Shown piece by piece: positions 1 to 64,000 of a stretch of 64,000 bases of DNA; the stretch's first letter is position 1, and every line of letters begins with the position of its first letter. Position numbers and translations under genes: made by a program. The notes beneath the pieces are model-generated. The model was given only the letters and a program-made list of their open reading frames with translations. It made no database searches and was not told where the DNA came from. This stretch comes from Homoserinimonas sedimenticola (GTDB taxonomy: Bacteria; Actinomycetota; Actinomycetes; Actinomycetales; Microbacteriaceae): positions 1,512,326 through 1,576,325 of the forward strand of contig NZ_JAPELL010000001.1 in assembly GCF_026094475.1 (NCBI RefSeq), written 5' to 3'.

Positions 1-1
1 C

Positions 2-388
2 GAAGCCGAACTGCGTGAGCGGATGCTCGCACTCCAGGTCGCGGCCCAGCGCCGCCACTACCGCGCCGCTCACCCCACCGCGAGCGACCACATCATCGAC
101 TGCGCAGGCCGACCCGTCGGCCGCGCCCTCCTCGCCGCCGCATCTGACTCGATCACAGTCGTCGACATCGCTGTCGTGCCGGAGCGCCGCGGAGAGGGCA
201 TCGGCACTGCGGCGATGCGGGCGATCAGCGAGCGCGGCGACCGCCTCGGGGTTCCGCTGCAGGTGCGGGTGTGGGCGAGCGACGAGCGCCTCCTGCGCTG
301 GTACTCCCGCCTCGGCTTCGTCGCTGGCGCTGCATCCTCGACTCACGTCGAACTCGTGCGCGCAGCCCGAGCGGTGGTCGCGGCATGA
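2..388 (+). CDS. GNAT-family N-acetyltransferase (5' truncated by window edge)
   Basis: Only the C-terminal part is present: the frame is open to the first bases, and the internal ATG at 23 need not be the start. The acetyl-CoA-binding motif A of GNAT enzymes is seen as VVPERRGEGIGTAAM, followed by a C-terminal WYSRLGF block typical of the fold's last strands. The substrate cannot be read from sequence. The stop overlaps the next start (ATGA at 385-388), so it is translationally coupled to the small protein and three tail-collar proteins downstream. A role as modifier of those proteins is only an inference from the operon. Confidence 0.8.
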   Translation, partial: EAELRERMLALQVAAQRRHYRAAHPTASDHIIDCAGRPVGRALLAAASDSITVVDIAVVPERRGEGIGTAAMRAISERGDRLGVPLQVRVWASDERLLRWYSRLGFVAGAASSTHVELVRAARAVVAA

Positions 389-705
389 TCGGGCACGGCA
401 GCTTCGCGGGGCGTGAGGGCACCCGCTACACGGCCGTGGCAGCAGGGAGCACAGGGGCAGCGGGGAGCACGGAGTCAGCAGAGCTCGAACTCACGGAGTG
501 CAGCGAGCCGCTCGTCTCGGGGGGCTACGTCTCCTTCACGCTCAGCTTCATCTCCGCCCGGATCACCACCCAGGGCACCTACCTGCTCACGGGCGGCGGC
601 CTCGACGGGGAACCCGTCTTCCTCGTTCCGGTGGCTTCCGGCGATGGTCACATTCAACTTCAGGCGGTCTTCACCCAGCCCGCCACACCGAGCGAGGAGC
701 ACTGA
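385..705 (+). CDS. Small uncharacterised protein (DUF6916-like) of the tail-collar operon
   Basis: 106 residues, starting at the ATG that overlaps the GNAT stop. There is no signal peptide or membrane segment. The N-terminal third is Gly/Ser/Thr-rich; the rest alternates hydrophobic and polar residues (FTLSFISARITTQGTYLL), suggesting a small beta sandwich. From memory, short proteins of this kind (DUF6916) are annotated beside bacterial tail-collar genes, but the family name is a guess here. It sits directly before three collar genes, with the first collar start right after its stop, so it is probably a partner or assembly factor for them. Confidence 0.65.
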   Translation: MIGHGSFAGREGTRYTAVAAGSTGAAGSTESAELELTECSEPLVSGGYVSFTLSFISARITTQGTYLLTGGGLDGEPVFLVPVASGDGHIQLQAVFTQPATPSEEH

Positions 706-1218
706 GTGGCGCAACCCTATGTCGGCGAGATCCGCATCTTTGCGGGGAACTTCGCCCCTCTCGGCTGGGAGTTCTGCCACGGTCAGACGCTCTCGATCAT
801 GGAGAACGAAACCCTGTTCCAGCTGATCGGCACCACCTACGGCGGTGACGGGGAGACCACCTTCGCCCTTCCCGATCTGCGCGGCCGCAGCCCCCTTCAC
901 CCCGGCATCGGCCCGCGTAACAGCTACATCCTGGCGGAGAGCGGAGGCACCGAGGTCGAGTACTTGACGGTGCAGCAGATTCCCTCCCACTCGCACGCGC
1001 CGTTCGCATCAACGGATGCCGCGACATCCGCCAATCCGGCCAGCGGAGTGTGGGCGCCCTACGGCGACCTCCCGTACGGCAGCGACGCGCCGGGCACAGT
1101 GCTGCACCCGGAGACGGTCGTGCCGACGGGCAACGCCCAGCCGCACGAGAACATGCCCCCGTTCCTGGCACTGAACTTCATCATCAGCCTCTTCGGCATC
1201 TTCCCGAGCCAAACCTGA
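706..1218 (+). CDS. Phage tail-collar (MdpB-type) domain protein 1
   Basis: 170 residues. The N-terminal half is the tail collar domain: a G-W-x-F-C-x-G-Q block near residues 20-27, then LIGTTYGGDGETTFALPDL and GRSPLHPG at about 40-68. A His pair (PSHSHA, about 94-98) follows, and the C-terminus has the PPFLALNFII...GIFPS signature. In phage fibres such as T4 gp12 collar domains trimerise and conserved histidines can bind metal. Free-standing bacterial copies (for example microcystin-dependent MdpB) have no settled function. GTG start follows a GAGGAG ribosome site. It is the most diverged of the three paralogs. Confidence 0.85.
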   Translation: MAQPYVGEIRIFAGNFAPLGWEFCHGQTLSIMENETLFQLIGTTYGGDGETTFALPDLRGRSPLHPGIGPRNSYILAESGGTEVEYLTVQQIPSHSHAPFASTDAATSANPASGVWAPYGDLPYGSDAPGTVLHPETVVPTGNAQPHENMPPFLALNFIISLFGIFPSQT

Positions 1219-1231
1219 AATCGAGGCACCC

Positions 1232-1726
1232 ATGGCCGAACCATTCCTCGCCGAGATCCGCTTGGCATCGTTCAACTTCCCGCCCAGGGGGTGGGCCTTC
1301 TGCAATGGGCAGTTGCTGCCCATCAACCAGAACCAGGCGCTCTTCGCGCTGCTCGGCACCACCTACGGCGGCGACGGACGGACCAACTTCGCACTCCCCA
1401 ACCTGCAGGGGCGGCATCCGCTCGGTGTCGGTGATGGACACACGCTGGGCGAGCGGGCAGGGGATTCCATCCACACGCTCTCGATCGCCGAGATGGCGCA
1501 GCACAGCCACGACGTCTCCCTTGCCGCACGCGCGACACTCGCAACCCCGGGCAACAACCGGCTCGCAACGCCCGGCAAGCCCGCCTATGCGCCGTCGCGC
1601 ACCACCACCATGCACCCTGCCTCCGTCGAGAACACGGGCGGGTCGCAGGCACACAACAACCACTCGCCCTTCCTCGCGCTCAACTTCATCATCGCGCTCC
1701 AGGGCATCTTCCCCTCCCCCAACTAG
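1232..1726 (+). CDS. Phage tail-collar (MdpB-type) domain protein 2
   Basis: 164 residues with the same layout as its neighbours: GWAFCNGQLLPI near residue 20, LLGTTYGGDGRTNFALPNL near 40, the His pair QHSHD near 90, and a C-terminal HNNHSPFLALNFIIALQGIFPS. It begins with MAEPFLAEIR, matching MAQPYVGEIR and MADPFVAEIR in the paralogs, so the three arose by tandem duplication. The middle section (about 95-135) differs completely in each copy, as expected of a distal loop exposed to a ligand. Intergenic distances are 13 and 44 bp. No chaperone, baseplate or other tail gene is visible. Confidence 0.85.
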   Translation: MAEPFLAEIRLASFNFPPRGWAFCNGQLLPINQNQALFALLGTTYGGDGRTNFALPNLQGRHPLGVGDGHTLGERAGDSIHTLSIAEMAQHSHDVSLAARATLATPGNNRLATPGKPAYAPSRTTTMHPASVENTGGSQAHNNHSPFLALNFIIALQGIFPSPN

Positions 1727-1770
1727 GCCGCGACCCACCCGTCTCGCCTCATTCAGCCGAAAGGAGCCCC

Positions 1771-2301
1771 GTGGCCGACCCCTTCGTCGCGGAGATCCGC
1801 ATCTTCCCCTTCAACTTCGCGCCCAAGGGCTGGGCGTTCTGCAACGGGCAGCTGATCCCGATCTCCCAGAACACGGCGCTCTTCTCCCTGCTCGGCACCA
1901 CGTACGGCGGCGACGGCAAGTCGACCTTCGCCCTGCCCGACCTGCAGGGCCGCATACCGCTGCAGGCGGGGCAGGGGGCGGGGCTCTCCGACCGCTGGTT
2001 GGGCGACACGGGCGGGGAGAGTGCGGTCGCGTTGCACCAGACTGAACTGCCCCCGCACAGGCACACGGCTCGGGCCCTCAATGACCTCGGCGACACCAAC
2101 GGGCCCGCCTCCGCAGCGTGGGCGTCTCCCCGGGCGGGTCGAGTCACGGAGCCGTCGTATGGGCCGGCATCCGCGAGCGTTACCAGCATCCCGGCAGGGC
2201 TCGCACCCACGGGCGGCGGCCTGCCACACAACAACCTTCCGCCCTACCTCACGCTGCACTACTGCATCGCGCTCCAGGGAGTCTTCCCGCCGCGACCGTG
2301 A
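1771..2301 (+). CDS. Phage tail-collar (MdpB-type) domain protein 3
   Basis: 176 residues, GTG start with GGAG about 5 bases upstream. The collar block GWAFCNGQLIPI and LLGTTYGGDGKSTFALPDL are intact; the His pair is PHRHT (about 95). The terminal signature is relaxed to HNNLPPYLTLHYCIALQGVFPP, with an extra Cys. This is the last gene of the visible operon: the purS promoter follows within 15 bp and there is no clear hairpin terminator between them, so read-through into purS is possible. Molecular role unknown; a multimeric, possibly exported or cell-surface adhesin-like fibre is one reading. Confidence 0.85.
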   Translation: MADPFVAEIRIFPFNFAPKGWAFCNGQLIPISQNTALFSLLGTTYGGDGKSTFALPDLQGRIPLQAGQGAGLSDRWLGDTGGESAVALHQTELPPHRHTARALNDLGDTNGPASAAWASPRAGRVTEPSYGPASASVTSIPAGLAPTGGGLPHNNLPPYLTLHYCIALQGVFPPRP

Positions 2302-2315
2302 GGCAGCGCGTCCCG

Positions 2316-2321
2316 TAGACT
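2316..2321 (+). promoter_or_regulatory. Putative -10 box of purS
   Basis: TAGACT lies 35 bp before the purS GTG. The same 11-mer GTAGACTTGAG recurs upstream of purL (from 6415), so the two purine transcription units probably share a promoter type. No convincing -35 hexamer is seen at the usual distance. Confidence 0.45.
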
Positions 2322-2356
2322 TGAGGCATCCATCCGCTCGATCCCCTGGAGTCCCG

Positions 2357-2625
2357 GTGCCCACAATCGTCGTCGAGGTCATGCCCAAGGCCGAACTGCT
2401 CGACCCGCAGGGCAAGGCCGTCGCCGGTGCCCTGCACCGCCTCGGCAAGAGCCACTTCACGGATGTTCGCATCGGCAAGCGCTTCGAGCTCACGGTCGAT
2501 GACGTGAACGACGAGGTCATCGCCGAGGTGCGGGAGCTCGCCGAGAGCGTGCTCTCCAACTCGGTCATCGAAGACGTCGTCAACATCATCGTTCCTGAGG
2601 ATGTCGCAGCGGGAGAGACCCACTG

Positions 2626-2626
<1 letters not shown>
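2357..2626 (+). CDS. purS: Phosphoribosylformylglycinamidine synthase, PurS subunit
   Basis: 89 residues, the usual size of PurS, the small dimeric subunit that bridges PurQ and PurL in the Gram-positive-type FGAM synthase complex (step 4 of IMP synthesis). It shows the family pattern [22 protein letters not shown] and the ferredoxin-like end [12 protein letters not shown]. The GTG at 2357 was chosen because it gives the family N-terminus; the open frame extends upstream to 2021 only as a shadow of the collar gene. The stop overlaps the purQ start (TGATG), so the two are translationally coupled. Confidence 0.95.
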
Positions 2627-3326
<700 letters not shown>

Positions 3327-3330
<4 letters not shown>

Positions 3331-3827
3331 GCGCGAGCGAGACGCGGCCGCGCCTCACGCCAGAGCGCTTCTTCCGTCTCATCGCAGTCGCGGAGGCGGC
3401 GACCTGGACCCTGCTCATCGCGGGGATGCTGCTCAAGTACGTTGTTGCGCCCGGTGAGACCGGCGACCTCGCGGTACGCGTGAGCGGAAGCATCCACGGT
3501 TTCGTCTTCATCACGTACGCCGCAACCGTCGTTGTCGTCGGGCTCAACCAGCGCTGGCCCGTCGGCCGTATCGCCTTCGGCATTCTCACCGCGGTCGTGC
3601 CCTACGCGACGATCCCCTTCGAGCGATGGCTCGTCCGCCGCGGGCATCTCACGGGAGGCTGGCGCACGGAGGAGACGGATGACCCGCGCGACCGCGCCTG
3701 GATCGACCGGCTCCTGAGGTGGTTCCTCGCGCGGCCGCTCGTGCTGGCGGTCGTCTTCGTGCTGACGATCGTCGCGCTCTTCGCTGTCGCGCTCACGCTC
3801 GGCCCGCCCGGAGGCGGCCAGCACTAG
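3327..3827 (+). CDS. DUF3817 family integral membrane protein
   Basis: 166 residues, GTG start overlapping the purQ stop. The N-terminal ~100 residues match the DUF3817 pattern: [25 protein letters not shown], then an [12 protein letters not shown] segment and a third helix ([20 protein letters not shown]). A fourth hydrophobic helix near 135-158 lies after a charged loop. Members are small predicted membrane proteins of unknown function, often beside purine or GMP synthesis genes in actinobacteria. Co-translation with purQ fits this. Confidence 0.8.
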
Positions 3828-3854
3828 TCGGCCGCCTCGCGTTCGGAGGACGGT

Positions 3855-4907
3855 TTACTCGTCGCGGGGCGACGCCTCCGGCAGGAGCACGCGCGTGGCC
3901 GGCAGCGCATCCGGGTGTGTCTCCTGCAACCAGGTGACCATCTCCTCGCGCACCTGGCAGCGGAGGGTCCACAGCTTGTCGGAGTCGAGGGCCGAGACCA
4001 GGAAGCGGATGTTGACGTAGCCGCCCACCGCATCCGTCACGACCATGCCACCCGCGCGCTTGTCCCACAGCTCGGAGCCCTCGATGAACTCCATGAACTT
4101 GGCCCGCACGTCCTTGACCGGCACCCGCCAGTCGACATCCATGTAGACGGTGCCCATGATCTTGGCGCTGTTGCGGGTCCAGCTCTCGTAGGGCTGGTTG
4201 ACGAAGTAGGTGCAGGGCAGCACGAGTCGCCGCTCATCCCAGATGTAGATGACGACGTAGGAGAGGGTGATCTCCCCCACCGTGCCCCACTCTCCCTCCA
4301 CGACGACGACATCGCCGACACGGATCGCGTTGCTGAAGGCGAGTTGGATGCCCGCAATGAGGTTGCCGAGCGTGCTCTGTGCCGCGAGCCCCGCGATGAG
4401 GCTCACGATGCCGGCGGAGGCGAGCACGCTCGTGCCGACCGCTCGCACCTCGGGGAAGGAGAAGAGCACGACACCGAGAGCGATGATCGCGATCAGCACA
4501 TTCGCGAGTCGACGGATGACGATGAGCTGCGTGCGCATCCGCCGCACCTCGGGCACGCCCTCGCCTGCAACCGAGTAGCGGCCCATGAGCCGCTCGATGC
4601 CGAAGGTTGCGAGCCCCGACAGCAGCCAGGCGCCGGCCAGCACGACCGCGATCCCGAAGATGTGGGAGAGAGCCGGCCACCACTCGTACTCGGCGGGAGC
4701 GGTCAGGCCCGCTGCCACCCAGAAGGCGATGATCGCCACGAGCAGTTGGATGCGGGGGTGCAGCTTCACGACGAGGGCGCGCACCCAGCGCGACTCCTCC
4801 TTCGCGCCGGAGACGACCGTCCGCACCACGATCGCGACGATCACATTGGCGACGAGCGCGATGGCGATCGCCACGAGCGTGCCGATCCAGCTGTTCCACT
4901 CGAACAT
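3855..4907 (-). CDS. Small-conductance mechanosensitive channel, MscS family (copy 1)
   Basis: 350 residues. Three or four N-terminal membrane helices (about 10-30, 50-70, 80-100, 135-160) lead into the MscS pore and beta domain: the TM3 glycine/alanine-rich stretch is VLASAGIVSLIAGLAAQSTLGN (about 185-206), followed by AFSNAIRVGDVVVVEGEWGTV. The protein should form a heptameric channel gated by membrane tension, releasing solutes on hypo-osmotic shock. Its C-terminal domain is short. It begins MFEWNSW, very like the adjacent paralog's MFEWRSW, so the pair comes from tandem duplication. The next gene upstream ends 32 bp before this start. Confidence 0.92.
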   Translation of the reverse strand: MFEWNSWIGTLVAIAIALVANVIVAIVVRTVVSGAKEESRWVRALVVKLHPRIQLLVAIIAFWVAAGLTAPAEYEWWPALSHIFGIAVVLAGAWLLSGLATFGIERLMGRYSVAGEGVPEVRRMRTQLIVIRRLANVLIAIIALGVVLFSFPEVRAVGTSVLASAGIVSLIAGLAAQSTLGNLIAGIQLAFSNAIRVGDVVVVEGEWGTVGEITLSYVVIYIWDERRLVLPCTYFVNQPYESWTRNSAKIMGTVYMDVDWRVPVKDVRAKFMEFIEGSELWDKRAGGMVVTDAVGGYVNIRFLVSALDSDKLWTLRCQVREEMVTWLQETHPDALPATRVLLPEASPRDE

Positions 4908-4939
4908 TCGGGTATCCCTTCGCTTGTCGACTCTCCAGC

Positions 4940-6160
4940 CTAGGGAATGCCCGGTCGGTCTTCCTCGTCATCGTCGGCGCGGATGATCGGAATCGCCTGA
5001 GTCAGCTCGCTTCCGCGCGTCTCCGCCTCGATGCTGCCCGTGAAGAGCCCGGGCCTCTCGACGTGCGGCTCCTCCTCCGGCTCAGCGGCCGGCTCCGGGG
5101 TGCCCGTGACGGGATCGGCCACGGGCTGCTGTTCACTGTCCATGACCGTGAAACGCTGCTGCGGCAGGCCTGCGGGCTGACGCTTGAGCCAGCGCACCAT
5201 CTCCTCGCGCACGTGACAGCGAAGGTCGAAGAGGCGGGCCGCATCGCTCGCCGTGACGAGGATGCGCACTCGCATAATGCCGCCCGTCGCCTCCGTCACC
5301 TGCAGCACTGACGCCCGGCCATCCCAGAGGGTCGCGTTCTCGAGCACCCTGTCGAGGTGTGCGCGCATGTCGTCGACGTCGAGATTCCAGTCGAGGTCGA
5401 GCTCGACGGCGCCGAGCAGTTCGGTCGAGTATCTCGTCCAGTTCTCAAAGGGCGTCGTCGTGAAGTAGGTGGAGGGCAGCACCAGCCGGCGGTCATCCCA
5501 GATCTTGAGCACGACGTAGGTGAGGGTCATCTCCTCGATCCGACCCCAGTGCCCGTCCGCGACGACGACGTCATCCACGCGCAGGGCCTGACTGAAGGCC
5601 AGCTGGATGCCCGCGAAGACGTTGCCCAGCGTCGACTGCGCCGCGAGACCCGCGATGACGCTGATGATGCCTGCGGAGGCGAGCAGGCTCGTGCCGACCG
5701 CGCGCACCGCGTCGAAGGTCAGCAGCACCCCGGAGATGGCGATGATGACGATGATGGCGATCACCAGGCGGCGCACGATCTCGAGCTGCGTGCGGGCCGT
5801 GCGGGCGGCACGGCTGTCGGGGTCGCTGCGGAAGCGGCCGATCGCATGGTCGATCGACAGGATGACGAGGGCCCCCAGGAACCAGGCGGCGACGACGATG
5901 ACGGCGATGAGGAAGCCGTGCGAGACGTAGGGCCACACTTCGCGGTCGGGGAGGGTCGCCCCTACCGCCGCCCACGCCGCAAGCACCGCGAGGAGCACCC
6001 GGAAGGGCGCTCGACCCCAGCGCGTCAGGTTCCGCACGAACTGGAAGCGCCGACCCAAGAGCTGCGCGATCAGGCTGACCAGCAGCATCACGACGACGGC
6101 GGCGACAAGCGCAAGTCCGATCGCCGCGAGCATCCCTGGCCAGCTTCTCCACTCGAACAT
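4940..6160 (-). CDS. Small-conductance mechanosensitive channel, MscS family (copy 2)
   Basis: 406 residues. The start at 6160 was chosen because it gives MFEWRSWPGM, aligned to its neighbour; the open frame runs further upstream only through low-complexity Pro/Arg sequence. TM3 and the beta domain are seen as LLASAGIISVIAGLAAQSTLG and AFSQALRVDDVVVADGHWGRI. It carries a ~60-residue acidic tail (PEPAAEPEEEPHVERPG...) that copy 1 lacks, presumably cytoplasmic. It is first in a two-gene minus-strand unit and diverges from purL across a repeat-rich 320-bp gap. Confidence 0.92.
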   Translation of the reverse strand: MFEWRSWPGMLAAIGLALVAAVVVMLLVSLIAQLLGRRFQFVRNLTRWGRAPFRVLLAVLAAWAAVGATLPDREVWPYVSHGFLIAVIVVAAWFLGALVILSIDHAIGRFRSDPDSRAARTARTQLEIVRRLVIAIIVIIAISGVLLTFDAVRAVGTSLLASAGIISVIAGLAAQSTLGNVFAGIQLAFSQALRVDDVVVADGHWGRIEEMTLTYVVLKIWDDRRLVLPSTYFTTTPFENWTRYSTELLGAVELDLDWNLDVDDMRAHLDRVLENATLWDGRASVLQVTEATGGIMRVRILVTASDAARLFDLRCHVREEMVRWLKRQPAGLPQQRFTVMDSEQQPVADPVTGTPEPAAEPEEEPHVERPGLFTGSIEAETRGSELTQAIPIIRADDDEEDRPGIP

Positions 6161-6208
6161 GCGCTTCACGCTACCCCCGACACTCTGGATCGGCGCCGGG
6201 CCGACGGG

Positions 6209-6250
6209 GGCCGACGCCGCACCGACAGCGGCCGACGCCGCACCGACAGC
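6209..6250. repeat. Tandem 21-bp repeat, two copies
   Basis: Two adjacent identical 21-bp units beginning GGCCGACGCCGC (6209-6229 and 6230-6250), with a degenerate partial unit before them. The second unit runs into the left arm of the palindromic element at 6246. They lie in the mscS-purL gap and encode nothing plausible. Confidence 0.8.
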
Positions 6251-6313
6251 GCGGTGTCTTCTGCTCAGCGCGCCAGCCCACGCCACCGCGCAGAGCAGAA
6301 AACACCGCGCTGT
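6246..6313 (+). repeat. Palindromic repeat element, copy 1 of 5
   Basis: Two 21-base arms (6246-6266 and 6293-6313) are complementary with one mismatch; the left arm contains GGTGTCTTCTGCTC and the right GAGCAGAAAACACCGCGC. The same arms recur at 30597, 31184, 54410 and 56582. The right end reads CACCGCrCTGTT in four of five copies, which fixes a common orientation on the plus strand. It lies between divergent genes, so a simple terminator role does not explain it. Confidence 0.85.
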
Positions 6314-6352
6314 TCCCGAGGGACGGAGGCGGGAGCGTGACAGAGGCGGGGC

Positions 6353-6411
6353 AGGGGGGCGAGGGGTAGGGGGGCGAGGGGTAGGGGTGGGCGGGGGTGG
6401 GCGCGGGGCGG
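6353..6411 (+). other. G-run tract with quadruplex potential upstream of purL
   Basis: This stretch of the purL coding strand holds repeated runs of four to six G, including two copies of a 15-bp unit GGGGGGCGAGGGGTA. It ends 4-5 bases before the putative purL -10 box. The spacing of at least four G-runs with short loops fits an intramolecular G-quadruplex in DNA. With the two repeats upstream it fills the 320-bp gap between mscS copy 2 and purL. Confidence 0.6.
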
Positions 6412-6415
6412 CCGG

Positions 6416-6421
6416 TAGACT
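6416..6421 (+). promoter_or_regulatory. Putative -10 box of purL
   Basis: TAGACT in the context GTAGACTTGAG, identical to the sequence before purS. It is 59 bp upstream of the purL GTG, so purL mRNA would have a leader of about 50 bases with a GGGAG ribosome site about 10 bases before the start. Confidence 0.45.
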
Positions 6422-6480
6422 TGAGATGCTCGGCAAACCGTCTCGCCGTGACATCCGCCGCTTTAGGGAGCAGCCCCCTC

Positions 6481-8799
6481 GTGACCGACGTCTCCACCCC
6501 TGCCCGCCGCCACGTCGCCGACACCGTCGAGAACGCCAAGGCGACCCCGGAGAAGGAGCAGCCGTATGCGGCGCTCGGGCTGAAGCCCGACGAGTATCAG
6601 GCGATCCGCGACATCCTGGGCCGCCGCCCCACCTCGGGGGAGCTCGCTATGTACTCCGTCATGTGGAGCGAGCACTGCTCCTACAAGTCGTCCAAGAAGT
6701 ACCTGCGCCAGTTCGGCCAGAAGGTCTCCGACGAGATGAAGAAGGACCTCATGGTCGGCATGGGCGAGAACGCCGGTGTCGTGGATGTCGGTGAGGGCTG
6801 GGCGGTCACCTTCAAGATCGAGTCGCACAACCACCCCAGCTACATCGAGCCGTTCCAGGGTGCCGCGACGGGTGTCGGCGGCATCGTGCGTGACATCATC
6901 TCGATGGGCGCCCGTCCCGTCGCCGTCATGGACGCCCTGCGCTTCGGCAAGATCGACGACCCCGACACGGCGCGCGTCGTGCACGGCGTCGTGAGCGGCA
7001 TCAGCTTCTACGGCAACTGCCTCGGCCTCCCCAACATCGGCGGCGAGACCTGGTTCGACCCGGTGTACCAGGCGAACCCGCTCGTCAACGCGCTCGCGGT
7101 CGGCGTACTCCGCCACGAAGACCTGCACCTCGCCAACGCCCGCGGCGTCGGCAACAAGGTCGTGCTGTTCGGTGCCCGCACGGGTGGCGACGGCATCGGC
7201 GGCGCCTCCATCCTCGCCTCCGACTCCTTCGACGAGGGCGGCCCCACCAAGCGCCCCGCCGTGCAGGTCGGCGACCCGTTCGCCGAGAAGGTTCTCATCG
7301 AGTGCTGCCTCGAGCTCTTCAAGGGCGAACTCGTGGAGGGCATCCAGGATCTCGGCGCTGCCGGCATCTCGTGCGCCACGTCTGAGCTCGCCTCCAATGG
7401 CGACGGCGGCATGCGCATCGAGCTCGAGAGGGTGCTGCTGCGCGACCCCACGCTCACGGCGGAGGAGATCCTCATGTCGGAGAGCCAGGAGCGCATGATG
7501 GCGATCGTGCGCCCCGAGAAGCTCGAGGCCTTCATGGCGGTCGTCGACAAGTGGGACGTCGAGACCAGCGTGCTGGGCGAGGTCACCGACGGCGACCGGC
7601 TCATCATCACGCACCACGGCGAGGAGATCGTCAACGTCGACCCCCGCACGGTCGCGGTCGACGGTCCCGTCTACGACCGGCCCGTCGCCTACCCCTCATG
7701 GCTGGACGCGCTGCAGGCGGATGCCGCGGCTCGCCTGCCCCGGGCATCCGCCGGTTCCGAGCTCCGCACGCAGGCGCTCGCGCTCCTCGGCAGCCCCAAC
7801 CTCGCCGCCAAGGACTGGGTCACCAACCAGTACGACCGCTATGTGGGCGGCAACACGGCGCTCTCGTTCCCCGACGACGGCGGCATGGTGCGCATCGACG
7901 AGGAGAGCGGCCTCGGTTTCACGGTCGCAACCGACGCGAACGGGCGCTGGTGCCAGCTCGACCCGAAGCAGGGCGCCAAGCTCGCCCTCGCGGAGGCCTA
8001 TCGCAACGTCGCAGTGACGGGGGCGCGGCCGGTCGCTGTCTCGGACTGCCTCAACTTCGGCTCCCCCGAGAACCCCGAGGTCATGTGGCAGTTTGCGCAG
8101 GCCGTCGAGGGACTCTCGGATGCCTGCCTCGAGCTCGGCATCCCCGTGACGGGCGGCAACGTCTCCTTCTACAACCAGACGGGCGACGTGCCCATCCATC
8201 CGACCCCCGTCGTCGCCGTGCTCGGCGTGATCGACGACGTCGCCCGCCGCGTGCCGAGCGGCTGGCAGGACGAGGGCAACAACATCTACCTGCTCGGCAC
8301 CACCCGCGACGAGCTCGACGGCTCTGCCTGGGCCGGCGTCATCCACGACCACCTGGGCGGGCGTCCGCCCGTCGTCGACCTCGCCGGCGAGAAGCAGCTC
8401 GCGGAGCTCCTCCACTCGGCCGCGCTCGGCAGCCTGCTCTCCTCCGCCCACGACGTCTCCGACGGCGGCCTTTGGCAGGCGCTCGCCGAGTCGGTGCTGC
8501 GCTTCGGCGTGGGCGCCCGCGTGTGGACGACCGGCATCGAGCAGCGGGACGGGGTGGATGCGACATCCGCCCTCTTCTCGGAGTCGACGGGTCGCGTGCT
8601 CGTGAGCGTGCCCCGTGAGGACGACGTGCGCTTCGTCGGTCTGTGCGAGGGTCGCGGCTACCCCGTGCTGCGGGTCGGCGTGACGGTCGACTCGGGCGAG
8701 CTCGAGGTGCAGGACCGGTTCACGGTGTCCATCGACGAGCTGCGCGGCGTGCACCGCGGCACCCTGCCCGAGCACTTCGGCGAGGTCGTCGGCGGCTGA
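6481..8799 (+). CDS. purL: Phosphoribosylformylglycinamidine synthase, large subunit PurL
   Basis: 772 residues, the normal size of the small-type PurL that works with separate PurS and PurQ. It performs the ATP-dependent conversion of FGAR to FGAM. The tandem AIRS-type domains are visible: the first with [17 protein letters not shown] (about 50-70), the substrate His region [21 protein letters not shown] (about 110-130) and [13 protein letters not shown] (about 230-243); the second with [21 protein letters not shown] and [12 protein letters not shown] (about 515-570). The GTG at 6481 was preferred over the ATG at 6397 because of the GGGAG site and the family N-terminus. It converges on the next gene with only 3 bp between stops. 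Confidence 0.97.
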
Positions 8800-8802
8800 G
8801 CC

Positions 8803-9747
8803 TCAGCCCGCCGCGGACGACAGCGTGTCGGAAACCTTGGGGCGGCGACGCAGCTTGCCCTGCACCAGAAGGATGCCCGCCAGCACGAGCACGGCGCCGA
8901 GTGGCTCGTTCCAGGTGAGGGTCTCCCCCAGCAGGCTCACCCCCAGGCCGATGCCGACGACGGGCATGAGATAGGTGACGGTCGAGGAGGCCGTGGCGCC
9001 CCACGCCCGCAGCACCCCGATGTTCCAGATGTAGGCGACCCCCGTGCCGAGGCCGCCGAGCAGCAGCAGCGAGCCGACGACCGGCAGGGAGAGCTCGACG
9101 GGCCCCACCGCGACGATCGGGGTGAGCACGAGCATGACGAGGGCCGCCATCCCGATGTTCATGAAGGCCACGCTCGTGCCCGAGAGCGAACGGTGGCTGA
9201 TGAAGGTGCGCGTGTAGCCGATGGCGACACCATAGGAGCAGGCGGCCCCGAGGCAGGCGAGCTGGCCCCACAGGTCACCCGAGAGCGCGCCGACGCTCCA
9301 CGGCGCGATCACGACGACAGCGCCGAGGATGCCCACCACGACGCCCGCGACCTGCTGGCCGCCGAGTCGCTCCACCCGGTAGACGAGCGCCACCATGATG
9401 GCCGTCGCGATCGGCGTGAAGGAGTTGTAGATGGAGGCGAGGCTCGAGGAGACGTGCTGCTCCGCCCACGCGAAGAGGAGGTGCGGGATGGTGCAGTTCG
9501 TCACCCCGACGACGAGGAAGTGCAGCCACACGATCGGCTCGCGCGGGAGCGCGTGGCGCCCGATCGCCACGAAGACGGCGAGAACCAGGGCTCCGAGGAT
9601 CGCCCGCGACCACGCGATCTGCCCGAAGGAGGCGCCCTCGAGGGCGACCTTCATGAAGAGGAAGCTCGAACCCCAGATGAGGGCAGAGCCGGCAAACATG
9701 AGGGCGATCACCCACTGACGTGTGGGGGCTGCCCGGCCCTCAGCCAC
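8803..9747 (-). CDS. EamA/DMT-family membrane transporter
   Basis: 314 residues with about ten hydrophobic helices arranged as two EamA repeats (about 12-145 and 165-300). The first helix SALIWGSSFLFMKVALEG is the typical EamA opening, and the second half has the matching SVTYLMPVVGIGLGVSLLGE-type block near 255-280. Members export amino acids, metabolites or drugs; the substrate cannot be predicted. It starts 27 bp after the chorismate mutase stop, on the same strand, so the two are probably one transcript. Confidence 0.85.
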   Translation of the reverse strand: MAEGRAAPTRQWVIALMFAGSALIWGSSFLFMKVALEGASFGQIAWSRAILGALVLAVFVAIGRHALPREPIVWLHFLVVGVTNCTIPHLLFAWAEQHVSSSLASIYNSFTPIATAIMVALVYRVERLGGQQVAGVVVGILGAVVVIAPWSVGALSGDLWGQLACLGAACSYGVAIGYTRTFISHRSLSGTSVAFMNIGMAALVMLVLTPIVAVGPVELSLPVVGSLLLLGGLGTGVAYIWNIGVLRAWGATASSTVTYLMPVVGIGLGVSLLGETLTWNEPLGAVLVLAGILLVQGKLRRRPKVSDTLSSAAG

Positions 9748-9774
9748 GGGCGTGCGGCCGTGGCATCCGCCCGG

Positions 9775-10074
9775 TCACTCGGAGAGCCCGGTCTCGCGAA
9801 TCCGCTCGTGGTGGTTGATCACCTCGGCGACGACGAAGTTCAAGAACTTCTCGGCGAACTCCGGGTCGAGGTTGGAGTCGATCGCGAGGGCGCGCAGACG
9901 CTCGATCTGCACCTGCTCGCGCGCCGGGTCGGAGGGCGGCAGACCGTGCTCGGCCTTGAGCCTGCCCACCTGCTTCGTGAACTTGAAGCGCTCGGCGAGC
10001 ATGTGGATGAGGGCCGCATCGACGTTGTCGATGCTCTCACGCAGAGAGAGGAGCTCGGGGTGCACGTCGTTCAC
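9775..10074 (-). CDS. Chorismate mutase, AroQ class
   Basis: 99 residues, all-helical AroQ fold converting chorismate to prephenate for Phe/Tyr synthesis. Family residues: the N-terminal LRESIDNVDAALIHMLAERF with the helix-1 Arg, KQVGRLKAEHGLPPSDPAREQ (Lys and Arg of the active site), and a long last helix. The GTG start is preceded by TAGAGT with exactly 6 bases between, so the mRNA is probably leaderless. It lies upstream of the DMT transporter in a likely two-gene unit. Confidence 0.88.
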   Translation of the reverse strand: MNDVHPELLSLRESIDNVDAALIHMLAERFKFTKQVGRLKAEHGLPPSDPAREQVQIERLRALAIDSNLDPEFAEKFLNFVVAEVINHHERIRETGLSE

Positions 10075-10102
10075 GACACAACTCTATCCGGCGCAGCACA
10101 CG

Positions 10103-10140
10103 CAAACGGATGCTCGAGCCCTCGCCCGAGCATCCGTTTG
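10103..10140 (-). terminator. Perfect 14-bp hairpin downstream of ohr
   Basis: Arms CAAACGGATGCTCG (10103-10116) and CGAGCATCCGTTTG (10127-10140) with a 10-base loop. It starts 14 bp after the ohr stop in the direction of transcription. There is no T tract, as is common in actinobacterial terminators. Each arm contains the abundant hexamer GGATGC/GCATCC. Confidence 0.7.
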
Positions 10141-10154
10141 GGTCGCTTGTTGCC

Positions 10155-10577
10155 TCAGTCGACGAGGGTGAGCTTCACGTCGACGTTGCCGCGGGTCGCG
10201 TTCGAGTAGGGGCAGATCTTGTGGGCCTTCTCGGCGAGCTCCTGACGCCGGCTCTCCTCCGTGTGCGGGGCGTGGATGTCGAGCTCGACCGCAATCGCGA
10301 AACCCTCACCCTTGTCGTTCTTGCCGATGCCGACACTCGCCGAGACGGAGGCATCCTTCGTATCGAGGCCGAGCTCCTTGCCCGCCGCGTGCAAGGCGCC
10401 GAGGTAGCAGGCGGAGTACGCCGCGGCGAAGAGCTGCTCAGGATTCACTCCCTCGCCCGAGCCACCCAGCTCCTTGGGCGGGCGGGTCTCGAAGTCGATG
10501 CGGTCGTCATCCGAACGCACGTGACCGTCACGGCCACCACCGGATGCGTGGGCTATTGCGGTGTATGAAATGTCCAT
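10155..10577 (-). CDS. ohr: Organic hydroperoxide resistance protein, Ohr/OsmC family
   Basis: 140 residues. Thiol peroxidase that reduces organic hydroperoxides using two cysteines: Cys in AAYSACYLGAL (near 60) and Cys in HKICPYSNATRGN (near 125), the latter in the Ohr-specific CPYSNATRGN motif. The N-terminal TAIAHASGGGRDGHVRSDD also fits Ohr rather than OsmC. The ATG at 10577 gives the family N-terminus. No OhrR regulator is adjacent. The gene is followed by a strong hairpin. Confidence 0.92.
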   Translation of the reverse strand: MDISYTAIAHASGGGRDGHVRSDDDRIDFETRPPKELGGSGEGVNPEQLFAAAYSACYLGALHAAGKELGLDTKDASVSASVGIGKNDKGEGFAIAVELDIHAPHTEESRRQELAEKAHKICPYSNATRGNVDVKLTLVD

Positions 10578-10626
10578 GCCCACAGCAAAGCGTGACGGGC
10601 TGGCAATGAGCCGAACGGCACGCCGA

Positions 10627-11268
10627 TCAGGCCGCACTGCGGAACAGCACGGGCCGGCCTTCGCGCTGTGCGAGACGCCCCTCAAGCCGTTCCCGCACGG
10701 TCGGCCACTCCTCCACGAGAATCGAATAGATGGCGGTGTCGCGCCAGGAGCCGTCCGCCCGACGTCGCTCGTGCCGCAACACACCCTCGGGAACGGCGCC
10801 GAGACGCTCGATCGCAGCCCTGGAACGCGAGTTCGCGGCATCCGCCTGCAACTTCACCCGGCTGAAGCCATGCTCGAATGCGAGACCCAACAGCAGGAGC
10901 TTCGCCTCGGCGTTGACGGCGGTGCCCCACACGCGCGGGTCGTAGGCCGTCCAACCGATGTGGGCTCCTTCGTTGGCGAGGTCGAGGTCGGCGAGTGAGG
11001 AGGTGCCGACCAGTTCGCCGTCGTGGGGGCCGCCGCGGAGCCGCACGGCGAAAGAGAGGCCCGTTGACCACGGCAGGTAACCGCGCAGCCAGGCGGCGAA
11101 GTCGTCGCGGCCGGCGCGGAGTCCCGCTGCCCCGCCGCCGTACCCGCCGGCGAACACCGCGGGATGCCCGATGGCGTCGAACAGGGCGGCGAAGTCCGCC
11201 TCGCCCACGGGAGTCAGGGTGATGTAGCGGCCCGCGAGAGGCGCGGCGGGCGGTCGAGTGGCGGGCAC
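10627..11268 (-). CDS. RimJ/RimL-type GNAT acetyltransferase
   Basis: 213 residues from the GTG at 11268 (VPATRPPAAPLAGRYITLTPV). GNAT acetyltransferase of the RimJ/RimL class (ribosomal-protein or small-amine N-acetylation): AYDPRVWGTAVNAEAKLLLL is motif A and FSRVKLQADAANSRSRAAIERLGAVPEGVLR is the characteristic RimL C-terminal block, ending DTAIYSILVEEWP. CAGACT 7 bases before the start resembles the leaderless -10 pattern. Divergent from the MDMPI-like gene, with 38 bp between starts. Confidence 0.87.
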   Translation of the reverse strand: MPATRPPAAPLAGRYITLTPVGEADFAALFDAIGHPAVFAGGYGGGAAGLRAGRDDFAAWLRGYLPWSTGLSFAVRLRGGPHDGELVGTSSLADLDLANEGAHIGWTAYDPRVWGTAVNAEAKLLLLGLAFEHGFSRVKLQADAANSRSRAAIERLGAVPEGVLRHERRRADGSWRDTAIYSILVEEWPTVRERLEGRLAQREGRPVLFRSAA

Positions 11269-11306
11269 GAAATGCAGTCTGCCACGCGAAGTGCAACTAT
11301 GGACGC

Positions 11307-11915
11307 GTGAGCAACACGACACTCTTCCTTGACGCGGCCGAATCCTTCGTGCGCCTCCTCGCGCGGGTGCGCGACGAGCAGTGGGAACAGCCCGGCCTCG
11401 GAGTGTGGACCGTGCGGAGCCTCGCCGGCCACACGGCGCGCGCGATCCTCACCGTCGAAAGCTACCTGGGGCAGGACGAACCGGGCAGCATCACGATCCC
11501 CTCCGCAGAGGCGTACTACAACGACGTGCTCGAACAGTTCACCGACCACGCCTCGATCGAGGCACGCGGGGTCGAGGCGGGCGTCTGGTTGGGCGACAAC
11601 CCCGTTGCTCAGGTGTCCGATGCGCTCGAACGCACCAAAGCACTCATCGCAGCGCAGCCCGCCGACCGCGTCGTCTCGATCGGCGGCATGGGCATCCTGC
11701 TCGACCAGTACCTGCGCACGCGGGTCGTCGAACTCATCGTGCACTCGATCGACCTTGCACGCGCCATCGGCGCCGACTACACGCCGCCCGTAGAGGGCGT
11801 AGCGACCGCCGTGAGCCTCCTCGCCGGCACCGCCGCCCACAAGGGGCAGGGCGTCTCCCTGCTGATGGCGCTCACGGGCCGGGCGCAGCTGCCGCCCGGA
11901 TTCACGACGGTCTGA
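11307..11915 (+). CDS. Maleylpyruvate isomerase N-terminal (MDMPI/DinB-like) family protein
   Basis: 202 residues. A DinB-like four-helix fold; members use mycothiol-dependent chemistry or have lost it. The metal-binding histidines of the family are visible in SLAGHTARAI (near 46) and ELIVHSIDLARAIG (near 146). The usual start region FLDAAESFVRLLARVRDEQWEQPGLGVWTVRSLAGH matches MDMPI_N. Substrate unknown. The GTG is preceded by CAACTATGGACGC, almost the same as the sequence before the alcohol dehydrogenase at 45083. Confidence 0.82.
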   Translation: MSNTTLFLDAAESFVRLLARVRDEQWEQPGLGVWTVRSLAGHTARAILTVESYLGQDEPGSITIPSAEAYYNDVLEQFTDHASIEARGVEAGVWLGDNPVAQVSDALERTKALIAAQPADRVVSIGGMGILLDQYLRTRVVELIVHSIDLARAIGADYTPPVEGVATAVSLLAGTAAHKGQGVSLLMALTGRAQLPPGFTTV

Positions 11916-11927
11916 GCGACCCGGAGG

Positions 11928-13214
11928 TCAGTCGATGAGGTCGTGGCGCACGACGATCGCGTCGCGGCCCGGGCCGACGCCGATCGCCGAGATGCGGGAG
12001 CCGCTCATCCGCTCGAGGGCGATCACGTAGTCCTGCGCGTTCTTCGGCAGGTCCTCGAAGCTGCGCGCACCCGTGATGTCCTCCGACCAGCCGGGGAACT
12101 CCTCGTAGATGGGCTTCGCGTGGTGGAAGTCGGACTGCGAGACGGGCATCTCATCGACGCGCTCGCCGTCGACCTCGTAGGCGACGCAGACGGGGATGGT
12201 CTCGAGCCCCGTGAGCACGTCGAGCTTGGTGAGCACGAAGTCGGTCACGCCGTTGATGCGTGCCGAGTAGCGGGCGATGGGGGCGTCGTACCAGCCGCAG
12301 CGGCGCGGGCGGCCTGTTGTGGTGCCGAACTCGCCACCGTGCTCGCGCAGGAAGTCGCCCGACTCATCGAAGAGCTCGGTCGGGAAGGGGCCCGCGCCGA
12401 CGCGTGTCGTGTAGGCCTTGACGACGCCGATGACCCGCTCGAAACGGTTGGGGGCGACGCCGGAGCCCGTCGCGGCCCCGCCCGAGGTGGCACTCGAGGA
12501 GGTGACGAAGGGGTAGGTGCCGTGGTCGACATCCAGCATCGTGGCCTGGCCAGCCTCGAAGAGCACTGTCTTGCCCTCGTCAAGGGCGCGGTGCAGCACG
12601 AGCGCCGTGTCGTCGACCATGGGGCGCAGGCGCTCGACGTACTGCAGCAGGTCGTCCATGATCTCGTCGACCGTGATGGCGCGACGGTTGTAGATCTTGA
12701 CCAGCAGGTGGTTCTTCTGGTGGAGGGCGCCCTCGATCTTCTGACGGAGGATGTTCTCGTCGAAGAGGTCTTGGATGCGGATGCCGACCCGGTTGATCTT
12801 GTCGGCGTAGGTCGGGCCGATGCCGCGCCCCGTCGTGCCGATCTGGCGCTTGCCGAGGAAGCGCTCCGTGACCTTGTCGAGGGTGCGGTGGTAGTGCGTG
12901 ATGACGTGGGCGTTGGCGCTCACACGGAGGCGCGAGACATCCACCCCACGCGCCGCGAGCGCGTCGAGTTCCTCGAAGAGCACCGCGATGTCGACAACAA
13001 CACCGTTGGCGATGATGGGCACGACGCCGGGCGAGAGGATGCCCGAGGGCAGTAGGTGCAGCGCATACTTCTCGTCGCCGACCACAACCGTGTGGCCGGC
13101 GTTGTTGCCGCCGTTGAACTTGACGACATAGTCGACGCGGTCCCCGAGGAGGTCAGTGGCCTTGCCTTTTCCCTCGTCGCCCCATTGGGCGCCGACGAGA
13201 ACGATTGCGGGCAT
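11928..13214 (-). CDS. purA: Adenylosuccinate synthetase
   Basis: 428 residues, standard length. GTP-dependent first step from IMP to AMP. The N-terminal P-loop is [16 protein letters not shown] with the catalytic Asp13 and Lys; NNAGHTVV with the catalytic His follows near 38-45. Switch and GTP-binding parts include [17 protein letters not shown] and, at the C-terminus, the TKLDVL guanine-specificity motif (about 330). A GGAGG site 7 bases before the ATG supports the start. The other purine genes in the window are on the opposite strand. Confidence 0.97.
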
Positions 13215-13245
13215 GCTGAAACCTCCGGTTGTGGGGTGAACCTCG

Positions 13246-13251
13246 ATTCTA
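13246..13251 (-). promoter_or_regulatory. Putative -10 box of purA
   Basis: Read on the minus strand it is TAGAAT. Transcription from about 7 bases downstream would give a leader of roughly 25 bases containing the GGAGG ribosome site. This is one of the few genes here whose promoter is not set against the start codon. Confidence 0.5.
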
Positions 13252-13397
13252 CCGGTTCGTCACCTCGCGCCGCCCATTCCGTGCCGAGAGCAGCAGCGGG
13301 GAGAAGGGCCGCCGAACCGCCGGTCCCGGCGCTTCCACTCATCCTTCGACCGATATACCCCGCGTTGTGGGTGTGTCCGAGTGTGCTCCCGATTGTC

Positions 13398-13457
13398 TAG
13401 CGTTGCAGCCGAAGGTCTCTTTGAATGGTCTTCCAGTCGGTGACGGGGGTCGTCACC
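13398..13457 (+). promoter_or_regulatory. Promoter and dyad upstream of the surface protein
   Basis: TAGCGT (13398-13403) is a likely -10 box. Downstream, in the presumed 5' untranslated region, GGTGACG (13439-13445) and CGTCACC (13451-13457) form a 7-bp inverted repeat with a 5-base gap, suitable as an operator or a leader hairpin. An ATG at 13425 lies between them and opens the same reading frame. Confidence 0.4.
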
Positions 13458-13481
13458 CACTTCTTACCCGAACGGTTCCAC

Positions 13482-16400
13482 ATGCTTCGTCGCTCCTTGG
13501 TTGCCCGCGCCATTGCCACACTCGTCATCCTCTTCGCAGGGGTAGCTTTCGGAGGCGTCGCCGCATCCGATCCCGCTCAGGCGGCGATCACCTCGCCTTT
13601 CGTGAAGGTCTTCTCAACGAACAAGAACGGCGACATCGTCATCGCCGCCAACACGCTGATGACGTGCGCGGCGTCGACCGCCTGCACGACCGTTCAGAAC
13701 AGCACGACCAGCATCAACTCCCCCGTGGGTGCGGACCAGAACAACAATCAGACGGCAACCTTCGTCAACGCCTACCCCGGCACGGGAATCTTCAACTCCT
13801 CCGGTGCCGAGCTGGACGTGCCCATTGACGGATCTGTGCTCTACGCCGCCCTCGTGTGGGGTGGACGCACTCCTGCGACAGGCGGGACGGGTAACGCCCA
13901 GGCAGCCCTCCGCGGGAACGTCAAGTTCACGACGCCGGATGGCGTGACGAGAGATCTTGTCGGCGAGGTCGACGCGAACCCCGGCTCAGGAACCGACTCG
14001 GTCGGCTACCAGGGTTTCATCGATGTGACCGACATCGTGAGCGAGACCGGCTCCGGCGAGTACGTTGTCTCCAACGTGCAGTCCATCAGCGGCGCCAGTG
14101 ACAACTATGCAGGTTGGGCCCTAGTCGTGGCGGTGGCAGACCCCAACGCCCCCATGCGTAACCTGACGGTGTTCCAGGGCTTCGGCGTCATTCAGAACAA
14201 CTCGGCGGATCGCAGCGCGACGTTCACCATCGACGGCTTCCTCACGCCTCCCACCGGCCCCGTGAAGACCACCGTCGGCGCCGTCGTCTATGAGGGCGAC
14301 CGCGGCCTCACCGGTGACTCACTGTCTGTGGGCTCAGTAGCCCTCACGGACACCCTGAACCCGTCTACCGACGTGTTCAACTCGACAATCAGCAATCGTG
14401 GTGCCATGTCGACAGGGCGTACCCCGTCGTACAACAATCAGCTCGGTTTCGATGCAGACCTCATCCAGGCTCCCGACAACACGGTGCCCAACGGCGCGAC
14501 GAGCGCCAACATCACGGTGACGACGGCCTCGGAGACCTACTACCCGGGCATCATCACCTTCGCGACCGACCTCTACGACCCGAAGCTCACGGGCGCGAAG
14601 ACGGCGACGCAGGTGACCGACGTGGGTGGCGACGGCAACCTCTCAATCGGCGACACGCTCCGCTTCGCCGTGGAGGTCAAGAACGAGGGGCTGGACACGG
14701 CCACCCAGTCCACCTTCTTCGACGCCATCCCGACGGGTACCGACTACGTGCCCGGCTCCATCACGGTCAACGGCGCACCCCTCACCGACGCCGCGGGTGA
14801 CGACACTGCGACGTACTCCGTCGGCCCCAACGGCGGCAGCATCGCCGTGAATCTCGGAACGGGCGCGACGGCATCGTCCGGTGGCGACATTCCTCTCTAC
14901 GACATGGACGTGCCGACGGCCAACGTCGCCACGGTCACCTTCGACGTCGTCGTCAACTCGACCGCCGTGCCGTACCAGGAGATCGTGAACGCGGCCAGCC
15001 TCCGCTACCGCGGCAAGACCACGCAGGCCGCAAGCGCCTCTGTGAGCAACATGACCGCCGACGTCATCCCCGGCTCTCAGACGGGACTTTCGCCCGAGGC
15101 GCCGAGCCGCGTGGTGGCGATGACCCCGAGCGACGCCGAGCCCAGCATCACGGTCGACCTGTTGGCGACCGCGAGCGACCCCGACAGCGAGCCAATGTCG
15201 ATCGTCGACATCACTGATCCCGCAGGCGGCACTGCCGTGCTCAACTCCGACGGCACTGTGACATACACGCCCGAGGGCGACTTTGCAGGTCGCGACGTCA
15301 TCAGCTACACGGTGGAGGACTCGTCCGGCAACCGCACGAGCAATCTCCTGCGATTCGACGTCAACAACCTCCCTCCGGTCGCTGCCGCCGACGCACAGGA
15401 TGTGAGTCACTCAGCGATCTCAACCGTCACTCTGCTGTCGAATGACACCGATGAGAACGACGATGACCTCCACGTGCGCAGCATCACTGCGAGCGGTGTG
15501 ACCGTCACGGATTCGGGCTCTGTCACTACCGCCCGGGGCGGCACAGCCACCCTCGCGGGCGGCACGGTGACCTACACGCCTCCGTCGGGGGGCCTCACCC
15601 TCGGAGCGACGGATACGTTCACCTACGTGGCGCAAGACACCCGCGGCGGAGTCAGCAACTCCGCGACTGCAACACTCACGAGTGTCAATGCAGCGCCGGT
15701 GGCCAGCGCCGACACGCACCCCGTGGTCGCGGCAACACCGACGGTCATGGACCCCCGTGACAATGACAGCGATGCCGACGGCGACCCCCTCACGATCTCG
15801 GCCTTCACGCAGCCTGCGAACGGCGTCGTCACGCAACTCGGTGACGGCACGCTGCGATACACGCCCAACGACGAGTTCGTCGGGACTGACACCTACAACT
15901 ACACGGTGAGCGACGGCATCACGACGCACCAGTCGACCGTCACGCTTGAGGTGGCGAAGATCGGCACCAGCGTGGGCATCACCGTTGATCCGGCGAGCAC
16001 CGAGTACGGAACTCCGGCGACCCTGACGGCGAGCGGCATCCCGACGGGCGCCGGCGGAACGATCGAGTTCCGCGACGCCGACGGAGCCGTGCTCTGCACA
16101 GCGACCCCCTCCGCGCCCGCGTGCGACACCTCCGGCACCCTCGCTGTCGGTTCCTACAACATCACGGCGGTCTACTCCGGTGACGCGAGCCACGATTCGA
16201 GCACGAGCCCGAGCGAGACGCTGAGCGTCACCAAACAGATCACCACGGTCACGACATCCGTCAGCGACGCTGGCTCGGTGCCGTTCGGTGCTCCAGCGAC
16301 CCTTACGGCATCCGGCCTCCCCACCACGGCCACGGGGACCGTGGAGTTCCGTGATCAGGATGGCGCTCTGCTCTGCGCGACGACGCTTCCGGCGCTCAGC

Positions 16401-17453
16401 TGCCAGACGTCAGCCACACTTCCTGCCGGTGACTACGAGATCGTGGGCACCTACTCGGGTGATGACAACCATGAGGGCAGCAGCTCTGCCGCCGCCGACC
16501 TGACCGTGACTCCCGCGGTCGGCACCATGAGCGTGACCACCGGGGGCTCCAGCGTCTACGGCTCTCCAGCCTCACTGACGGTCCACGGCCTGCCGTCGAC
16601 CGCGACGGGCGACGTGGAGTTCCGTTCGGCCGACGGAACGGTTCTCTGCACCACGACCCTCCCCTCCGTCAGCTGCATGGCATCTGCCTGGCTGGCGGCC
16701 GGAGACTACGAGATCACCGCCGTCTACGAGGGCGACGCCAACCACGCTGCCGTCAGCTCGATCGCCGCACCCCTGACGGTCGTGCCGCAGCCGACGGGCG
16801 TCATCGCTACGGCGCCGGACGGGACGACCGGCACCTACGGCACGTCGATCCGCCTGGCACCCACCGGGCTGCCGGCCGGTGCGACCGGCACGGTGGAATT
16901 CCGCCTCTCCGACGGCACTGTTCTGTGCACCGTCACGCTGCCCGGCGAAGACTGTGCGCTTCCCACCGACCTCCCGGTTGGCACCTCGAGCATCGTCGCG
17001 GTGTACTCGGGTGACAGCAACTACCAGTCTTCGACCTCGGCGCCGATGACCGTCGAGGTGGCAGCGCGCCCCGTCACGGTTGTCGCCCAGAAGCCGGTGA
17101 AGGCGACGGCAGGCAAGGTCATCACCCTCACCGCGACCGGCATCCCGAGCGGCGCGACCGGAACGATCGCCTTCGTGACCGAGTCGGGCACGGTGCTCTG
17201 CACCGCGGTGCTGCCGTCCCTGTCGTGCGATGTCGAAGCGCTGGCGGCCGGAAACTATGTGATCACCCCGCGATACTCGGGCGACGCCAACAATCTGGCG
17301 TCTGAGGGTGACCCCATCGAGCTGGTGGTGAGCGCCCCGAACTCAGGCCTCCCCTTCATGGGAACTGAGGCGGCTGGCGCGGCAGCGCTCGCGGTCCTGC
17401 TGCTGGGCATCGGAAGCGCTCTCCTCGTCGTGAGGCGACGCCGCCTCAGTTGA
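13482..17453 (+). CDS. Large cell-surface protein with DUF11 and repeated Ig-like domains
   Basis: 1323 residues. A signal peptide (RRSLVARAIATLVILFAGVA, cut probably after AQA) is followed by an N-terminal beta domain, a DUF11-like adhesin domain (about 370-520), two or three cadherin/Big_9-like domains ending in the usual D-x-D-x-D turns (about 545-840), and five Ig-like repeats of about 90 residues (about 850-1290). Each repeat has a VLCT-type Cys and a second Cys about 10 residues on, so a disulfide per domain. The C-terminus is GLPFMG, a hydrophobic helix and RRRR, like a sortase substrate but with LPFMG in place of LPxTG. The ATG at 13482 was chosen because the signal peptide then starts correctly; 13425 would add 19 residues. 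Confidence 0.88.
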   Translation: MLRRSLVARAIATLVILFAGVAFGGVAASDPAQAAITSPFVKVFSTNKNGDIVIAANTLMTCAASTACTTVQNSTTSINSPVGADQNNNQTATFVNAYPGTGIFNSSGAELDVPIDGSVLYAALVWGGRTPATGGTGNAQAALRGNVKFTTPDGVTRDLVGEVDANPGSGTDSVGYQGFIDVTDIVSETGSGEYVVSNVQSISGASDNYAGWALVVAVADPNAPMRNLTVFQGFGVIQNNSADRSATFTIDGFLTPPTGPVKTTVGAVVYEGDRGLTGDSLSVGSVALTDTLNPSTDVFNSTISNRGAMSTGRTPSYNNQLGFDADLIQAPDNTVPNGATSANITVTTASETYYPGIITFATDLYDPKLTGAKTATQVTDVGGDGNLSIGDTLRFAVEVKNEGLDTATQSTFFDAIPTGTDYVPGSITVNGAPLTDAAGDDTATYSVGPNGGSIAVNLGTGATASSGGDIPLYDMDVPTANVATVTFDVVVNSTAVPYQEIVNAASLRYRGKTTQAASASVSNMTADVIPGSQTGLSPEAPSRVVAMTPSDAEPSITVDLLATASDPDSEPMSIVDITDPAGGTAVLNSDGTVTYTPEGDFAGRDVISYTVEDSSGNRTSNLLRFDVNNLPPVAAADAQDVSHSAISTVTLLSNDTDENDDDLHVRSITASGVTVTDSGSVTTARGGTATLAGGTVTYTPPSGGLTLGATDTFTYVAQDTRGGVSNSATATLTSVNAAPVASADTHPVVAATPTVMDPRDNDSDADGDPLTISAFTQPANGVVTQLGDGTLRYTPNDEFVGTDTYNYTVSDGITTHQSTVTLEVAKIGTSVGITVDPASTEYGTPATLTASGIPTGAGGTIEFRDADGAVLCTATPSAPACDTSGTLAVGSYNITAVYSGDASHDSSTSPSETLSVTKQITTVTTSVSDAGSVPFGAPATLTASGLPTTATGTVEFRDQDGALLCATTLPALSCQTSATLPAGDYEIVGTYSGDDNHEGSSSAAADLTVTPAVGTMSVTTGGSSVYGSPASLTVHGLPSTATGDVEFRSADGTVLCTTTLPSVSCMASAWLAAGDYEITAVYEGDANHAAVSSIAAPLTVVPQPTGVIATAPDGTTGTYGTSIRLAPTGLPAGATGTVEFRLSDGTVLCTVTLPGEDCALPTDLPVGTSSIVAVYSGDSNYQSSTSAPMTVEVAARPVTVVAQKPVKATAGKVITLTATGIPSGATGTIAFVTESGTVLCTAVLPSLSCDVEALAAGNYVITPRYSGDANNLASEGDPIELVVSAPNSGLPFMGTEAAGAAALAVLLLGIGSALLVVRRRRLS

Positions 17454-17459
17454 GCCGCG

Positions 17460-17510
17460 CGGAGGTGTCACAGAGCGCTGACCCCAGCGTTACGCCCTGT
17501 GACACCTCCG
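17460..17510 (+). terminator. 14-bp perfect stem after the surface-protein gene
   Basis: Arms CGGAGGTGTCACAG (17460-17473) and CTGTGACACCTCCG (17497-17510) enclose a 23-base loop that contains a second small hairpin (CGCTG/CAGCG). It begins 7 bp after the stop and is followed by TTTG. A terminator is the simplest reading; the core TGTCACAG/CTGTGACA would also suit a regulator site for the gene starting at 17548. Confidence 0.65.
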
Positions 17511-17547
17511 TTTGAGCACGGGATGCCCGCTGCCTACCGTTGTAGTC

Positions 17548-18306
17548 ATGTGCCGCCTCCTAGGACTCGTGTCTCGCGACGAGACGACGATTCCGGGTGC
17601 CCTCGGCGGCGACTTCGACTCCTTCACGGCACTCTCGGCGGGCCTGCACGGCGACGGCTGGGGGGTGGCCGGGGAGTTGCGGGGGCTCCGCACCCTCACG
17701 CGAGCCGCGGATGCCGCGCACGCAAGTGTTGACTATCGGAAGGCAGCATCCGCCCCCGTCACCAGCGGCATCGTGCACCTGCGCGCCGCGACGCTCGACC
17801 TTGCCGTGGCGGAACGGAACACGCACCCCTTCGTGCACGGCGAGCTCTCCTTTGCGCACAACGGCTCCATCCGCGAGATCGCTACGATCGAGCCGCTCAT
17901 CGACGCAGACCTGCGCGGAAGCATCCGCGGCGACACCGACAGCGAGCGGTACATGCTCGCCCTCGTCTCAGAGCTGCGCCGTTCCTCCCCCGTCGAGGCC
18001 GCGCGCACGGTCGCCGCCCGCCTCGGGGAGGTCGCCGTCGAGGCGAGCATCAACGCCCTGCTGCTCACCCCCGACGAACTGATCGTCGTCGCCGACGAGC
18101 ACGCAAAGGCGCCTAACTTCCTCGGATCCGACTACTACGCCCTCTCCTACCTCGAGCGCGACGGGCTCTTCGCGGTCGCGTCGAGCGGCTGGGAGCGCGA
18201 AGGGTGGACTCCCGTGCCGGAGCGCAGCGTGCTCACGGTCGACCGGCGCACCCTCGAGCTGCGCATCCACGACCTCGACACGGCACGACTCGCCATCGCC
18301 GCGTAA
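17548..18306 (+). CDS. Class II glutamine amidotransferase (YafJ/EgtC-like)
   Basis: 252 residues. The N-terminal nucleophile hydrolase fold requires Cys at position 2; the ATG at 17548 gives MCRLLGLVSRDE, which fixes the start. Other family features are HGDGWGVAG (about 34-42), SGIVHLRAAT (about 74-83), HPFVHGELSFAHNGSI (about 93-108) and GDTDSERYM. EgtC hydrolyses a gamma-glutamyl intermediate of ergothioneine synthesis, but no egt genes are adjacent, so the substrate is open. TACCGT 7 bases before the start suggests a leaderless transcript. Confidence 0.88.
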   Translation: MCRLLGLVSRDETTIPGALGGDFDSFTALSAGLHGDGWGVAGELRGLRTLTRAADAAHASVDYRKAASAPVTSGIVHLRAATLDLAVAERNTHPFVHGELSFAHNGSIREIATIEPLIDADLRGSIRGDTDSERYMLALVSELRRSSPVEAARTVAARLGEVAVEASINALLLTPDELIVVADEHAKAPNFLGSDYYALSYLERDGLFAVASSGWEREGWTPVPERSVLTVDRRTLELRIHDLDTARLAIAA

Positions 18307-18315
18307 CCCCTCCGT

Positions 18316-19578
18316 CTAGCGGAGCGGGTCGAACGCGTCGAGCAGCGGATGCCGCGGCCTGCCCGTCATCGCATCCGCCAGCACCCGTCCCGTGAGCGGC
18401 CCCAGCGTCACACCCCACATGCCGTGCCCACCCGCAACGTGCACGCGCGGCGAACGCGTCACGCCGACGAGCGGCAGACCGTCGGGCGTGCACGGCCGCG
18501 AGCCGACCCACTCGTCCTCACGCGCATCCCAGTCCACGCCCGTGAAGAGGGGGCGTGCCGCCTCCACGAGCGTCGTGATCCGCCGCGGGTCGGGCGGGGC
18601 ATCCGCCGCGCGGAACTCCATCATTCCACCCACCCGCAACCGGTCGCCGAGCGGCGTGCACGCCACCCGCTGCGCCGCGAAATAGATCGGATGCTCCGGC
18701 ACGACCTCCGGGCGCACACTGAAGCTGTACCCGCGCCCCGCCTGCACGAGGGTCTTCACGCCGAAGCGCCGCGCGAGCCCGCCGAGCCAGGTCCCCGTCG
18801 CGAGGACGACCGCGTCGGCCGCCAGCTCCTCCGCCTCGGGCAGGGCACCTTCGGTGGCGGGTCGGGCGACCGTGACGGTGACGCCGGAACCGAGATCCGC
18901 GACATCCGCCACCGTCGTGTGGGTGAGGATCGTGCCACCCCGCGCCTCGACCGCCTCGGCGAGCGCCCGCACGAAGAGGGGCGGATTGATGTAGCGCTGG
19001 CCGGAGACGCGGATGCCGTGGGTCACCAGGCCGCTCACGGCCGGCTCGATCGCGCGCACCTCGTCGCCTGAGATGAGGCGAAAGTCGACCTCACCGCCGC
19101 GCTTCTCGATCTCGGCGAACTCGTGGCGCAGCACGTCGCGGTCGCGCTCGCTGGTGAAGGCGGTGAGGAACGGTTCCGCCGTGATGGTGCGGTCGGCGAC
19201 GCCTCCGTCGGCGAGGCGGTCGAAGGAGTCGAGGCTCCACCGGTTGATCTCGGCGAAGGTCTTCATGTTGCGGCGCCACTTCGGGGGCGTCGAATGCCAC
19301 GCGAAGTCGGTGAGGAAGCGCAGGAGCTTCGGGTCGGCCGCGAGCGGCACGTAAACGGGTGAACGTGGGTCGACCACGGCCCTCACGCCGTAGCGGAAGA
19401 TTGCAGGTTCCGGCAGCGGAAGGGTCAGCGCGGGCGCGATCCAGCCCGCGTTGCCCCACGAGGCGCCGAGGCCGACCTCGCCGCGGTCGACGACCCTCAC
19501 CTCGACGCCACGCTCCTGCAGGAACCACGCCGTGCTCAGTCCGACGATCCCTGCCCCCACGATGATCACGCTGCGCAT
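18316..19578 (-). CDS. FAD-dependent amino-acid oxidoreductase, DadA-like
   Basis: 420 residues. N-terminal Rossmann FAD motif GAGIVGLSTAWFLQERG with an acidic strand-2 end (VVDRG), then the DAO-family ASWGNAGWIAP block typical of D-amino-acid dehydrogenase DadA. The C-terminal FAD-contact segment is VAGGHGMWGVTLGPLTGRVLADAM. It probably oxidises D-amino acids or a related amine, passing electrons to quinone or oxygen; no alanine racemase is nearby. TAGGGT exactly 6 bases before the ATG indicates a leaderless mRNA. Confidence 0.88.
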   Translation of the reverse strand: MRSVIIVGAGIVGLSTAWFLQERGVEVRVVDRGEVGLGASWGNAGWIAPALTLPLPEPAIFRYGVRAVVDPRSPVYVPLAADPKLLRFLTDFAWHSTPPKWRRNMKTFAEINRWSLDSFDRLADGGVADRTITAEPFLTAFTSERDRDVLRHEFAEIEKRGGEVDFRLISGDEVRAIEPAVSGLVTHGIRVSGQRYINPPLFVRALAEAVEARGGTILTHTTVADVADLGSGVTVTVARPATEGALPEAEELAADAVVLATGTWLGGLARRFGVKTLVQAGRGYSFSVRPEVVPEHPIYFAAQRVACTPLGDRLRVGGMMEFRAADAPPDPRRITTLVEAARPLFTGVDWDAREDEWVGSRPCTPDGLPLVGVTRSPRVHVAGGHGMWGVTLGPLTGRVLADAMTGRPRHPLLDAFDPLR

Positions 19579-19670
19579 GTCGCCACCCTAACGCCGCGGG
19601 CAGTCACCGGGAGAGGCGAGAATCCGCGCTTCCGAGCATCCCTGGGCACCGAAAGCGCTGTGGGCTCGAC

Positions 19671-21814
<2,144 letters not shown>

Positions 21815-21856
21815 GAGTTCTCTCGACACGACTCGGGGGCGAAGCCGTCCACCCAA

Positions 21857-21918
21857 ATGACGCGTTTTCGGCGAGATGACGCGGCCGCGGCGCGCTCATC
21901 CCGCCGAAAACGGGTCAT
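21857..21918. repeat. Long imperfect palindrome downstream of argG
   Basis: Left arm ATGACGCGTTTTCGGC (21857-21872) pairs with GCCGAAAACGGGTCAT (21903-21918) with one mismatch, and complementarity continues inward with small gaps, giving a ~60-base near-complete dyad. Layout resembles the five-copy palindromic element (a TTTTC run in the left arm, AAAA in the right) but the sequence is different. It may end argG transcription. Confidence 0.6.
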
Positions 21919-21924
21919 CTGCTG

Positions 21925-22053
21925 AGTGGTGGCGTACCGCTCACGATCGTCGTCGAGTGGCGGGAGCGCGGGGTGCCGGAGACGGCGGTGCAACTCGACG
22001 CGATCGCGTTCCGTGAGCTCGCGGCATCCGCGCGACCGCTCTGGGAGGAATAG
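21925..22053 (+). pseudogene. Possible 3' remnant of an unidentified gene
   Basis: About 43 codons in one frame with strongly G/C third positions, reading GVPLTIVVEWRERG, then VPETAVQLDAIAFRE and ending SARPLWEE before a TAG. There is no in-frame ATG/GTG start; the palindrome after argG lies immediately upstream where the 5' part should be. The codon pattern is like the neighbouring genes, so this may be the end of a disrupted gene. No family was recognised. Confidence 0.35.
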
Positions 22054-22074
22054 GGCGCGGCTGCCTGGCCCGCT

Positions 22075-22617
22075 CTACCGCTGCACGGGCTCCGATCCGG
22101 CTGCCTCAGCCGCGACCGGCTCTGACTCGGCGTGGTCTGCCTCTGCGGTGGCGGGCTCTGCGGTAGCGGGTTCCGCGGTAGCGGGTTCCGCGGCGCGTGT
22201 TTTCGCGGCTGCGGGCTCGTCGACGAGATCAGCGTCCTCGTCGAGGTCGGCATCTTCGTCGAACCCGTCGTCCGCTGCATCCTCGTCGAAGCCATGCGCG
22301 AGCGCGTCCTCGGCCTCGACGGCGGATGCCCCTGCTCCCGCCAGTACGGCCTGCCTGGTGCTGCGCGCCAGCGCGTGCACGACGAGCGCGAGCAGCAGTC
22401 CGAGCATGCCGACCGCGACCATGAGCCCGCCGATGGTCGAGGCGGACTGCGCTTCGAAGAGCATCCCGTAGTCACCGGAGCCGGTCGTGTACAGCTCAGC
22501 CTGACGAGCGTTGCCACTCTGCACCAGGAGCACCCCGCCGAGCATCGCGATGACTGAGGCGACCCAGAGGGCGACGAGCGGCGGGTTGAGGCGGGCGAGG
22601 GTCGAGGTGTTCTTCAT
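22075..22617 (-). CDS. Small membrane protein with acidic, repeat-rich tail
   Basis: 180 residues of unknown function. Two hydrophobic helices (about 12-33 and 60-85) are separated by a short polar loop, followed by a charged cytoplasmic or extracellular tail: an Asp/Glu block (DEDAADDGFDEDADLDEDAD) and three AEPAT repeats encoded by 15-bp direct repeats. A GGAAG site lies 3-4 bases before the ATG, and TAGCGT at 22651-22656 (minus strand) is a likely -10 box. The low-complexity tail may vary in length between strains. Confidence 0.7.
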   Translation of the reverse strand: MKNTSTLARLNPPLVALWVASVIAMLGGVLLVQSGNARQAELYTTGSGDYGMLFEAQSASTIGGLMVAVGMLGLLLALVVHALARSTRQAVLAGAGASAVEAEDALAHGFDEDAADDGFDEDADLDEDADLVDEPAAAKTRAAEPATAEPATAEPATAEADHAESEPVAAEAAGSEPVQR

Positions 22618-22677
22618 GGTCTTCCTGACGTCGGTTCAAGCGAAGCCCCGACGCTATTGACCGGCGCTTGGCGTTTG

Positions 22678-23652
22678 CTATGCGCCAGCCGTGCGTCTTC
22701 CCTCAGTGTTGGCCCGCTCGCGCAGCGCGTCTCTCGAGCGGCGGATGGCGAGGGCGACGAGGGATGCAGCGGCGATGAGCACGACGGCGTAGAACGCTAG
22801 ACCCGCCGCCGCGTGCGGGTCCGTCCGCACCGCCGCCGCGCCGACCACGACCGCCCAGGGCCCGACGAGAGTAAGCGAGAAGAGGGCATCCGACGGTCGA
22901 CGGGCGATGCCGAGGACCACTGCGAGCGCCAGCATGCCGAGCACAATCCACTCGATGGGTGAGGTGTGAAGCATCCAGAAGGCGCGCTCCCAGACAACGT
23001 ACCCCTGGATGCTGCCGCTCGCCGCCAGCATGACCGATGCTACGGCTGTCGCGAATCCGATGGCGACGAGCATCCGTGCACCCCGGGAAGGGGTGCCGAG
23101 AAGGGTGGCGGCGGCCAGCAGCATGAACATGCCGAGCGTGGTCGCCATGGGACCGAACCACACGTCGCCCTGCAGCCAGTTGCTCAAGCGCAGGAGGGGC
23201 GGTACGAGCACGGCGAGACCGAGCACCCATCGCATGGCCGCGTACCGACGCAGGAGAAACAGGGAGAGCGCGATCGGCCACAGTGCGTAGACGAGCGGAC
23301 CCGGGTTGATGAACGGTCCGAACGATCCGCGAGCGATCATCTCCCAGTCGGTGACGGTGGCCCACGGCGCCCACGAGAAGACGGTGAAGAACGCGACAGC
23401 GAGCACGGTGCCGGTGGCGAGAGCGGCAGTCGAGATGAGGTCGCGAACGCCGGTGGGCAGCACAGCCGACCCGCGGGTCGCGACGCCCGTCACAGCGAGG
23501 TTGAGCAGTTCACCCCGGGCCGGCGTCGCGCGGCCCTCTGCGTCGGCGCCGTCAAGAAGTGTCGAGAGCACGACCTCCCCATGGCGCTCGCGCCAGCGCG
23601 TCGGGTACCAGCGGAGGGCGCGGCGGTAGCGCTGCTCGAGCGCGGCGCTCAT
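22678..23652 (-). CDS. Membrane protein paired with PadR regulator
   Basis: 324 residues. The cytoplasmic N-terminus (EQRYRRALRWYPTRWRERHG...) is like the prefix domain found before PadR-linked permeases, followed by about eight hydrophobic helices (about 85-305). The start overlaps the PadR stop by four bases, so it is coupled to the regulator and is probably under its control. No transport motif is seen. It might sense or relieve envelope stress with PadR, but that is inference. Confidence 0.78.
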   Translation of the reverse strand: MSAALEQRYRRALRWYPTRWRERHGEVVLSTLLDGADAEGRATPARGELLNLAVTGVATRGSAVLPTGVRDLISTAALATGTVLAVAFFTVFSWAPWATVTDWEMIARGSFGPFINPGPLVYALWPIALSLFLLRRYAAMRWVLGLAVLVPPLLRLSNWLQGDVWFGPMATTLGMFMLLAAATLLGTPSRGARMLVAIGFATAVASVMLAASGSIQGYVVWERAFWMLHTSPIEWIVLGMLALAVVLGIARRPSDALFSLTLVGPWAVVVGAAAVRTDPHAAAGLAFYAVVLIAAASLVALAIRRSRDALRERANTEGRRTAGA

Positions 23653-23990
23653 GCTCCCGCTCCCGCGATCGCCACCCCACGGCCGTGGAGTCGTCGTCGC
23701 GCCTGCTGCGCGTTCCGCTCAAGGCGCGCGACCTCGTCTGCGAGTTCGTGAGCGCCGGCATCCGTCAACTTGTAGTAGCGGCGCAGACGCCCGTCAATGA
23801 CCTCCTCGCCCGCTGCTGCGACAAGCTCCTGTTCCTGCAGCCGCTCGAGCGCGGCATAGAGGGTGCCGACCTTGAGTGTCACGCGCCCGCCGGAGAGAGC
23901 GGATGCCTCGGCGATGAGTGCATAGCCGTGCTTTCGCCCCTCGGCGAGCGCTGTGAGGATCAGGAAGGTGGGTTCGCGCATCTCTGCCAT
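23649..23990 (-). CDS. PadR-family transcriptional repressor (1)
   Basis: 113 residues, the short PadR-s2 type. Winged helix: EPTFLILTALAEGRKHGYALI, then LKVGTLYAALERLQEQELVAA and the wing GRLRRYYKLTDAG; a short C-terminal helix for dimerisation. A TATTGT box 6 bases before the ATG indicates a leaderless transcript, and a 12-bp perfect palindrome lies just upstream, which suggests autoregulation of this gene and the overlapping membrane-protein gene. Confidence 0.9.
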   Translation of the reverse strand: MAEMREPTFLILTALAEGRKHGYALIAEASALSGGRVTLKVGTLYAALERLQEQELVAAAGEEVIDGRLRRYYKLTDAGAHELADEVARLERNAQQARRRLHGRGVAIAGAGA

Positions 23991-23996
23991 GGCGCA

Positions 23997-24024
23997 ACAA
24001 TACTCTGCTCGCCGATATATATCG
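23997..24024 (-). promoter_or_regulatory. padR(1) promoter with palindromic operator
   Basis: TATTGT (minus strand, 23997-24002) is the -10 box; CGATATATATCG (24013-24024) is a perfect 12-bp palindrome across the spacer and -35 zone. PadR operators are commonly AT-rich dyads of this kind. The second padR in the window has CGATATATC over its own -10 box. Confidence 0.65.
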
Positions 24025-24090
24025 ACACCTTTGCCGCGGTGCGCTCTCGGCGCGCTACAGACCTGCTCGCCGCGCCCGAAGTTTCGGCAG

Positions 24091-24141
24091 CGGCGAGACG
24101 ACTCCGGGTGCGGCGAGACGAACTGAGGCGCGGCGAGCGGA
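24091..24141. repeat. Three 20-bp-spaced copies of CGGCGAG
   Basis: CGGCGAGACGA at 24091 and 24111 and CGGCGAGCGGA at 24131: a regular 20-bp period in the gap between the septum-domain gene and padR. One inverted copy (CTCGCCGC) lies just upstream near 24066. No function assigned. Confidence 0.55.
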
Positions 24142-24159
24142 GCGAGTGCCGCGGCGGCG

Positions 24160-25209
24160 CTACCGCACGGCCAGCAGGGACTCCGCGATCGGCTCGCCCG
24201 AGGCGCGGCTGAGGAAGCACGCGTAGCTGCGGTCGCCGTTGGCCCACTCCGTCGCGTCGCCCGCGTAGGTGATCTGCCACTGCAGGTCGGTGTAGGCGGA
24301 TGCTGCGTCGAAGTCGAGCAGTTCGCCCGCGTCGCAGAGGGTCGTCGTGAGCCCCTGCCAGCCCTCGGCGTCGAGGTAGACGGTCACCTCGGGGCCCACC
24401 TCGCCGCGATGCATCAGCTGGGCCGCGTGCGGTTCTGCGCAGTCGACGACCGTGAATTCGTCGGCCCACACCGTGTCGAGCGGGTCGAGGCATTCGCCGC
24501 CCTGCAGCGCCGACCACGGGTGAACGCCCGGTTCCAGGGCGACGGATGCTGCGGCGTCCGTGCCCCCTGCGGCCGCGGTCGCGGCATCCGCGGGCCCGCG
24601 CAGCGTCGTGCCGAACGTGTACAGGCCGACGAGCATGACGGCGAGGAGCGCGCCGCCGGCGACGCCGACGAGCACGCGCTGCGACGTTCCCAGGCGGGAC
24701 CAGACCCCGGAGGACGGTGGCGCCGCGGATGCTGCGGCCGTCGCTGTAGGCACCTGCGGGGCGTGCAGGGCGACGGTCGGCATGGCGCCGGCGGCGGAAC
24801 CCGGCAGCGTGCCCGGCGGAAGCACAGACGTGGGCGGGGTTGCGTCTGCTCCAGCCATCGGCATCGCAACTGTCGCGACATCGGCGGGGGACGATGCGAG
24901 CGTGTGGGGCTGCGGAGGAACCGGCATCGCGACGGTGGGGGAGAAGCGGTCGTGCACGGGACCGCGCGGCTCCTCGGGCGGGAGGGGAGGGTGCGAGGCG
25001 GCGGTGGTTTCGCGCCAGGATGCGGGGGCTTCAACGGGCTCAACCCGCTCAGTCGGTTCACCCCGCGCCGGGGGCTCGACGAGCGGTACGGGGGCCGTGG
25101 GTGGGGCGATGAAGGGGTTGATGTTGTCGTCGTATTCGCGGAACTTGTCGTCGCCGAAGAGGTCGTCGAGGCCTCCCTCGTCGGCGTGGGTTCCGTCGCG
25201 CCAGCCCAT
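24160..25209 (-). CDS. Membrane protein with extracellular septum-formation-like domain
   Basis: 349 residues. A long Pro/Ala/Val-rich cytoplasmic region (about 1-165) precedes one membrane helix (RVLVGVAGGALLAVMLVGLYTFG) and an extracellular domain of about 125 residues. That domain has the pattern of the Septum_form family: GECLDPLD, VDCAEPHAAQLMHRGEV, LCDAGELLDFDA and SYACFLSR, with four cysteines likely forming two disulfides. The family was named from a mycobacterial protein linked to division; the role here is unproven. It starts 4 bp after the pyrE stop and is probably co-transcribed. Confidence 0.75.
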   Translation of the reverse strand: MGWRDGTHADEGGLDDLFGDDKFREYDDNINPFIAPPTAPVPLVEPPARGEPTERVEPVEAPASWRETTAASHPPLPPEEPRGPVHDRFSPTVAMPVPPQPHTLASSPADVATVAMPMAGADATPPTSVLPPGTLPGSAAGAMPTVALHAPQVPTATAAASAAPPSSGVWSRLGTSQRVLVGVAGGALLAVMLVGLYTFGTTLRGPADAATAAAGGTDAAASVALEPGVHPWSALQGGECLDPLDTVWADEFTVVDCAEPHAAQLMHRGEVGPEVTVYLDAEGWQGLTTTLCDAGELLDFDAASAYTDLQWQITYAGDATEWANGDRSYACFLSRASGEPIAESLLAVR

Positions 25210-25213
25210 GGCG

Positions 25214-25762
25214 TTAGGCGAGCCCCAGGTCGGTCAGTGAGATGGCGGCGTGGTAGGGATACCCGGCTTTCTCGATGATCTCGCGGGCACCCGTGTCGCG
25301 GTCGACGACGACAGCCACGCCGGCGATCACGGCGCCGACCTTCTCGAGCGCCTCGATGGCCTTGAGCGGGGATCCGCCGGTCGTGGAGGTGTCTTCGAGC
25401 ACGATGACACGCTTGCCCGCGACATCCGGCCCTTCGACCTGGCGACCGCGGCCGTGATCCTTCGGCTCCTTGCGCACGACGAAGGCGTCATAGTTGGCAC
25501 TGCGTGCCGCGCCCTGGTGCAGCACGGCGGAGGCGATGGGGTCGGCGCCCATCGTCAGGCCGCCGACGGCAGCGACATCCGGGATGTCGGCGATGAGGTC
25601 GAGCATCACCTGGCCGATGAGGGGGGCGACGCGGTGGTCGAGGCTCACCTTGCGCAAGTCGACGTAGTAGCTCGCCTTCTTGCCGCTCGTGAGGGTGAAA
25701 TCCCCGTGGAAGACCGCGTCGGCCTTGATGTATTCGATGAGCTGCTGCCTGGCGTCCGTCAC
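25214..25762 (-). CDS. pyrE: Orotate phosphoribosyltransferase
   Basis: 182 residues. Converts orotate and PRPP to OMP in pyrimidine synthesis. The PRPP-binding motif is VIVLEDTSTTGGSPLKAI (about 117-134), with the PyrE signatures FTLTSGKKASYYVDLRKV near the N-terminus and VVRKEPKDHGRGRQVEG in the flexible catalytic loop. GTG at 25762 gives the family start and has TACAAT 6 bases before it, so the mRNA is probably leaderless. No other pyr gene is adjacent. Confidence 0.95.
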   Translation of the reverse strand: MTDARQQLIEYIKADAVFHGDFTLTSGKKASYYVDLRKVSLDHRVAPLIGQVMLDLIADIPDVAAVGGLTMGADPIASAVLHQGAARSANYDAFVVRKEPKDHGRGRQVEGPDVAGKRVIVLEDTSTTGGSPLKAIEALEKVGAVIAGVAVVVDRDTGAREIIEKAGYPYHAAISLTDLGLA

Positions 25763-25838
25763 CCGGCGATTGTAGCGGGGCGCGCGGGGCGACGGCGACG
25801 GACACCTGTCGCGAAGCCGAGCATGGTAGGCCCGAAGC

Positions 25839-26537
25839 ATGAGCAGTGCCAGCACCGAGGAGCATCTCAGCCGAGCTGAGGTGCTCGCGGCGCGCCTTGA
25901 CCGGCCCATGGGGGCGCTCGGGGTGATCTTTCTCTTCGTCGTGCTGGGCCAGCTGCTCGCAAGCGACCCGACGCTCAGCACGGTGCTCACCGTCGTCGGT
26001 TGGGTCTTCTGGGCGATCTTCGTCGCGGAGTTCCTGCTGCGCGCCTACATCGCGCGATTCCAGGCGGCGTTCTGGCGCAAGAACTGGTGGCAGGTGGTGT
26101 TCCTGCTGGTGCCGTTCCTACGGTTCTTCCGGGCACTCCAGTCGCTGCGCCTGCTGCGGCTCGCGCGCGTGGCCCGTTTCGGCGGAGTCATCTCGGCGGG
26201 GGTGCGCGGCACACGTTCGGCGGGACGTCTGCTCACGAGCCGACTCGCATGGTTGGCCGCAGTGACGGTGGTCGTCATCCTCGTCTCCAGCCAGCTCCTC
26301 TACCTCTTCGGCGTCCACGACAGCTACGCCGACGCCCTCTACGAAGCGGCGATGGCGACCATCACGGGCACGGGCATCACCGCGGATGACACGACCGCTC
26401 GCCTCATCAAGGTGCCGCTCGCGGTCTACTCGGTCGTGGTGTTTGCGACGTTGGCCGGTTCCCTCGGCGCGTTCTTCCTCGACGAGGACCGGCGGAAGCA
26501 CAAGCGCTCGGAGGTTGCCGTGTTGCCCGACGCATGA
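25839..26537 (+). CDS. Voltage-sensor ion-transport domain protein with atypical pore filter
   Basis: 232 residues. Six hydrophobic segments laid out as a one-domain ion channel: S4-like RFFRALQSLRLLRLARVARFG (about 90-110) with Arg at every third position, then two helices flanking a re-entrant loop AAMATITGTGITADD. Potassium channels have T-V-G-Y-G-D at this point; here TGTGITAD lacks the aromatic residue, so ion selectivity is uncertain. No C-terminal RCK or cyclic-nucleotide domain. TAGGCC sits 6 bases before the ATG. Confidence 0.78.
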   Translation: MSSASTEEHLSRAEVLAARLDRPMGALGVIFLFVVLGQLLASDPTLSTVLTVVGWVFWAIFVAEFLLRAYIARFQAAFWRKNWWQVVFLLVPFLRFFRALQSLRLLRLARVARFGGVISAGVRGTRSAGRLLTSRLAWLAAVTVVVILVSSQLLYLFGVHDSYADALYEAAMATITGTGITADDTTARLIKVPLAVYSVVVFATLAGSLGAFFLDEDRRKHKRSEVAVLPDA

Positions 26538-26543
26538 TGGGCG

Positions 26544-26674
26544 TAGGCTCGCTCGTGACCACCGGTCGGCTGTGACCGGATGAGCCGCCCCGGCCTGGGG
26601 CGGCGGGTCGATCGGCGTCCTGCCTCTCCCCGCCGGGGGTGTCCCGGCGTGCCCGCAGACCTAGGAGCCGAAGC
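26544..26674 (+). ncRNA. Structured 5' leader of the F420-0 transporter operon (candidate cis-regulatory RNA)
   Basis: TAGGCT (26544-26549) is a -10 box, predicting a start at about 26555 and a leader of ~120 bases. It folds into three strong hairpins: CCGGTC/GACCGG (26562-26579), GCCGCCCC/GGGGCGGC (26584-26604, 5-base loop) and CGCCGGG/CCCGGCG (26631-26649, 5-base loop). AGGAG (26663-26667) follows, 7 bases before the GTG of the binding-protein gene. A six-codon leaderless reading frame (M-T-T-G-R-L, 26555-26575) lies inside hairpin 1. No cobalamin-riboswitch core sequence is present. Could be a riboswitch, attenuator or simply stable leader. Confidence 0.5.
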
Positions 26675-27661
26675 GTGCCCCACAGCCGTCACATCAGCGT
26701 TCCCCTGGCCGCGGCATCCGTCATCGCCCTCGCCCTCACCGGCTGCACCTCGCAGCCCGTCGAGAGCGACGAGACGGATGCCACAGCCCCCGCCACCTCG
26801 GAATACCCGCTCACGATCGACAACTGCGGCACCGAGATCACAATCGACGGGGCGCCCCAGCGCATCGTCACCATCAAGTCGTCGACGGCGGAACTGCTGC
26901 TCGCGCTCGGCCTCGAGGAGCGCCTCGTGGGGGTCGCCGCGCTCGACGGCCCGCTGCCCGACGAGACCGAGGTCGACATCGTGAGCGACTCGGTGCCCGG
27001 GCAGGAGGCGGTGCTCGCCCTCGAACCCGACTTCGTCTTCGCCGGCTGGGAGTCGAACTTCAGCGCCGAGGGCGCGGGGGAGCGCGAACGCCTCGAGGAG
27101 TTCGGCGTCGAGACCTATGTCGCCCCCGCCGCCTGCAAGCGCGACGGCTACATGCCCGACCCGCTCACCTTCGAGTTCGTCTTCGATAGCATCGCCGAAG
27201 CCGGGGTCATCTTCGACGCCCGCGAGGCGGCCGACGAGCTGCTCACCGAACAGCGGGCCGCCCTCGAGTCGGTCGAACCCGTCGACGACGCCCCCAGTGC
27301 CCTCTGGTACTCGAGCGGTCGCGCGACCCCCTATGTGGGCGCGGGCATCGGCTCGCCCCAGATGATCATGGATGCCGCGGGGCTCGACAACATCTTCGCC
27401 GACATCGACGACTCCTGGTCGTCGGTCAGCTGGGAGACCGTCGTCGCCGCGAACCCCGAGGTCATCGTGCTCGTCGACTCCGACTGGAACACGGCCGAGT
27501 CGAAGATCGCGGTGCTCGAGGAGAACCCGGCCACGGCCGCGCTCGACGCCGTGCGCGAGGGGCGCTACGTCGTGCTCCCCTTCGCCGCGACGGAGGCCGG
27601 CGTGCGCAACGTCGAGGCCGTGACATCCGCCGTCGAGCAGTTGCGGGAGTTGGGCTGGTAG
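26675..27661 (+). CDS. Proposed F420-0 ABC transporter, substrate-binding lipoprotein
   Basis: 328 residues. Lipoprotein signal peptide ending LALTGCTS (lipobox Cys near 22), then a class III binding protein of the BtuF/FepB fold with the usual long middle helix and PQRIVTIKSSTAELLLALG opening. The three-gene cassette and its company (cofE, fgd1 and F420 enzymes within 12 kb) match the actinobacterial set for which uptake of F420-0, the non-glutamylated coenzyme precursor, has been proposed (TIGR03868 type). A cobalamin or siderophore substrate is the alternative. GTG chosen for its AGGAG site and signal peptide. Confidence 0.82.
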   Translation: MPHSRHISVPLAAASVIALALTGCTSQPVESDETDATAPATSEYPLTIDNCGTEITIDGAPQRIVTIKSSTAELLLALGLEERLVGVAALDGPLPDETEVDIVSDSVPGQEAVLALEPDFVFAGWESNFSAEGAGERERLEEFGVETYVAPAACKRDGYMPDPLTFEFVFDSIAEAGVIFDAREAADELLTEQRAALESVEPVDDAPSALWYSSGRATPYVGAGIGSPQMIMDAAGLDNIFADIDDSWSSVSWETVVAANPEVIVLVDSDWNTAESKIAVLEENPATAALDAVREGRYVVLPFAATEAGVRNVEAVTSAVEQLRELGW

Positions 27662-27663
27662 CC

Positions 27664-27680
27664 ATCGACACGGGGTCGAT
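27664..27680 (+). other. Intercistronic hairpin between binding protein and permease genes
   Basis: ATCGAC (27664-27669) and GTCGAT (27675-27680) form a 6-bp stem with a 5-base loop directly after the stop codon. Such hairpins often protect the upstream message and lower permease expression relative to the binding protein. Confidence 0.4.
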
Positions 27681-27693
27681 CGCGGCCCAGCGG

Positions 27694-28722
27694 ATGCGCG
27701 GCCCGCGGGGTCGCGCACGGTACGCGCTCGGCCTCGCTGCGACGGCGGCCGCGCTCGTCGTCGTCGCCGCCGTCGCGGTGACGATCGGGCCCGCCGACAT
27801 CAGGGTGAGTGATGTCGTCGCAAGTGTGGCTGGGCACCTCGGCCTCCCCGCAGCAGAGCTCTCGCCCCTCACCGACTCGATCGTGTGGCAGCTGCGCCTG
27901 CCGCGCGTGCTCACGGCGGCGGCGGTCGGGGCGGGCCTCGCGCTGAGCGGCGCCGTCATGCAGAGCGTCACCCGCAACCCTCTCGCCGACCCCTACCTGC
28001 TCGGCCTCTCCTCGGGCGCCTCCCTCGGGGCGGTCGCCGTGCTGCTGCTCGGGCTGGGCGTCGTGCTGCCGCTCGCCGCCTTCCTCGGGGCCCTTGCGGC
28101 GCTCGTCGCGTCACTCGCCATCGCGAGGGCGGGCGGCGCCATCACGCCCGGTCGCGCCGTGCTCGCAGGGCTCGCGATCGCCCAGCTGGCGGGGGCCGCG
28201 ACATCCTTCGTGATCTTCTGGTCGGCCAAGGGCGACTCCTACCGCGAGATCCTCAACTGGCTACTCGGCTCCCTCGCGGGCAGCGACTGGTCGACCGCCG
28301 CGATCTCGGCGAGTGCCCTCGCGGTCGTCGGCACCGCCATCCTGCTCGCCGCACCCCGCCTCGACGCCTTCACCTTCGGCGATACGGCCGCCGCCTCGCT
28401 CGGCATCGACGTCTCCGCGACCCGCTGGACCCTGCTCACGGGCGTCGCGCTCCTGACGGGGGCGATGGTCGCCGTGAGCGGGGCGATCGGCTTCGTCGGC
28501 CTCGTGCTGCCCCACGTCGTGCGCAGCATCAGCGGGCCGACCCATCGACGGATGCTTCCCCTCGCCGCCCTCGCGGGTGCCCTCTTCCTCGTGGTCGCCG
28601 ATACCCTCGCCCGCACAGTTTTCGACCCGCGCGAGCTGCCCGTCGGCATCATCACCGCCGTCATCGGGGTGCCCGTCTTCGTCGCGCTCTTCACCCGGCG
28701 TAGGGGGGCGTCGTGGGGGTAG
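27694..28722 (+). CDS. Proposed F420-0 ABC transporter, permease (FecCD/BtuC family)
   Basis: 342 residues with about nine or ten helices. Family landmarks: RLPRVLTAAAVGAGLALSGAV near 68-88, NPLADPYLLGLSSGASLGA (about 93-112), the coupling-helix region GDTAAASLGIDVSATRW and the GFVGLVLPHVVRSISGP block (about 268-284) that contacts the ATPase. TIGR03869-type in context. The stop lies 10 bases inside the next gene. Works with the lipoprotein upstream and ATPase downstream. Confidence 0.83.
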   Translation: MRGPRGRARYALGLAATAAALVVVAAVAVTIGPADIRVSDVVASVAGHLGLPAAELSPLTDSIVWQLRLPRVLTAAAVGAGLALSGAVMQSVTRNPLADPYLLGLSSGASLGAVAVLLLGLGVVLPLAAFLGALAALVASLAIARAGGAITPGRAVLAGLAIAQLAGAATSFVIFWSAKGDSYREILNWLLGSLAGSDWSTAAISASALAVVGTAILLAAPRLDAFTFGDTAAASLGIDVSATRWTLLTGVALLTGAMVAVSGAIGFVGLVLPHVVRSISGPTHRRMLPLAALAGALFLVVADTLARTVFDPRELPVGIITAVIGVPVFVALFTRRRGASWG

Positions 28723-29477
28723 AGATCGCAGGTGTCTCGCTGTCGATCGGCGGCGCCCCGATCCTGCGGGAGGTGACGGCCGCTGCACCTACCGGGCAGG
28801 TTACAGGCCTGTTGGGCCCCAATGGGGCCGGCAAGTCGAGCCTGCTCCGGCTCGTCGGCGGCATCGCGGAACCCGATTCGGGGCGCATCCTGCTCGACGG
28901 TGTCGACCTCGCGGGGCTCCCGCGTCGCGAGCGCGCTCGACGCATCGCCCTGCTGGAGCAGAACGCCGCACCCTCCGTCGACCTCACAGTGCGGGAGGTC
29001 GTGCTGCTGGGCCGCATCCCCCACCGTCGGGGGCTGCTCGGGTCCTTCAGCGGCGAGGGCGACCATGAGGCTGCGGATGCCGCCCTGCATGCGGCGGGCG
29101 CCCTCGAGCTTGCGGACCGTCGCTGGCACAGCCTCAGTGGCGGCCAGCAGCAGCGCGTGCAGGTCGCCCGGGCGCTCGCCCAGCGACCCGAGGTGCTCCT
29201 GCTCGACGAGCCCACCAACCACCTGGACGTGCACGCCCAGCTCTCGCTGCTGCGCCGGGTGCGGGGCCTCGGGGTCACCTCGATCATGGCGCTCCACGAT
29301 CTCTCCCTCGCGGCAGCCCACTGCGATCACATCCTCCTGCTGGCCGACGGATGCCTCGTCGCCTCCGGCCCGCCCGCCGAGGTACTCCGTCCCGACACGA
29401 TCGGCGCCGTGTACCGCGTGGACTGTGACGTGCTCGCACACCCGCGCACGGGGCATCCGGTCATCGTCTTCTCCTAG
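28713..29477 (+). CDS. Proposed F420-0 ABC transporter, ATP-binding protein
   Basis: 254 residues. Walker A GPNGAGKSS (near 35-43), signature SLSGGQQQRVQVARAL (near 140), Walker B EVLLLDEPTNHLD and the switch His in MALHDLSL. FepC/BtuD subfamily. The GTG start overlaps the permease end by 10 bases. The three genes form a closed operon that ends about 60 bp before a DUF421 gene with its own promoter-like sequence. Confidence 0.9.
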   Translation: MGVEIAGVSLSIGGAPILREVTAAAPTGQVTGLLGPNGAGKSSLLRLVGGIAEPDSGRILLDGVDLAGLPRRERARRIALLEQNAAPSVDLTVREVVLLGRIPHRRGLLGSFSGEGDHEAADAALHAAGALELADRRWHSLSGGQQQRVQVARALAQRPEVLLLDEPTNHLDVHAQLSLLRRVRGLGVTSIMALHDLSLAAAHCDHILLLADGCLVASGPPAEVLRPDTIGAVYRVDCDVLAHPRTGHPVIVFS

Positions 29478-29540
29478 GTCCGCGTGCTCTCCTAGGTCCG
29501 CGTTCTCGCAGTTCGCAGGCACCCGTGGTACCCCGGAGGC

Positions 29541-30047
29541 ATGTGGTACGACGGACTGGCCGACATCACCCGAACCCTGCTCGTGGGCGCCGCCGCCTTC
29601 GCCGGGCTCATCCTTGTGCTGCGCCTCACGGGCAAACGCACCCTGAGTCAGCTGAACGCGTTCGACTTCATCGTCACGGTCGCTCTCGGTTCGACCCTCG
29701 CGACGATCCTGCTCAGCAAGGATGTCTCGTGGGTCGAGGGAATGACGGCCTTCCTGCTGCTCGCTGGCGTGCAGTTCGCGATCGCGCTGGTCTCCGCCCT
29801 CTGGCCGCCCGTGCGGGGCTTCTTCACGGCGACCCCCGTGCTGCTGCTGCGCGACGGCGAGTACCGTGACGATGCGCTGCGACGCAATCGACTCACGCGC
29901 TCCGAGGTGATGCAGGCTATCCGCGGGTCAGGGTCGGGCGACATCCATTCCGTCGCTGCCGTCGTCTTGGAGACCAACGGCAAGCTGAGCGTCATTCCCG
30001 CGTCGAAGCTTGGCGACGGCTCCGCCCTCCAGGGCGTGAAGGGTTGA
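29541..30047 (+). CDS. DUF421 (YetF-like) membrane protein
   Basis: 168 residues. Three N-terminal helices (about 8-28, 40-58, 62-82) contain the DUF421 pattern RLTGKRTLSQLNAFDFIVTVALGSTLA; the cytoplasmic half is the beta-rich YetF domain with LLRDGEYRDDALRRNRLTRSEVMQAIR and VLETNGKLSVIP. Function unknown; members occur in spore-formers and actinobacteria. TACCCC lies 6 bases before the ATG. Confidence 0.85.
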   Translation: MWYDGLADITRTLLVGAAAFAGLILVLRLTGKRTLSQLNAFDFIVTVALGSTLATILLSKDVSWVEGMTAFLLLAGVQFAIALVSALWPPVRGFFTATPVLLLRDGEYRDDALRRNRLTRSEVMQAIRGSGSGDIHSVAAVVLETNGKLSVIPASKLGDGSALQGVKG

Positions 30048-30082
30048 GCGAACTCTCGGGTGGCGGGGGCAGCATCCGAAGC

Positions 30083-30517
30083 ATGAAGCATGACGGACCC
30101 GATGACGCTCACACCCGCCCGGATGGACTCGACGATGCGACGGTCGCCGCGCTCGGCAAGCTTTCGGAGGCCCTCGAGGCGGTCGAGCATGCCCGCGGGC
30201 TGCTCTATGGCTTCCACCGCCTGACCGGCACTGCCGATCTGCATCTCGGCGACGCCGTCGACGCTCTGCGCGAGGCGGGCCACGGTGAGCTGGCCGAGCG
30301 CATCGAGCGCGACATCCTGGGCCGCAACGTCATCCAGGGGCGCTGGACGTTCCAGATCGTCGAGGACTACGACGACAACTACTATTCCGCGTTCAAGGAG
30401 GCGGAGAGGGATGCTCGTGAGCAGCTCGCGGGCGGGCGTCGCCACCTCTTCGAAGCCGAGATGAAGGAGGATCGCCGCACGCACGGGTGGCCGCACCACG
30501 AGGCGAGGCCGGAGTAG
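30083..30517 (+). CDS. Conserved-looking hypothetical protein
   Basis: 144 residues from the ATG at 30083; the frame opens at 30044 overlapping the DUF421 stop. Soluble, acidic and helical: a central helix pair LGKLSEALEAVEHARGLLYGFHRLTG and DAVDALREAGHGELAERIERDILGRNVI, then RWTFQIVEDYDDNYY and a charged C-terminal helix with KEAERDAREQLAGGRRHLFEAE. No family or catalytic motif was recognised. It is followed by a tandem repeat and the palindromic element. Confidence 0.7.
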   Translation: MKHDGPDDAHTRPDGLDDATVAALGKLSEALEAVEHARGLLYGFHRLTGTADLHLGDAVDALREAGHGELAERIERDILGRNVIQGRWTFQIVEDYDDNYYSAFKEAERDAREQLAGGRRHLFEAEMKEDRRTHGWPHHEARPE

Positions 30518-30545
30518 CGAGATACAGCGTGTGCGGCGCGGCGCA

Positions 30546-30590
30546 GCATCCACACCCCGCGGCATCCACACCCCGCGGCATCCACACCCC
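30546..30590. repeat. Tandem 16-bp repeat, three copies
   Basis: GCATCCACACCCCGCG repeated at 30546, 30562 and 30578 (the last incomplete), directly before palindromic element copy 2. Each unit starts with the abundant hexamer GCATCC. Confidence 0.8.
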
Positions 30591-30596
30591 ATCAGC

Positions 30597-30654
30597 GCGG
30601 TGTTTTCTGCTCAGCGCGGGCGCAGAAACCGGCGCGCTGAGCAGAAAACACCGC
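30597..30654 (+). repeat. Palindromic repeat element, copy 2 of 5
   Basis: The most perfect copy: 22-base arms 30597-30618 and 30633-30654 are fully complementary around a 14-base loop. The left arm starts GCGGTGTTTTCTGCTC; the element is followed by ACTGTTG, as in copies 3 and 5. It lies 23 bp beyond the 3' end of the ddn-like gene, and copy 3 lies beyond its 5' end. Confidence 0.88.
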
Positions 30655-30677
30655 ACTGTTGACGCGGAGTCGACCGA

Positions 30678-31118
30678 CTAGACGCGACGGGCCACGAACA
30701 CCGGGATCTGTCGCTCGGTCTTCTCCTGGTATTCGGCGTAGGGCGGGTAGGCGGCGACTGCGCGCTCCCACCACGCCTCGCGCTCCTCACCCTCGACGAT
30801 GCGCACCTCGTAGTCGGCGCGGTCGGGGCCGTCCTGCAGCTCGATGTGCGGCTCCTTCACAAGGTTGAAGTACCAGACCGGATGCTTCGGCGCGCCGCCC
30901 ATCGATGCGACGAGCGCATACTCCCCGTCGTGCTCCACCCGCATGAGGGCGGTCTTGCGCAGCTTGCCGGACTTCGCGCCGACGGACGTGACAATGACGA
31001 CCGGCATGTCGGTGTCGCCGAGGGTGGTGCCGCGCGTGCCGCCCGAGCTCTCATAGAGCTCCACCTGCTCGCGCGTGCGCTGAGATGTGCTGGGTTCGTA
31101 GTCTCCGCTCAGTGGCAT
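30678..31118 (-). CDS. Deazaflavin (F420)-dependent nitroreductase-family protein
   Basis: 146 residues. Split-barrel protein of the Ddn/Rv3547 group, which uses reduced F420 for hydride transfer to quinones or nitroaromatics. Family blocks: [49 protein letters not shown], then [34 protein letters not shown]. The [13 protein letters not shown] part contacts the F420 phosphate tail. The ATG at 31118 gives the standard N-terminus. The gene is bracketed by two palindromic elements. Confidence 0.9.
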
Positions 31119-31183
31119 GCAGTCGATAACAGCACGCGCGCCAGAGAATTCCCGGCAACACCTGTCCTGCCACCCGTCAGTTC

Positions 31184-31257
31184 CCAACAACGCGGCGTTT
31201 TCTGCTCAGCGCTACACCACAGAACACCGCGATGAGCAGAAAACACCGCACTGTTGG
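31184..31257 (+). repeat. Palindromic repeat element, copy 3 of 5
   Basis: 25-base arms (31184-31208 and 31233-31257) match at 22 positions, bounded by CCAACA/TGTTGG. The right half carries TGAGCAGAAAACACCGC and ACTGTTG as in copies 2 and 5. It lies between the 3' end of cofE and the 5' side of the ddn-like gene. Confidence 0.85.
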
Positions 31258-31270
31258 TGCCTGCGGCGGC

Positions 31271-32068
31271 TCACTCGTGGAGCGAGCCCGCTTGCGACGC
31301 AGCGCGTCCCGCCGCGAACCCCTCTTCATACCCCGCGGCCCGTGCTTCGGCTGTCCCGAGGCTGAACATGTCCGCCTCCCCCAGCCGCTGCAGCGCTCGC
31401 GCGCCCGGCGCGTCGAGCCCCGCGACATACCGCCCCAGCCCCCGCACGACCGCCACGGGCATCCCGCTCGTCTTGCCCTTCACTAGATCGGATGCCGCGG
31501 CGACCTCGTCCGCGATCGCGGCGGCGGTCACGGTCAGCGAGCGCCCCGCCGCATCCGTCGTCCCGCGCAGGTCCTCGAGCACGGTGACTCCCGCCGCGCC
31601 GATCGCGATGTCGGTCTGCCCCTGGCGCCACGGGCGGCCCGCCGTGTCGGTGATGACGACCCCGAGGCGCACCCCGGTCGCACGGCGGAGAGCCTCGCAG
31701 AGGGCGAGGGCCGAAGCATCCGGATCCTCAGGCAGCAGCAGCACGGTCCCCTCGTCGGTGTTGCTCGCGTCGACCCCGGCCGCCGCCATCACAAGCCCCT
31801 GCCGATTCTCGACGATGCGAGTCACGCCGCCCGGATGCTCACGCGAGGCGACCACGCGCACGGTCTCGTCCGTGATCGCCTGCTCGCGGTCGGCTGCGGC
31901 ACGAATCCGACCCTCGGCTTTCGAGACGATCTTGCTCGTGACCGAGAGGATGTCACCCTCCTCAAGCTCGACGCCCGCCTCGAGAATGAGCGCCGCAAGG
32001 TTCTCGCCCGGTCGCACCTCACCGATCCCCGACACCCCGAACACCGTCAATCCCGGCACGAGCCCCAT
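31271..32068 (-). CDS. cofE: Coenzyme F420-0:L-glutamate ligase
   Basis: 265 residues, the length of stand-alone archaeal-type CofE and without the nitroreductase-like C-terminal half of mycobacterial FbiB. GTP-dependent addition of gamma-linked glutamates to F420-0. Landmarks: [35 protein letters not shown], and the metal-binding [25 protein letters not shown] block, ending [10 protein letters not shown]. The start overlaps the LLM gene stop (ATGA). With the proposed F420-0 importer nearby and no other cof gene in view, it fits F420 salvage. Confidence 0.93.
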
Positions 32069-33066
32069 CAGGCCACCAGCCCCGGCAGCACATCTCGGCC
32101 AAAGGTTTCCAGAAACTCACGCTGGTTGCGCCCAACATTGTGCAGGTGGATGCGCGTGAAACCGAGATCGAGGTGGCGCTGGATGTGCGCGCGATGCGCA
32201 TCGAGATCCGAGCTGACGAGCATCCGCCCCTCGAAGTGTTCGGGGCGCACCAGGCGGGTCAGCTGCTCGAACTCGTACGGCGAACGGATGTCCGCATGCG
32301 AGAACCGCAGCCCCGCCTGCGGCCACTCCCGCAGCGCGTTGGCCATCGCCTGCTCATCGGTCTCGGCCCAGCTCACGTGCAGGCGCAGCACACGGGGGGC
32401 GGATGCCGCGTCCCGCCCGACCGCGCGAGCGCCCTCCTCGAAGCGGCGCAACAGCACCTCGAGTTTCTCGAGCGGCGCGTTCGTCGTGATGAGCCCGTCG
32501 GCAACGCGCCCCGCCCGCTTGGCCGTGACGGGACCCGAGGTCGCGACGAGCACCTGCGGGGGCACCTCCGGCATGGTCCAGAGCCGTGACGACTCCAGCC
32601 GGAAGTGGGTGCCCGAATGCTTCGTGTCACGACCCGAGGCCGATGCCGTGAACAGCTTCTGGATCACCTCGATCGCCTCGAACATGCGGTCGATGCGCTC
32701 GGGCGCCTCCGGCCAGTAACGCCCGACGACATGCTCGTTGAGGGCATCACCCGAACCGACGCCGAGCCAATGCCGGCCCGGATACATGGCGGCGAGGGTC
32801 GCAGATGCCTGGGCGACCACCGCAGGATGCATGCGAAACGTCGGCGCCGTCACCGGACCGAAGTCACCCGTCGTGCGCTCCCCGATCGCCGTCAGAACGC
32901 TCCACACGAAGGAGGACTCCCCCTGCGCGGGCACCCACGGCTGGAAGTGGTCCGCCGCGACCACCCCCGAGAAACCGTGAGACTCGGCGAGCGCCGCCAA
33001 CTCGACGGCCTCGCCGGGGGCGAACTGCTCAAGCATGGCGGCATAGCCGATCAGGGCACGGGTCAT
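32068..33066 (-). CDS. LLM-class F420-dependent oxidoreductase, G6PDH-like family
   Basis: 332 residues. Bacterial luciferase-like TIM barrel: [23 protein letters not shown] near the N-terminus and [20 protein letters not shown] near 95 are the Fgd-like family blocks (TIGR03557 type). It lacks the exact Fgd1 sugar-phosphate residues, so a different hydride donor or acceptor is likely. It overlaps cofE by three bases, evidence that it uses F420. CAGGAT lies 6 bases before the ATG. Confidence 0.87.
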
Positions 33067-33114
33067 ACGAGCATCCTGCCACCGCAGCGGCCGCTCGCCC
33101 CACGCGGGCGGGGC

Positions 33115-34914
33115 TTAGAACCAGGCGGGCTGCATGTCGAGCGTCGTGCGGTCCAGACTGTCGAGTAGGTCGAACTGCGCGTTCGTCTTGGGCAGTTCCC
33201 ACCCGAAGAAGAAGGATGCCGCGCGCCGCTTGCCCTCGTAGAAGTCGCCCTCCTTCTCGCCCGCCGCGAGCCGCTGCTCAAGCCAGAGCCACGCGACGAC
33301 AACGTGCCCCACGGCCTCCAGGTACACGGACGAGTTCGCGAGGGCGAGGGCCGGGTCGCCCTGCCCCCACAGGCGCTGGGTCGTCTCACGGATGCGCTCG
33401 ACGGAGGCCCGCAGCATCCGCCCCTGCTCTGCCGCATCACCGCCGACGGATGCTGCGCGCTCGACGGTCGCGAGCATCCGCCCCAGCAGCAGCTCGAGTG
33501 CGGCGCCGCCGTGCATCGTGACCTTGCGGCCCAGCAGGTCGAGGCCCTGCACACCATGGGACCCCTCGTGGATGGGGTTGAGGCGGTTGTCGCGGTAGAA
33601 CTGCTCCACGTCGAAGTCGCGCGTGTAGCCGTAACCGCCGTGTACCTGGATGGCGAGGTCGTTGGCGCGCAGCCCCCATTGCGACGGCCAGCTCTTGGTG
33701 ATGGGGGTGAGGATGTCGAGGAGGAGCGTCGCGTCGCGGCGCTCGGCGTCGTCGGTGGCCGTCCTCTCCTCGTCGACGAGCTTCGAGCTGTAGAGCACGA
33801 GCGCGAGCGCGCCCTCCACGTAGGCCTTCTGCTCGAGAAGCATGCGGCGCACGTCCGCGTGGCCGATGATCGCGATGGGTGGGGTCGCAGGGTCCTTCTC
33901 ACCGAGGGCGCGCCCCTGGCGGCGCACCTTCGCGTAGTCGACCGCCTGGCGGTAGCCCGCATAGCCGAGGGCCGTCGCGAGTGCGCCGACGCCGATCCGC
34001 GCCTCATTCATCATGTGGAACATGTAGGTGAGACCCTGGTGCCGCTCCCCGAGGAGGTAGCCGACGGCGCCGGCCTTGCCGCCGGGGGTGAAGCGCCCCT
34101 CGCCGAAGTTCAGCAGCGTGTTGGTCGTGCCGCGGTTCCCCATCTTGTGGTTCAGACCGGCGAGGGTTACATCGTTGCGCTCGGCGGGGGCGCCGTCGGC
34201 ATCGTGCAGCCACTTGGGCACGATGAAGAGGGAGAGTCCCTTGACCCCGGCGGGAGCATCCGGCGTGCGGGCGAGCACAAGGTGCACGATGTTCTCGCCC
34301 AGCTCGTGGTCGCCGCCCGAAATCCACATCTTGGTGCCCGTGAGGCGGTAGGTACCGTCCTCCTGCGGATGCCCCGTCGTCGTGAGGTCGCCGAGGGAGG
34401 AGCCGGCGTCGGGCTCCGAGAGCGCCATGGTGCCGAAGTAGCGCCCCTCGATCACCGGCACCGCCCACTCCGCCACCTGTTCGGGAGTGCCGTGAGCAGC
34501 GAGCAGGTTGGCGTTGGCGAAGGCGAGGAGCGGGTAGGAGGAGGTTGCCGCGTTGGCCGCCTGCAGCCATGTCATGCACGCCCGCGCAACCGTGATCGGC
34601 AGCTGCATCCCGCCCAGCTCCTCGTCGAAGGATGCCGCGACCAGCCCCGCCTCGGCGAGCACCTGCAGTGCCGCGCCGATCTCGGGGATCAGCACGACCC
34701 TGCCTTCCTCGTCCATATAGGGCTCGGTCTGGTCGCCCGCCTTGTTGTGCGTCGCGAAGTGCTTCGTCGCGATCTCGGCACTCAACTCCAGCACCGCATC
34801 GAAGGTCTCACGCGAGTGCTCGGCGAAGCGCTCCCGCTGCGTGAGGGACTCGATGTCGAGCCACTCGTAGAGCAGGAACTCGAGGTCGCGGCGCGACAGG
34901 GCGGGGGTGGTCAC
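33115..34914 (-). CDS. Acyl-CoA dehydrogenase (long form)
   Basis: 599 residues. FAD enzyme of fatty acyl-CoA beta-oxidation, long type (about 600 residues, like FadE5). Blocks: FGTMALSEPDAGSSLGDLTTT and KMWISGGDHELGENIVHLVLAR (FAD and substrate binding), the NEARIGVGALATALGYAGYRQAVDYAK helix, and HGGYGYTRDFDVEQFYRDNR near 420. GTG at 34914 has AGGGAG 8 bases upstream. It ends a minus-strand operon of etfB, etfA and a cytochrome b gene. Confidence 0.92.
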   Translation of the reverse strand: MTTPALSRRDLEFLLYEWLDIESLTQRERFAEHSRETFDAVLELSAEIATKHFATHNKAGDQTEPYMDEEGRVVLIPEIGAALQVLAEAGLVAASFDEELGGMQLPITVARACMTWLQAANAATSSYPLLAFANANLLAAHGTPEQVAEWAVPVIEGRYFGTMALSEPDAGSSLGDLTTTGHPQEDGTYRLTGTKMWISGGDHELGENIVHLVLARTPDAPAGVKGLSLFIVPKWLHDADGAPAERNDVTLAGLNHKMGNRGTTNTLLNFGEGRFTPGGKAGAVGYLLGERHQGLTYMFHMMNEARIGVGALATALGYAGYRQAVDYAKVRRQGRALGEKDPATPPIAIIGHADVRRMLLEQKAYVEGALALVLYSSKLVDEERTATDDAERRDATLLLDILTPITKSWPSQWGLRANDLAIQVHGGYGYTRDFDVEQFYRDNRLNPIHEGSHGVQGLDLLGRKVTMHGGAALELLLGRMLATVERAASVGGDAAEQGRMLRASVERIRETTQRLWGQGDPALALANSSVYLEAVGHVVVAWLWLEQRLAAGEKEGDFYEGKRRAASFFFGWELPKTNAQFDLLDSLDRTTLDMQPAWF

Positions 34915-34952
34915 GGATGCTGCTCCCTTGCAGTCTCGTTCGGGGCGGGTCG

Positions 34953-35888
34953 CTACTTCGAGACGGTGCCCATGAGCGACGCGATGGGGCGCAGGAAGAT
35001 CGGCCGCGCGAGGATCCACAGCACCGCCATGACGACGATCGACCCGATGAAGAACCAGAAGCCGACCCAGCTGTCGTCGTCGCGCGCCCCATACATGTGG
35101 TTGAGGTTGCGCAGCGCCCCCGTCGTGAGCACGAGCGTGATGTGCACGATGATGAACGCGACGAAGTAGAGCATGACGGGGAAGTGGATGGCGCGCGCGA
35201 CCTCGACCGGGTAGATCTTGTTGATCGCGGCATCCTTGGGCCAGGCGCCGGACATGCGGATGCCCGTGGCGATCGCCAGCGGCGTCGCGATGAAGATCGT
35301 GACGAAGTAGGCGATGAGCTGGAGGCTGTTGTAGTTGACCCAGCCGTTCTCGTGCGGCCAGTTCAGGGAGGCGTACTGCAGCCCCGCCGAGAGGGCGTTG
35401 GGGATGTGCTCCCACGTCGTCGGCACGACGCGCAGCCACTGGCCCGTGACGAAGAGCAGCACGAAGAACACGAGACCGTTGAGGATCCAGAGCGCGTCGA
35501 GCGTGAGGTGCAGCCACAGGTCGAGACTGATCTTGGTGGGCTTTCCCTTCGTGCGAATGAGGCCCTTGTTGTTGCGGGTCCAGTGCGCGGCAGGCCGCTG
35601 TGTCGTGCGCACCTGCCACCCCGTGCGGATGATCAGCAGGATCAGCAGCGAATTGAGGAAGTGCGACCAGTTGAGCCACGCGGGGAAGCCGACGGGCGTG
35701 CCCTCGGGCGGGGGCACCTCACCGGGGTAGTCGTTCAAGAACGACTGCACCTCGGGGAGGGTGCGCAGCCACTGTGCGCCGAGGACGACGAGCGCGAGCA
35801 CGACGATCGCGGCCGGCACGATCCACACGAGCGGGAACCACCGGCTGCGGCCCGCCGACTTCTTCTTGGAGGAGGTGCTGGTGCTCAC
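34953..35888 (-). CDS. Membrane cytochrome b (Ni-hydrogenase/formate-dehydrogenase type)
   Basis: 311 residues with five predicted helices. Histidines suited as haem b ligands lie in [14 protein letters not shown] (about 75), [14 protein letters not shown] (about 127), and [21 protein letters not shown] (about 237 and 251). Such subunits pass electrons between a soluble dehydrogenase and the quinone pool. It lies between ETF and acyl-CoA dehydrogenase genes with a 4-base overlap to etfA, so a likely job is linking ETF to menaquinone in place of an ETF-quinone oxidoreductase, none of which is nearby. Confidence 0.85.
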
Positions 35889-36862
35889 TTCTGGCGAGCC
35901 TCGAGCTCTTCGATCACCTTGGGGACGATCTCGAAGAGGTCACCCACGATGCCGAAGTCGGCGATCTCGAAGATGGGCGAGTCTTCGTCCTTGTTGATCG
36001 CGACGATCGTCTTGGCCGTCTGCATGCCGGCGCGGTGCTGGATCGCGCCCGAGATGCCGAGGGCCACGTAGAGCTGCGGCGCGACCGTGATGCCGGTCTG
36101 CCCCACCTGGTAGGAGTGCGGCACATAGCCGGCGTCGACGGCGGCGCGGGATGCGCCGACGGCAGCACCGAGCGCATCGGCGAGCTGCTCGACGAGCACG
36201 AAGTTCTCCTTGGAGCCCAGGCCGCGGCCACCCGAGACGACCTTCTGCGCGCCGCGCAGCTCGGGCCGCGTCGAGGTCACCTGCTCGTCGTTGACCGCGT
36301 CGATCACGGCCGAGACCGCGGTGTCGACATCGACGCTCGCCTTCTGCGGGGTCGCGGATGCCGCGGGCGCTTCGCCGTCAACGGAGCCGAGTCGCAGCGT
36401 GACGATGGGCAGCCCGCCCTCGACCGTTGCCTCAACCGTGTAGGCACCGCCGAAGACGGAGTGGGTCGCAACCACCCGGTCGCCGTCGGCGCGCACGCCG
36501 ACCGCATCCACGAGCAGCGCGCCCTTGGTGCGGACAGCGAGGCGCCCCGCGACCTCGCGCCCGTCGGGCGAGTGGGCGGCGAGCACGGCGGCAGGCTGCA
36601 GCTCCGCGACGGCGGACGCGAGCGCCGCGACCTGGGCCGACGCGACCGTCGTAGTGGCGGCATCCGCCTCGACGATGTAGACCTGCTCGGCGCCGAGCTG
36701 ACCGAGCTGCTCGACGAGCCCGTCGCCCGTGCCGGGCGCGACCGCGACGACCGCCACGGGGGTGCCGAGGTCGCTGGCTGCCTTGAGCAGCATGGGGGCG
36801 GAACCGCGGATCTCGCCCGTGGTGGAGACCTCGATGAACGCGAGGATGTTCGACATCTTCAT
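35885..36862 (-). CDS. etfA: Electron transfer flavoprotein, alpha subunit
   Basis: 325 residues. N-terminal alpha/beta domain ([24 protein letters not shown]) and C-terminal FAD domain with the ETF-alpha signature: [73 protein letters not shown]. This receives electrons from acyl-CoA dehydrogenases. It overlaps etfB by four bases upstream and the cytochrome b gene by four downstream. Confidence 0.95.
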
Positions 36863-37656
36863 ACTCCTTTGGCTGATCCGGCTGAGATGAGGCGCTGGCT
36901 GGCGAGGAACTCGACGAGCTCGGCGGCGGCGTTGCCCTCGTCGACGACCTTGCGGCCGCCCTCACGCGGGGGACGTTCGGCGGTGCTGACGATGACGGAA
37001 CGAGCGAGCTCGGGGAAGCTCGGGTCGACCCCGAGGTCTGCGAGGGACACGACCGTGAGCGGCTTGCGCTTGGCCGTCATGATGCCCTTGAAGTTGGGGA
37101 ACCGGGCCTCGTCGGCGCTCTCCGTGATGGAGACGATCGCGGGGAGCGGGGCGTGGACCGTGCGGCTGCCCGACTCGGTGGCCTGCGAGCCGCTCACGGC
37201 GGCTCCGATCTCGAGTCCGTCGACGGCGGCGAGGTGGGAGAGGCCCAGGTGCTCCGCGATCATGGCGGGCACGACGCCGCCGCGCCCGTCGGTCGTCGCG
37301 TCGCCCGCGATCACGAGGTCGACATCGCCGATGTGGCGGATGGCGGCGGCGAGAGTCGTCGCGGTCCAGCCGATGTCGGACGCGACGAGGGCGTCGTCGA
37401 GCACGTGGAATGCAGCATCCGCACCCATCGAGAGCGCCTTGCGCAGGGCATCCTTCGCCTCGGCGGGCCCCATCGAGAGCACAACGACCTCGGTGGCCTT
37501 GTCGGAGTCCTTGCGCTGCAGCGCGACCTCGAGGGCGCGCTCGCTGATCTCGTCGATGATGGCATCGCTGGCGTCACGGTCGACCAGACCCTCCGACGTC
37601 AGCTTGCGCTCCCCGTAGGTGTCAGGCACCTGCTTGATGAGCACGACAATCTTCAC
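36859..37656 (-). CDS. etfB: Electron transfer flavoprotein, beta subunit
   Basis: 265 residues. Starts [20 protein letters not shown] and carries the beta-subunit block [41 protein letters not shown], which binds AMP in housekeeping ETF. The GTG at 37656 has AGGAG 7 bases upstream; the frame upstream of it is not family-like. First gene of the etfB-etfA-cytb-acyl-CoA dehydrogenase unit, possibly extending to the LLM and cofE genes on the same strand. Confidence 0.94.
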
Positions 37657-37836
37657 TGGCCACTCCTTTGTATCGTCGTCGTCGACCGGGCCGCTACTCG
37701 CGCACGGAGGGACGGCGCTCGGTGTGGCCACCCTACTCGGGGCCTGTGACGGCGGGCACAAGTTTTGACGTCACCGTGAAGTGGCGCCTCCGGCTCGCGT
37801 CGATCTTTGGGCAATGGCACATCGGGGCGCCACCGC

Positions 37837-37872
37837 CCGGTGTCGATACGCTCGCTTCGCGAGCTACTCGCC
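37837..37872 (-). terminator. Microbacteriaceae-type hairpin repeat downstream of fgd1
   Basis: The sequence around GTCGATACGCTCGCTTCGCG contains a 6-bp stem (GCTCGC/GCGAGC, 37850-37864) with a 3-base loop, just past the fgd1 stop. Near-identical GATACGCTCGCTTCGC.. hairpins are, from general experience, scattered between genes in Microbacteriaceae. A second dyad, GTGGCGCC (37781-37788) and GGCGCCAC (37826-37833), lies beside it. Confidence 0.55.
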
Positions 37873-37874
37873 GC

Positions 37875-38879
37875 TCAGCCGAGCTCGCGCAGTCGCGGCG
37901 CCAGGTCGCTCTCAAACAGCTCCATGAAGCGGCGCTGGTCGTGGCCCGGACCGTGGAAAACGAGGTGGTTGAGGCCCGCCTCGACGTAGGGCCGCACCTG
38001 CTCCACGACCTCCTCGGGGTCGCTGGAGACGATCCAGCGTTTGGCGACCTGCTCGATGGGCAGGGCATCCGCCGCCTTCTCCATCTCGATGGGGTCATCG
38101 ATCGAATGCTTCTGCTCGGGGGTGAGCGAGAGCGGCGCCCAGAAGCGCGTGTTCTCGAGCGCCGTGTCGTAGTCGGTGTCGTAGGAGAGCTTGACCTCGA
38201 TCATCCGATCGATGTCGGCGGATGCCCGCCCCGCCTTCGCCGCCCCCTCCTCGACGGCGGGCAGCAGCGAGTCGGTGTAGAGCTCCATGCCCTTGCCCGA
38301 GGTGCAGATGAAGCCGTCACCGGCGCGCCCCGCGTAGCGGGCCACGAGCGGACCGCCCGCTGCAATGTAGATGGGGATGCCGGCATCCGGAACGTCATAG
38401 ATGGAGGCGCCCGCCGTGCGGTAGTACTCGCCCTCGAAGTCGACCCGGTCGCCGAGCCACAGCTGCCGCATGAGGTCGACCGCCTCGCGCAGCCGGGCGA
38501 AACGCTCCTTGAACTCGGGCCACTCGCCCGCGAAGCCGGTCGCGATCTCGTTGAGCGCCTCACCCGTGCCGACGCCGAGGAACACGCGCCCCGGATAGAG
38601 GCAGCCCATGGTCGCGAAGGCCTGCGCCACGACGGCGGGGTTGTAGCGGAACGTCGGCGTCATCACGGAGGTGCCGATCGTGATGCGCTCCGTGCGCTCG
38701 CCGACCGCCGTCATCCACGCGAGGGAGAAGGGCGCGTGGCCGCCCTCGTGCCGCCACGGCTGGAAGTGGTCGCTCACGGTGACGCTGTCGAAGCCGTGCT
38801 GCTCCGCGAGCACCCCGACCTCGACGAGCTCCCGCGGCGCGAACTGTTCAGCGGATGCTTTGAGCCCCAGTTTCAGCAT
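37875..38879 (-). CDS. fgd1: F420-dependent glucose-6-phosphate dehydrogenase
   Basis: 334 residues, nearly colinear with M. tuberculosis Fgd1 as remembered: [66 protein letters not shown] and [20 protein letters not shown] are shared almost exactly. It oxidises glucose-6-phosphate and reduces F420, feeding F420H2-dependent enzymes. The catalytic His of SDHFQPW and the Trp are present. ATG at 38879 has TATCGT 5 bases upstream. Separated from the other F420 genes by the ETF operon. Confidence 0.95.
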
Positions 38880-39008
38880 GGGGCGACGATACTCCCCCAA
38901 TGTTGCTGAGATGTGTACGAGGCATCCGCCGCACGACGTCCGCCCCACGGCCGATGTGCGTCCTCACAGCGCTGAATAGTGTGGGAGCACCGCACACGAA
39001 AGGCCCGC

Positions 39009-39482
39009 ATGTACGACGCGCTCCAGAGCTTCACCGAGTCCCTCCCCGCCTTTTGGCAGTGGGCGGCGATCATCCTCATCAGCGCGATCCCCTTCGTCGA
39101 GTCGTACGGCGGGGCCCTCATCGGGGTGCTCGCGGGGGTGCCGGTGGTCGTCGCGATCGCGGCGGCCGTCGTCGGCAACTGGATCTCGATGGTGCTCGTC
39201 GTGCTGCTCTTCACGAAGATCCGCGAGCGCCGCGGCTCCGACGAGAAGCCCCTCAGCCCTCGCAGGCAGAAGTTCAAGGAGCGCTTCGACAAGTTCGGGG
39301 TGGCGGGCGTGAGCCTACTCGGCCAGACCGTGCTGCCGAGCCAGATCACTTCGGGCGCGATGGTCGGCTGGGGAGCCTCCCGCAGCGCCGTCATCTTCTG
39401 GCAGTCGATCTCGATCCTGCTCTGGGGTATCGCCTTCGGTGTGCTCGGGATGCTCGGCGTCAACCTGCTCGAGGGTCGCTAG
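39009..39482 (+). CDS. Small multidrug-export-like membrane protein
   Basis: 157 residues. Three or four helices (about 12-35, 40-62, 95-115, 130-152) with a charged loop RERRGSDEKPLSPRRQKFKERFDKFG between. The pattern AIPFVESYGGALIGVLAGVP and GVSLLGQTVLPSQITSGAMVGWGAS fits the small multidrug export protein family (PF06695-like), related to DedA-type scaffolds. Substrate unknown. ATG at 39009 preceded by AAAGG; TAGTGT at 38977-38982 is a possible -10 box. Divergent from fgd1. Confidence 0.72.
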   Translation: MYDALQSFTESLPAFWQWAAIILISAIPFVESYGGALIGVLAGVPVVVAIAAAVVGNWISMVLVVLLFTKIRERRGSDEKPLSPRRQKFKERFDKFGVAGVSLLGQTVLPSQITSGAMVGWGASRSAVIFWQSISILLWGIAFGVLGMLGVNLLEGR

Positions 39483-39501
39483 CAGCCGGTAGCGTGGTGA
39501 C

Positions 39502-40338
39502 ATGCGTGTCGCCACCTGGAACGTCAACTCCATCCGCACCCGATACGGCCGCGTGGTCGACTGGCTCGTGCGTGAAGACGTCGACGTGCTGGGCATGCAG
39601 GAGATCAAGTGCAAGCCCGAGCAGTTCCCCGTCGAGGCCTTCGAGGAGGCGGGCTACGAGGTGGTCGCGCACGGCCTCAACCAGTGGAACGGCGTCGCCT
39701 TCGCGAGCCGCCTGCCGCTGACGGATGTCGAGACCTCCTTCGCGGGCCAGCCCGGCTTCCTCAAGGGCCAGGAGGGGCCGGACCTGCCGCTCGAGGCCCG
39801 CGCACTCGGCGTGACGGTCGAGGGGGTGCGACTGTGGAGCCTCTACGTGCCCAACGGGCGCTCGCTGGATGACCCGCACTACGTCTACAAGCTGGACTGG
39901 CTGGCGAAGCTGCGCGAGGCATCCGCCGACTGGATGGCGAAGCATCCCGGCGTGCCCCTCGCGCTCATGGGCGACTGGAACGTCGCCCCCTTCGATGAGG
40001 ATGCGGGCGACCCCGCGCTCGTGCCCGGCGTCTCCACGCACATCTCGCCGGCAGAGCGCGAGGCGTTCTTCGCCTTCGAGTCGGCCGGCATCAGCGACGT
40101 CGTGCGCCCCCTCGTGCCCGAGGGCTACACCTACTGGGATTACAAGCGGCTCAAGTTCCCCCGCAACGAGGGGCTGCGGATCGACTTCATCCTCGGCTCG
40201 AGCGACTTCGCCGATCTGGTGACGGATGCCTCGATCCACCGAAACGAGCGCAAGGGCGACGCCCCGAGTGACCACGTGCCGGTCGTCGTCGACCTCGAAC
40301 TCGAGGGGGAGGACGACGACCGGCCCATGATCTTCTAG
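39502..40338 (+). CDS. xthA: Exodeoxyribonuclease III (AP endonuclease family)
   Basis: 278 residues. Repairs abasic sites and 3' blocks in DNA. Metal and catalytic residues of the exonuclease/endonuclease/phosphatase fold are in place: ATWNVNSIRTR, the Glu of MQEIKCKPEQFP, LYVPNGRSLDDP, LMGDWNVAP and the C-terminal SDHVPVVVDL. TAGCGT ends exactly 6 bases before the ATG, so the mRNA is leaderless. The acidic C-terminal tail (EGEDDDRPMIF) is a little longer than usual. Confidence 0.93.
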   Translation: MRVATWNVNSIRTRYGRVVDWLVREDVDVLGMQEIKCKPEQFPVEAFEEAGYEVVAHGLNQWNGVAFASRLPLTDVETSFAGQPGFLKGQEGPDLPLEARALGVTVEGVRLWSLYVPNGRSLDDPHYVYKLDWLAKLREASADWMAKHPGVPLALMGDWNVAPFDEDAGDPALVPGVSTHISPAEREAFFAFESAGISDVVRPLVPEGYTYWDYKRLKFPRNEGLRIDFILGSSDFADLVTDASIHRNERKGDAPSDHVPVVVDLELEGEDDDRPMIF

Positions 40339-40346
40339 GGCTCGCG

Positions 40347-41327
40347 CTAGACGCTCGCAAACACCTCGGACTCGAGCCGGGCGTAGCTCGCTTCCATGCC
40401 GTCGGCCATCCCCGTGTCGAGGACCATGTCGCGCGTCTCCTTGTCGGGGTAGGTGATGACGAGGGAGAGCAGAGTGCCGCCTTCGACGGCGGTGAGCGTG
40501 AGCTCGTTGCGCGCGCCCGGGCCGGGCGTTCCCTCCATCAGCTCGGTTGTGACCTCGCGGTGCGGGGGCGCCGACTCGAGCAGCTCGCCCGTGAAGGCGA
40601 ACGCACCCTCGCTGCCGTCGACGGGCTCCCAGGCGTTGCGGAACGAGTCGCCCACGGACTCGGCGACGATGCACTCGCTCATGCGCCAGCCGTCGGGCCC
40701 GAGCATCCACTGCCTCAACAGCTCCGGCTCGTGGTGGGCTCGCCAGACCTGCTCGACGGTTCCGCGGATGACGCGGGTGATGCGCACCTGCGTGTCACTG
40801 AGCGTCTGCACCTCCACCCCGCGGCCTGCGGCGAAGGAGGCGAGGTCGGCGACGACGGCGTCGATCTGCGACATCGCAGAACGCATGCCCTCCTCCATGC
40901 CCATGCCGATGAGTTGCTCGAGCTGCTCGAGCGAGCCGAACTGGGTGGTCGTCGTCAGGCGCGAACCCTGCGGGGTCTCCGTGAAGGAGAACCGCATTCG
41001 CATGTTCGGCATCTCGGTGTTCGGCTCGCCGTCGTCGTTCGCGAAACCATCGAGCACCTCGAAGGAGCGCCCCTCGTCGACGGCCGTGAACTCCCAGTAG
41101 CCGCTCGATGTCTCGCCGTCGGGCCCCGTCATCGTGTAGTTCGAGCGACCCCCGACGGCCATGTCGTGACGGGTGAAGGTGGCGGGCCACTCGACCGGTC
41201 CCCAGAACTTCTCGATCTGGCGCGGATCGGCGTAGGCATCCCAGAGCCGGCGCACCGGCACGGGGAAATCGGCGACGACCGTGAGGGTGAGCGCCTCGAG
41301 GTCCTTGTCGACGGAGGTGATGGGCAT
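40347..41327 (-). CDS. Tandem AHSA1/SRPBCC-domain protein
   Basis: 326 residues with two AHSA1 (START-like) domains: 10-150, with VRRLWDAYADPRQIEKFWGP, and 175-322, with VEQVWRAHHEPELLRQWMLGPDGW. These barrel domains bind hydrophobic ligands or aid protein folding. Fused pairs with an upstream ArsR regulator are common in actinobacteria; the ArsR gene ends 51 bp before this start. AGGAG 5 bases before the ATG. Ligand unknown. Confidence 0.87.
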   Translation of the reverse strand: MPITSVDKDLEALTLTVVADFPVPVRRLWDAYADPRQIEKFWGPVEWPATFTRHDMAVGGRSNYTMTGPDGETSSGYWEFTAVDEGRSFEVLDGFANDDGEPNTEMPNMRMRFSFTETPQGSRLTTTTQFGSLEQLEQLIGMGMEEGMRSAMSQIDAVVADLASFAAGRGVEVQTLSDTQVRITRVIRGTVEQVWRAHHEPELLRQWMLGPDGWRMSECIVAESVGDSFRNAWEPVDGSEGAFAFTGELLESAPPHREVTTELMEGTPGPGARNELTLTAVEGGTLLSLVITYPDKETRDMVLDTGMADGMEASYARLESEVFASV

Positions 41328-41378
41328 GATGTCTCCTAGCGGTCGGTGGATCAGTGGTTGTGGGTCAGCGGCGGTGGT

Positions 41379-41759
41379 TCAGTGGGACTCGCGGGGCTCG
41401 TCCTCCGCAAGCAGGGCATCCAGGCGGTCGATCCGGCCTCGCCAGATCTGCTCATAACGCCCCAGCAGGGCCTGGGCCCGCCGGAGCATCTCGGGGTTTC
41501 CGCGGACGATGCGCTCGCGCCCACTGGGGTGTTTGGTCACAAGACCTGCTCCCTCCAGGACGGCGATGTGCTTCTGCACCGCGGCGAATGACATGTCGTA
41601 GGGCTCGGCGAGCTGCGACACGGTCGCGTCCTCGCTGAGGATGCGACGGATGATGTCCCGACGCGTCGCGTCGGCGAGCGCCCGGAAGATGCGGTCCACC
41701 TCGTCATCGCTGAGGTCGAACCGGGGGTCGTGGGAAGCTCGTGCACTATATGAAACCAT
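41379..41759 (-). CDS. ArsR-family transcriptional regulator
   Basis: 126 residues from the ATG at 41759. Winged helix: DDEVDRIFRALADATRRDIIRRIL, then ATVSQLAEPYDMSFAAVQKHIAVLEGAGLV and a wing with KHPSGRERIVR. No metal-binding Cys is seen, so it is of the SRPBCC-linked ArsR type rather than a metal sensor. TAACGT lies 8 bases before the ATG. A palindrome covers the start codon, suggesting autoregulation with the AHSA1 gene. Confidence 0.9.
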   Translation of the reverse strand: MVSYSARASHDPRFDLSDDEVDRIFRALADATRRDIIRRILSEDATVSQLAEPYDMSFAAVQKHIAVLEGAGLVTKHPSGRERIVRGNPEMLRRAQALLGRYEQIWRGRIDRLDALLAEDEPRESH

Positions 41760-41766
41760 TTGGTTG
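41755..41766. promoter_or_regulatory. Palindromic operator at the arsR start
   Basis: AACCATTTGGTT, a dyad of AACCA and TGGTT with a 2-base centre, overlaps the arsR ATG and lies downstream of its -10 box. Binding here would block a leaderless start directly. Confidence 0.5.
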
Positions 41767-41812
41767 TACGTTAGAGCGCGGCGAGGCATCCGTCAACGGT
41801 TTTTCTGGGAGA

Positions 41813-42733
41813 TCAGTTCAAAAGGGCGGCGACCAGCAGCAGCACGGGAAGCGAGCCGACCGTCGTGATGAGGATCGTGTCGCGGGCGACGATCATGCCG
41901 CGCTGATGCAGCTGGGCATAGTTGAAAACGTTCTGCGCGGTCGGCAGGGCCGCGAGCCCGACCGCGACGAAAAGCTCCTGCCCCTCGAGACCGAAGACGA
42001 AGCGAGCGAACACCCACGCCGCAACCGGCATGACGAGGAGCTTGATAGTCGACGCGAGCAGCACGTCTCGGCGGCCCGACTTCGGCTGCAGGATGCGCTG
42101 GCCGTGCAGCGAGATCCCGTAGTTGAGGAGCATGAGGGGCACGGATGCCGCCCCCACAATGAGGAACGGCTCCATGACGGGCGCCGGCACCTCCACCCCC
42201 GTGACCGACACGAGCACACCGAGACCCGAGCCGATCAGGATGGGGTTCCGCAGCGGCTGCACGATCGTCGACAGGATCGAGCCGCGGCCCTTCGTCGTCA
42301 CGTCGAGCAGCGTGAGCCCGATGGGCGCGATCACGAGCAGCTGCAACAGGATGATGGGGGCGGATGCCGCGGCATCCCCCAGCACGTAGACCGCGACCGG
42401 GATGCCGATGTTGTTGGCGTTGACGTAACCCGAGGCGAGGGAGCCGATGATCGCCTCGGGGGCCTTGCGTCGCCACACGAGGCGCGCGACGAGGGCGAAG
42501 AGTGCGATCGAGGAGAAGGCTGCGAGCGCGGCGATCGCCAGCTCGGAGGAGAACAGCTGCTCGACGGGCGTCGTCGCGAGGATCGTGAAGAGCAGGCTCG
42601 GGGCGAGCACGAAGTAGACGAGACGCGCCAGCACGAGAGGGGCGTGGGGGCCGAGCAGGCGGATGCGCCCGATCACGTAGCCGGCGGCGATGATGACGGC
42701 GATGATCGCGAAACCGATCAGGACGCCAGACAC
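41813..42733 (-). CDS. AEC-family (auxin efflux carrier-like) transporter
   Basis: 306 residues, ten helices in two five-helix halves. AEC marks: LVYFVLAPSLLFTILATTPVEQLF (about 36-60), SGYVNANNIGIPVAVYVLG (about 99-118) and the second-half counterpart GLAALPTAQNVFNYAQLHQ (about 262-280). Bacterial members move malonate, malate or other organic acids. No linked metabolic gene shows the substrate. GAGACT stands 6 bases before the GTG. Confidence 0.88.
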   Translation of the reverse strand: MSGVLIGFAIIAVIIAAGYVIGRIRLLGPHAPLVLARLVYFVLAPSLLFTILATTPVEQLFSSELAIAALAAFSSIALFALVARLVWRRKAPEAIIGSLASGYVNANNIGIPVAVYVLGDAAASAPIILLQLLVIAPIGLTLLDVTTKGRGSILSTIVQPLRNPILIGSGLGVLVSVTGVEVPAPVMEPFLIVGAASVPLMLLNYGISLHGQRILQPKSGRRDVLLASTIKLLVMPVAAWVFARFVFGLEGQELFVAVGLAALPTAQNVFNYAQLHQRGMIVARDTILITTVGSLPVLLLVAALLN

Positions 42734-42761
42734 CCCACAAGTCTCTCACCGCTCAGCGCGC

Positions 42762-42790
42762 TTGACTCACGACATTCAACGATATATCTT
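42762..42790 (+). promoter_or_regulatory. padR(2) promoter with overlapping operator
   Basis: TTGACT (42762-42767), 17-bp spacer and TATCTT (42785-42790) form a near-consensus promoter, the only full one I found in the window. The dyad CGATATATC (42780-42788) overlaps the -10 box and resembles the first padR gene's 12-bp palindrome. Confidence 0.65.
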
Positions 42791-42826
42791 TGAAGAACTT
42801 AGAAGAGAGATTTGGAAGGAACGCAG

Positions 42827-43408
42827 ATGCGACACCACAACAGCAACCCCTTTGGCGGCGAACAGCACCGCCGCCGCCACGACTTCAGCCAGCGACGCGG
42901 CTTCGGCCCCGGCGACCACCCCGGCCGCGGTGCCGGCTTCGGCCCCGGCTTCGGACCGCGCGGCTCACGACGGGCAGGGCGCGGCGACATCCGCCTCGCC
43001 ATCCTCTCGCTGCTCAGCGAGACCCCCAGCAGCGGCTACGGCCTCATCACGGCGATTGCCGACAAGACCTCCGGAGCCTGGCGCCCCAGCCCCGGCTCCG
43101 TCTACCCGACGCTGCAGCAGCTCGTCGACGAAGAGCTCATCGTCCCCAAGGGCGTGGGGCGCCGCACCGAGTACGAACTGACGGATGCCGGCCGCAACCA
43201 CGTGCAGGAGAACGCCGAGCAGCTCGCACAGGCGTGGGCCGGAGCGCCCGGGCGATCCGAGGCCGAGACCCGCTTCTTCGAGAGCGCCGCGAAGCTCAAA
43301 GGCGTCATCCAGCAGTTCAAGACCGCGGCGAGCGATGAACAGCGGGATGCGGCATCCGAGAAGCTCGACGAGGCGCGCCGCGCGCTGTACCTGATCCTCG
43401 CGGACTGA
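42827..43408 (+). CDS. PadR-family transcriptional regulator (2) with Gly/Arg-rich N-terminus
   Basis: 193 residues. About 45 N-terminal residues are rich in Gly, Arg, His, Phe and Pro (GFGPGDHPGRGAGFGPGFGP), a disordered extension seen in many actinobacterial PadRs. The winged helix follows: GDIRLAILSLLSETPSSGYGLITAI, SPGSVYPTLQQLVDEELI and GRRTEYELTDAG, then a C-terminal dimer helix. ATG at 42827 has GGAA about 6 bases upstream. It probably represses itself and unlinked efflux genes; no partner gene is coupled. Confidence 0.9.
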   Translation: MRHHNSNPFGGEQHRRRHDFSQRRGFGPGDHPGRGAGFGPGFGPRGSRRAGRGDIRLAILSLLSETPSSGYGLITAIADKTSGAWRPSPGSVYPTLQQLVDEELIVPKGVGRRTEYELTDAGRNHVQENAEQLAQAWAGAPGRSEAETRFFESAAKLKGVIQQFKTAASDEQRDAASEKLDEARRALYLILAD

Positions 43409-43432
43409 CGGCGCGGCATCCGATCACCAACT

Positions 43433-43487
43433 GAGGGGACGCATTCTGGTGCCCGGCGACCGCCGGCAATACGGAGTGCGTCCCCTC
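43433..43487. terminator. Bidirectional terminator-like dyad between padR(2) and LLM gene
   Basis: GAGGGGACGCATTC (43433-43446) pairs with GAGTGCGTCCCCTC (43474-43487) with one G-T wobble; the loop has a second stem CCGGC/GCCGG. Lies midway between two convergent stops. Confidence 0.7.
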
Positions 43488-43496
43488 GATGGTGCT

Positions 43497-44879
43497 CTAG
43501 ACCAGTGAGGTCTGCCCGACCCGGAACCCCGCACCCTTGTGCTCGGCGGGCAGGCGGTCGCCCTCGTGGAAGAGCTTGTGGCGCAGAGTGCCCTCGACGT
43601 ACTCGGTCGGGTACGCACCCCGGGCCTGGAGCACGGGGATCACGTGCTCGACGATGTCCTCGAAGGTGCCCGGCGTGATCGCGTAGGCGAGGTTGAAGCC
43701 GTCGACATCCGTCTCCTCGACCCACTCCTGCAGCTGGTCGGCGATCTCCTCCCCCGAGCCCACGATCGTGGGACCAAGCCCGCCGATCGCACTGTGCCGG
43801 GCGATATCGCCGACCGTCCACTCGCCGCCCTCCGCATTCGCCTGCTGAAAGTTCGACACGGTCGACTGGATCGCGTTGCTCTTCACATTGCCGACCGGCT
43901 CGTCGAGGTCGTACTGCGAGAGGTCGATGCCCATCCAGCCCGACATGAAGACGAGCGCGCCCTCCTCGCTCGCATAAGAGAGGTACTCGGCGTGCTTGGC
44001 GCGGGCCTTCTCGGGGGTCTCGTCGGTGATGACCGTCAGCAGCGTGTAGATGCGGGCGGCGTAGCGGTCGCGCCCCGCCGACTCGAGGGCATCACGGATG
44101 CGCCGCACGGTGTCGGCGAGCACCGCCTTCGTGGGCGAGGCAACGAAGATCGCCTCCGCGTTGCCCGCCGCGAACTCGATGCCGCGCGGCGAGGCACCGG
44201 CCTGATAGATCACGGGGGTGCGCTGGGGGGACGGCTCCGAAATGTGGATGCCGGGCACCGTGAAGTACTTGCCCTCGTGCCCGATGTCGTGCACCTTCGA
44301 GGGGTCGGTGAAGACGCCCGCCTCGCGGTCGACGACGACGGCGTCATCCTCCCACGACCCCTCCCACAGCTTGTAGAGCACCTCGAGGTACTCATCGGCA
44401 TGGGCATAACGCTCGTCGTGCTCCATCTGGTCGTCGTGACCCATGTTGCGGGCGGCGCTCGGCAGGTAGCCCGTCACGACGTTCCACCCGACGCGGCCAT
44501 TCGTCAGGTGGTCGAGAGTCGACATCCGCCGGGCGAAGGGATACGGATGCTCGTAGGCAGTGCCCGCCGTCACACCGAAGCCGAGGTGCTCGGTCACGGT
44601 CGCCATCGCCGAGACGAGCAGCACGGGGTCGTTCACAGGCACCTGCGCACCATGCTTGATGGGGGCCTCATTGCTGCCGCCGTAGACGTCATAGGTGCCG
44701 AGCACGTCGGCGATGAAGATGCCGTCGAAGCGGCCGCGCTCGAGGAGCTGCGCGAGCTCCGTCCAGTAGCGAAGCGTGTTGTACTCGCGTGACCGGTCCT
44801 TCGGATGCCGCCACAGGCCTGACGACTGGTGTGCGACGCAGTTCATGTCGAACGCGTTGAAACGGATCTGCCTGGCCAT
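43497..44879 (-). CDS. LLM-class flavin monooxygenase, NtaA/SnaA/DszA family
   Basis: 460 residues. FMNH2-dependent class of the luciferase superfamily (nitrilotriacetate, pristinamycin or dibenzothiophene-sulfone monooxygenases). Blocks: QIRFNAFDMNCVAHQSSGLWRHP at the N-terminus, GVTAGTAYEHPYPFARRMSTLDHLTNGRVGWNVVTGYLPSAARN, and TPVIYQAGASPRGIEFAA near 215. A reductase is not adjacent. The substrate is likely an organosulfur or amine compound. AAAGGG about 7 bases before the ATG. Confidence 0.9.
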   Translation of the reverse strand: MARQIRFNAFDMNCVAHQSSGLWRHPKDRSREYNTLRYWTELAQLLERGRFDGIFIADVLGTYDVYGGSNEAPIKHGAQVPVNDPVLLVSAMATVTEHLGFGVTAGTAYEHPYPFARRMSTLDHLTNGRVGWNVVTGYLPSAARNMGHDDQMEHDERYAHADEYLEVLYKLWEGSWEDDAVVVDREAGVFTDPSKVHDIGHEGKYFTVPGIHISEPSPQRTPVIYQAGASPRGIEFAAGNAEAIFVASPTKAVLADTVRRIRDALESAGRDRYAARIYTLLTVITDETPEKARAKHAEYLSYASEEGALVFMSGWMGIDLSQYDLDEPVGNVKSNAIQSTVSNFQQANAEGGEWTVGDIARHSAIGGLGPTIVGSGEEIADQLQEWVEETDVDGFNLAYAITPGTFEDIVEHVIPVLQARGAYPTEYVEGTLRHKLFHEGDRLPAEHKGAGFRVGQTSLV

Positions 44880-45082
44880 GTGGTGCCCTTTCGCTCGGAG
44901 TCACCATGCTGCATCCGCCCGGTCCCTCCCCGCCAACGGCAGTGACACATTTCGTCACGCCGTGGGCACTCAGCAGGGGAAAGACAGCGGCTCGGCCAAC
45001 TTGCGGAGAGTGGGGGCCGGGCGAGGCCGTGGGTTTCCGAGAAATCACGCCATGCCCAGCATCCGGGCGCCACTATGGGCGC

Positions 45083-46099
45083 ATGACTGAGACCACCATG
45101 CTCGCAGGCCGCCTCACCATCTCCACACGCGAATTCTCCGTCGAACGCGTGCCCGTTCCCGAACCCGCTCGGGGCGAGGTGCGTGTGAAGGTTGGCGCGG
45201 CGGGCGTGTGCCTCTCCGACGTTCACCTCATCGAAGGGCTGCTGACCCCGTCACTGCTTGACGGCGACGTCGTCACGCTCGGCCACGAGGTCTCCGGCAC
45301 AGTCGACACCCTGGGGGCGGATGTCACGGGCTGGGCGCCCGGCGACCGCGTCGTCGTCAAGGCCGGCCACGAGAAGAACGGGCAGGTCTACACGATGGGG
45401 GTGGACTACGACGGCGGCTGGGCCGAATACCTCGTCGCCCCCGCCGACAACCTCGTCGCGATGCCCGACGACCTCCCCTTCGAGCAGGGCGCCATCATCC
45501 CCGACGCCGTGTCGACGCCCTGGTCAGCGATCGAGACAACCGCCCAGCTGCGGCCGGGAGACGCCGTCGGCGTGTGGGGCGTGGGCGGGCTGGGAGTACA
45601 CGCCGTTCAGCTGCTGCGCTTCGCGGGCGCCGCGCCCATCATCGCGATCGACCCCCTCGAGGAGGCCCGCACCCGAGCCGCCGACTTCGGTGCCGACGTC
45701 GTGCTCGACCCGGGCGACCCGGAGTTCCGGGAGAAGATGCGGGACGCGACATCCGGGCGGGGTCTCGACGTCGCCTTCGACTTCGCGGGCGTCGACGCCG
45801 TGCGCGCCCAGGCGATCTCCTCACTCGGTGTCGACGGAAGACTCGTGCTCGTCGGGCTCAGCGGCACCCCCATCACGATCGCCAACAGCAACAAGTTCAC
45901 GCACATGCGCAAGAGCATCCTGGGTCACTACGGTTCGGAGCCGCAGCACGTCGACAAGCTCGTGGAGCTCACGCGGCTGGGCCGCATCGAGTTCTCGCGG
46001 TCCATCAGCGGGCGCATCCCCCTCGCCGAGGCCGCAGAAGCCGTGCGGATGCTCGAGCACAAGGAGGGCAACCCGATCCGGCTGGTGCTCGTGCCGTGA
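45083..46099 (+). CDS. Zinc-type alcohol dehydrogenase-like (MDR) protein
   Basis: 338 residues. GroES-like catalytic domain with GVCLSDVHLIEGLL (catalytic Cys) and GHEVSGTVDTLG, the Rossmann domain with GVGGLGVHAVQLLRFAGA. The structural-zinc cluster of four Cys is absent; after VVKAGHEKNG the chain goes directly to YTMGVDYDGGWAEY. Substrate unknown. Start at 45083 fits the family; CACTATGGGCGC precedes the ATG. Divergent from the LLM monooxygenase with 203 bp between starts. Confidence 0.87.
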   Translation: MTETTMLAGRLTISTREFSVERVPVPEPARGEVRVKVGAAGVCLSDVHLIEGLLTPSLLDGDVVTLGHEVSGTVDTLGADVTGWAPGDRVVVKAGHEKNGQVYTMGVDYDGGWAEYLVAPADNLVAMPDDLPFEQGAIIPDAVSTPWSAIETTAQLRPGDAVGVWGVGGLGVHAVQLLRFAGAAPIIAIDPLEEARTRAADFGADVVLDPGDPEFREKMRDATSGRGLDVAFDFAGVDAVRAQAISSLGVDGRLVLVGLSGTPITIANSNKFTHMRKSILGHYGSEPQHVDKLVELTRLGRIEFSRSISGRIPLAEAAEAVRMLEHKEGNPIRLVLVP

Positions 46100-46141
46100 G
46101 TCGCTGCTGACCCTCGACCGCGCTTCGGGTGCACCGCTCGC

Positions 46142-46214
46142 TTTCGCGTCGAGTTGCCCAGAAACGCGGGCGAAGCGCCGCTCGGGACGCACGCTTATGG
46201 GCAACTCGGCGAAA
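46142..46214. repeat. Long-arm inverted repeat between alcohol dehydrogenase and hydrolase genes
   Basis: TTTCGC-gt-CGAGTTGCCCA (46142-46160) is complementary to TGGGCAACTCGGCGAAA (46198-46214) except for a 2-base bulge; the loop is 37 bases. Sits between two convergent stops, so may stop transcription both ways. Another sequence-distinct member of the palindrome type common in this window. Confidence 0.65.
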
Positions 46215-46220
46215 ATGTCG

Positions 46221-47051
46221 CTAACCGACGCGCTTGCGCACGGCGGCGGCGACCGCCTCCGGTGCCTCCTCTGGGATCCAGTGCGAGATGCCGTCGAGCA
46301 CCTCGAACTCGTAGTCCCCCTCGACGTGGTGCCCGCAGCGGCGGGCCGCCGTCTCGCCGAGCGCGACATCCTTGGTGCTCCACAGGTAGGTGGTCGGCAC
46401 GCGCACGGCGGGCAGCTCGCCGAAGCCGCGACTCATTGCGCGGTACCAGTTGAGCGCGGCGGTCAGTGCGCCCGGCTCGCGCAGCACGGCGAGGTAGGCA
46501 CGCTTCGACTCGCGGTCGACGTGCCGCCCGTAGAGCAGCTTGAGCGCCGCGCCACCGAACGCGAGCAGCACACGCTCCGGCACGCGCCGCTTGCGGAAGA
46601 ACGCGATATACGCCGACTTCCGCTTCTGCGCCGGGTCGTTCTTCAACGCCCACACCATGGCGGCGGGGTGCGGCACTGACACGGCCACGAGTGAGCGAAC
46701 ACGATCCGGATGCTTCGCCGCGAGTTCCCACGCGACGATCGCACCCCAGTCGTGCCCTACGACGTGCGCCGAGTCGATCTCGAAGGCGTCGAGGATCCCT
46801 AGCACGTCCCCGGCGAGCAGGTCGACGCGGTACTCGCGCACCTCCGCCGGGCGGGCCCCCGGCGAATAGCCGCGCTGGTCAGGCGCGATCAGCCGGAAGC
46901 CGTCGGCCGCGAGCGCCGCGGCAACCCCCTCCCAGGAGTGCCCCGTCTCGGGGAAGCCGTGGAGCAGCACGACGGGCCTGCCATCGCGCGGGCCCCACAC
47001 GCGCAGGTCGAACTCGAGGTCACCGACACGCACCTGCTGGCGTTCCATCAT
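46221..47051 (-). CDS. Alpha/beta hydrolase (epoxide hydrolase-like)
   Basis: 276 residues. HGFPETGHSW oxyanion motif (near 32-41), DQRGYSPGARP, nucleophile elbow VGHDWGAIVAWELA with Asp as nucleophile (HDWG, near 102), and a C-terminal GISHWIPEEAPE with the catalytic His. The Asp nucleophile and HGFPE pattern are typical of epoxide hydrolases and haloalkane dehalogenases. TACAGT stands 6 bases before the ATG; the start also overlaps the upstream stop by four bases. Confidence 0.88.
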   Translation of the reverse strand: MMERQQVRVGDLEFDLRVWGPRDGRPVVLLHGFPETGHSWEGVAAALAADGFRLIAPDQRGYSPGARPAEVREYRVDLLAGDVLGILDAFEIDSAHVVGHDWGAIVAWELAAKHPDRVRSLVAVSVPHPAAMVWALKNDPAQKRKSAYIAFFRKRRVPERVLLAFGGAALKLLYGRHVDRESKRAYLAVLREPGALTAALNWYRAMSRGFGELPAVRVPTTYLWSTKDVALGETAARRCGHHVEGDYEFEVLDGISHWIPEEAPEAVAAAVRKRVG

Positions 47052-47434
47052 GGCGACACTGTACGCGTGCGTAAGCCGAAACGCTTCCAAAGCGAGGGTG
47101 CCGTGAACACCACGAAGAGGCCGAAGGCACACTGGAGAAGCACGGGGTAGGGAGGCTCAAACGGGAGTTCGTAGGCGATGGCGACACTCACGTTCACCGC
47201 GACATCCGCAACCATGATCGCTACCCCGAGCGGTATCGCCGCGCGACGGCCGAGGGCGAGCAGAAGCACCATCAGCGGGTCGAGCAGCGTCAGCGAGATC
47301 CAGAAGACCTGGACGGCAGCCGGGAAGCCCGCGTAGACCCCCAGGCCTCCGACCGCGAGGTCGATGACATGTGTTGTGGTGCCGATGAGGAAACCGGCCA
47401 TCCACAGCAGGCGGACGGCGGGACGCGTCGTCAT
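47048..47434 (-). CDS. Small four-helix membrane protein
   Basis: 128 residues, four predicted helices (about 8-30, 38-62, 66-88, 95-115). Opens TRPAVRLLWMAGFLIGTTTHVIDLAVGG. No family recognised with certainty; looks like uncharacterised actinobacterial membrane proteins. Overlaps the hydrolase by four bases (ATGA). TAGCCG lies 6 bases before its ATG. Confidence 0.7.
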   Translation of the reverse strand: MTTRPAVRLLWMAGFLIGTTTHVIDLAVGGLGVYAGFPAAVQVFWISLTLLDPLMVLLLALGRRAAIPLGVAIMVADVAVNVSVAIAYELPFEPPYPVLLQCAFGLFVVFTAPSLWKRFGLRTRTVSP

Positions 47435-47489
47435 GTCCCGCGGCTAGCGACGCGATGTGCACGCCGTCGACATGCTTCTGGTTGTGCCG

Positions 47490-48290
47490 TCATGCCTTGA
47501 AGTAGACGAGTTGGTGGGTCGTCGCGAGGAGCACGCCGTCGCGGCCCCACAGATGCGCGGTCTGGTCGAAGAAGCCCTCTGAGAAGCGGTGGGCCCGCGC
47601 CGAGCCGAGGAGGTGCGCTTCGCCCTGGGCCGACACCTCCGCCGCGTCGGCGTGGAAGTAGATCGTCAGGCTCACGGTGCCCGCCGGGCTCATCTCGCCG
47701 CGCCGCAGGTAGACGCGGGGGTAGTAGACGTCGCAGAGTGCCGCGAACGACGCGAAGGTGAGCGGCCGCGGGGGCGAGTCGCGCATCCACAGCGTTGAGA
47801 CCGAGTCCGGATGCTCCGCCCCGGGCGTGATCAGACCGTCGACGAAGCGCATCTCGTAGTTCTGCGCCCACACGATCGCGGGCGGCAGCTGCTGGCGGTC
47901 GAGCGTCTCGGCGGTGGGCGCCGTGGGAGCGGGGGTCTCCGTGGCCGACCAGGTGGGGCGGCGGAGGCCGAAGACGGCCGTGGCGGTGGTCGCGACCACG
48001 CCCTCCTGAGTGAGCGCGATCGACCAATGCTGCGTCGTGCGGTTCGTGCGCACAGGCTCCGCGACGACCTCAAACGGCCCGTCCGCGACCGGGCCGGCGA
48101 AGTTCACGGTGAGCGAGAGCGGCGACCCCAGCACCTCGCGGTGCAGCTCGACGGCACGGAGCAGCACGGCCGCCGTGATCCCGCCGAAGGGGCCCACCAT
48201 GTTGGCGTAGGCGGGGTGGGTGCGGCCGGCGTAGCGTCCGTCACCGAGCGGCTCGAGCGCGACGGCGTCGTCGAACGGGTGAGAGGTCAT
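47490..48290 (-). CDS. Acyl-CoA thioesterase, TesB-like two hot-dog domains
   Basis: 266 residues. The N-terminal half has NMVGPFGGITAAVLLRAVELH and PLSLTVNFAGPVADGPFEV; the C-terminal half includes WAQNYEMRFVDGLI and LTIYFHADAAEV. Two hot-dog folds as in TesB/4HBT_3 proteins, which hydrolyse acyl-CoAs. TACGCT 6 bases before the ATG supports the start; the longer frame enters the tandem repeat upstream. Divergent from acs. Confidence 0.88.
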   Translation of the reverse strand: MTSHPFDDAVALEPLGDGRYAGRTHPAYANMVGPFGGITAAVLLRAVELHREVLGSPLSLTVNFAGPVADGPFEVVAEPVRTNRTTQHWSIALTQEGVVATTATAVFGLRRPTWSATETPAPTAPTAETLDRQQLPPAIVWAQNYEMRFVDGLITPGAEHPDSVSTLWMRDSPPRPLTFASFAALCDVYYPRVYLRRGEMSPAGTVSLTIYFHADAAEVSAQGEAHLLGSARAHRFSEGFFDQTAHLWGRDGVLLATTHQLVYFKA

Positions 48291-48312
48291 TGCTGCAGCG
48301 TATGGGATGCCG

Positions 48313-48424
48313 CGGGGCGGCGCTCGGGCCGCACCCGTCGGGGCGCGGCGCTCGGGCCGCACCCGTCGGGGCGCAGCAGTCGGGCCGCACCCGTCGGGGC
48401 GCAGCAGTCGGGCCGCACCCCTTC
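48313..48424. repeat. Tandem repeat, four 28-bp units
   Basis: The key string TCGGGCCGCACC starts at 48324, 48352, 48380 and 48408: exact 28-bp spacing. Units 1-2 contain GGCGCTCGGG and units 3-4 GCAGCAGTCGGG, so the array grew by duplication of pairs. Together with about 130 bp of unremarkable sequence it fills the gap between divergent thioesterase and acs genes. Confidence 0.88.
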
Positions 48425-48564
48425 GGGAGGAGAAACTGCGCGACGCGCCGGGCGGAGGCCGGGACACACCGCGCGCGGCTCAAAATCTCCTCCGCATCGG
48501 TGGAGGTTGCGTCGTGTGACGCGCATGATGAAGGGGTCGGCGGGCGTGCGGGTAGCGTTGTCCG

Positions 48565-50565
48565 GTGAGCATGAGCAGTGACATCCGTGAGCTTCTTGTC
48601 GAGACGCGCCGGTTCCCGCCGCCCGCCGGCTTCGCCGCGACGGCCAACGTCGATGAGAGCGTGTGGGCGGATGCCGCGGTCGACCCGATCGCGTTCTGGG
48701 AGCGCGCCGCGCACAGGCTCGACTGGCATGAGCCCTGGCACACGGCACACACGTGGGAGCCGGCACTGCAGCCGGACGGCTCCCTGCAGCCCCCCAACGC
48801 CGAGTGGTTCGCGGGCGGCCGCCTCAACGTCGCCGTCAACTGCGTCGACCGGCACGTGGCATCCGGTGCCGGCGACAAGGTCGCGTACCACTTCGAGGGC
48901 GAGCCGGGCGATACCCGCACGATCACCTACGCAGACCTGCAGCGGGAGGTGGCGAAGGCCGCCCACGCCCTGACGGAACTCGGCATCGGTCCGGGCGACC
49001 GGGTCGTCGTCTACCTGCCCGTGATCCCCGAGACGGCGATCATCACGCTCGCGATCGCCCGGGTCGGCGCCGTGCACTCGCTCGTCTTCGGGGGCTTCAG
49101 CGCGGAGGCGCTGCGCTTCCGCATCGAGGACACGGGGGCGAAACTGCTCGTGACGAGCGACGGACAGTTCCGCCGCGGCAAGGCCGTGCCCGTCAAGGCG
49201 CAGTCCGATGAGGCGGCGGCCGGGCAGGAGAGCCTCGAGCATGTGCTCGTCGTCCGGCGAACGGGCGAGACGGATGTCCCGTGGACCGAGGGTCGCGACG
49301 TCTGGTGGCACGACGTGGTCGAGCGGCAGCCCGAGGTGCACGAGGCCGAATACTTCGACTCCGAGCATCCGCTCTTCATCATCTACACCTCGGGAACAAC
49401 GGGGAAGCCGAAGGGGCTCGTGCACACGAGCGGCGGCTACCTCACCCAGGCGTCGTGGAGCCACTGGGCGATCTTCGACGCCAAACCCGACGACATCTAC
49501 TGGTGCACGGCCGACCTCGCCTGGGTGACGGCGCACACCTACGCCCTCTACGGCCCGCTCTCCAACGGCACGACGCAGGTCATGTACGAGGGCACGCCAG
49601 ACACCCCGCGGCGCGGCCGCCACTTCGAGATCATCGAGAAGCTCGGTGTGACGACGTACTACACGGCGCCGACGCTCATTCGCACCTACATGACGTGGTT
49701 CCCTGACGGGCCTTCGGGATACGACCTGTCGAGCATCCGCCTGCTCGGCTCTGTCGGCGAGGCGATCAATCCTGAGGCCTGGATGTGGTTCCGCGAGCAC
49801 ATCGGCGCGGGCACCGCGCCCATCGTCGACACGTGGTGGCAGTCGGAGACGGGCGCGGCCATCATGGCGCCGCTGCCCGGCGTCACGACCCTCAAACCCG
49901 GCTCCGCGAGCCGGGCCCTGCCCGCCCTCACGACTCGCATCGTCGACGAGAACGGTGCGGATGTCGCACCCGGCGCCGGCGGATACCTCGTGATCGACGG
50001 CACCTGGCCCGCCATGGCCCGCACGGTCTGGGGCAACCCGCAGCGCTACCTCGACTCCTACTGGGCGCGCTTCGCCGACCGCGGCTACTACCTCGCAGGC
50101 GACGGCGCGAAGGCCGACGCGGAGGGTGACGTGTGGCTCCTCGGCCGCACCGACGACGTCATCAACGTCTCGGGTCACCGCCTCTCAACAATCGAGATCG
50201 AGTCGGCGCTGGTCGCGCATCCGCTCGTCGGCGAAGCGGGCGTCACGAGGGCGACGGATGCCACGACGGGCGAGGCCATCGTCGCCTTCGTCGTGCCCTC
50301 CCGCGACGTCGAGCCGGAGGATCTCGCGGCGACTCTGCGCTCTCACATCGCACGCGAGATCGGTCCCGTCGCCAAACCCCGGGACATCATCGTTGTGGCC
50401 GACCTGCCGAAGACCCGTTCAGGCAAGATCATGCGGCGCCTGCTCGGCGACATCATCGACGGGAGGGAGCTGGGCGACACGACCTCGCTTCAGGATCCGA
50501 GCGTGCCGGCTGCAATCGCCCGCACAGTTGCGGGGCAGCGCGGCCGGAAGCAATCCCAGCAGTAA
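48565..50565 (+). CDS. acsA: Acetyl-CoA synthetase (AMP-forming)
   Basis: 666 residues. Adenylates acetate (or propionate) and transfers it to CoA. AMP-binding motif IIYTSGTTGKPKGLVHT (near 272-288), WWQSETGAA (about 430), YLAGDGAKAD and the C-terminal hinge RTDDVINVSGHRLST, with the acetylation-site lysine in KTRSGKIMRR. TAGCGT lies 6 bases before the GTG, fixing a leaderless start. The region EPALQPDGSLQPPNAEWFAGG replaces the usual Acs WF.GG.LN context only slightly. Upstream is a 28-bp tandem repeat; downstream a GntR regulator. Confidence 0.93.
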   Translation: MSMSSDIRELLVETRRFPPPAGFAATANVDESVWADAAVDPIAFWERAAHRLDWHEPWHTAHTWEPALQPDGSLQPPNAEWFAGGRLNVAVNCVDRHVASGAGDKVAYHFEGEPGDTRTITYADLQREVAKAAHALTELGIGPGDRVVVYLPVIPETAIITLAIARVGAVHSLVFGGFSAEALRFRIEDTGAKLLVTSDGQFRRGKAVPVKAQSDEAAAGQESLEHVLVVRRTGETDVPWTEGRDVWWHDVVERQPEVHEAEYFDSEHPLFIIYTSGTTGKPKGLVHTSGGYLTQASWSHWAIFDAKPDDIYWCTADLAWVTAHTYALYGPLSNGTTQVMYEGTPDTPRRGRHFEIIEKLGVTTYYTAPTLIRTYMTWFPDGPSGYDLSSIRLLGSVGEAINPEAWMWFREHIGAGTAPIVDTWWQSETGAAIMAPLPGVTTLKPGSASRALPALTTRIVDENGADVAPGAGGYLVIDGTWPAMARTVWGNPQRYLDSYWARFADRGYYLAGDGAKADAEGDVWLLGRTDDVINVSGHRLSTIEIESALVAHPLVGEAGVTRATDATTGEAIVAFVVPSRDVEPEDLAATLRSHIAREIGPVAKPRDIIVVADLPKTRSGKIMRRLLGDIIDGRELGDTTSLQDPSVPAAIARTVAGQRGRKQSQQ

Positions 50566-50574
50566 TATTGCGCC

Positions 50575-51213
50575 GTGAACGACGAAGCGGAAGTGACCAC
50601 GAGCGCAGTAGTCGCGACCGTCTACGACCACCTCCTCGGTGCCATCAGCGAGGGCTCCCTCCAGCCGGGCGACCGCATCAGCGACGGTGAACTGGCGACC
50701 CAGTTCGGGGTGTCGCGCACACCCGTGAGGGAGGCGATCCAGCGGCTGCGCGATATCGGGGTGATCGAGGCATCCGCCAACCGCTTCACGCGCGTCGCCG
50801 TCGTCTCGCCCCAGCAGACGGCCGACGCGATGACCGTCTGGGTGACCCTGTACCGCGCCCTCGTCGCGGAGGTCACACCGCGCGTCGATGACGCCGCCAT
50901 CGGCGACATGGAGACGGCCCATCAGGAGTGCGTCGAGGCGATGGAGAAGCGCGACTTCGCCGTCGTCGCCCGCACGAACTTCGACTTCTTCGCTCGACTG
51001 CGGCCCTTCTCGGGCAACGAGGTGCTCACTCGCTCGATCACCGGCGTCGTGCACATGGTGCGGCTCGGCAGCCTCCACCTTCCCGAGGCCATCGACGTGG
51101 CCCAGCTTGCGGGGTGCCAGCGGGCGCTGCTTGACGCGCTGCGGGCGAGGGATGCCGCGGCCGCCGTCGACGCGATCGACGCGCTGCGCGACATCCGCAT
51201 CCCGCAGGAGTGA
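50575..51213 (+). CDS. GntR-family regulator, FCD subfamily
   Basis: 212 residues. N-terminal winged helix: VYDHLLGAISEGSLQPGDRISDGELATQFGVSRTPVREAIQRLRDIGVIE; C-terminal helical FCD domain with HQECVEAMEKRDFAVVARTNFDFFARL. The FCD metal-binding His/Asp set is only partly present. The -10 box TAATAT overlaps the TAA stop of acs, so the regulator has its own leaderless promoter and could also be read through. A role in acetate or acid metabolism is inferred from position. Confidence 0.9.
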   Translation: MNDEAEVTTSAVVATVYDHLLGAISEGSLQPGDRISDGELATQFGVSRTPVREAIQRLRDIGVIEASANRFTRVAVVSPQQTADAMTVWVTLYRALVAEVTPRVDDAAIGDMETAHQECVEAMEKRDFAVVARTNFDFFARLRPFSGNEVLTRSITGVVHMVRLGSLHLPEAIDVAQLAGCQRALLDALRARDAAAAVDAIDALRDIRIPQE

Positions 51214-51254
51214 TCACTCTGGCTTTCTCAGGTGCCCACCCCTAGCCTCGGGTC

Positions 51255-52070
51255 ATGGCACGATTCGACGTTGACGGGGCCTCGATCTACTACGAGACCG
51301 AAGGGGACCCCGCGGCACCGGCGGTGCTCCTGATCCACGCGGGCATCGCGACGCTCCGGATGTGGGATGACATCGTGCCGACGCTCGCGAAGAACCATCA
51401 CGTCATCCGATTCGACTGCCGCGGCTTCGGCGAGACGAAGACGGAGGACGTCGAGTTCTCCAACCGAGCCGATGCGATCGCGCTGCTCGACCACGTCAAC
51501 GTCGAGAAAGCGACCGTCGTGGGCTGCTCGCGGGGCGGGCTCATCGCACTCGACCTCGCAGTCGAATACCCCTCGCGGGTCGCCGGGGTCGTCACGATCG
51601 GCGGCGGTGTGAGCGGCTTCCCCGACACCGAGTTGACCGCGGAGGAGGATGCCCTGATCGACCGCATGGACGTCGCATTCGAGCAGGCCGAATGGGAGAC
51701 CCTCAACCGGCTCGAGGTCGAGTTGTGGGCGTTGGGTGTGCGGCGCGACCACGGCGGTCTCGACCCCGACTTCGTGACGCGCGCGTACCAGCTCAACCAG
51801 CCGAACCTCGCGCACATCCACGAGAACCCCACCCCCATCCCACTCGAGCCGCCCGCATACGATCGCCTCGTCGACGTGACCGTTCCCGCGCTCGTCATGG
51901 TGGGCGACCACGACCTCAGCGAGGTGCTCGTCGCCTACGAGTACCAGCTCTCGGCCCTTCCGAAGGCCGACAGCGCCCGCTTTCCCGATGCCGCGCACCT
52001 GCCAAGCGTCGAGCAGCCCGAGGAGTTCGAGCGGGTGCTGTGCCGTTGGCTGGCGGAGCACGACCTGTAG
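51255..52070 (+). CDS. Alpha/beta-fold hydrolase
   Basis: 271 residues. LLIHAGIATLRMWDDIVPTL oxyanion region, DCRGFGETKT, nucleophile elbow VGCSRGGLIALDLA (Ser in CSRGG) and a late Asp/His pair (VGDHDLS; AAHLPSVEQPEEF). Similar to 3-oxoadipate enol-lactonase-like hydrolases, but no aromatic pathway genes are near. TAGCCT ends 6 bases before the ATG. Confidence 0.87.
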   Translation: MARFDVDGASIYYETEGDPAAPAVLLIHAGIATLRMWDDIVPTLAKNHHVIRFDCRGFGETKTEDVEFSNRADAIALLDHVNVEKATVVGCSRGGLIALDLAVEYPSRVAGVVTIGGGVSGFPDTELTAEEDALIDRMDVAFEQAEWETLNRLEVELWALGVRRDHGGLDPDFVTRAYQLNQPNLAHIHENPTPIPLEPPAYDRLVDVTVPALVMVGDHDLSEVLVAYEYQLSALPKADSARFPDAAHLPSVEQPEEFERVLCRWLAEHDL

Positions 52071-52091
52071 CCCTCCCGCCACCCGGGCGCG

Positions 52092-52328
52092 TTCACCATT
52101 CAGGAACTCGCGCGCTCTCGCCACTTCAACATTCAGGAACCCGCGCTCACTCGCCTCTTCAAGATTCAGGAAGTGGGAACTGCCTACGGGCCGTGAGCGA
52201 TCTCTTCCGCCTCATCTGACGCTCAGTCCTCTTCTTTCACTGCACCTTCCTGAATGATGCAGAGCGGTTTCCACCCCCACTTCCTGAATGATGAACACGG
52301 CTTCGGCCAGCACTTCCTGAATGTTGAA
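52092..52328. repeat. Array of six 15-bp repeats in two opposed triplets
   Basis: Consensus TTCANNATTCAGGAA. Forward copies start at 52092, 52125 and 52158, exactly 33 bp apart. Inverted copies (TTCCTGAATNNTGAA) start at 52247, 52281 and 52314, spaced 34 and 33 bp. The 18-19-bp spacers are unrelated. The innermost copies are about 75 bp apart. The array fills most of the 334-bp gap between the hydrolase and the histidine kinase; nothing else was seen there apart from the kinase -10 box at 52393. Confidence 0.9.
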
Positions 52329-52404
52329 GCCCTGCTGGGTCAGTCGGCGGGGCTAGGCCGAGGGGCGGATGCCGCGGCATCCGCTCGCTCGTTAGCCTTG
52401 GGGG

Positions 52405-53718
52405 ATGACTGACGAATGGGTGCGCCCGCTGCCTGATCGGCGTGGCGTGCAGCGCGACCTCGTGGGGGCGCTCGTGCTCGCGGTCGGCGCCGCGCTCAGC
52501 ACCATGCTCTACACGCGCGTCGGAATGTTCGACGAGCCTGCGCCGCCCTGGCTCAGCCTGCTCGCCCTCGCGGCGGTGACGCTCCCGCTCGCGCTGCGCC
52601 GACGCCATCCCGAGATCGTCGCGGTCGTCGTCTCGACCGGCTTCTTCGTGGCTGGGCAGTTCGCCGTGCCCGAGGCGCTGATCACCCAGATCACGATGTT
52701 CGTCGCGATCTACAGCGTCGGCGCCTGGTCGCGCAGCAGGCGTCGCGCCGACATCGTGCGGCTTGTGATCATCGTCTTCATGTTCGGCTGGGTCGCGGTC
52801 AACCTCATCGTCACCGTGAGCGACCCCGAGATGCTGCCGGATGTCTCGCGCAGTGGCGTCTTCTCGGCATTCGCGTCGTTCGCCGTCATCAACTTCGCCA
52901 CCAACATCCTCTACTTCGGCGGCGCCTGGTACTTCGGCAATCACATGTGGCTCGCCGCACGCGAGCGGGCTGAGCTGGAGCGTCGCACCGCCGAGCTGCA
53001 GGAGGAGCGCGAGCACAGCATGCGCCAGGCGGTCGCGCTCGACCGGGTGCGCATCGCGCGGGAGCTCCACGATGTCGTCGCGCACCACGTCTCCGTCATG
53101 GGGGTGCAGGCGGGCGCCGCGCGCCGCGTGCTCGACCGCGACCCCGGGCAGGCAACCGAGTCGCTCGAGGTCATCGAGACCAATGCGCGCGCCGCCGTCG
53201 ATGAACTTCACCGGTTGCTGACGACCCTTCGCGACCCGGACGCGGCAGGGCCGGGAGAGACGGATGCGGCGACGGAATCCGCCTCGACGCGCGGCCTTGA
53301 GCAGTTGGGCGACCTCGTGGAGGCGACCCGAGCCGCCGGAACCCCGACCACCCTCGTGGTAGTCGGGGAGAAGCATCCTGTAACCACAATGGTCGGTTTC
53401 ACCCTCTACCGGGTTGCGCAGGAGGCGCTCACGAACGTGCGGAAGCACGCCGGCGAGCGCGCCGAAGCCGAGGTGCGGCTGCGCTACATCGACGGGAGGG
53501 TTGAGCTCGAGGTGACCGACACGGGCCGCGGGCGGGGCCTCGCGACATCCGTCTCGGGCGGTCTCGGACACATCGGTATGCGTGAGCGTCTCGCCGCCGT
53601 CGGTGGCACGCTCGAGACGGGGCCGCGCACCCGGGGCGGCTACCTCGTGCGGGCGGTCGTGCCGCTCGGCGGGACCTCCGCACCGCAGCCCGTCGCCGCG
53701 GCAGGAGGCACAGCGTGA
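52405..53718 (+). CDS. Sensor histidine kinase, NarL/DesK (HisKA_3) type
   Basis: 437 residues. About five N-terminal membrane helices (28-180) without a large extracellular domain, then a coiled-coil linker with ERAELERRTAELQEEREH. The phospho-acceptor H box is IARELHDVVAHHVSVMG (His near 229), and the HATPase_c domain ends LEVTDTGRGRG and GGLGHIGMRERLAAVGG. This type senses membrane or intramembrane signals. TAGCCT 6 bases before the ATG; stop overlaps the regulator start by four bases. Confidence 0.92.
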   Translation: MTDEWVRPLPDRRGVQRDLVGALVLAVGAALSTMLYTRVGMFDEPAPPWLSLLALAAVTLPLALRRRHPEIVAVVVSTGFFVAGQFAVPEALITQITMFVAIYSVGAWSRSRRRADIVRLVIIVFMFGWVAVNLIVTVSDPEMLPDVSRSGVFSAFASFAVINFATNILYFGGAWYFGNHMWLAARERAELERRTAELQEEREHSMRQAVALDRVRIARELHDVVAHHVSVMGVQAGAARRVLDRDPGQATESLEVIETNARAAVDELHRLLTTLRDPDAAGPGETDAATESASTRGLEQLGDLVEATRAAGTPTTLVVVGEKHPVTTMVGFTLYRVAQEALTNVRKHAGERAEAEVRLRYIDGRVELEVTDTGRGRGLATSVSGGLGHIGMRERLAAVGGTLETGPRTRGGYLVRAVVPLGGTSAPQPVAAAGGTA

Positions 53719-54374
53719 CCCGCGTGCTGCTGGTCGATGACCAGGACCTCGTGCGGGCAGGCTTCCGCACGATCCTGCAGAGCGAGCCCGGCATCGAGGT
53801 TGTCGGCGAGGCCGCAAGCGGCGCGGACGCGATCGACCGGGCGCGCGAACTGCAACCCGATGTCATCTGCATGGACGTGCAGATGCCGGGGATGGACGGA
53901 CTCGAGGCGACGCGGATGCTCGTGGCCGATGCATCCGTCGCCGCCGGGGTGCTCATCCTCACGACCTTCGACCGCGACGACTACCTGTTCGAGGCGCTGC
54001 AGGCCGGGGCATCCGGGTTCCTGCTGAAGAACGCTCGTGCGGAGGAGCTGATCGACGCCGTGCAGATCGTCGCGCGCGGTGACGCTCTGCTTTCGCCGAG
54101 CGTCACGCGGCGCGTCATCGCGCGCTTTGCCGGGGACGAGCCGGCGGCGCCCGCGGCCATCACGAACTCGGCCGCCGTGCGCGACCTGACCGAACGCGAG
54201 CTCGAGGTGCTCGGGCTCATCGCGGCAGGGCTCTCGAACTCGGAGATCGCCGCCAAACTCTATGTGGGCGAGGCCACCGTCAAGACGCACGTCTCGAAGG
54301 TGCTCATGAAGCTGGGGCTGCGCGACCGCATCCAGGCCGTCATCTTCGCGTACGAGCACGGGCTCGCGGGCTGA
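53715..54374 (+). CDS. LuxR/NarL-type response regulator
   Basis: 219 residues. Receiver domain with acidic pair VDDQD, phospho-acceptor Asp in CMDVQMPGMDG (near 54), Thr in LTTFD and Lys in FLLKNARAEEL. C-terminal LuxR HTH: LTERELEVLGLIAAGLSNSEIAAKLYVGEATVKTHVSKVLMKLG. Partner of the overlapping kinase. The ABC-2 transporter genes just downstream are likely targets, as in many actinobacterial kinase-regulator-ABC sets, although a palindromic element and a separate -10 box lie between. Confidence 0.93.
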   Translation: MTRVLLVDDQDLVRAGFRTILQSEPGIEVVGEAASGADAIDRARELQPDVICMDVQMPGMDGLEATRMLVADASVAAGVLILTTFDRDDYLFEALQAGASGFLLKNARAEELIDAVQIVARGDALLSPSVTRRVIARFAGDEPAAPAAITNSAAVRDLTERELEVLGLIAAGLSNSEIAAKLYVGEATVKTHVSKVLMKLGLRDRIQAVIFAYEHGLAG

Positions 54375-54409
54375 CGCCACCGCCCGCCCCGGCCGCGCCG
54401 GCCATCACC

Positions 54410-54467
54410 GCGGTGTTTTCTGCTCAACACTGGGGTCTTCGCGGCAGCGCTGAGCAGAAAACACCGC
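54410..54467 (+). repeat. Palindromic repeat element, copy 4 of 5
   Basis: 17-base perfect arms, GCGGTGTTTTCTGCTCA (54410-54426) and its complement (54451-54467), around a 24-base loop; right flank GCTGTG. Located upstream of the ABC transporter genes; copy 5 lies directly after them. Confidence 0.87.
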
Positions 54468-54570
54468 GCTGTGCAGGTACGCGAGGGCGCGAGGCTCCGC
54501 CTGCGGGGGGAGCGCCAAGACCAGCCGGGTGGCGGATGCTGCAACCCCGCGGCATCCGTAGCGTGGAAGC

Positions 54571-55455
54571 ATGCTCGAACTCGACTCAGTCTCCCGCTCC
54601 TTCGGCGAGCGCCGGGTGCTGCACGACGTCTCGTTCACGGTGGCCCGCGGCCGCATGACGGGCTTCGTCGGCGGCAATGGCGCCGGCAAGACCACGACCA
54701 TGCGCGTCATGATGGGCGTGCTCGCGCCAGACTCGGGGCGCGTCACGCTCGACGGCTCCCCCATCAGCACCCAGGCGCGGACCCGCTTCGGCTACATGCC
54801 TGAGGAGCGCGGCCTCTACCCCAAGATGAAGGTGGCCGAGCAGATCACCTACCTCGGCCGGCTGCACGGGCTCAGCACCGAACGTGCGAAGGCCAACACG
54901 GATGCCCTGCTCGAGCGTCTCGGACTCGGCGAGCGCTCCGGCGATACGGTCGAGAGCCTCTCGCTCGGCAACCAGCAGCGGGCGCAGATCGCGGCGGCTC
55001 TCGTGCACGAGCCGGAGGTGCTCATCCTCGACGAGCCCTTCTCGGGCCTCGACCCCCTCGCGGTCGAGGTCGTGCTCGGGGTGCTCAAGGACCACGCGGC
55101 GAAGGGCGCCCCCGTGCTCTTCTCCTCCCACCAGCTCGACATCGTCGAGCGTCTCTGCGACGACCTCGTCGTGATCGCCGACGGCACGATCCGGGCGAGC
55201 GGGTCGCGGGAGGGCCTGCGCGAGCAGCATTCGGGCAACCGGCATGAGCTGCAGGTCGCGGGCGACCTGGGCTGGTTGCGCGACGAGCCCGGGGTCGAGG
55301 TGCTCGAATTCGACGGGGGCTATGCCGTCTTCGACTGCGATTCCCAGGAGACCACGCAGCGCGTGCTCCGCAGCGCGATCGCCGCCGGCCCCGTGCTGGC
55401 GTTCACCCCGAAGCATCCGTCTCTCTCCCAGATCTTCAAGGAGGTCATCCAGTGA
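54571..55455 (+). CDS. ABC transporter ATP-binding protein (NatA/YhaQ type)
   Basis: 294 residues. Walker A VGGNGAGKTTTMRVMM (about 34-49), signature SLSLGNQQRAQIAAAL in which the second Gly of LSGGQ is replaced by Asn, as in NatA-type exporters, and Walker B VLILDEPFSGLDP; switch His in SSHQLD. About 80 residues follow that contact the permease. TAGCGT 6 bases before the ATG. Overlaps the permease gene by four bases. Confidence 0.92.
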   Translation: MLELDSVSRSFGERRVLHDVSFTVARGRMTGFVGGNGAGKTTTMRVMMGVLAPDSGRVTLDGSPISTQARTRFGYMPEERGLYPKMKVAEQITYLGRLHGLSTERAKANTDALLERLGLGERSGDTVESLSLGNQQRAQIAAALVHEPEVLILDEPFSGLDPLAVEVVLGVLKDHAAKGAPVLFSSHQLDIVERLCDDLVVIADGTIRASGSREGLREQHSGNRHELQVAGDLGWLRDEPGVEVLEFDGGYAVFDCDSQETTQRVLRSAIAAGPVLAFTPKHPSLSQIFKEVIQ

Positions 55456-56564
55456 CCGCGTCGACCGGCCCCGACACCCCCATCACCCCCCTCGGCATCA
55501 CCTCGGCCACCTGGTTGGTCGCCGACCGGGAGATCCGAATGCGGCTGCGCAGCAAGGCGTTCCTCATCAGCACCGCCATCCTCGTGCTCGCCGTGCTCGC
55601 CTCCGTCGTCATCGGCGGCATCATGAGCCGCAACACCGAGCTGCCGCAGGTCGCCGCCGTGGGCGCGGCCATCGAGGTCGCCGAGCAGACGGGGGCGCTG
55701 GATGTCACGGTCGCCGAGTCGGGCGAAGAGGCGGAGCAGCTCGTGCGCGACGGCGAGGTCGAAGCCGCCATCGTGCCCGCCGACTCGCCCACGGGCATCC
55801 AGATCCTCGCGCTCGATGAGGCACCGCTCACGGTCGTCCAGTTTCTCAGCGTGAGCCCCGAGGTCGTGCTGCTCGAGGAGACGGAAGGCCCCGACGGGTT
55901 CCTCATCTACCTCGTCTCGCTCGGCTTCGGCATCGTGTTCCTCATGTCGGCGCTCACCTTCGGCATGGCGATCGCGCAGAGCGTGGTCGAGGAGAAGCAG
56001 ACCCGCATCGTCGAGATCCTCCTCGCGACCGTCTCGGTGCGGGCCCTGCTCGCCGGCAAGGTCATCGGCAACAGCATTCTCGCCCTCGGTCAGATCGTCA
56101 TCATCATCGGAGCGGCCGGCATCGGGATGCTCGCCTCCGGTCAGGACATCCTGCTGGCGGATGTGGGCCCCTCGCTCGTGTGGTTCGTGGTCTTCTTCAT
56201 GTTCGGCTTCGTGCTGCTCGCATCCCTCTTCGCGGCGGCGGCGGCGCTCGTCTCGCGGCAGGAGGACATGGGTGTGACGACAACCCCGATCATGTACCTC
56301 GTGATGATCCCGTACTTCCTCGTGATCTTCTTCAACGACAACCCGCTCGTGCTCGGCATCATGTCGTACGTGCCGTTCTCCGCCCCGGTCGGGATGCCCA
56401 TGCGCATCTTCCTCGGCTGGGCCGAGTGGTGGGAGCCGCTGCTGTCGCTCGGCATCCTCATCGCCTCGACGCTGCTCATCATCGGGGTCGGCTCCCGCAT
56501 CTATGAGAACGGGCTGCTGCGGATGGGCGCCCGCGTCAAGCTCAAGGAGGCGCTGAAGGGGTAG
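55452..56564 (+). CDS. ABC-2 type permease (NatB-like)
   Basis: 370 residues. First helix near 35-57, an extracytoplasmic domain of about 110 residues, then five or six helices (about 155-350). Blocks MAIAQSVVEEKQTRIVEILLATVSVRALLAGKVIGNS and SYVPFSAPVGMPMRIFLG are the NatB/YhaP signature. It probably exports sodium, an antibiotic or peptide with the ATPase upstream. GTG start overlapping the ATPase stop. A palindromic element follows 17 bp after the stop. Confidence 0.9.
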   Translation: MTASTGPDTPITPLGITSATWLVADREIRMRLRSKAFLISTAILVLAVLASVVIGGIMSRNTELPQVAAVGAAIEVAEQTGALDVTVAESGEEAEQLVRDGEVEAAIVPADSPTGIQILALDEAPLTVVQFLSVSPEVVLLEETEGPDGFLIYLVSLGFGIVFLMSALTFGMAIAQSVVEEKQTRIVEILLATVSVRALLAGKVIGNSILALGQIVIIIGAAGIGMLASGQDILLADVGPSLVWFVVFFMFGFVLLASLFAAAAALVSRQEDMGVTTTPIMYLVMIPYFLVIFFNDNPLVLGIMSYVPFSAPVGMPMRIFLGWAEWWEPLLSLGILIASTLLIIGVGSRIYENGLLRMGARVKLKEALKG

Positions 56565-56581
56565 CTCGCCTCCCTTGCCAG

Positions 56582-56649
56582 ACAGGGCGGTGTTTTCGCA
56601 TCAGGGCGGTCGAATATTCGGCAGCGCAGAGAAGAAAACACCGCACTGT
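56582..56649 (+). repeat. Palindromic repeat element, copy 5 of 5
   Basis: 16-base arms (56582-56597, 56634-56649) with one mismatch; the right half GAAAACACCGC and ACTGTTG matches copies 2 and 3. The most diverged internally (CGCATCA and GAGAAG in place of TGCTCA and GAGCAG). Lies after the ABC-2 permease gene and before the aldolase gene. Confidence 0.8.
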
Positions 56650-56691
56650 TGCGGTTGGGCCCGCCGGACACTCGCCTGCGAGACTGGACGG

Positions 56692-57735
56692 ATGCGACTC
56701 CACGACCCCCAGGAACGGCACTTCGCGAGCGACAACTACGCGGGGGTGCACCCCGAGCTGCTCGCGGCGATCGCGGAGGCGAACGGCGGACACCAGTCAT
56801 CGTACGGAGCCGACGCCTACACGGCCCGGCTGCAGGAGGTCGTCCGCGAACACTTCGGGGAGACCGCCGAAGCCCTGCCGGTCTTCAATGGCACGGGCGC
56901 GAACGTCGTGGCCCTCACGAGCATGCTGCCGCGCTGGGGTGCCGTGATCACGGCCGGCACGGCGCACATCAACACGGATGAGAACGCCGCCCCCGAGCGC
57001 GTCTCCGGCATCAAGCTACTCACGGTCGACACGCCCGACGGCAAGCTCACCCCCGAGCTCATCGACCGCCACACGGGCGGCCGGGGCGACGAGCACCGCG
57101 CCCAGCCACTAGTCGTGAGCGTGACGCAGGCGACCGAGCTCGGCACCGTCTACACCCCCGAGGAGCTGCGCGCCGTGAGCGACCACGCCCACTCCCTCGG
57201 GATGCGTGTGCACCTCGATGGGGCCCGCCTGGCGAACGCCGCGGCATCCCTCGACGTTCCCCTCCGTGCCCTGACGATGGATGCGGGCATCGACGTCGTG
57301 AGCTTCGGCGGCACCAAGAACGGGCTGCTGTTCGGCGAGGCCGTCGTGGTGCTCGACCCCGCGGCATCCGTTGGTCTGCCGTTCATTCGCAAGTACACGA
57401 TGCAGCTGCCCTCGAAGATGCGGTTCGTGTCGGCGCAGCTGGTGGCGTTGCTGGAGGGCGACCTGTGGCTGCGTTCCGCCCGGCACGCCAACGAGATGGC
57501 GGCGCGACTGCGCGGCAGGCTGGAGGGCTCCGTCACCTTCACGCAGCCAAGCGACGCCAACGCCCTCTTCGCGATCCTGCCGGTGGATGCCGCGGCTCGC
57601 CTCCGCGAGCGACACCACTTCTACGACTGGGACGCGGCCCGCGGCGAGGTGCGCTGGATGACCGCATTCGACACGACGGAGGCCGACGTCGACACCTTCG
57701 CGGATGACGTGCTTGCGGCGATCGGCGCGCGCTGA
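56692..57735 (+). CDS. Low-specificity threonine aldolase / beta-eliminating lyase
   Basis: 347 residues. PLP enzyme cleaving threonine-type beta-hydroxy amino acids to glycine and aldehyde. Landmarks: FASDNYAGVHPELLAAI, YGADAYTARLQEVVREHFG, FNGTGANVVAL, HLDGARLANAAASL (Asp that binds PLP) and DVVSFGGTKNGLLFGEAVV with the PLP lysine. The start at 56692 follows GAGACT by 6 bases. Other PLP lyases of the same fold cannot be fully excluded. Confidence 0.9.
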   Translation: MRLHDPQERHFASDNYAGVHPELLAAIAEANGGHQSSYGADAYTARLQEVVREHFGETAEALPVFNGTGANVVALTSMLPRWGAVITAGTAHINTDENAAPERVSGIKLLTVDTPDGKLTPELIDRHTGGRGDEHRAQPLVVSVTQATELGTVYTPEELRAVSDHAHSLGMRVHLDGARLANAAASLDVPLRALTMDAGIDVVSFGGTKNGLLFGEAVVVLDPAASVGLPFIRKYTMQLPSKMRFVSAQLVALLEGDLWLRSARHANEMAARLRGRLEGSVTFTQPSDANALFAILPVDAAARLRERHHFYDWDAARGEVRWMTAFDTTEADVDTFADDVLAAIGAR

Positions 57736-57752
57736 GCATCCGCTAGCCGGCG

Positions 57753-59807
57753 TCAGCCGCGGTCGAGGGCCCGTTCGATCGCGTCGCCCAGCAGCTCGCG
57801 CATGCTGAGCGTCCAGGTCACCGTCAGGTGGTCTTGGTCACGGTAGACGTTGGCGCCGCTCACGACCACGTGGCATGACTCCTCGTCGCAGTAGAGCTCC
57901 GTGAGGTCGAGCAGCTCGGATGCCTCGGCTCCCGCGATCGCGATGGGGTCGTCCTCCACGAGCACCGAGTCCCGCGGCTCGGCGCACGCCTCGATGCTGT
58001 TCTGGCGCAGGCACTTGTTGGGGTCGTCGCTGAGGTCGGGGTTGTCGACGATCGTGACGATGGGGGCGTCGCCCGCCCAAGCCCACGCCTCGGTGAAGCC
58101 GGCGGCCGCGGCATCCGCATCGGAACCGGGGTAGGGGGTCGTGGCGAGCGCGGCCGTGAAGATCGCGTCGAAGGGCTCGCCGCTCTCGAGCTCGGCGCGC
58201 AGATTCTGCTTCCATGCATCGCAGGAGGCGGTGAAGGCGGCGCTGGGGCCGCCCACCTCGGCGGCGTTCCACGGGCAGGCGCCCTTGAGGTACGTGGTGA
58301 GGGCCCAGCCGCGCTCTTCGGCGAGCGTGATCATCGCCTCGATGTACTGGTACGCGTGGCTGTCACCGATGAGGGCGACGCGGGGAGCATCCGCGGCCTC
58401 GCTGCCGAACTCACAGGCAACCAGCTCCGAGTTGTTGAGCTGCACGAAGCATTCCTCGTGCTCGGGGGAGTCGGCGTTGCCGAAGCCGGGGCTCGGCACG
58501 ATGAGCCCCTCGAGTTCGGGGTTGTCGCAGCCGCCTAGCGACAGCGCACCGAAGCATTCGGGGAAGTCCTCACGGATGGCCTGGAGCTCCGCCGCGGCCG
58601 CCTCGTAGCGCGGCTGGTTGACGAGGTAGGCGACACCGGCGAAGGCCGCCGAGACGGCCATGAGCACGACCGCGAAGGCCGCCGTGACGCGGGGGCGCCG
58701 TCGGGTGAGGTAGCGCCACTGGCGGCCCGGATCCTCGACGAACTTCTTGGTGAGCCATGCGAGCACGAAGCAGAGCACAAAGAGCGTGAGTCGGTGCGCC
58801 GTCGTGAGTCCCCACCCGGGCACATAGGGGGCGATGACGACGAGCGGCCAGTGCCACAGGTAGAGAGAGTAGGAGATGTCGCCGATGAAGCGGGCGGGTC
58901 GGAGGCTCAGGATGCTGCCCGCCTCCCACCAGCGCTCTGAGCGGCGGGCGGCGATCACGGCGACGGCCGCGAACACGGGCAGGATCGCCATGTAGCCGGG
59001 GAAGGGCGTCGACGGGCCGTAGAGGTAGGCGGTGACGAGGATCACGAGGAGCCCGCCGTAGCCCAGCACGGCGTTGGCCCACACGCTGCGGGGTCTCAGC
59101 GCCGGGAGAAGGGCGAGGAGGGCGCCCGCCCCGAACTCCCACATGCGGGTGAAGGTCACGAAGAATGCGGGGGCGGGCTCGAGTGCCGTGTAGACGACGG
59201 AGAAGACCAGGGAGAGCGCCGAGACGACGATGACGGTCGTGACGAGCGCGGCCGTGCGCTTCTGCGTGAGGAACTTGGCGCCGAGGCTGACTCCCGCGAG
59301 CAGCAGCAGCGGCCAGAGCACGTAGAACTGCTCCTCGAGCGACAGCGTCCAGTAGTGCTGCGCCATGGTGGGGTCGTTCTCGGCGGCCAGGTAGTCGACG
59401 GAGTTTGCCGCGAGCACCCAGTTCTCGATGTAGAAGGTGCTCGCAAGAATCTCGCGCACCGTGTCGCCGAGCCCGCTCAGGGGCAGCACGAGCAGCGTCG
59501 CGACCGAGCAGAAGAGCAGCACCGCGATCGATGCGGGCAGCAGGCGGCGGATGCGTCGGCTCCAGAACTGCGGCAGGTTGATGCGCTGCGTATCCGTCAG
59601 CTCCCGCACGAGGTGCGCCGTGATGAGGAAGCCCGAGATGACGAAGAAGATGTCGACGCCGATGAACCCGCCCGAGAGGCGGCCGGGCCAGAAGTGGAAG
59701 ACCACGACGAGGAGCACGGCGACCGCGCGGAGGCCCTGAATGTGGGGCTCGAAGTGCCTCGCCGCGACCGGGAGTCGACGCCGGCGCTCGGCGAGTGTGT
59801 GCGTCAT
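57753..59807 (-). CDS. OafA/YrhL-type acyltransferase with SGNH domain
   Basis: 684 residues. N-terminal acyltransferase-3 domain of about ten helices (20-385): IQGLRAVAVLLVVVFHFWP and GVDIFFVISGFLITAHL are the standard motifs, and YWTLSLEEQFYVLWPLLL the later one. The C-terminal SGNH esterase-like domain has VALIGDSHAYQYIEAM and ends DQDHLTVTW. Such proteins O-acetylate cell-wall polysaccharides or peptidoglycan at the outer face. TACCCT lies 8 bases before the ATG. Confidence 0.92.
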   Translation of the reverse strand: MTHTLAERRRRLPVAARHFEPHIQGLRAVAVLLVVVFHFWPGRLSGGFIGVDIFFVISGFLITAHLVRELTDTQRINLPQFWSRRIRRLLPASIAVLLFCSVATLLVLPLSGLGDTVREILASTFYIENWVLAANSVDYLAAENDPTMAQHYWTLSLEEQFYVLWPLLLLAGVSLGAKFLTQKRTAALVTTVIVVSALSLVFSVVYTALEPAPAFFVTFTRMWEFGAGALLALLPALRPRSVWANAVLGYGGLLVILVTAYLYGPSTPFPGYMAILPVFAAVAVIAARRSERWWEAGSILSLRPARFIGDISYSLYLWHWPLVVIAPYVPGWGLTTAHRLTLFVLCFVLAWLTKKFVEDPGRQWRYLTRRRPRVTAAFAVVLMAVSAAFAGVAYLVNQPRYEAAAAELQAIREDFPECFGALSLGGCDNPELEGLIVPSPGFGNADSPEHEECFVQLNNSELVACEFGSEAADAPRVALIGDSHAYQYIEAMITLAEERGWALTTYLKGACPWNAAEVGGPSAAFTASCDAWKQNLRAELESGEPFDAIFTAALATTPYPGSDADAAAAGFTEAWAWAGDAPIVTIVDNPDLSDDPNKCLRQNSIEACAEPRDSVLVEDDPIAIAGAEASELLDLTELYCDEESCHVVVSGANVYRDQDHLTVTWTLSMRELLGDAIERALDRG

Positions 59808-60012
59808 CGGGAGAAAGGGTATCAGCGTGGTGCGACGCCGCAGTGGCGACGGGGCCGTGACGGAGAAGCTGTGCGCGCGGTGGGAGTCTTCTCGTCGATC
59901 ACGCCGTGCTCGGCGCGCGCCCCTACCGCGCCTTTCAGCGCGAGCACGTCCTGATCAGCCCTTTTGCCGAACCATGACCGGCTGGACGCGCGATATCACC
60001 CCCAAACGGGGT

Positions 60013-60084
60013 ACTTCTACGCCACTTCTCCTGCAAGTTCAAGCACTTGTTCTGCCCGAGAAGCACTACTTCTCTTCGAGAAGT
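60013..60084 (+). promoter_or_regulatory. ACTTCT/AGAAGT repeat region upstream of the sigma-factor gene
   Basis: ACTTCT occurs at 60013, 60024 and 60068, with a variant ACTTGTTCT near 60044. ACTTCTC (60068-60074) and GAGAAGT (60078-60084) form a 7-bp hairpin, and GAGAAG (60058-60063) can pair with CTTCTC (60069-60074) instead. This stretch is notably AT-richer than its surroundings and ends 43 bp before the start. The rest of the 320-bp gap from 59808 has no recognisable gene. Confidence 0.5.
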
Positions 60085-60127
60085 GGGCGCTGGCTGGCGT
60101 CCCCCGCTCGACCCGAAGGAGATGCTC

Positions 60128-60919
60128 ATGAATGCAGCTCTGCTCAAGGAACGCTCCGCTCGCCGCGAGCGCACCCTCGCCCGCTATGCCGACGCCGGCC
60201 TCGGCAACACCGCGACGGAAAGCCGCGCGCGCCTGTGCCACGCCGTCGTCGTCGATCACCTCGACCTGGCCGAGACGATCGCCCGCCGCTACTCCCGCGG
60301 CACGCAGGACTGGTCGGACATTCGCCAGGTCGCCTACCTCGGCCTTGTGAAGGCGGCGCAGCGCTTCGACGCCGACAAGGGTGACGACTTCGTCTCCTTC
60401 GCCGTGCCCACCATCTCGGGTGAGATCAAGCGTCACCTCCGCGACAACGGGTGGTTCGTGCGGCCGCCGCGTCACGTGCAGGAGCTACACGCAAGCATCA
60501 CGCGCGCGCTACCGGCACTCGCCCAGAAGCTGGGGCGCATCCCTTCGTCGCGCGAGATCGCTGACGAGCTCTCGCAGCCGCACGACCGGGTGCGGGAGGC
60601 GCTCGCCTCGCAGGAGAGCCTGCGGCCGGCGTCCCTCGACCACCCCGCGGCCGACGGCAACTCCACGGTCGGGGATCTGGTGGCATTCGATGACCTCCAG
60701 TTCGAGTCGGCGGATGTCTCGGTCGAGGTGCTTGCCGCGTGCCGGGCCCTCTCCCTTCGCGACCGCCGCATCCTGTGGCTCCGATTCTTCGAGAACCACA
60801 CTCAGCAGGAGATCGCGACCGAGCTGGGCGTGACCCAGATGCAGGTCTCGCGGCTCATCCGGCGCATTCTGGGTGAGCTACGCGAGCGGCTGTCGCCCCC
60901 GCTGGCGGCGACCGCCTGA
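60128..60919 (+). CDS. RNA polymerase sigma factor, SigB/SigF type
   Basis: 263 residues. Regions 2-4 of group 3 sigma factors: region 2 has LDLAETIARRYSRGTQDWSDIRQVAYLGLVKAAQRFDADKG and GEIKRHLRDNGWFVRPPRHVQELHA, region 3 PALAQKLGRIPSSREIADELSQ, region 4 LSLRDRRILWLRFFENHTQQEIATELGVTQMQVSRLIRRIL. This group controls general stress and stationary-phase genes. AGGAG 6 bases before the ATG at 60128. No anti-sigma (RsbW) or RsbV gene is adjacent, which is unusual. Confidence 0.93.
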   Translation: MNAALLKERSARRERTLARYADAGLGNTATESRARLCHAVVVDHLDLAETIARRYSRGTQDWSDIRQVAYLGLVKAAQRFDADKGDDFVSFAVPTISGEIKRHLRDNGWFVRPPRHVQELHASITRALPALAQKLGRIPSSREIADELSQPHDRVREALASQESLRPASLDHPAADGNSTVGDLVAFDDLQFESADVSVEVLAACRALSLRDRRILWLRFFENHTQQEIATELGVTQMQVSRLIRRILGELRERLSPPLAATA

Positions 60920-60940
60920 CGGCCGCCGCCAGCGCGCGGC

Positions 60941-61132
60941 TCAGCTGCCCAGCTGCTCGCTCACGGCAGTAGGTGCGTCGTACTGCTTGTCGTCGATGTT
61001 GCGGAGGGCGCCGAGGACGTCCTCGTCGGCTCCCGCCGCTTCGGCCGCGCTCACGATGTCGTCCTTGCTCGCGGGGTAGTCGATGCCGCCCAGGTACTTC
61101 TGCACCTGAATGGGGTTGGGGCTGTCAGCCAT
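60941..61132 (-). CDS. DUF2795 small protein
   Basis: 63 residues. The pattern PIQVQKYLGGIDYPASKDDIVSAAEAAGADEDVLGALRNIDDKQY is the DUF2795 domain, a small helical protein common in actinobacteria; function unknown. Strong AGGAGGAGG purine run before the ATG. Overlaps the end of the histidine phosphatase gene by eight bases and is probably the last gene of that operon. Confidence 0.88.
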   Translation of the reverse strand: MADSPNPIQVQKYLGGIDYPASKDDIVSAAEAAGADEDVLGALRNIDDKQYDAPTAVSEQLGS

Positions 61133-61814
61133 TGCTGCCTCCTCCTCTGGGATTCGTACCCGTGCTGTTCCCCATCTCCGCGTGTCTCAAACGCTCGGGG
61201 AACACCCCGCCGACATCGTGCGAGACGAGTTCCCATGATCCCGAGCTGCCCACGCGGAGCTCCGTGACGCCGCCGTTGCCCAGGAGGATCTCCCGCGTCG
61301 CGCCCGATGGTCGATCGGCGAGCGCCGTCACGATGAGGGTGCGAAGCAGGTAACCGTGCGAGACGACGAGGGTGGTCCCGGTGTGCGCATGCGCGAGCAC
61401 CCGGGCGGCCCGAGCCGAGACATCCGCCCATGCCTCACCGCCGGGGGCCGTGGGGAAGTCGTCGTGCACGCGCATCCAGTGCTCGTAGGCCTCCGCGAGA
61501 TGACTGGCCGCGAGTTCGGCTCGGCTGCGGCCCTCGAATTCGCCGAAGTCCATCTCGCGCAGGTCGTCGAGCAGTTCGAGGGGCGCGGCGATGTCGCCGC
61601 GCGCCCGGAGGAACTCGGCCGTCTCGACACAGCGGCGAAGGGGGCTGCTCAGCACGCGGTCGATGCGCTCGCCGCGAAGAAGGGCGGCCGTCGCGTCAAG
61701 GGCTTCGTGGGCGTCGGCGTGCAGGGCGACGTCGCTCCTGCTCGTGTAGCGGCCTTCGAGGTTCCAGGCGGTGATGCCGTGGCGCACGAGGAGCAGGCGG
61801 GCGGTGCCGCTCAT
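61125..61814 (-). CDS. Histidine phosphatase family protein
   Basis: 229 residues. Phosphoglycerate-mutase-like fold: LLVRHGITAWNLEGRY with the catalytic RHG His, VLSSPLRRCVETAEFL, REMDFGEFEGRS and VVSHGYLLRTLI with the second His. Substrate not evident. ATG overlaps the GT9 stop (ATGA), suggesting a sugar-phosphate substrate, but that is inference. Confidence 0.9.
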   Translation of the reverse strand: MSGTARLLLVRHGITAWNLEGRYTSRSDVALHADAHEALDATAALLRGERIDRVLSSPLRRCVETAEFLRARGDIAAPLELLDDLREMDFGEFEGRSRAELAASHLAEAYEHWMRVHDDFPTAPGGEAWADVSARAARVLAHAHTGTTLVVSHGYLLRTLIVTALADRPSGATREILLGNGGVTELRVGSSGSWELVSHDVGGVFPERLRHAEMGNSTGTNPRGGGSNG

Positions 61815-62773
61815 CCCGTCGCGACCCGGGATTCGAGGCGGGCGACCGCGCCGAGAACATCGTCGACTGTGACGGCGAGGATGGCCGGGTCGGGCTCGGC
61901 CGCGAAGGCGTCACCCCGACGCACACGTGCATCGGTCAGGGTCACGTGTGGGCCGTCGGCGGGCGGGCCCCACTCCTCGACGGGGGCGGGGCCGAAGAGC
62001 ACGACCGAGGGGGTGCGGTAGGCCGAGGCGAGGTGTGCGGCACCCGTGTCCGCCGAGACGACGAGGCGGGCCTCACGGATGAGCGCCGCGAACTCGTCGA
62101 GGGCGAGAGTGCCCGCGAGCACGGTGGAGTCGGGGAGCCCCGCGAGGGATGCCGCGTGCTCTGCGCGTGCCCGTTCCGCCCCGCTGCCCGTGAAGACGAC
62201 GCGATGCCCGAGCGCGTCGAGGGCTGAGGCGACGGCCGCGAAGCGCTCGACCGGCCACTCGCGCGAGCCGTAGAAGGCGCCCACGTGCACGACCGTCGCG
62301 TGGGCGATGACGGCGGGCGCGGCCGGGGGGAGCAGCAGCACGTCCTCGGGATCCGCGGGCATCCCGTGCGCGGTCACGAGCCGCGCCCAGCGGTAGCGCT
62401 CGAGCACGCCGTCCTCCCATTCGGGTCCGTCGCGCAACTCGTTGCGGTGCCCCACCACCCGGCGGGCCCCCAGCGCCTCGATGATGCCGCGACTCTCGGG
62501 GCCGTTGCCGTGTAGGTTGACGGCGATATCGATACGCCCCGGCGCGATGGGCAGTGGATCGTCGAGGCCGGGCGTCGGAAGCAGCACGTCGACGCCCCCG
62601 ATGAGTTCGACGATCGGCTCCAGCCAGCCGGGCACCGCCAGCACGAGCCGATGCTCGGGAAGGGCGCGATGGATGCCGCGGATGGCAGGCACTGCCACGA
62701 GCAGGTCCCCGAGCTTGAGGGCACGCAGCGCGAGCACCTCGCTCCTGGGGGCACGGGAGCCGAAGTCTTCCAC
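61811..62773 (-). CDS. Glycosyltransferase family 9 (heptosyltransferase-like)
   Basis: 320 residues from GTG 62773; an ATG at 62827 would add 18 residues. GT-B fold of the ADP-heptose transferase family: VLALRALKLGDLLVAVPAIRGIHRALPEHRLVLA at the start, HVGAFYGSREWPVERFAAVASAL (about 175) and VSADTGAAHLASAYRTPSVVLFGPAPVEEWGP (about 250). First gene of a minus-strand unit with the phosphatase and DUF2795 genes; divergent from gmhB. Confidence 0.87.
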   Translation of the reverse strand: MEDFGSRAPRSEVLALRALKLGDLLVAVPAIRGIHRALPEHRLVLAVPGWLEPIVELIGGVDVLLPTPGLDDPLPIAPGRIDIAVNLHGNGPESRGIIEALGARRVVGHRNELRDGPEWEDGVLERYRWARLVTAHGMPADPEDVLLLPPAAPAVIAHATVVHVGAFYGSREWPVERFAAVASALDALGHRVVFTGSGAERARAEHAASLAGLPDSTVLAGTLALDEFAALIREARLVVSADTGAAHLASAYRTPSVVLFGPAPVEEWGPPADGPHVTLTDARVRRGDAFAAEPDPAILAVTVDDVLGAVARLESRVATG

Positions 62774-62847
62774 CTGACCAGCAGTAGTGCCGACGGCGAC
62801 GGGACGGCAGTGCTCGCGCCGCGGCATCCGGCGTCTTCACAGGCTCG

Positions 62848-62894
62848 AGCAGTGCCGACGTTTACTTCTCCTTTCGCTGGGGAACAGCACTGCT
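62848..62894. promoter_or_regulatory. Inverted repeat upstream of gmhB
   Basis: AGCAGTGC (62848-62855) and GCACTGCT (62887-62894) are perfect complements 31 bp apart, the second abutting the ATG. Related GCAGTGC/GCAGTAGTGC strings lie at about 62779 and 62807, towards the divergent GT9 gene. Could be a shared operator. Confidence 0.4.
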
Positions 62895-63467
62895 ATGGAC
62901 TACTCCACGCCAGCGAGCACGGGGCCGCGCGCGGTGCTGTTCGACCGCGACGGAACCCTCGTCGTCGATGTGCCCTACAACGGCGACCCGGCGCGCGTTC
63001 GGCTGATGCCGGGTGCGGCCGAGGCGGTGCGGATGCTGCGGGAGCGCGGCATCCTCGTCGGCGTCGTCAGCAACCAGTCGGGCATCGCCCGCGGGCTGCT
63101 GACGCGGGAGCAGGTCGACGCCGTCAACGACGTGGTCGATCGCCTCGCGGGTCCCTTCGACGTGTGGGCGGTGTGCCCGCACTCGCCAGAAGACGGATGC
63201 TCGTGCCGCAAGCCCGCCCCAGGCATGGTGCTTTCGAGCGCTCGCGCCCTCGGCGTCGCACCGCACGAGGTCGCGGTCATCGGCGACATCGGTGCCGACG
63301 TGGGTGCCGCGCAGGCGGCGGGTGCCCGATCCCTGCTCGTGCCGACCCCCGTGACGCGCGAGGAGGAGGTCGCCCATGCGCCCCTCGTCGCGCCCGACAT
63401 CCTGACGGCGGTCGAGCTGCTGCTCGAGGACGTGCCGCAACCGGCGACGAGCGGAGCCGCCCTATGA
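62895..63467 (+). CDS. gmhB: D-glycero-manno-heptose-1,7-bisphosphate 7-phosphatase-like HAD protein
   Basis: 190 residues. HAD-IIIA fold: DxD nucleophile in VLFDRDGTLVVDVPYNGDPARV, VVSNQSGIARGLLT (motif 2), the zinc loop CPHSPEDGCSCRKPAPGM with Cys-His-Cys-Cys, and VIGDIGADVGAAQAAGA (motif 4). The intact zinc loop and length match GmhB. The ATG at 62895 gives the usual N-terminus. Overlaps the following glycosyltransferase gene by four bases. Confidence 0.88.
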   Translation: MDYSTPASTGPRAVLFDRDGTLVVDVPYNGDPARVRLMPGAAEAVRMLRERGILVGVVSNQSGIARGLLTREQVDAVNDVVDRLAGPFDVWAVCPHSPEDGCSCRKPAPGMVLSSARALGVAPHEVAVIGDIGADVGAAQAAGARSLLVPTPVTREEEVAHAPLVAPDILTAVELLLEDVPQPATSGAAL

Positions 63468-64000
63468 CCCGGGCCCTCGTGGTGCGCCTCGACAGCGCGG
63501 GTGACGTGCTCCTCGCGGGACCCGCGGTGCGCGCGGTCGCCGCCGGGGCCGACGAGGTCGTCATGCTGTGCGGACCGCAGGGGGCACCCGCCGCCCACCT
63601 GCTGCCTGGCGCCGATTCGGTGCTGACCTGGGCGTGCCCGTGGATCGTCGACCCCGCCCCGGATACCACGCGCGAGCATCTCGACGAGCTCGAGCTCCTG
63701 CTGGCCCGCGTCTCCCCGATCGATGTCGCGGTCATCCTCACCTCCTTTCACCAGTCGCCGCTCCCGCTTGCGCTCCTGCTGCGACTCGCGGGGGTCCCTC
63801 GGATCGTGGGCGCATCGACGGATTTCGCAGGGAGTCTCCTCGATGTGCGCCTCAAGCCGGGCGAGGACCTCGACGAGGACCAGCCCGAGCCGGAACGGGC
63901 GCTCGCCATCGCGGCGGCGGGCGGCTTCACCCTGCCCGCGGGCGACGACGGCAGGCTCGCTGTCGACCCCATCTCTGATGCCTCCCCGCTCGTCGGCGAG
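63464..64000 (+). CDS. Glycosyltransferase family 9, second copy (3' truncated by window edge)
   Basis: An open frame of 179 codons without a stop runs to the window end from the ATG overlapping the gmhB stop. It reads ALVVRLDSAGDVLLAGPAVRAV, then LCGPQGAPAAHLLPGADSVL and VILTSFHQSPLPLALLLRLAGVPRIVG, the N-terminal half of an ADP-heptose-type transferase. With gmhB and the divergent GT9 gene it forms a heptose-related cluster that continues to the right. Confidence 0.87.
   Translation, partial: MTRALVVRLDSAGDVLLAGPAVRAVAAGADEVVMLCGPQGAPAAHLLPGADSVLTWACPWIVDPAPDTTREHLDELELLLARVSPIDVAVILTSFHQSPLPLALLLRLAGVPRIVGASTDFAGSLLDVRLKPGEDLDEDQPEPERALAIAAAGGFTLPAGDDGRLAVDPISDASPLVGE

Follow-up and report, generated by a model that had tools for sequence, protein, structure and literature searches.

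The putative F420-0 transporter operon and its leader

The window analyzed in this study is a stretch of 64,000 nucleotides from contig NZ_JAPELL010000001.1 of Homoserinimonas sedimenticola. It carries an ABC transporter operon for which the best NCBIfam families of all three subunits are 'putative F420-0 ABC transporter' models, and genes linked to F420 form its context 2-4 kb downstream:

26675..27661, + strand: lipoprotein substrate-binding protein (TIGR03868) with a GTG start, 438.4 bits against a cut-off of 392.4
27694..28722, + strand: permease (TIGR03869), 476.1 bits against a cut-off of 437.35
28713..29477, + strand: ATPase, best family TIGR03873, 328 bits, below the cut-off of 372.4
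31271..32068, - strand: cofE, F420-0:L-glutamate ligase (downstream context)
32068..33066, - strand: F420-dependent LLM oxidoreductase of the TIGR03557 family (downstream context)

The binding protein has a relative in structure 4mlz. A near-perfect palindrome of 74 nt is present in two copies that are 81% alike (30588-30661 and 31183-31256) and flank a ddn-like gene. The arms of the first copy are GTGTTTTCTGCTCAGCGC and GCGCTGAGCAGAAAACAC, and the two copies have the appearance of a repeat element or of a paired terminator.

Upstream of the GTG start the following leader features were assigned, where A2 denotes the alignment of 64 leaders described below:

26544..26549, + strand: -10-like box TAGGCT, which would place the RNA 5' end at or just before P1
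26556..26610, + strand: three-way-junction RNA core of ~55 nt, a putative aptamer (covariance-model match 26557-26610, fold z -3.34, covariation)
26556..26560, + strand: P1 5' strand (U)GACC (fold; GC/AU/CG, two-sided changes at 2 of 3 modelled pairs in A2)
26562..26579, + strand: P2 hairpin CCGGUC-GGCUGU-GACCGG, 6 bp (two-sided changes in 6 of 6 pairs in A2)
26584..26604, + strand: P3 hairpin GCCGCCCC-GGCCU-GGGGCGGC, 8 bp (two-sided changes in 4 of 7 pairs in A2)
26606..26610, + strand: P1 3' strand GGUC(G) (fold)
26614..26624, + strand: weak P4 hairpin GGC-GUCCU-GCC, directly 3' of P1 (fold)
26631..26649, + strand: a further hairpin of 7 bp, third in the sequence-only reading (counterpart recognized by eye in L003 and L008, both close relatives)
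26663..26667, + strand: ribosome-binding site AGGAG (sequence)

An earlier sequence-only reading of this leader had proposed a new riboswitch for F420-0. The -10 box, P2, P3, the third hairpin, the AGGAG motif and the GTG start at 26675 on which it was built are all present. While its three hairpins do exist, it had overlooked P1, which closes the first two into a three-way junction, and the third hairpin, counted there as part of the structured element, lies outside the conserved core. A small frame (MTTGRL) noted under the first hairpin exists as well, with a GTG start, at 26555-26575. Since a start codon is found at this position in only 6 of the 64 aligned leaders (window included), it was rejected as a functional frame and is probably incidental, outside the conserved core.

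The 55-nt core folds better than shuffled sequences (z -3.34; 1 of 200 shuffles as good), whereas the whole leader of 147 nt (z -0.54) and the 45 nt 3' of the core (z -0.49; 58 of 200) are no better folded than their shuffles. The fold signal is therefore restricted to the junction. The outermost pair of P1 forms in 43 of the 64 A2 leaders, and relatives carry P3 as ...CCC-GGAUUU/GGGAUU-GGG.... Hairpins at the position of P4 recur in relatives with a slight excess overall over mononucleotide shuffles; as only 18 of 93 fall into the best tenth of these, P4 is not claimed. A TANNNT box ends 3-10 nt 5' of the element in 59 of the 64 A2 leaders, and the RNA therefore probably starts at P1.

Conservation and covariation of the junction

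Of 114 loci with a gene related to that of the binding protein, the best 80 were gathered and their leaders compared. By eye, the same element was found upstream of many of these 80 loci. Ten leaders recognized by eye served as seeds for a sequence profile, and the stretches obtained by growing this profile were aligned with MAFFT without regard to structure (A1, 30 leaders). In A1, 90.0% of cells are paired and two-sided changes occur in 7 of 16 pairs, compared with 2.0 in shuffles (0 of 500 reached this value). A covariance model built from A1 (R1) gave 80 matches at E<=1 over 100 sources, 11 of which are false by position. From these searches 64 chosen leaders were fitted to the structure, so that the resulting alignment (A2) leans towards it, which A1 does not. 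A2 has 93.8% of cells paired, two-sided changes in 12 of 16 pairs and 83 double-change cells, against a shuffle mean of 19.2 (0 of 500) and 3-33 cells in slid controls.

Three further clades were aligned separately with MAFFT, using stretches that were mostly chosen by the promoter-anchored structure search described below. Double-change cells exceed their shuffles in the Cellulomonadaceae (16 leaders, 92.0% paired; 8 against 1.9), in the Jiangellaceae (18 leaders, 96.2% paired; 7 against 1.8) and in the Promicromonospora/Cellulosimicrobium/Myceligenerans-type set with its relatives (14 leaders, 95.0% paired; 18 against 4.7), each with 0 of 500 shuffles as high; as in all covariation shuffles used here, kinship of the leaders is ignored. 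Further pair types are not above shuffles in the Jiangellaceae and Promicromonospora-type sets (340 and 457 of 500), and the number of pairs with two-sided changes in the Jiangellaceae was reached by 56 of 500 shuffles. A mixed-clade MAFFT alignment was misaligned, with two wrong stretches, and was set aside.

Among relatives the stems are better kept than the loops, which are only roughly alike across clades (by eye, an NGNNNU-like pattern), and across clades no extended invariant core emerged. P2 and P3 carry identical hexaloops in two cases, GUGCUU twice in L113 (1501-1554) and CGAUCU twice in the L174 leader. Loop-loop kissing was considered and dropped after a check by eye; canonical loop-loop pairing is inconsistent.

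Lack of covariation among relatives had been named beforehand as a finding that would refute the proposal; instead, several clades show covariation, and the signal is strong. We regard it as almost certain that the leader contains a conserved structured RNA.

Promoter-anchored search for the junction

A search for three-way junctions anywhere in the leaders was too permissive in GC-rich DNA (mean score 42.3 for shuffles, 48.2 for real leaders) and was abandoned. Another search was anchored at the promoter. After L183 had been dropped as too short, repeats were merged to 135 leaders and two with short upstream DNA were removed, leaving 133 distinct leaders. A junction begins 3-11 nt 3' of a TANNNT box in 105 of them, and when the 85 nt downstream were shuffled 60 times, no more than 5% of the shuffles reached the real score in 98 of these 105; the real box being the best of several choices, this comparison somewhat favours real sequences over shuffles. 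The remaining 28 include leaders such as L024, in which the element stands behind a non-standard box, and others in which it was not recognized before the transporter genes (L055, L057, L083 and L084). The latter four belong to two Cryobacterium and two Microbacterium species and are possible natural controls.

Distribution of the element and its link to the transporter

Relatives of the element precede the TIGR03868 operon in Microbacteriaceae, Cellulomonadaceae, Promicromonospora-type genera and Jiangellaceae. In the genome of the window R1 detects one match with E 1.3e-12, followed by the next at E 0.41; seven weak matches in the same genome (L089-L095) lie away from any such operon. At this point it can be weighed whether the GC hairpins are grouped by chance, as may happen in a GC-rich genome. 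Such an origin would agree with a whole leader no better folded than its shuffles and with the ease of finding unanchored junctions in shuffled GC-rich DNA, but it is contradicted by covariation in several sets of relatives and by model matches far above background, and its probability is negligible.

A scan of the order with R1 (396 genomes) yielded 51 matches in 50 genomes at E<=0.01. All 16 matches with E<1e-8 lie before the gene of the transporter's binding protein. For 30 of the 51 matches loci were retrieved, 21 at the operon and 9 elsewhere, the latter all with E>=1e-5; among the 21 matches without loci, coordinates place those of G134 and G213 at 235 nt and 674 nt before a TIGR03868 match. 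Within the Microbacteriaceae (family f1, 34 genomes, including Agromyces, as L108 is the same locus as L025), the motif was detected at E<1e-9 in 15 of 17 genomes with TIGR03868 and in none of the 17 without (Fisher 1.5e-7, relatedness ignored). One genome without TIGR03868 (G331) has a match with E 0.006, and one of the two TIGR03868 genomes that were missed (G101) has by eye a diverged junction like that of L059.

Outside this family, 98 genomes of the order carry TIGR03868 relatives at E<=1e-60 (17 of the 115 genomes with such relatives are below the family cut-off). Diverged versions of the element are mostly missed by R1, which finds it in 7 of the 98, 189-284 nt before the TIGR03868 match; the case for a wider distribution is therefore built on the promoter-anchored search and on the alignments of single clades, which are weaker tests. 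A scan of the class with R2 (394 genomes) gave matches at E<=0.01 in 65 genomes. The strong ones are the Microbacteriaceae already known and the best match outside these has E 1e-6, while none of 21 new loci (L125-L145) encodes a relative of the operon proteins or of the cofE, LLM or ddn products. R2 misses the Jiangellaceae form, so that its negatives elsewhere do not show absence. In the Jiangellaceae (family f38, 22 genomes; L182 is the same locus as L076), R3, a model built from the family's own leaders, has one strong match in 19 of 22 genomes, and the same 19 carry TIGR03868; this search was not blind, as 18 of the 19 leaders built the model and the sole new one (G599) is at a contig end. 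The binding-protein gene is on the retrieved locus in 18 of the 19, and R3 gave four weak extra matches (E 0.004-0.009).

One general mark of riboswitches, an RNA structure conserved in the 5' leader of a gene with a related metabolic role, is thus found at this operon. Strong covariation in several clades together with the tie to one transporter family makes a new cis-regulatory RNA very likely, with a riboswitch as the leading explanation, and we are confident that the leader acts as a cis-regulator of the transporter.

Two explanations without a small-molecule ligand bear on these data. The junction might be a 5' structural cap that stabilizes the messenger or fixes a constant level of translation without sensing. 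Such a role would suit an element that probably lies at the very 5' end and whose stems are kept better than its loops, but a generic stabilizer would be expected before other genes as well, and the 16 strong matches of the order scan are all at this operon, with the next own-genome match only at E 0.41; we judge a cap quite unlikely. Alternatively, an RNA-binding protein instead of a small molecule might recognize the twin-hairpin junction and control translation or stability of the transporter mRNA. Two similar hairpins next to each other, whose loops are identical in L174 and L113, could form a double site, and the restriction of strong matches to one operon type is consistent with this as well. 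Protein-binding hairpin sites would, however, seldom need a closed three-way junction throughout several families, and a protein-bound leader appears unlikely, though less so than a cap.

Gene content of the F420 pathway and the transported compound

In family f1, CofE is encoded in 17 of 17 genomes with the transporter and in 9 of 17 others, and CofD in 15 of 17 and 9 of 17, with no match in the genome of the window or in G284. The CofH part of FO synthase was detected in 1 of 17 transporter genomes and in 8 of 17 others. These nine CofH matches all fall short of the CofH cut-off, and the open frames that contain them have 813-935 aa, the size expected of fused FbiC. Among the 26 genomes of this family with CofE, transporter and FO synthase replace each other (Fisher p 5e-5), with both present in G357 and neither in G253. 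Eight of the nine CofE genomes without transporter have the CofH part, and since all eight are from a single genus (g3), they stand for fewer events than this count suggests. Four genes besides those of the operon were sought in the 69 loci whose flanks were complete or almost so: cofD lies within ~4 kb in 47, cofE in 7, LLM in 11 and ddn in 1. In L017 and L020 cofD is directly 3' of the ATPase gene, pointing to FO rather than F420-0 as the substrate in these two.

Because CofE always and FO synthase rarely accompanies the transporter and cofD is its frequent neighbor, the operon probably imports a deazaflavin. Genomes with CofD and CofE and without FO synthase would need FO, whereas the genome of the window, where CofE alone was found, would need F420-0. 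This genome encodes CofE and F420-dependent enzymes, no CofD or FO synthase match was found in it, and it is an apparent F420-0 auxotroph. The import of F420-0 assumed at the outset thus agrees with the gene content of this genome, while FO is suggested for most carriers among the Microbacteriaceae. Judged from the gene content of this one family, most of its carriers probably import FO and the genome of the window F420-0, or else both compounds are taken up.

The label of the transporter is itself an annotation by inference, and the leader could be a riboswitch for another ligand, such as a cobalamin-like compound, a flavin or an iron chelate. Permease and ATPase also resemble BtuC/Fec families, and TIGR03868 is a 'hypothetical equivalog' unnamed in the open-licence papers searched. 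Replacement of FO synthase by the transporter among CofE genomes of one family and the frequent cofD neighborhood argue against this, as does the lack of any match to the cobalamin or FMN models of Rfam. We consider another ligand improbable, to about the same degree as a structural cap.

Comparison with known riboswitches

With Rfam 15, neither the window nor the loci of 20 relatives gave a credible match at gathering or permissive thresholds; near the leader, E<=10 returned three chance microRNA matches only. The covariance models for the cobalamin, FMN and purine riboswitches were among those without match. The absence of a cobalamin riboswitch, already noted in the sequence-only reading, was borne out, as the whole window has no Rfam match at gathering scores.

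Purine riboswitches are three-way junctions with two loop-capped arms. A P1 closing two hairpins and a core of ~55-65 nt are common to both, but the loops differ, and the consistent canonical loop-loop pairing is not seen here (by eye). The FMN riboswitch (RFN element) is a six-way junction of >100 nt; it would be alike in sensing a flavin-like cofactor and controlling its supply, if the present proposal holds. Cobalamin riboswitches occur before BtuFCD-type transporters and are thereby alike in forming the leader of a BtuF/C/D-like transporter, whereas here the association is with the F420 pathway. The NAD+-II riboswitch differs from this element in fold and in the organisms that carry it. 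In its logic it is nevertheless the nearest analogue, with a ligand other than the one proposed here: this RNA (the pnuC motif) is tied almost only to a cofactor-precursor transporter gene (PMC7749635), and an RNA linked to such a transporter is what both share.

Within the accessible text of the open-licence literature searched, neither a riboswitch or RNA sensor for F420 or a deazaflavin nor an RNA associated with TIGR03868 was found. The portion available of a review on F420 leaves riboswitches unmentioned, and its single passage on an ABC transporter deals with possible export in P. rhizoxinica (PMC8498797). In the sections available of a further article, riboswitch mentions concern FMN or riboswitches generally (PMC12855090).

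Expression platform and proposed mechanism

To control the operon, the junction would have to act on transcription or translation. No terminator-like site was found at 26300-26900, and translational control is therefore the simplest idea. The best complement of the Shine-Dalgarno (SD) sequence beats 95% of shuffles (<=0.05) in just 8 of 96 leaders. Pairing between P3 loop and SD is feasible in Agromyces and a small number of others, where the loop, CCGGGAU, can form pairs with (A/G)UCCCGG at the SD. It is above random re-pairing for 37 leaders (0 of 500), but only weakly so for the 14 outside the Agromyces-type group (26 of 500). The Jiangellaceae have a GUCUCC 3' of the next hairpin that could pair with their GGAGAC SD. 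Neither scheme is common to all clades, the statistics are weak, and no consistent expression platform was found.

The reading that we favor, with moderate confidence, is a riboswitch-type translational OFF switch that would sense FO, F420-0 or F420. The three-way junction at the 5' terminus would form once the messenger is made, and FO, F420-0 or F420 may bind to the junction and its twin loops and thereby steady P1. With enough cofactor, expression of the transporter would be lowered, the likeliest route being restricted access to the ribosome site. Of the F420-0 riboswitch proposed from the sequence, a conserved covarying RNA tied to one transporter family has been substantiated, while ligand binding and F420-0 as the specific compound stay presumptive. 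That the leader is a riboswitch for a deazaflavin has, in our estimation, about an even chance. More tentatively, at slightly under even, it may represent the first riboswitch class for the deazaflavin pathway of F420. Its members would be three-way junctions of ~55 nt that carry twin hexaloops, lie at the 5' end of the mRNA and serve several families of Actinomycetes.

If true, such an RNA would provide a genetic read-out of deazaflavin status and support an uptake function for a family of transporters named by inference only. The many carriers that lack FO synthase, as seen in Microbacteriaceae, would then scavenge FO or F420-0 from their neighbors, suggesting that many Actinomycetes live on the FO or F420-0 of others and that F420 is a shared vitamin.
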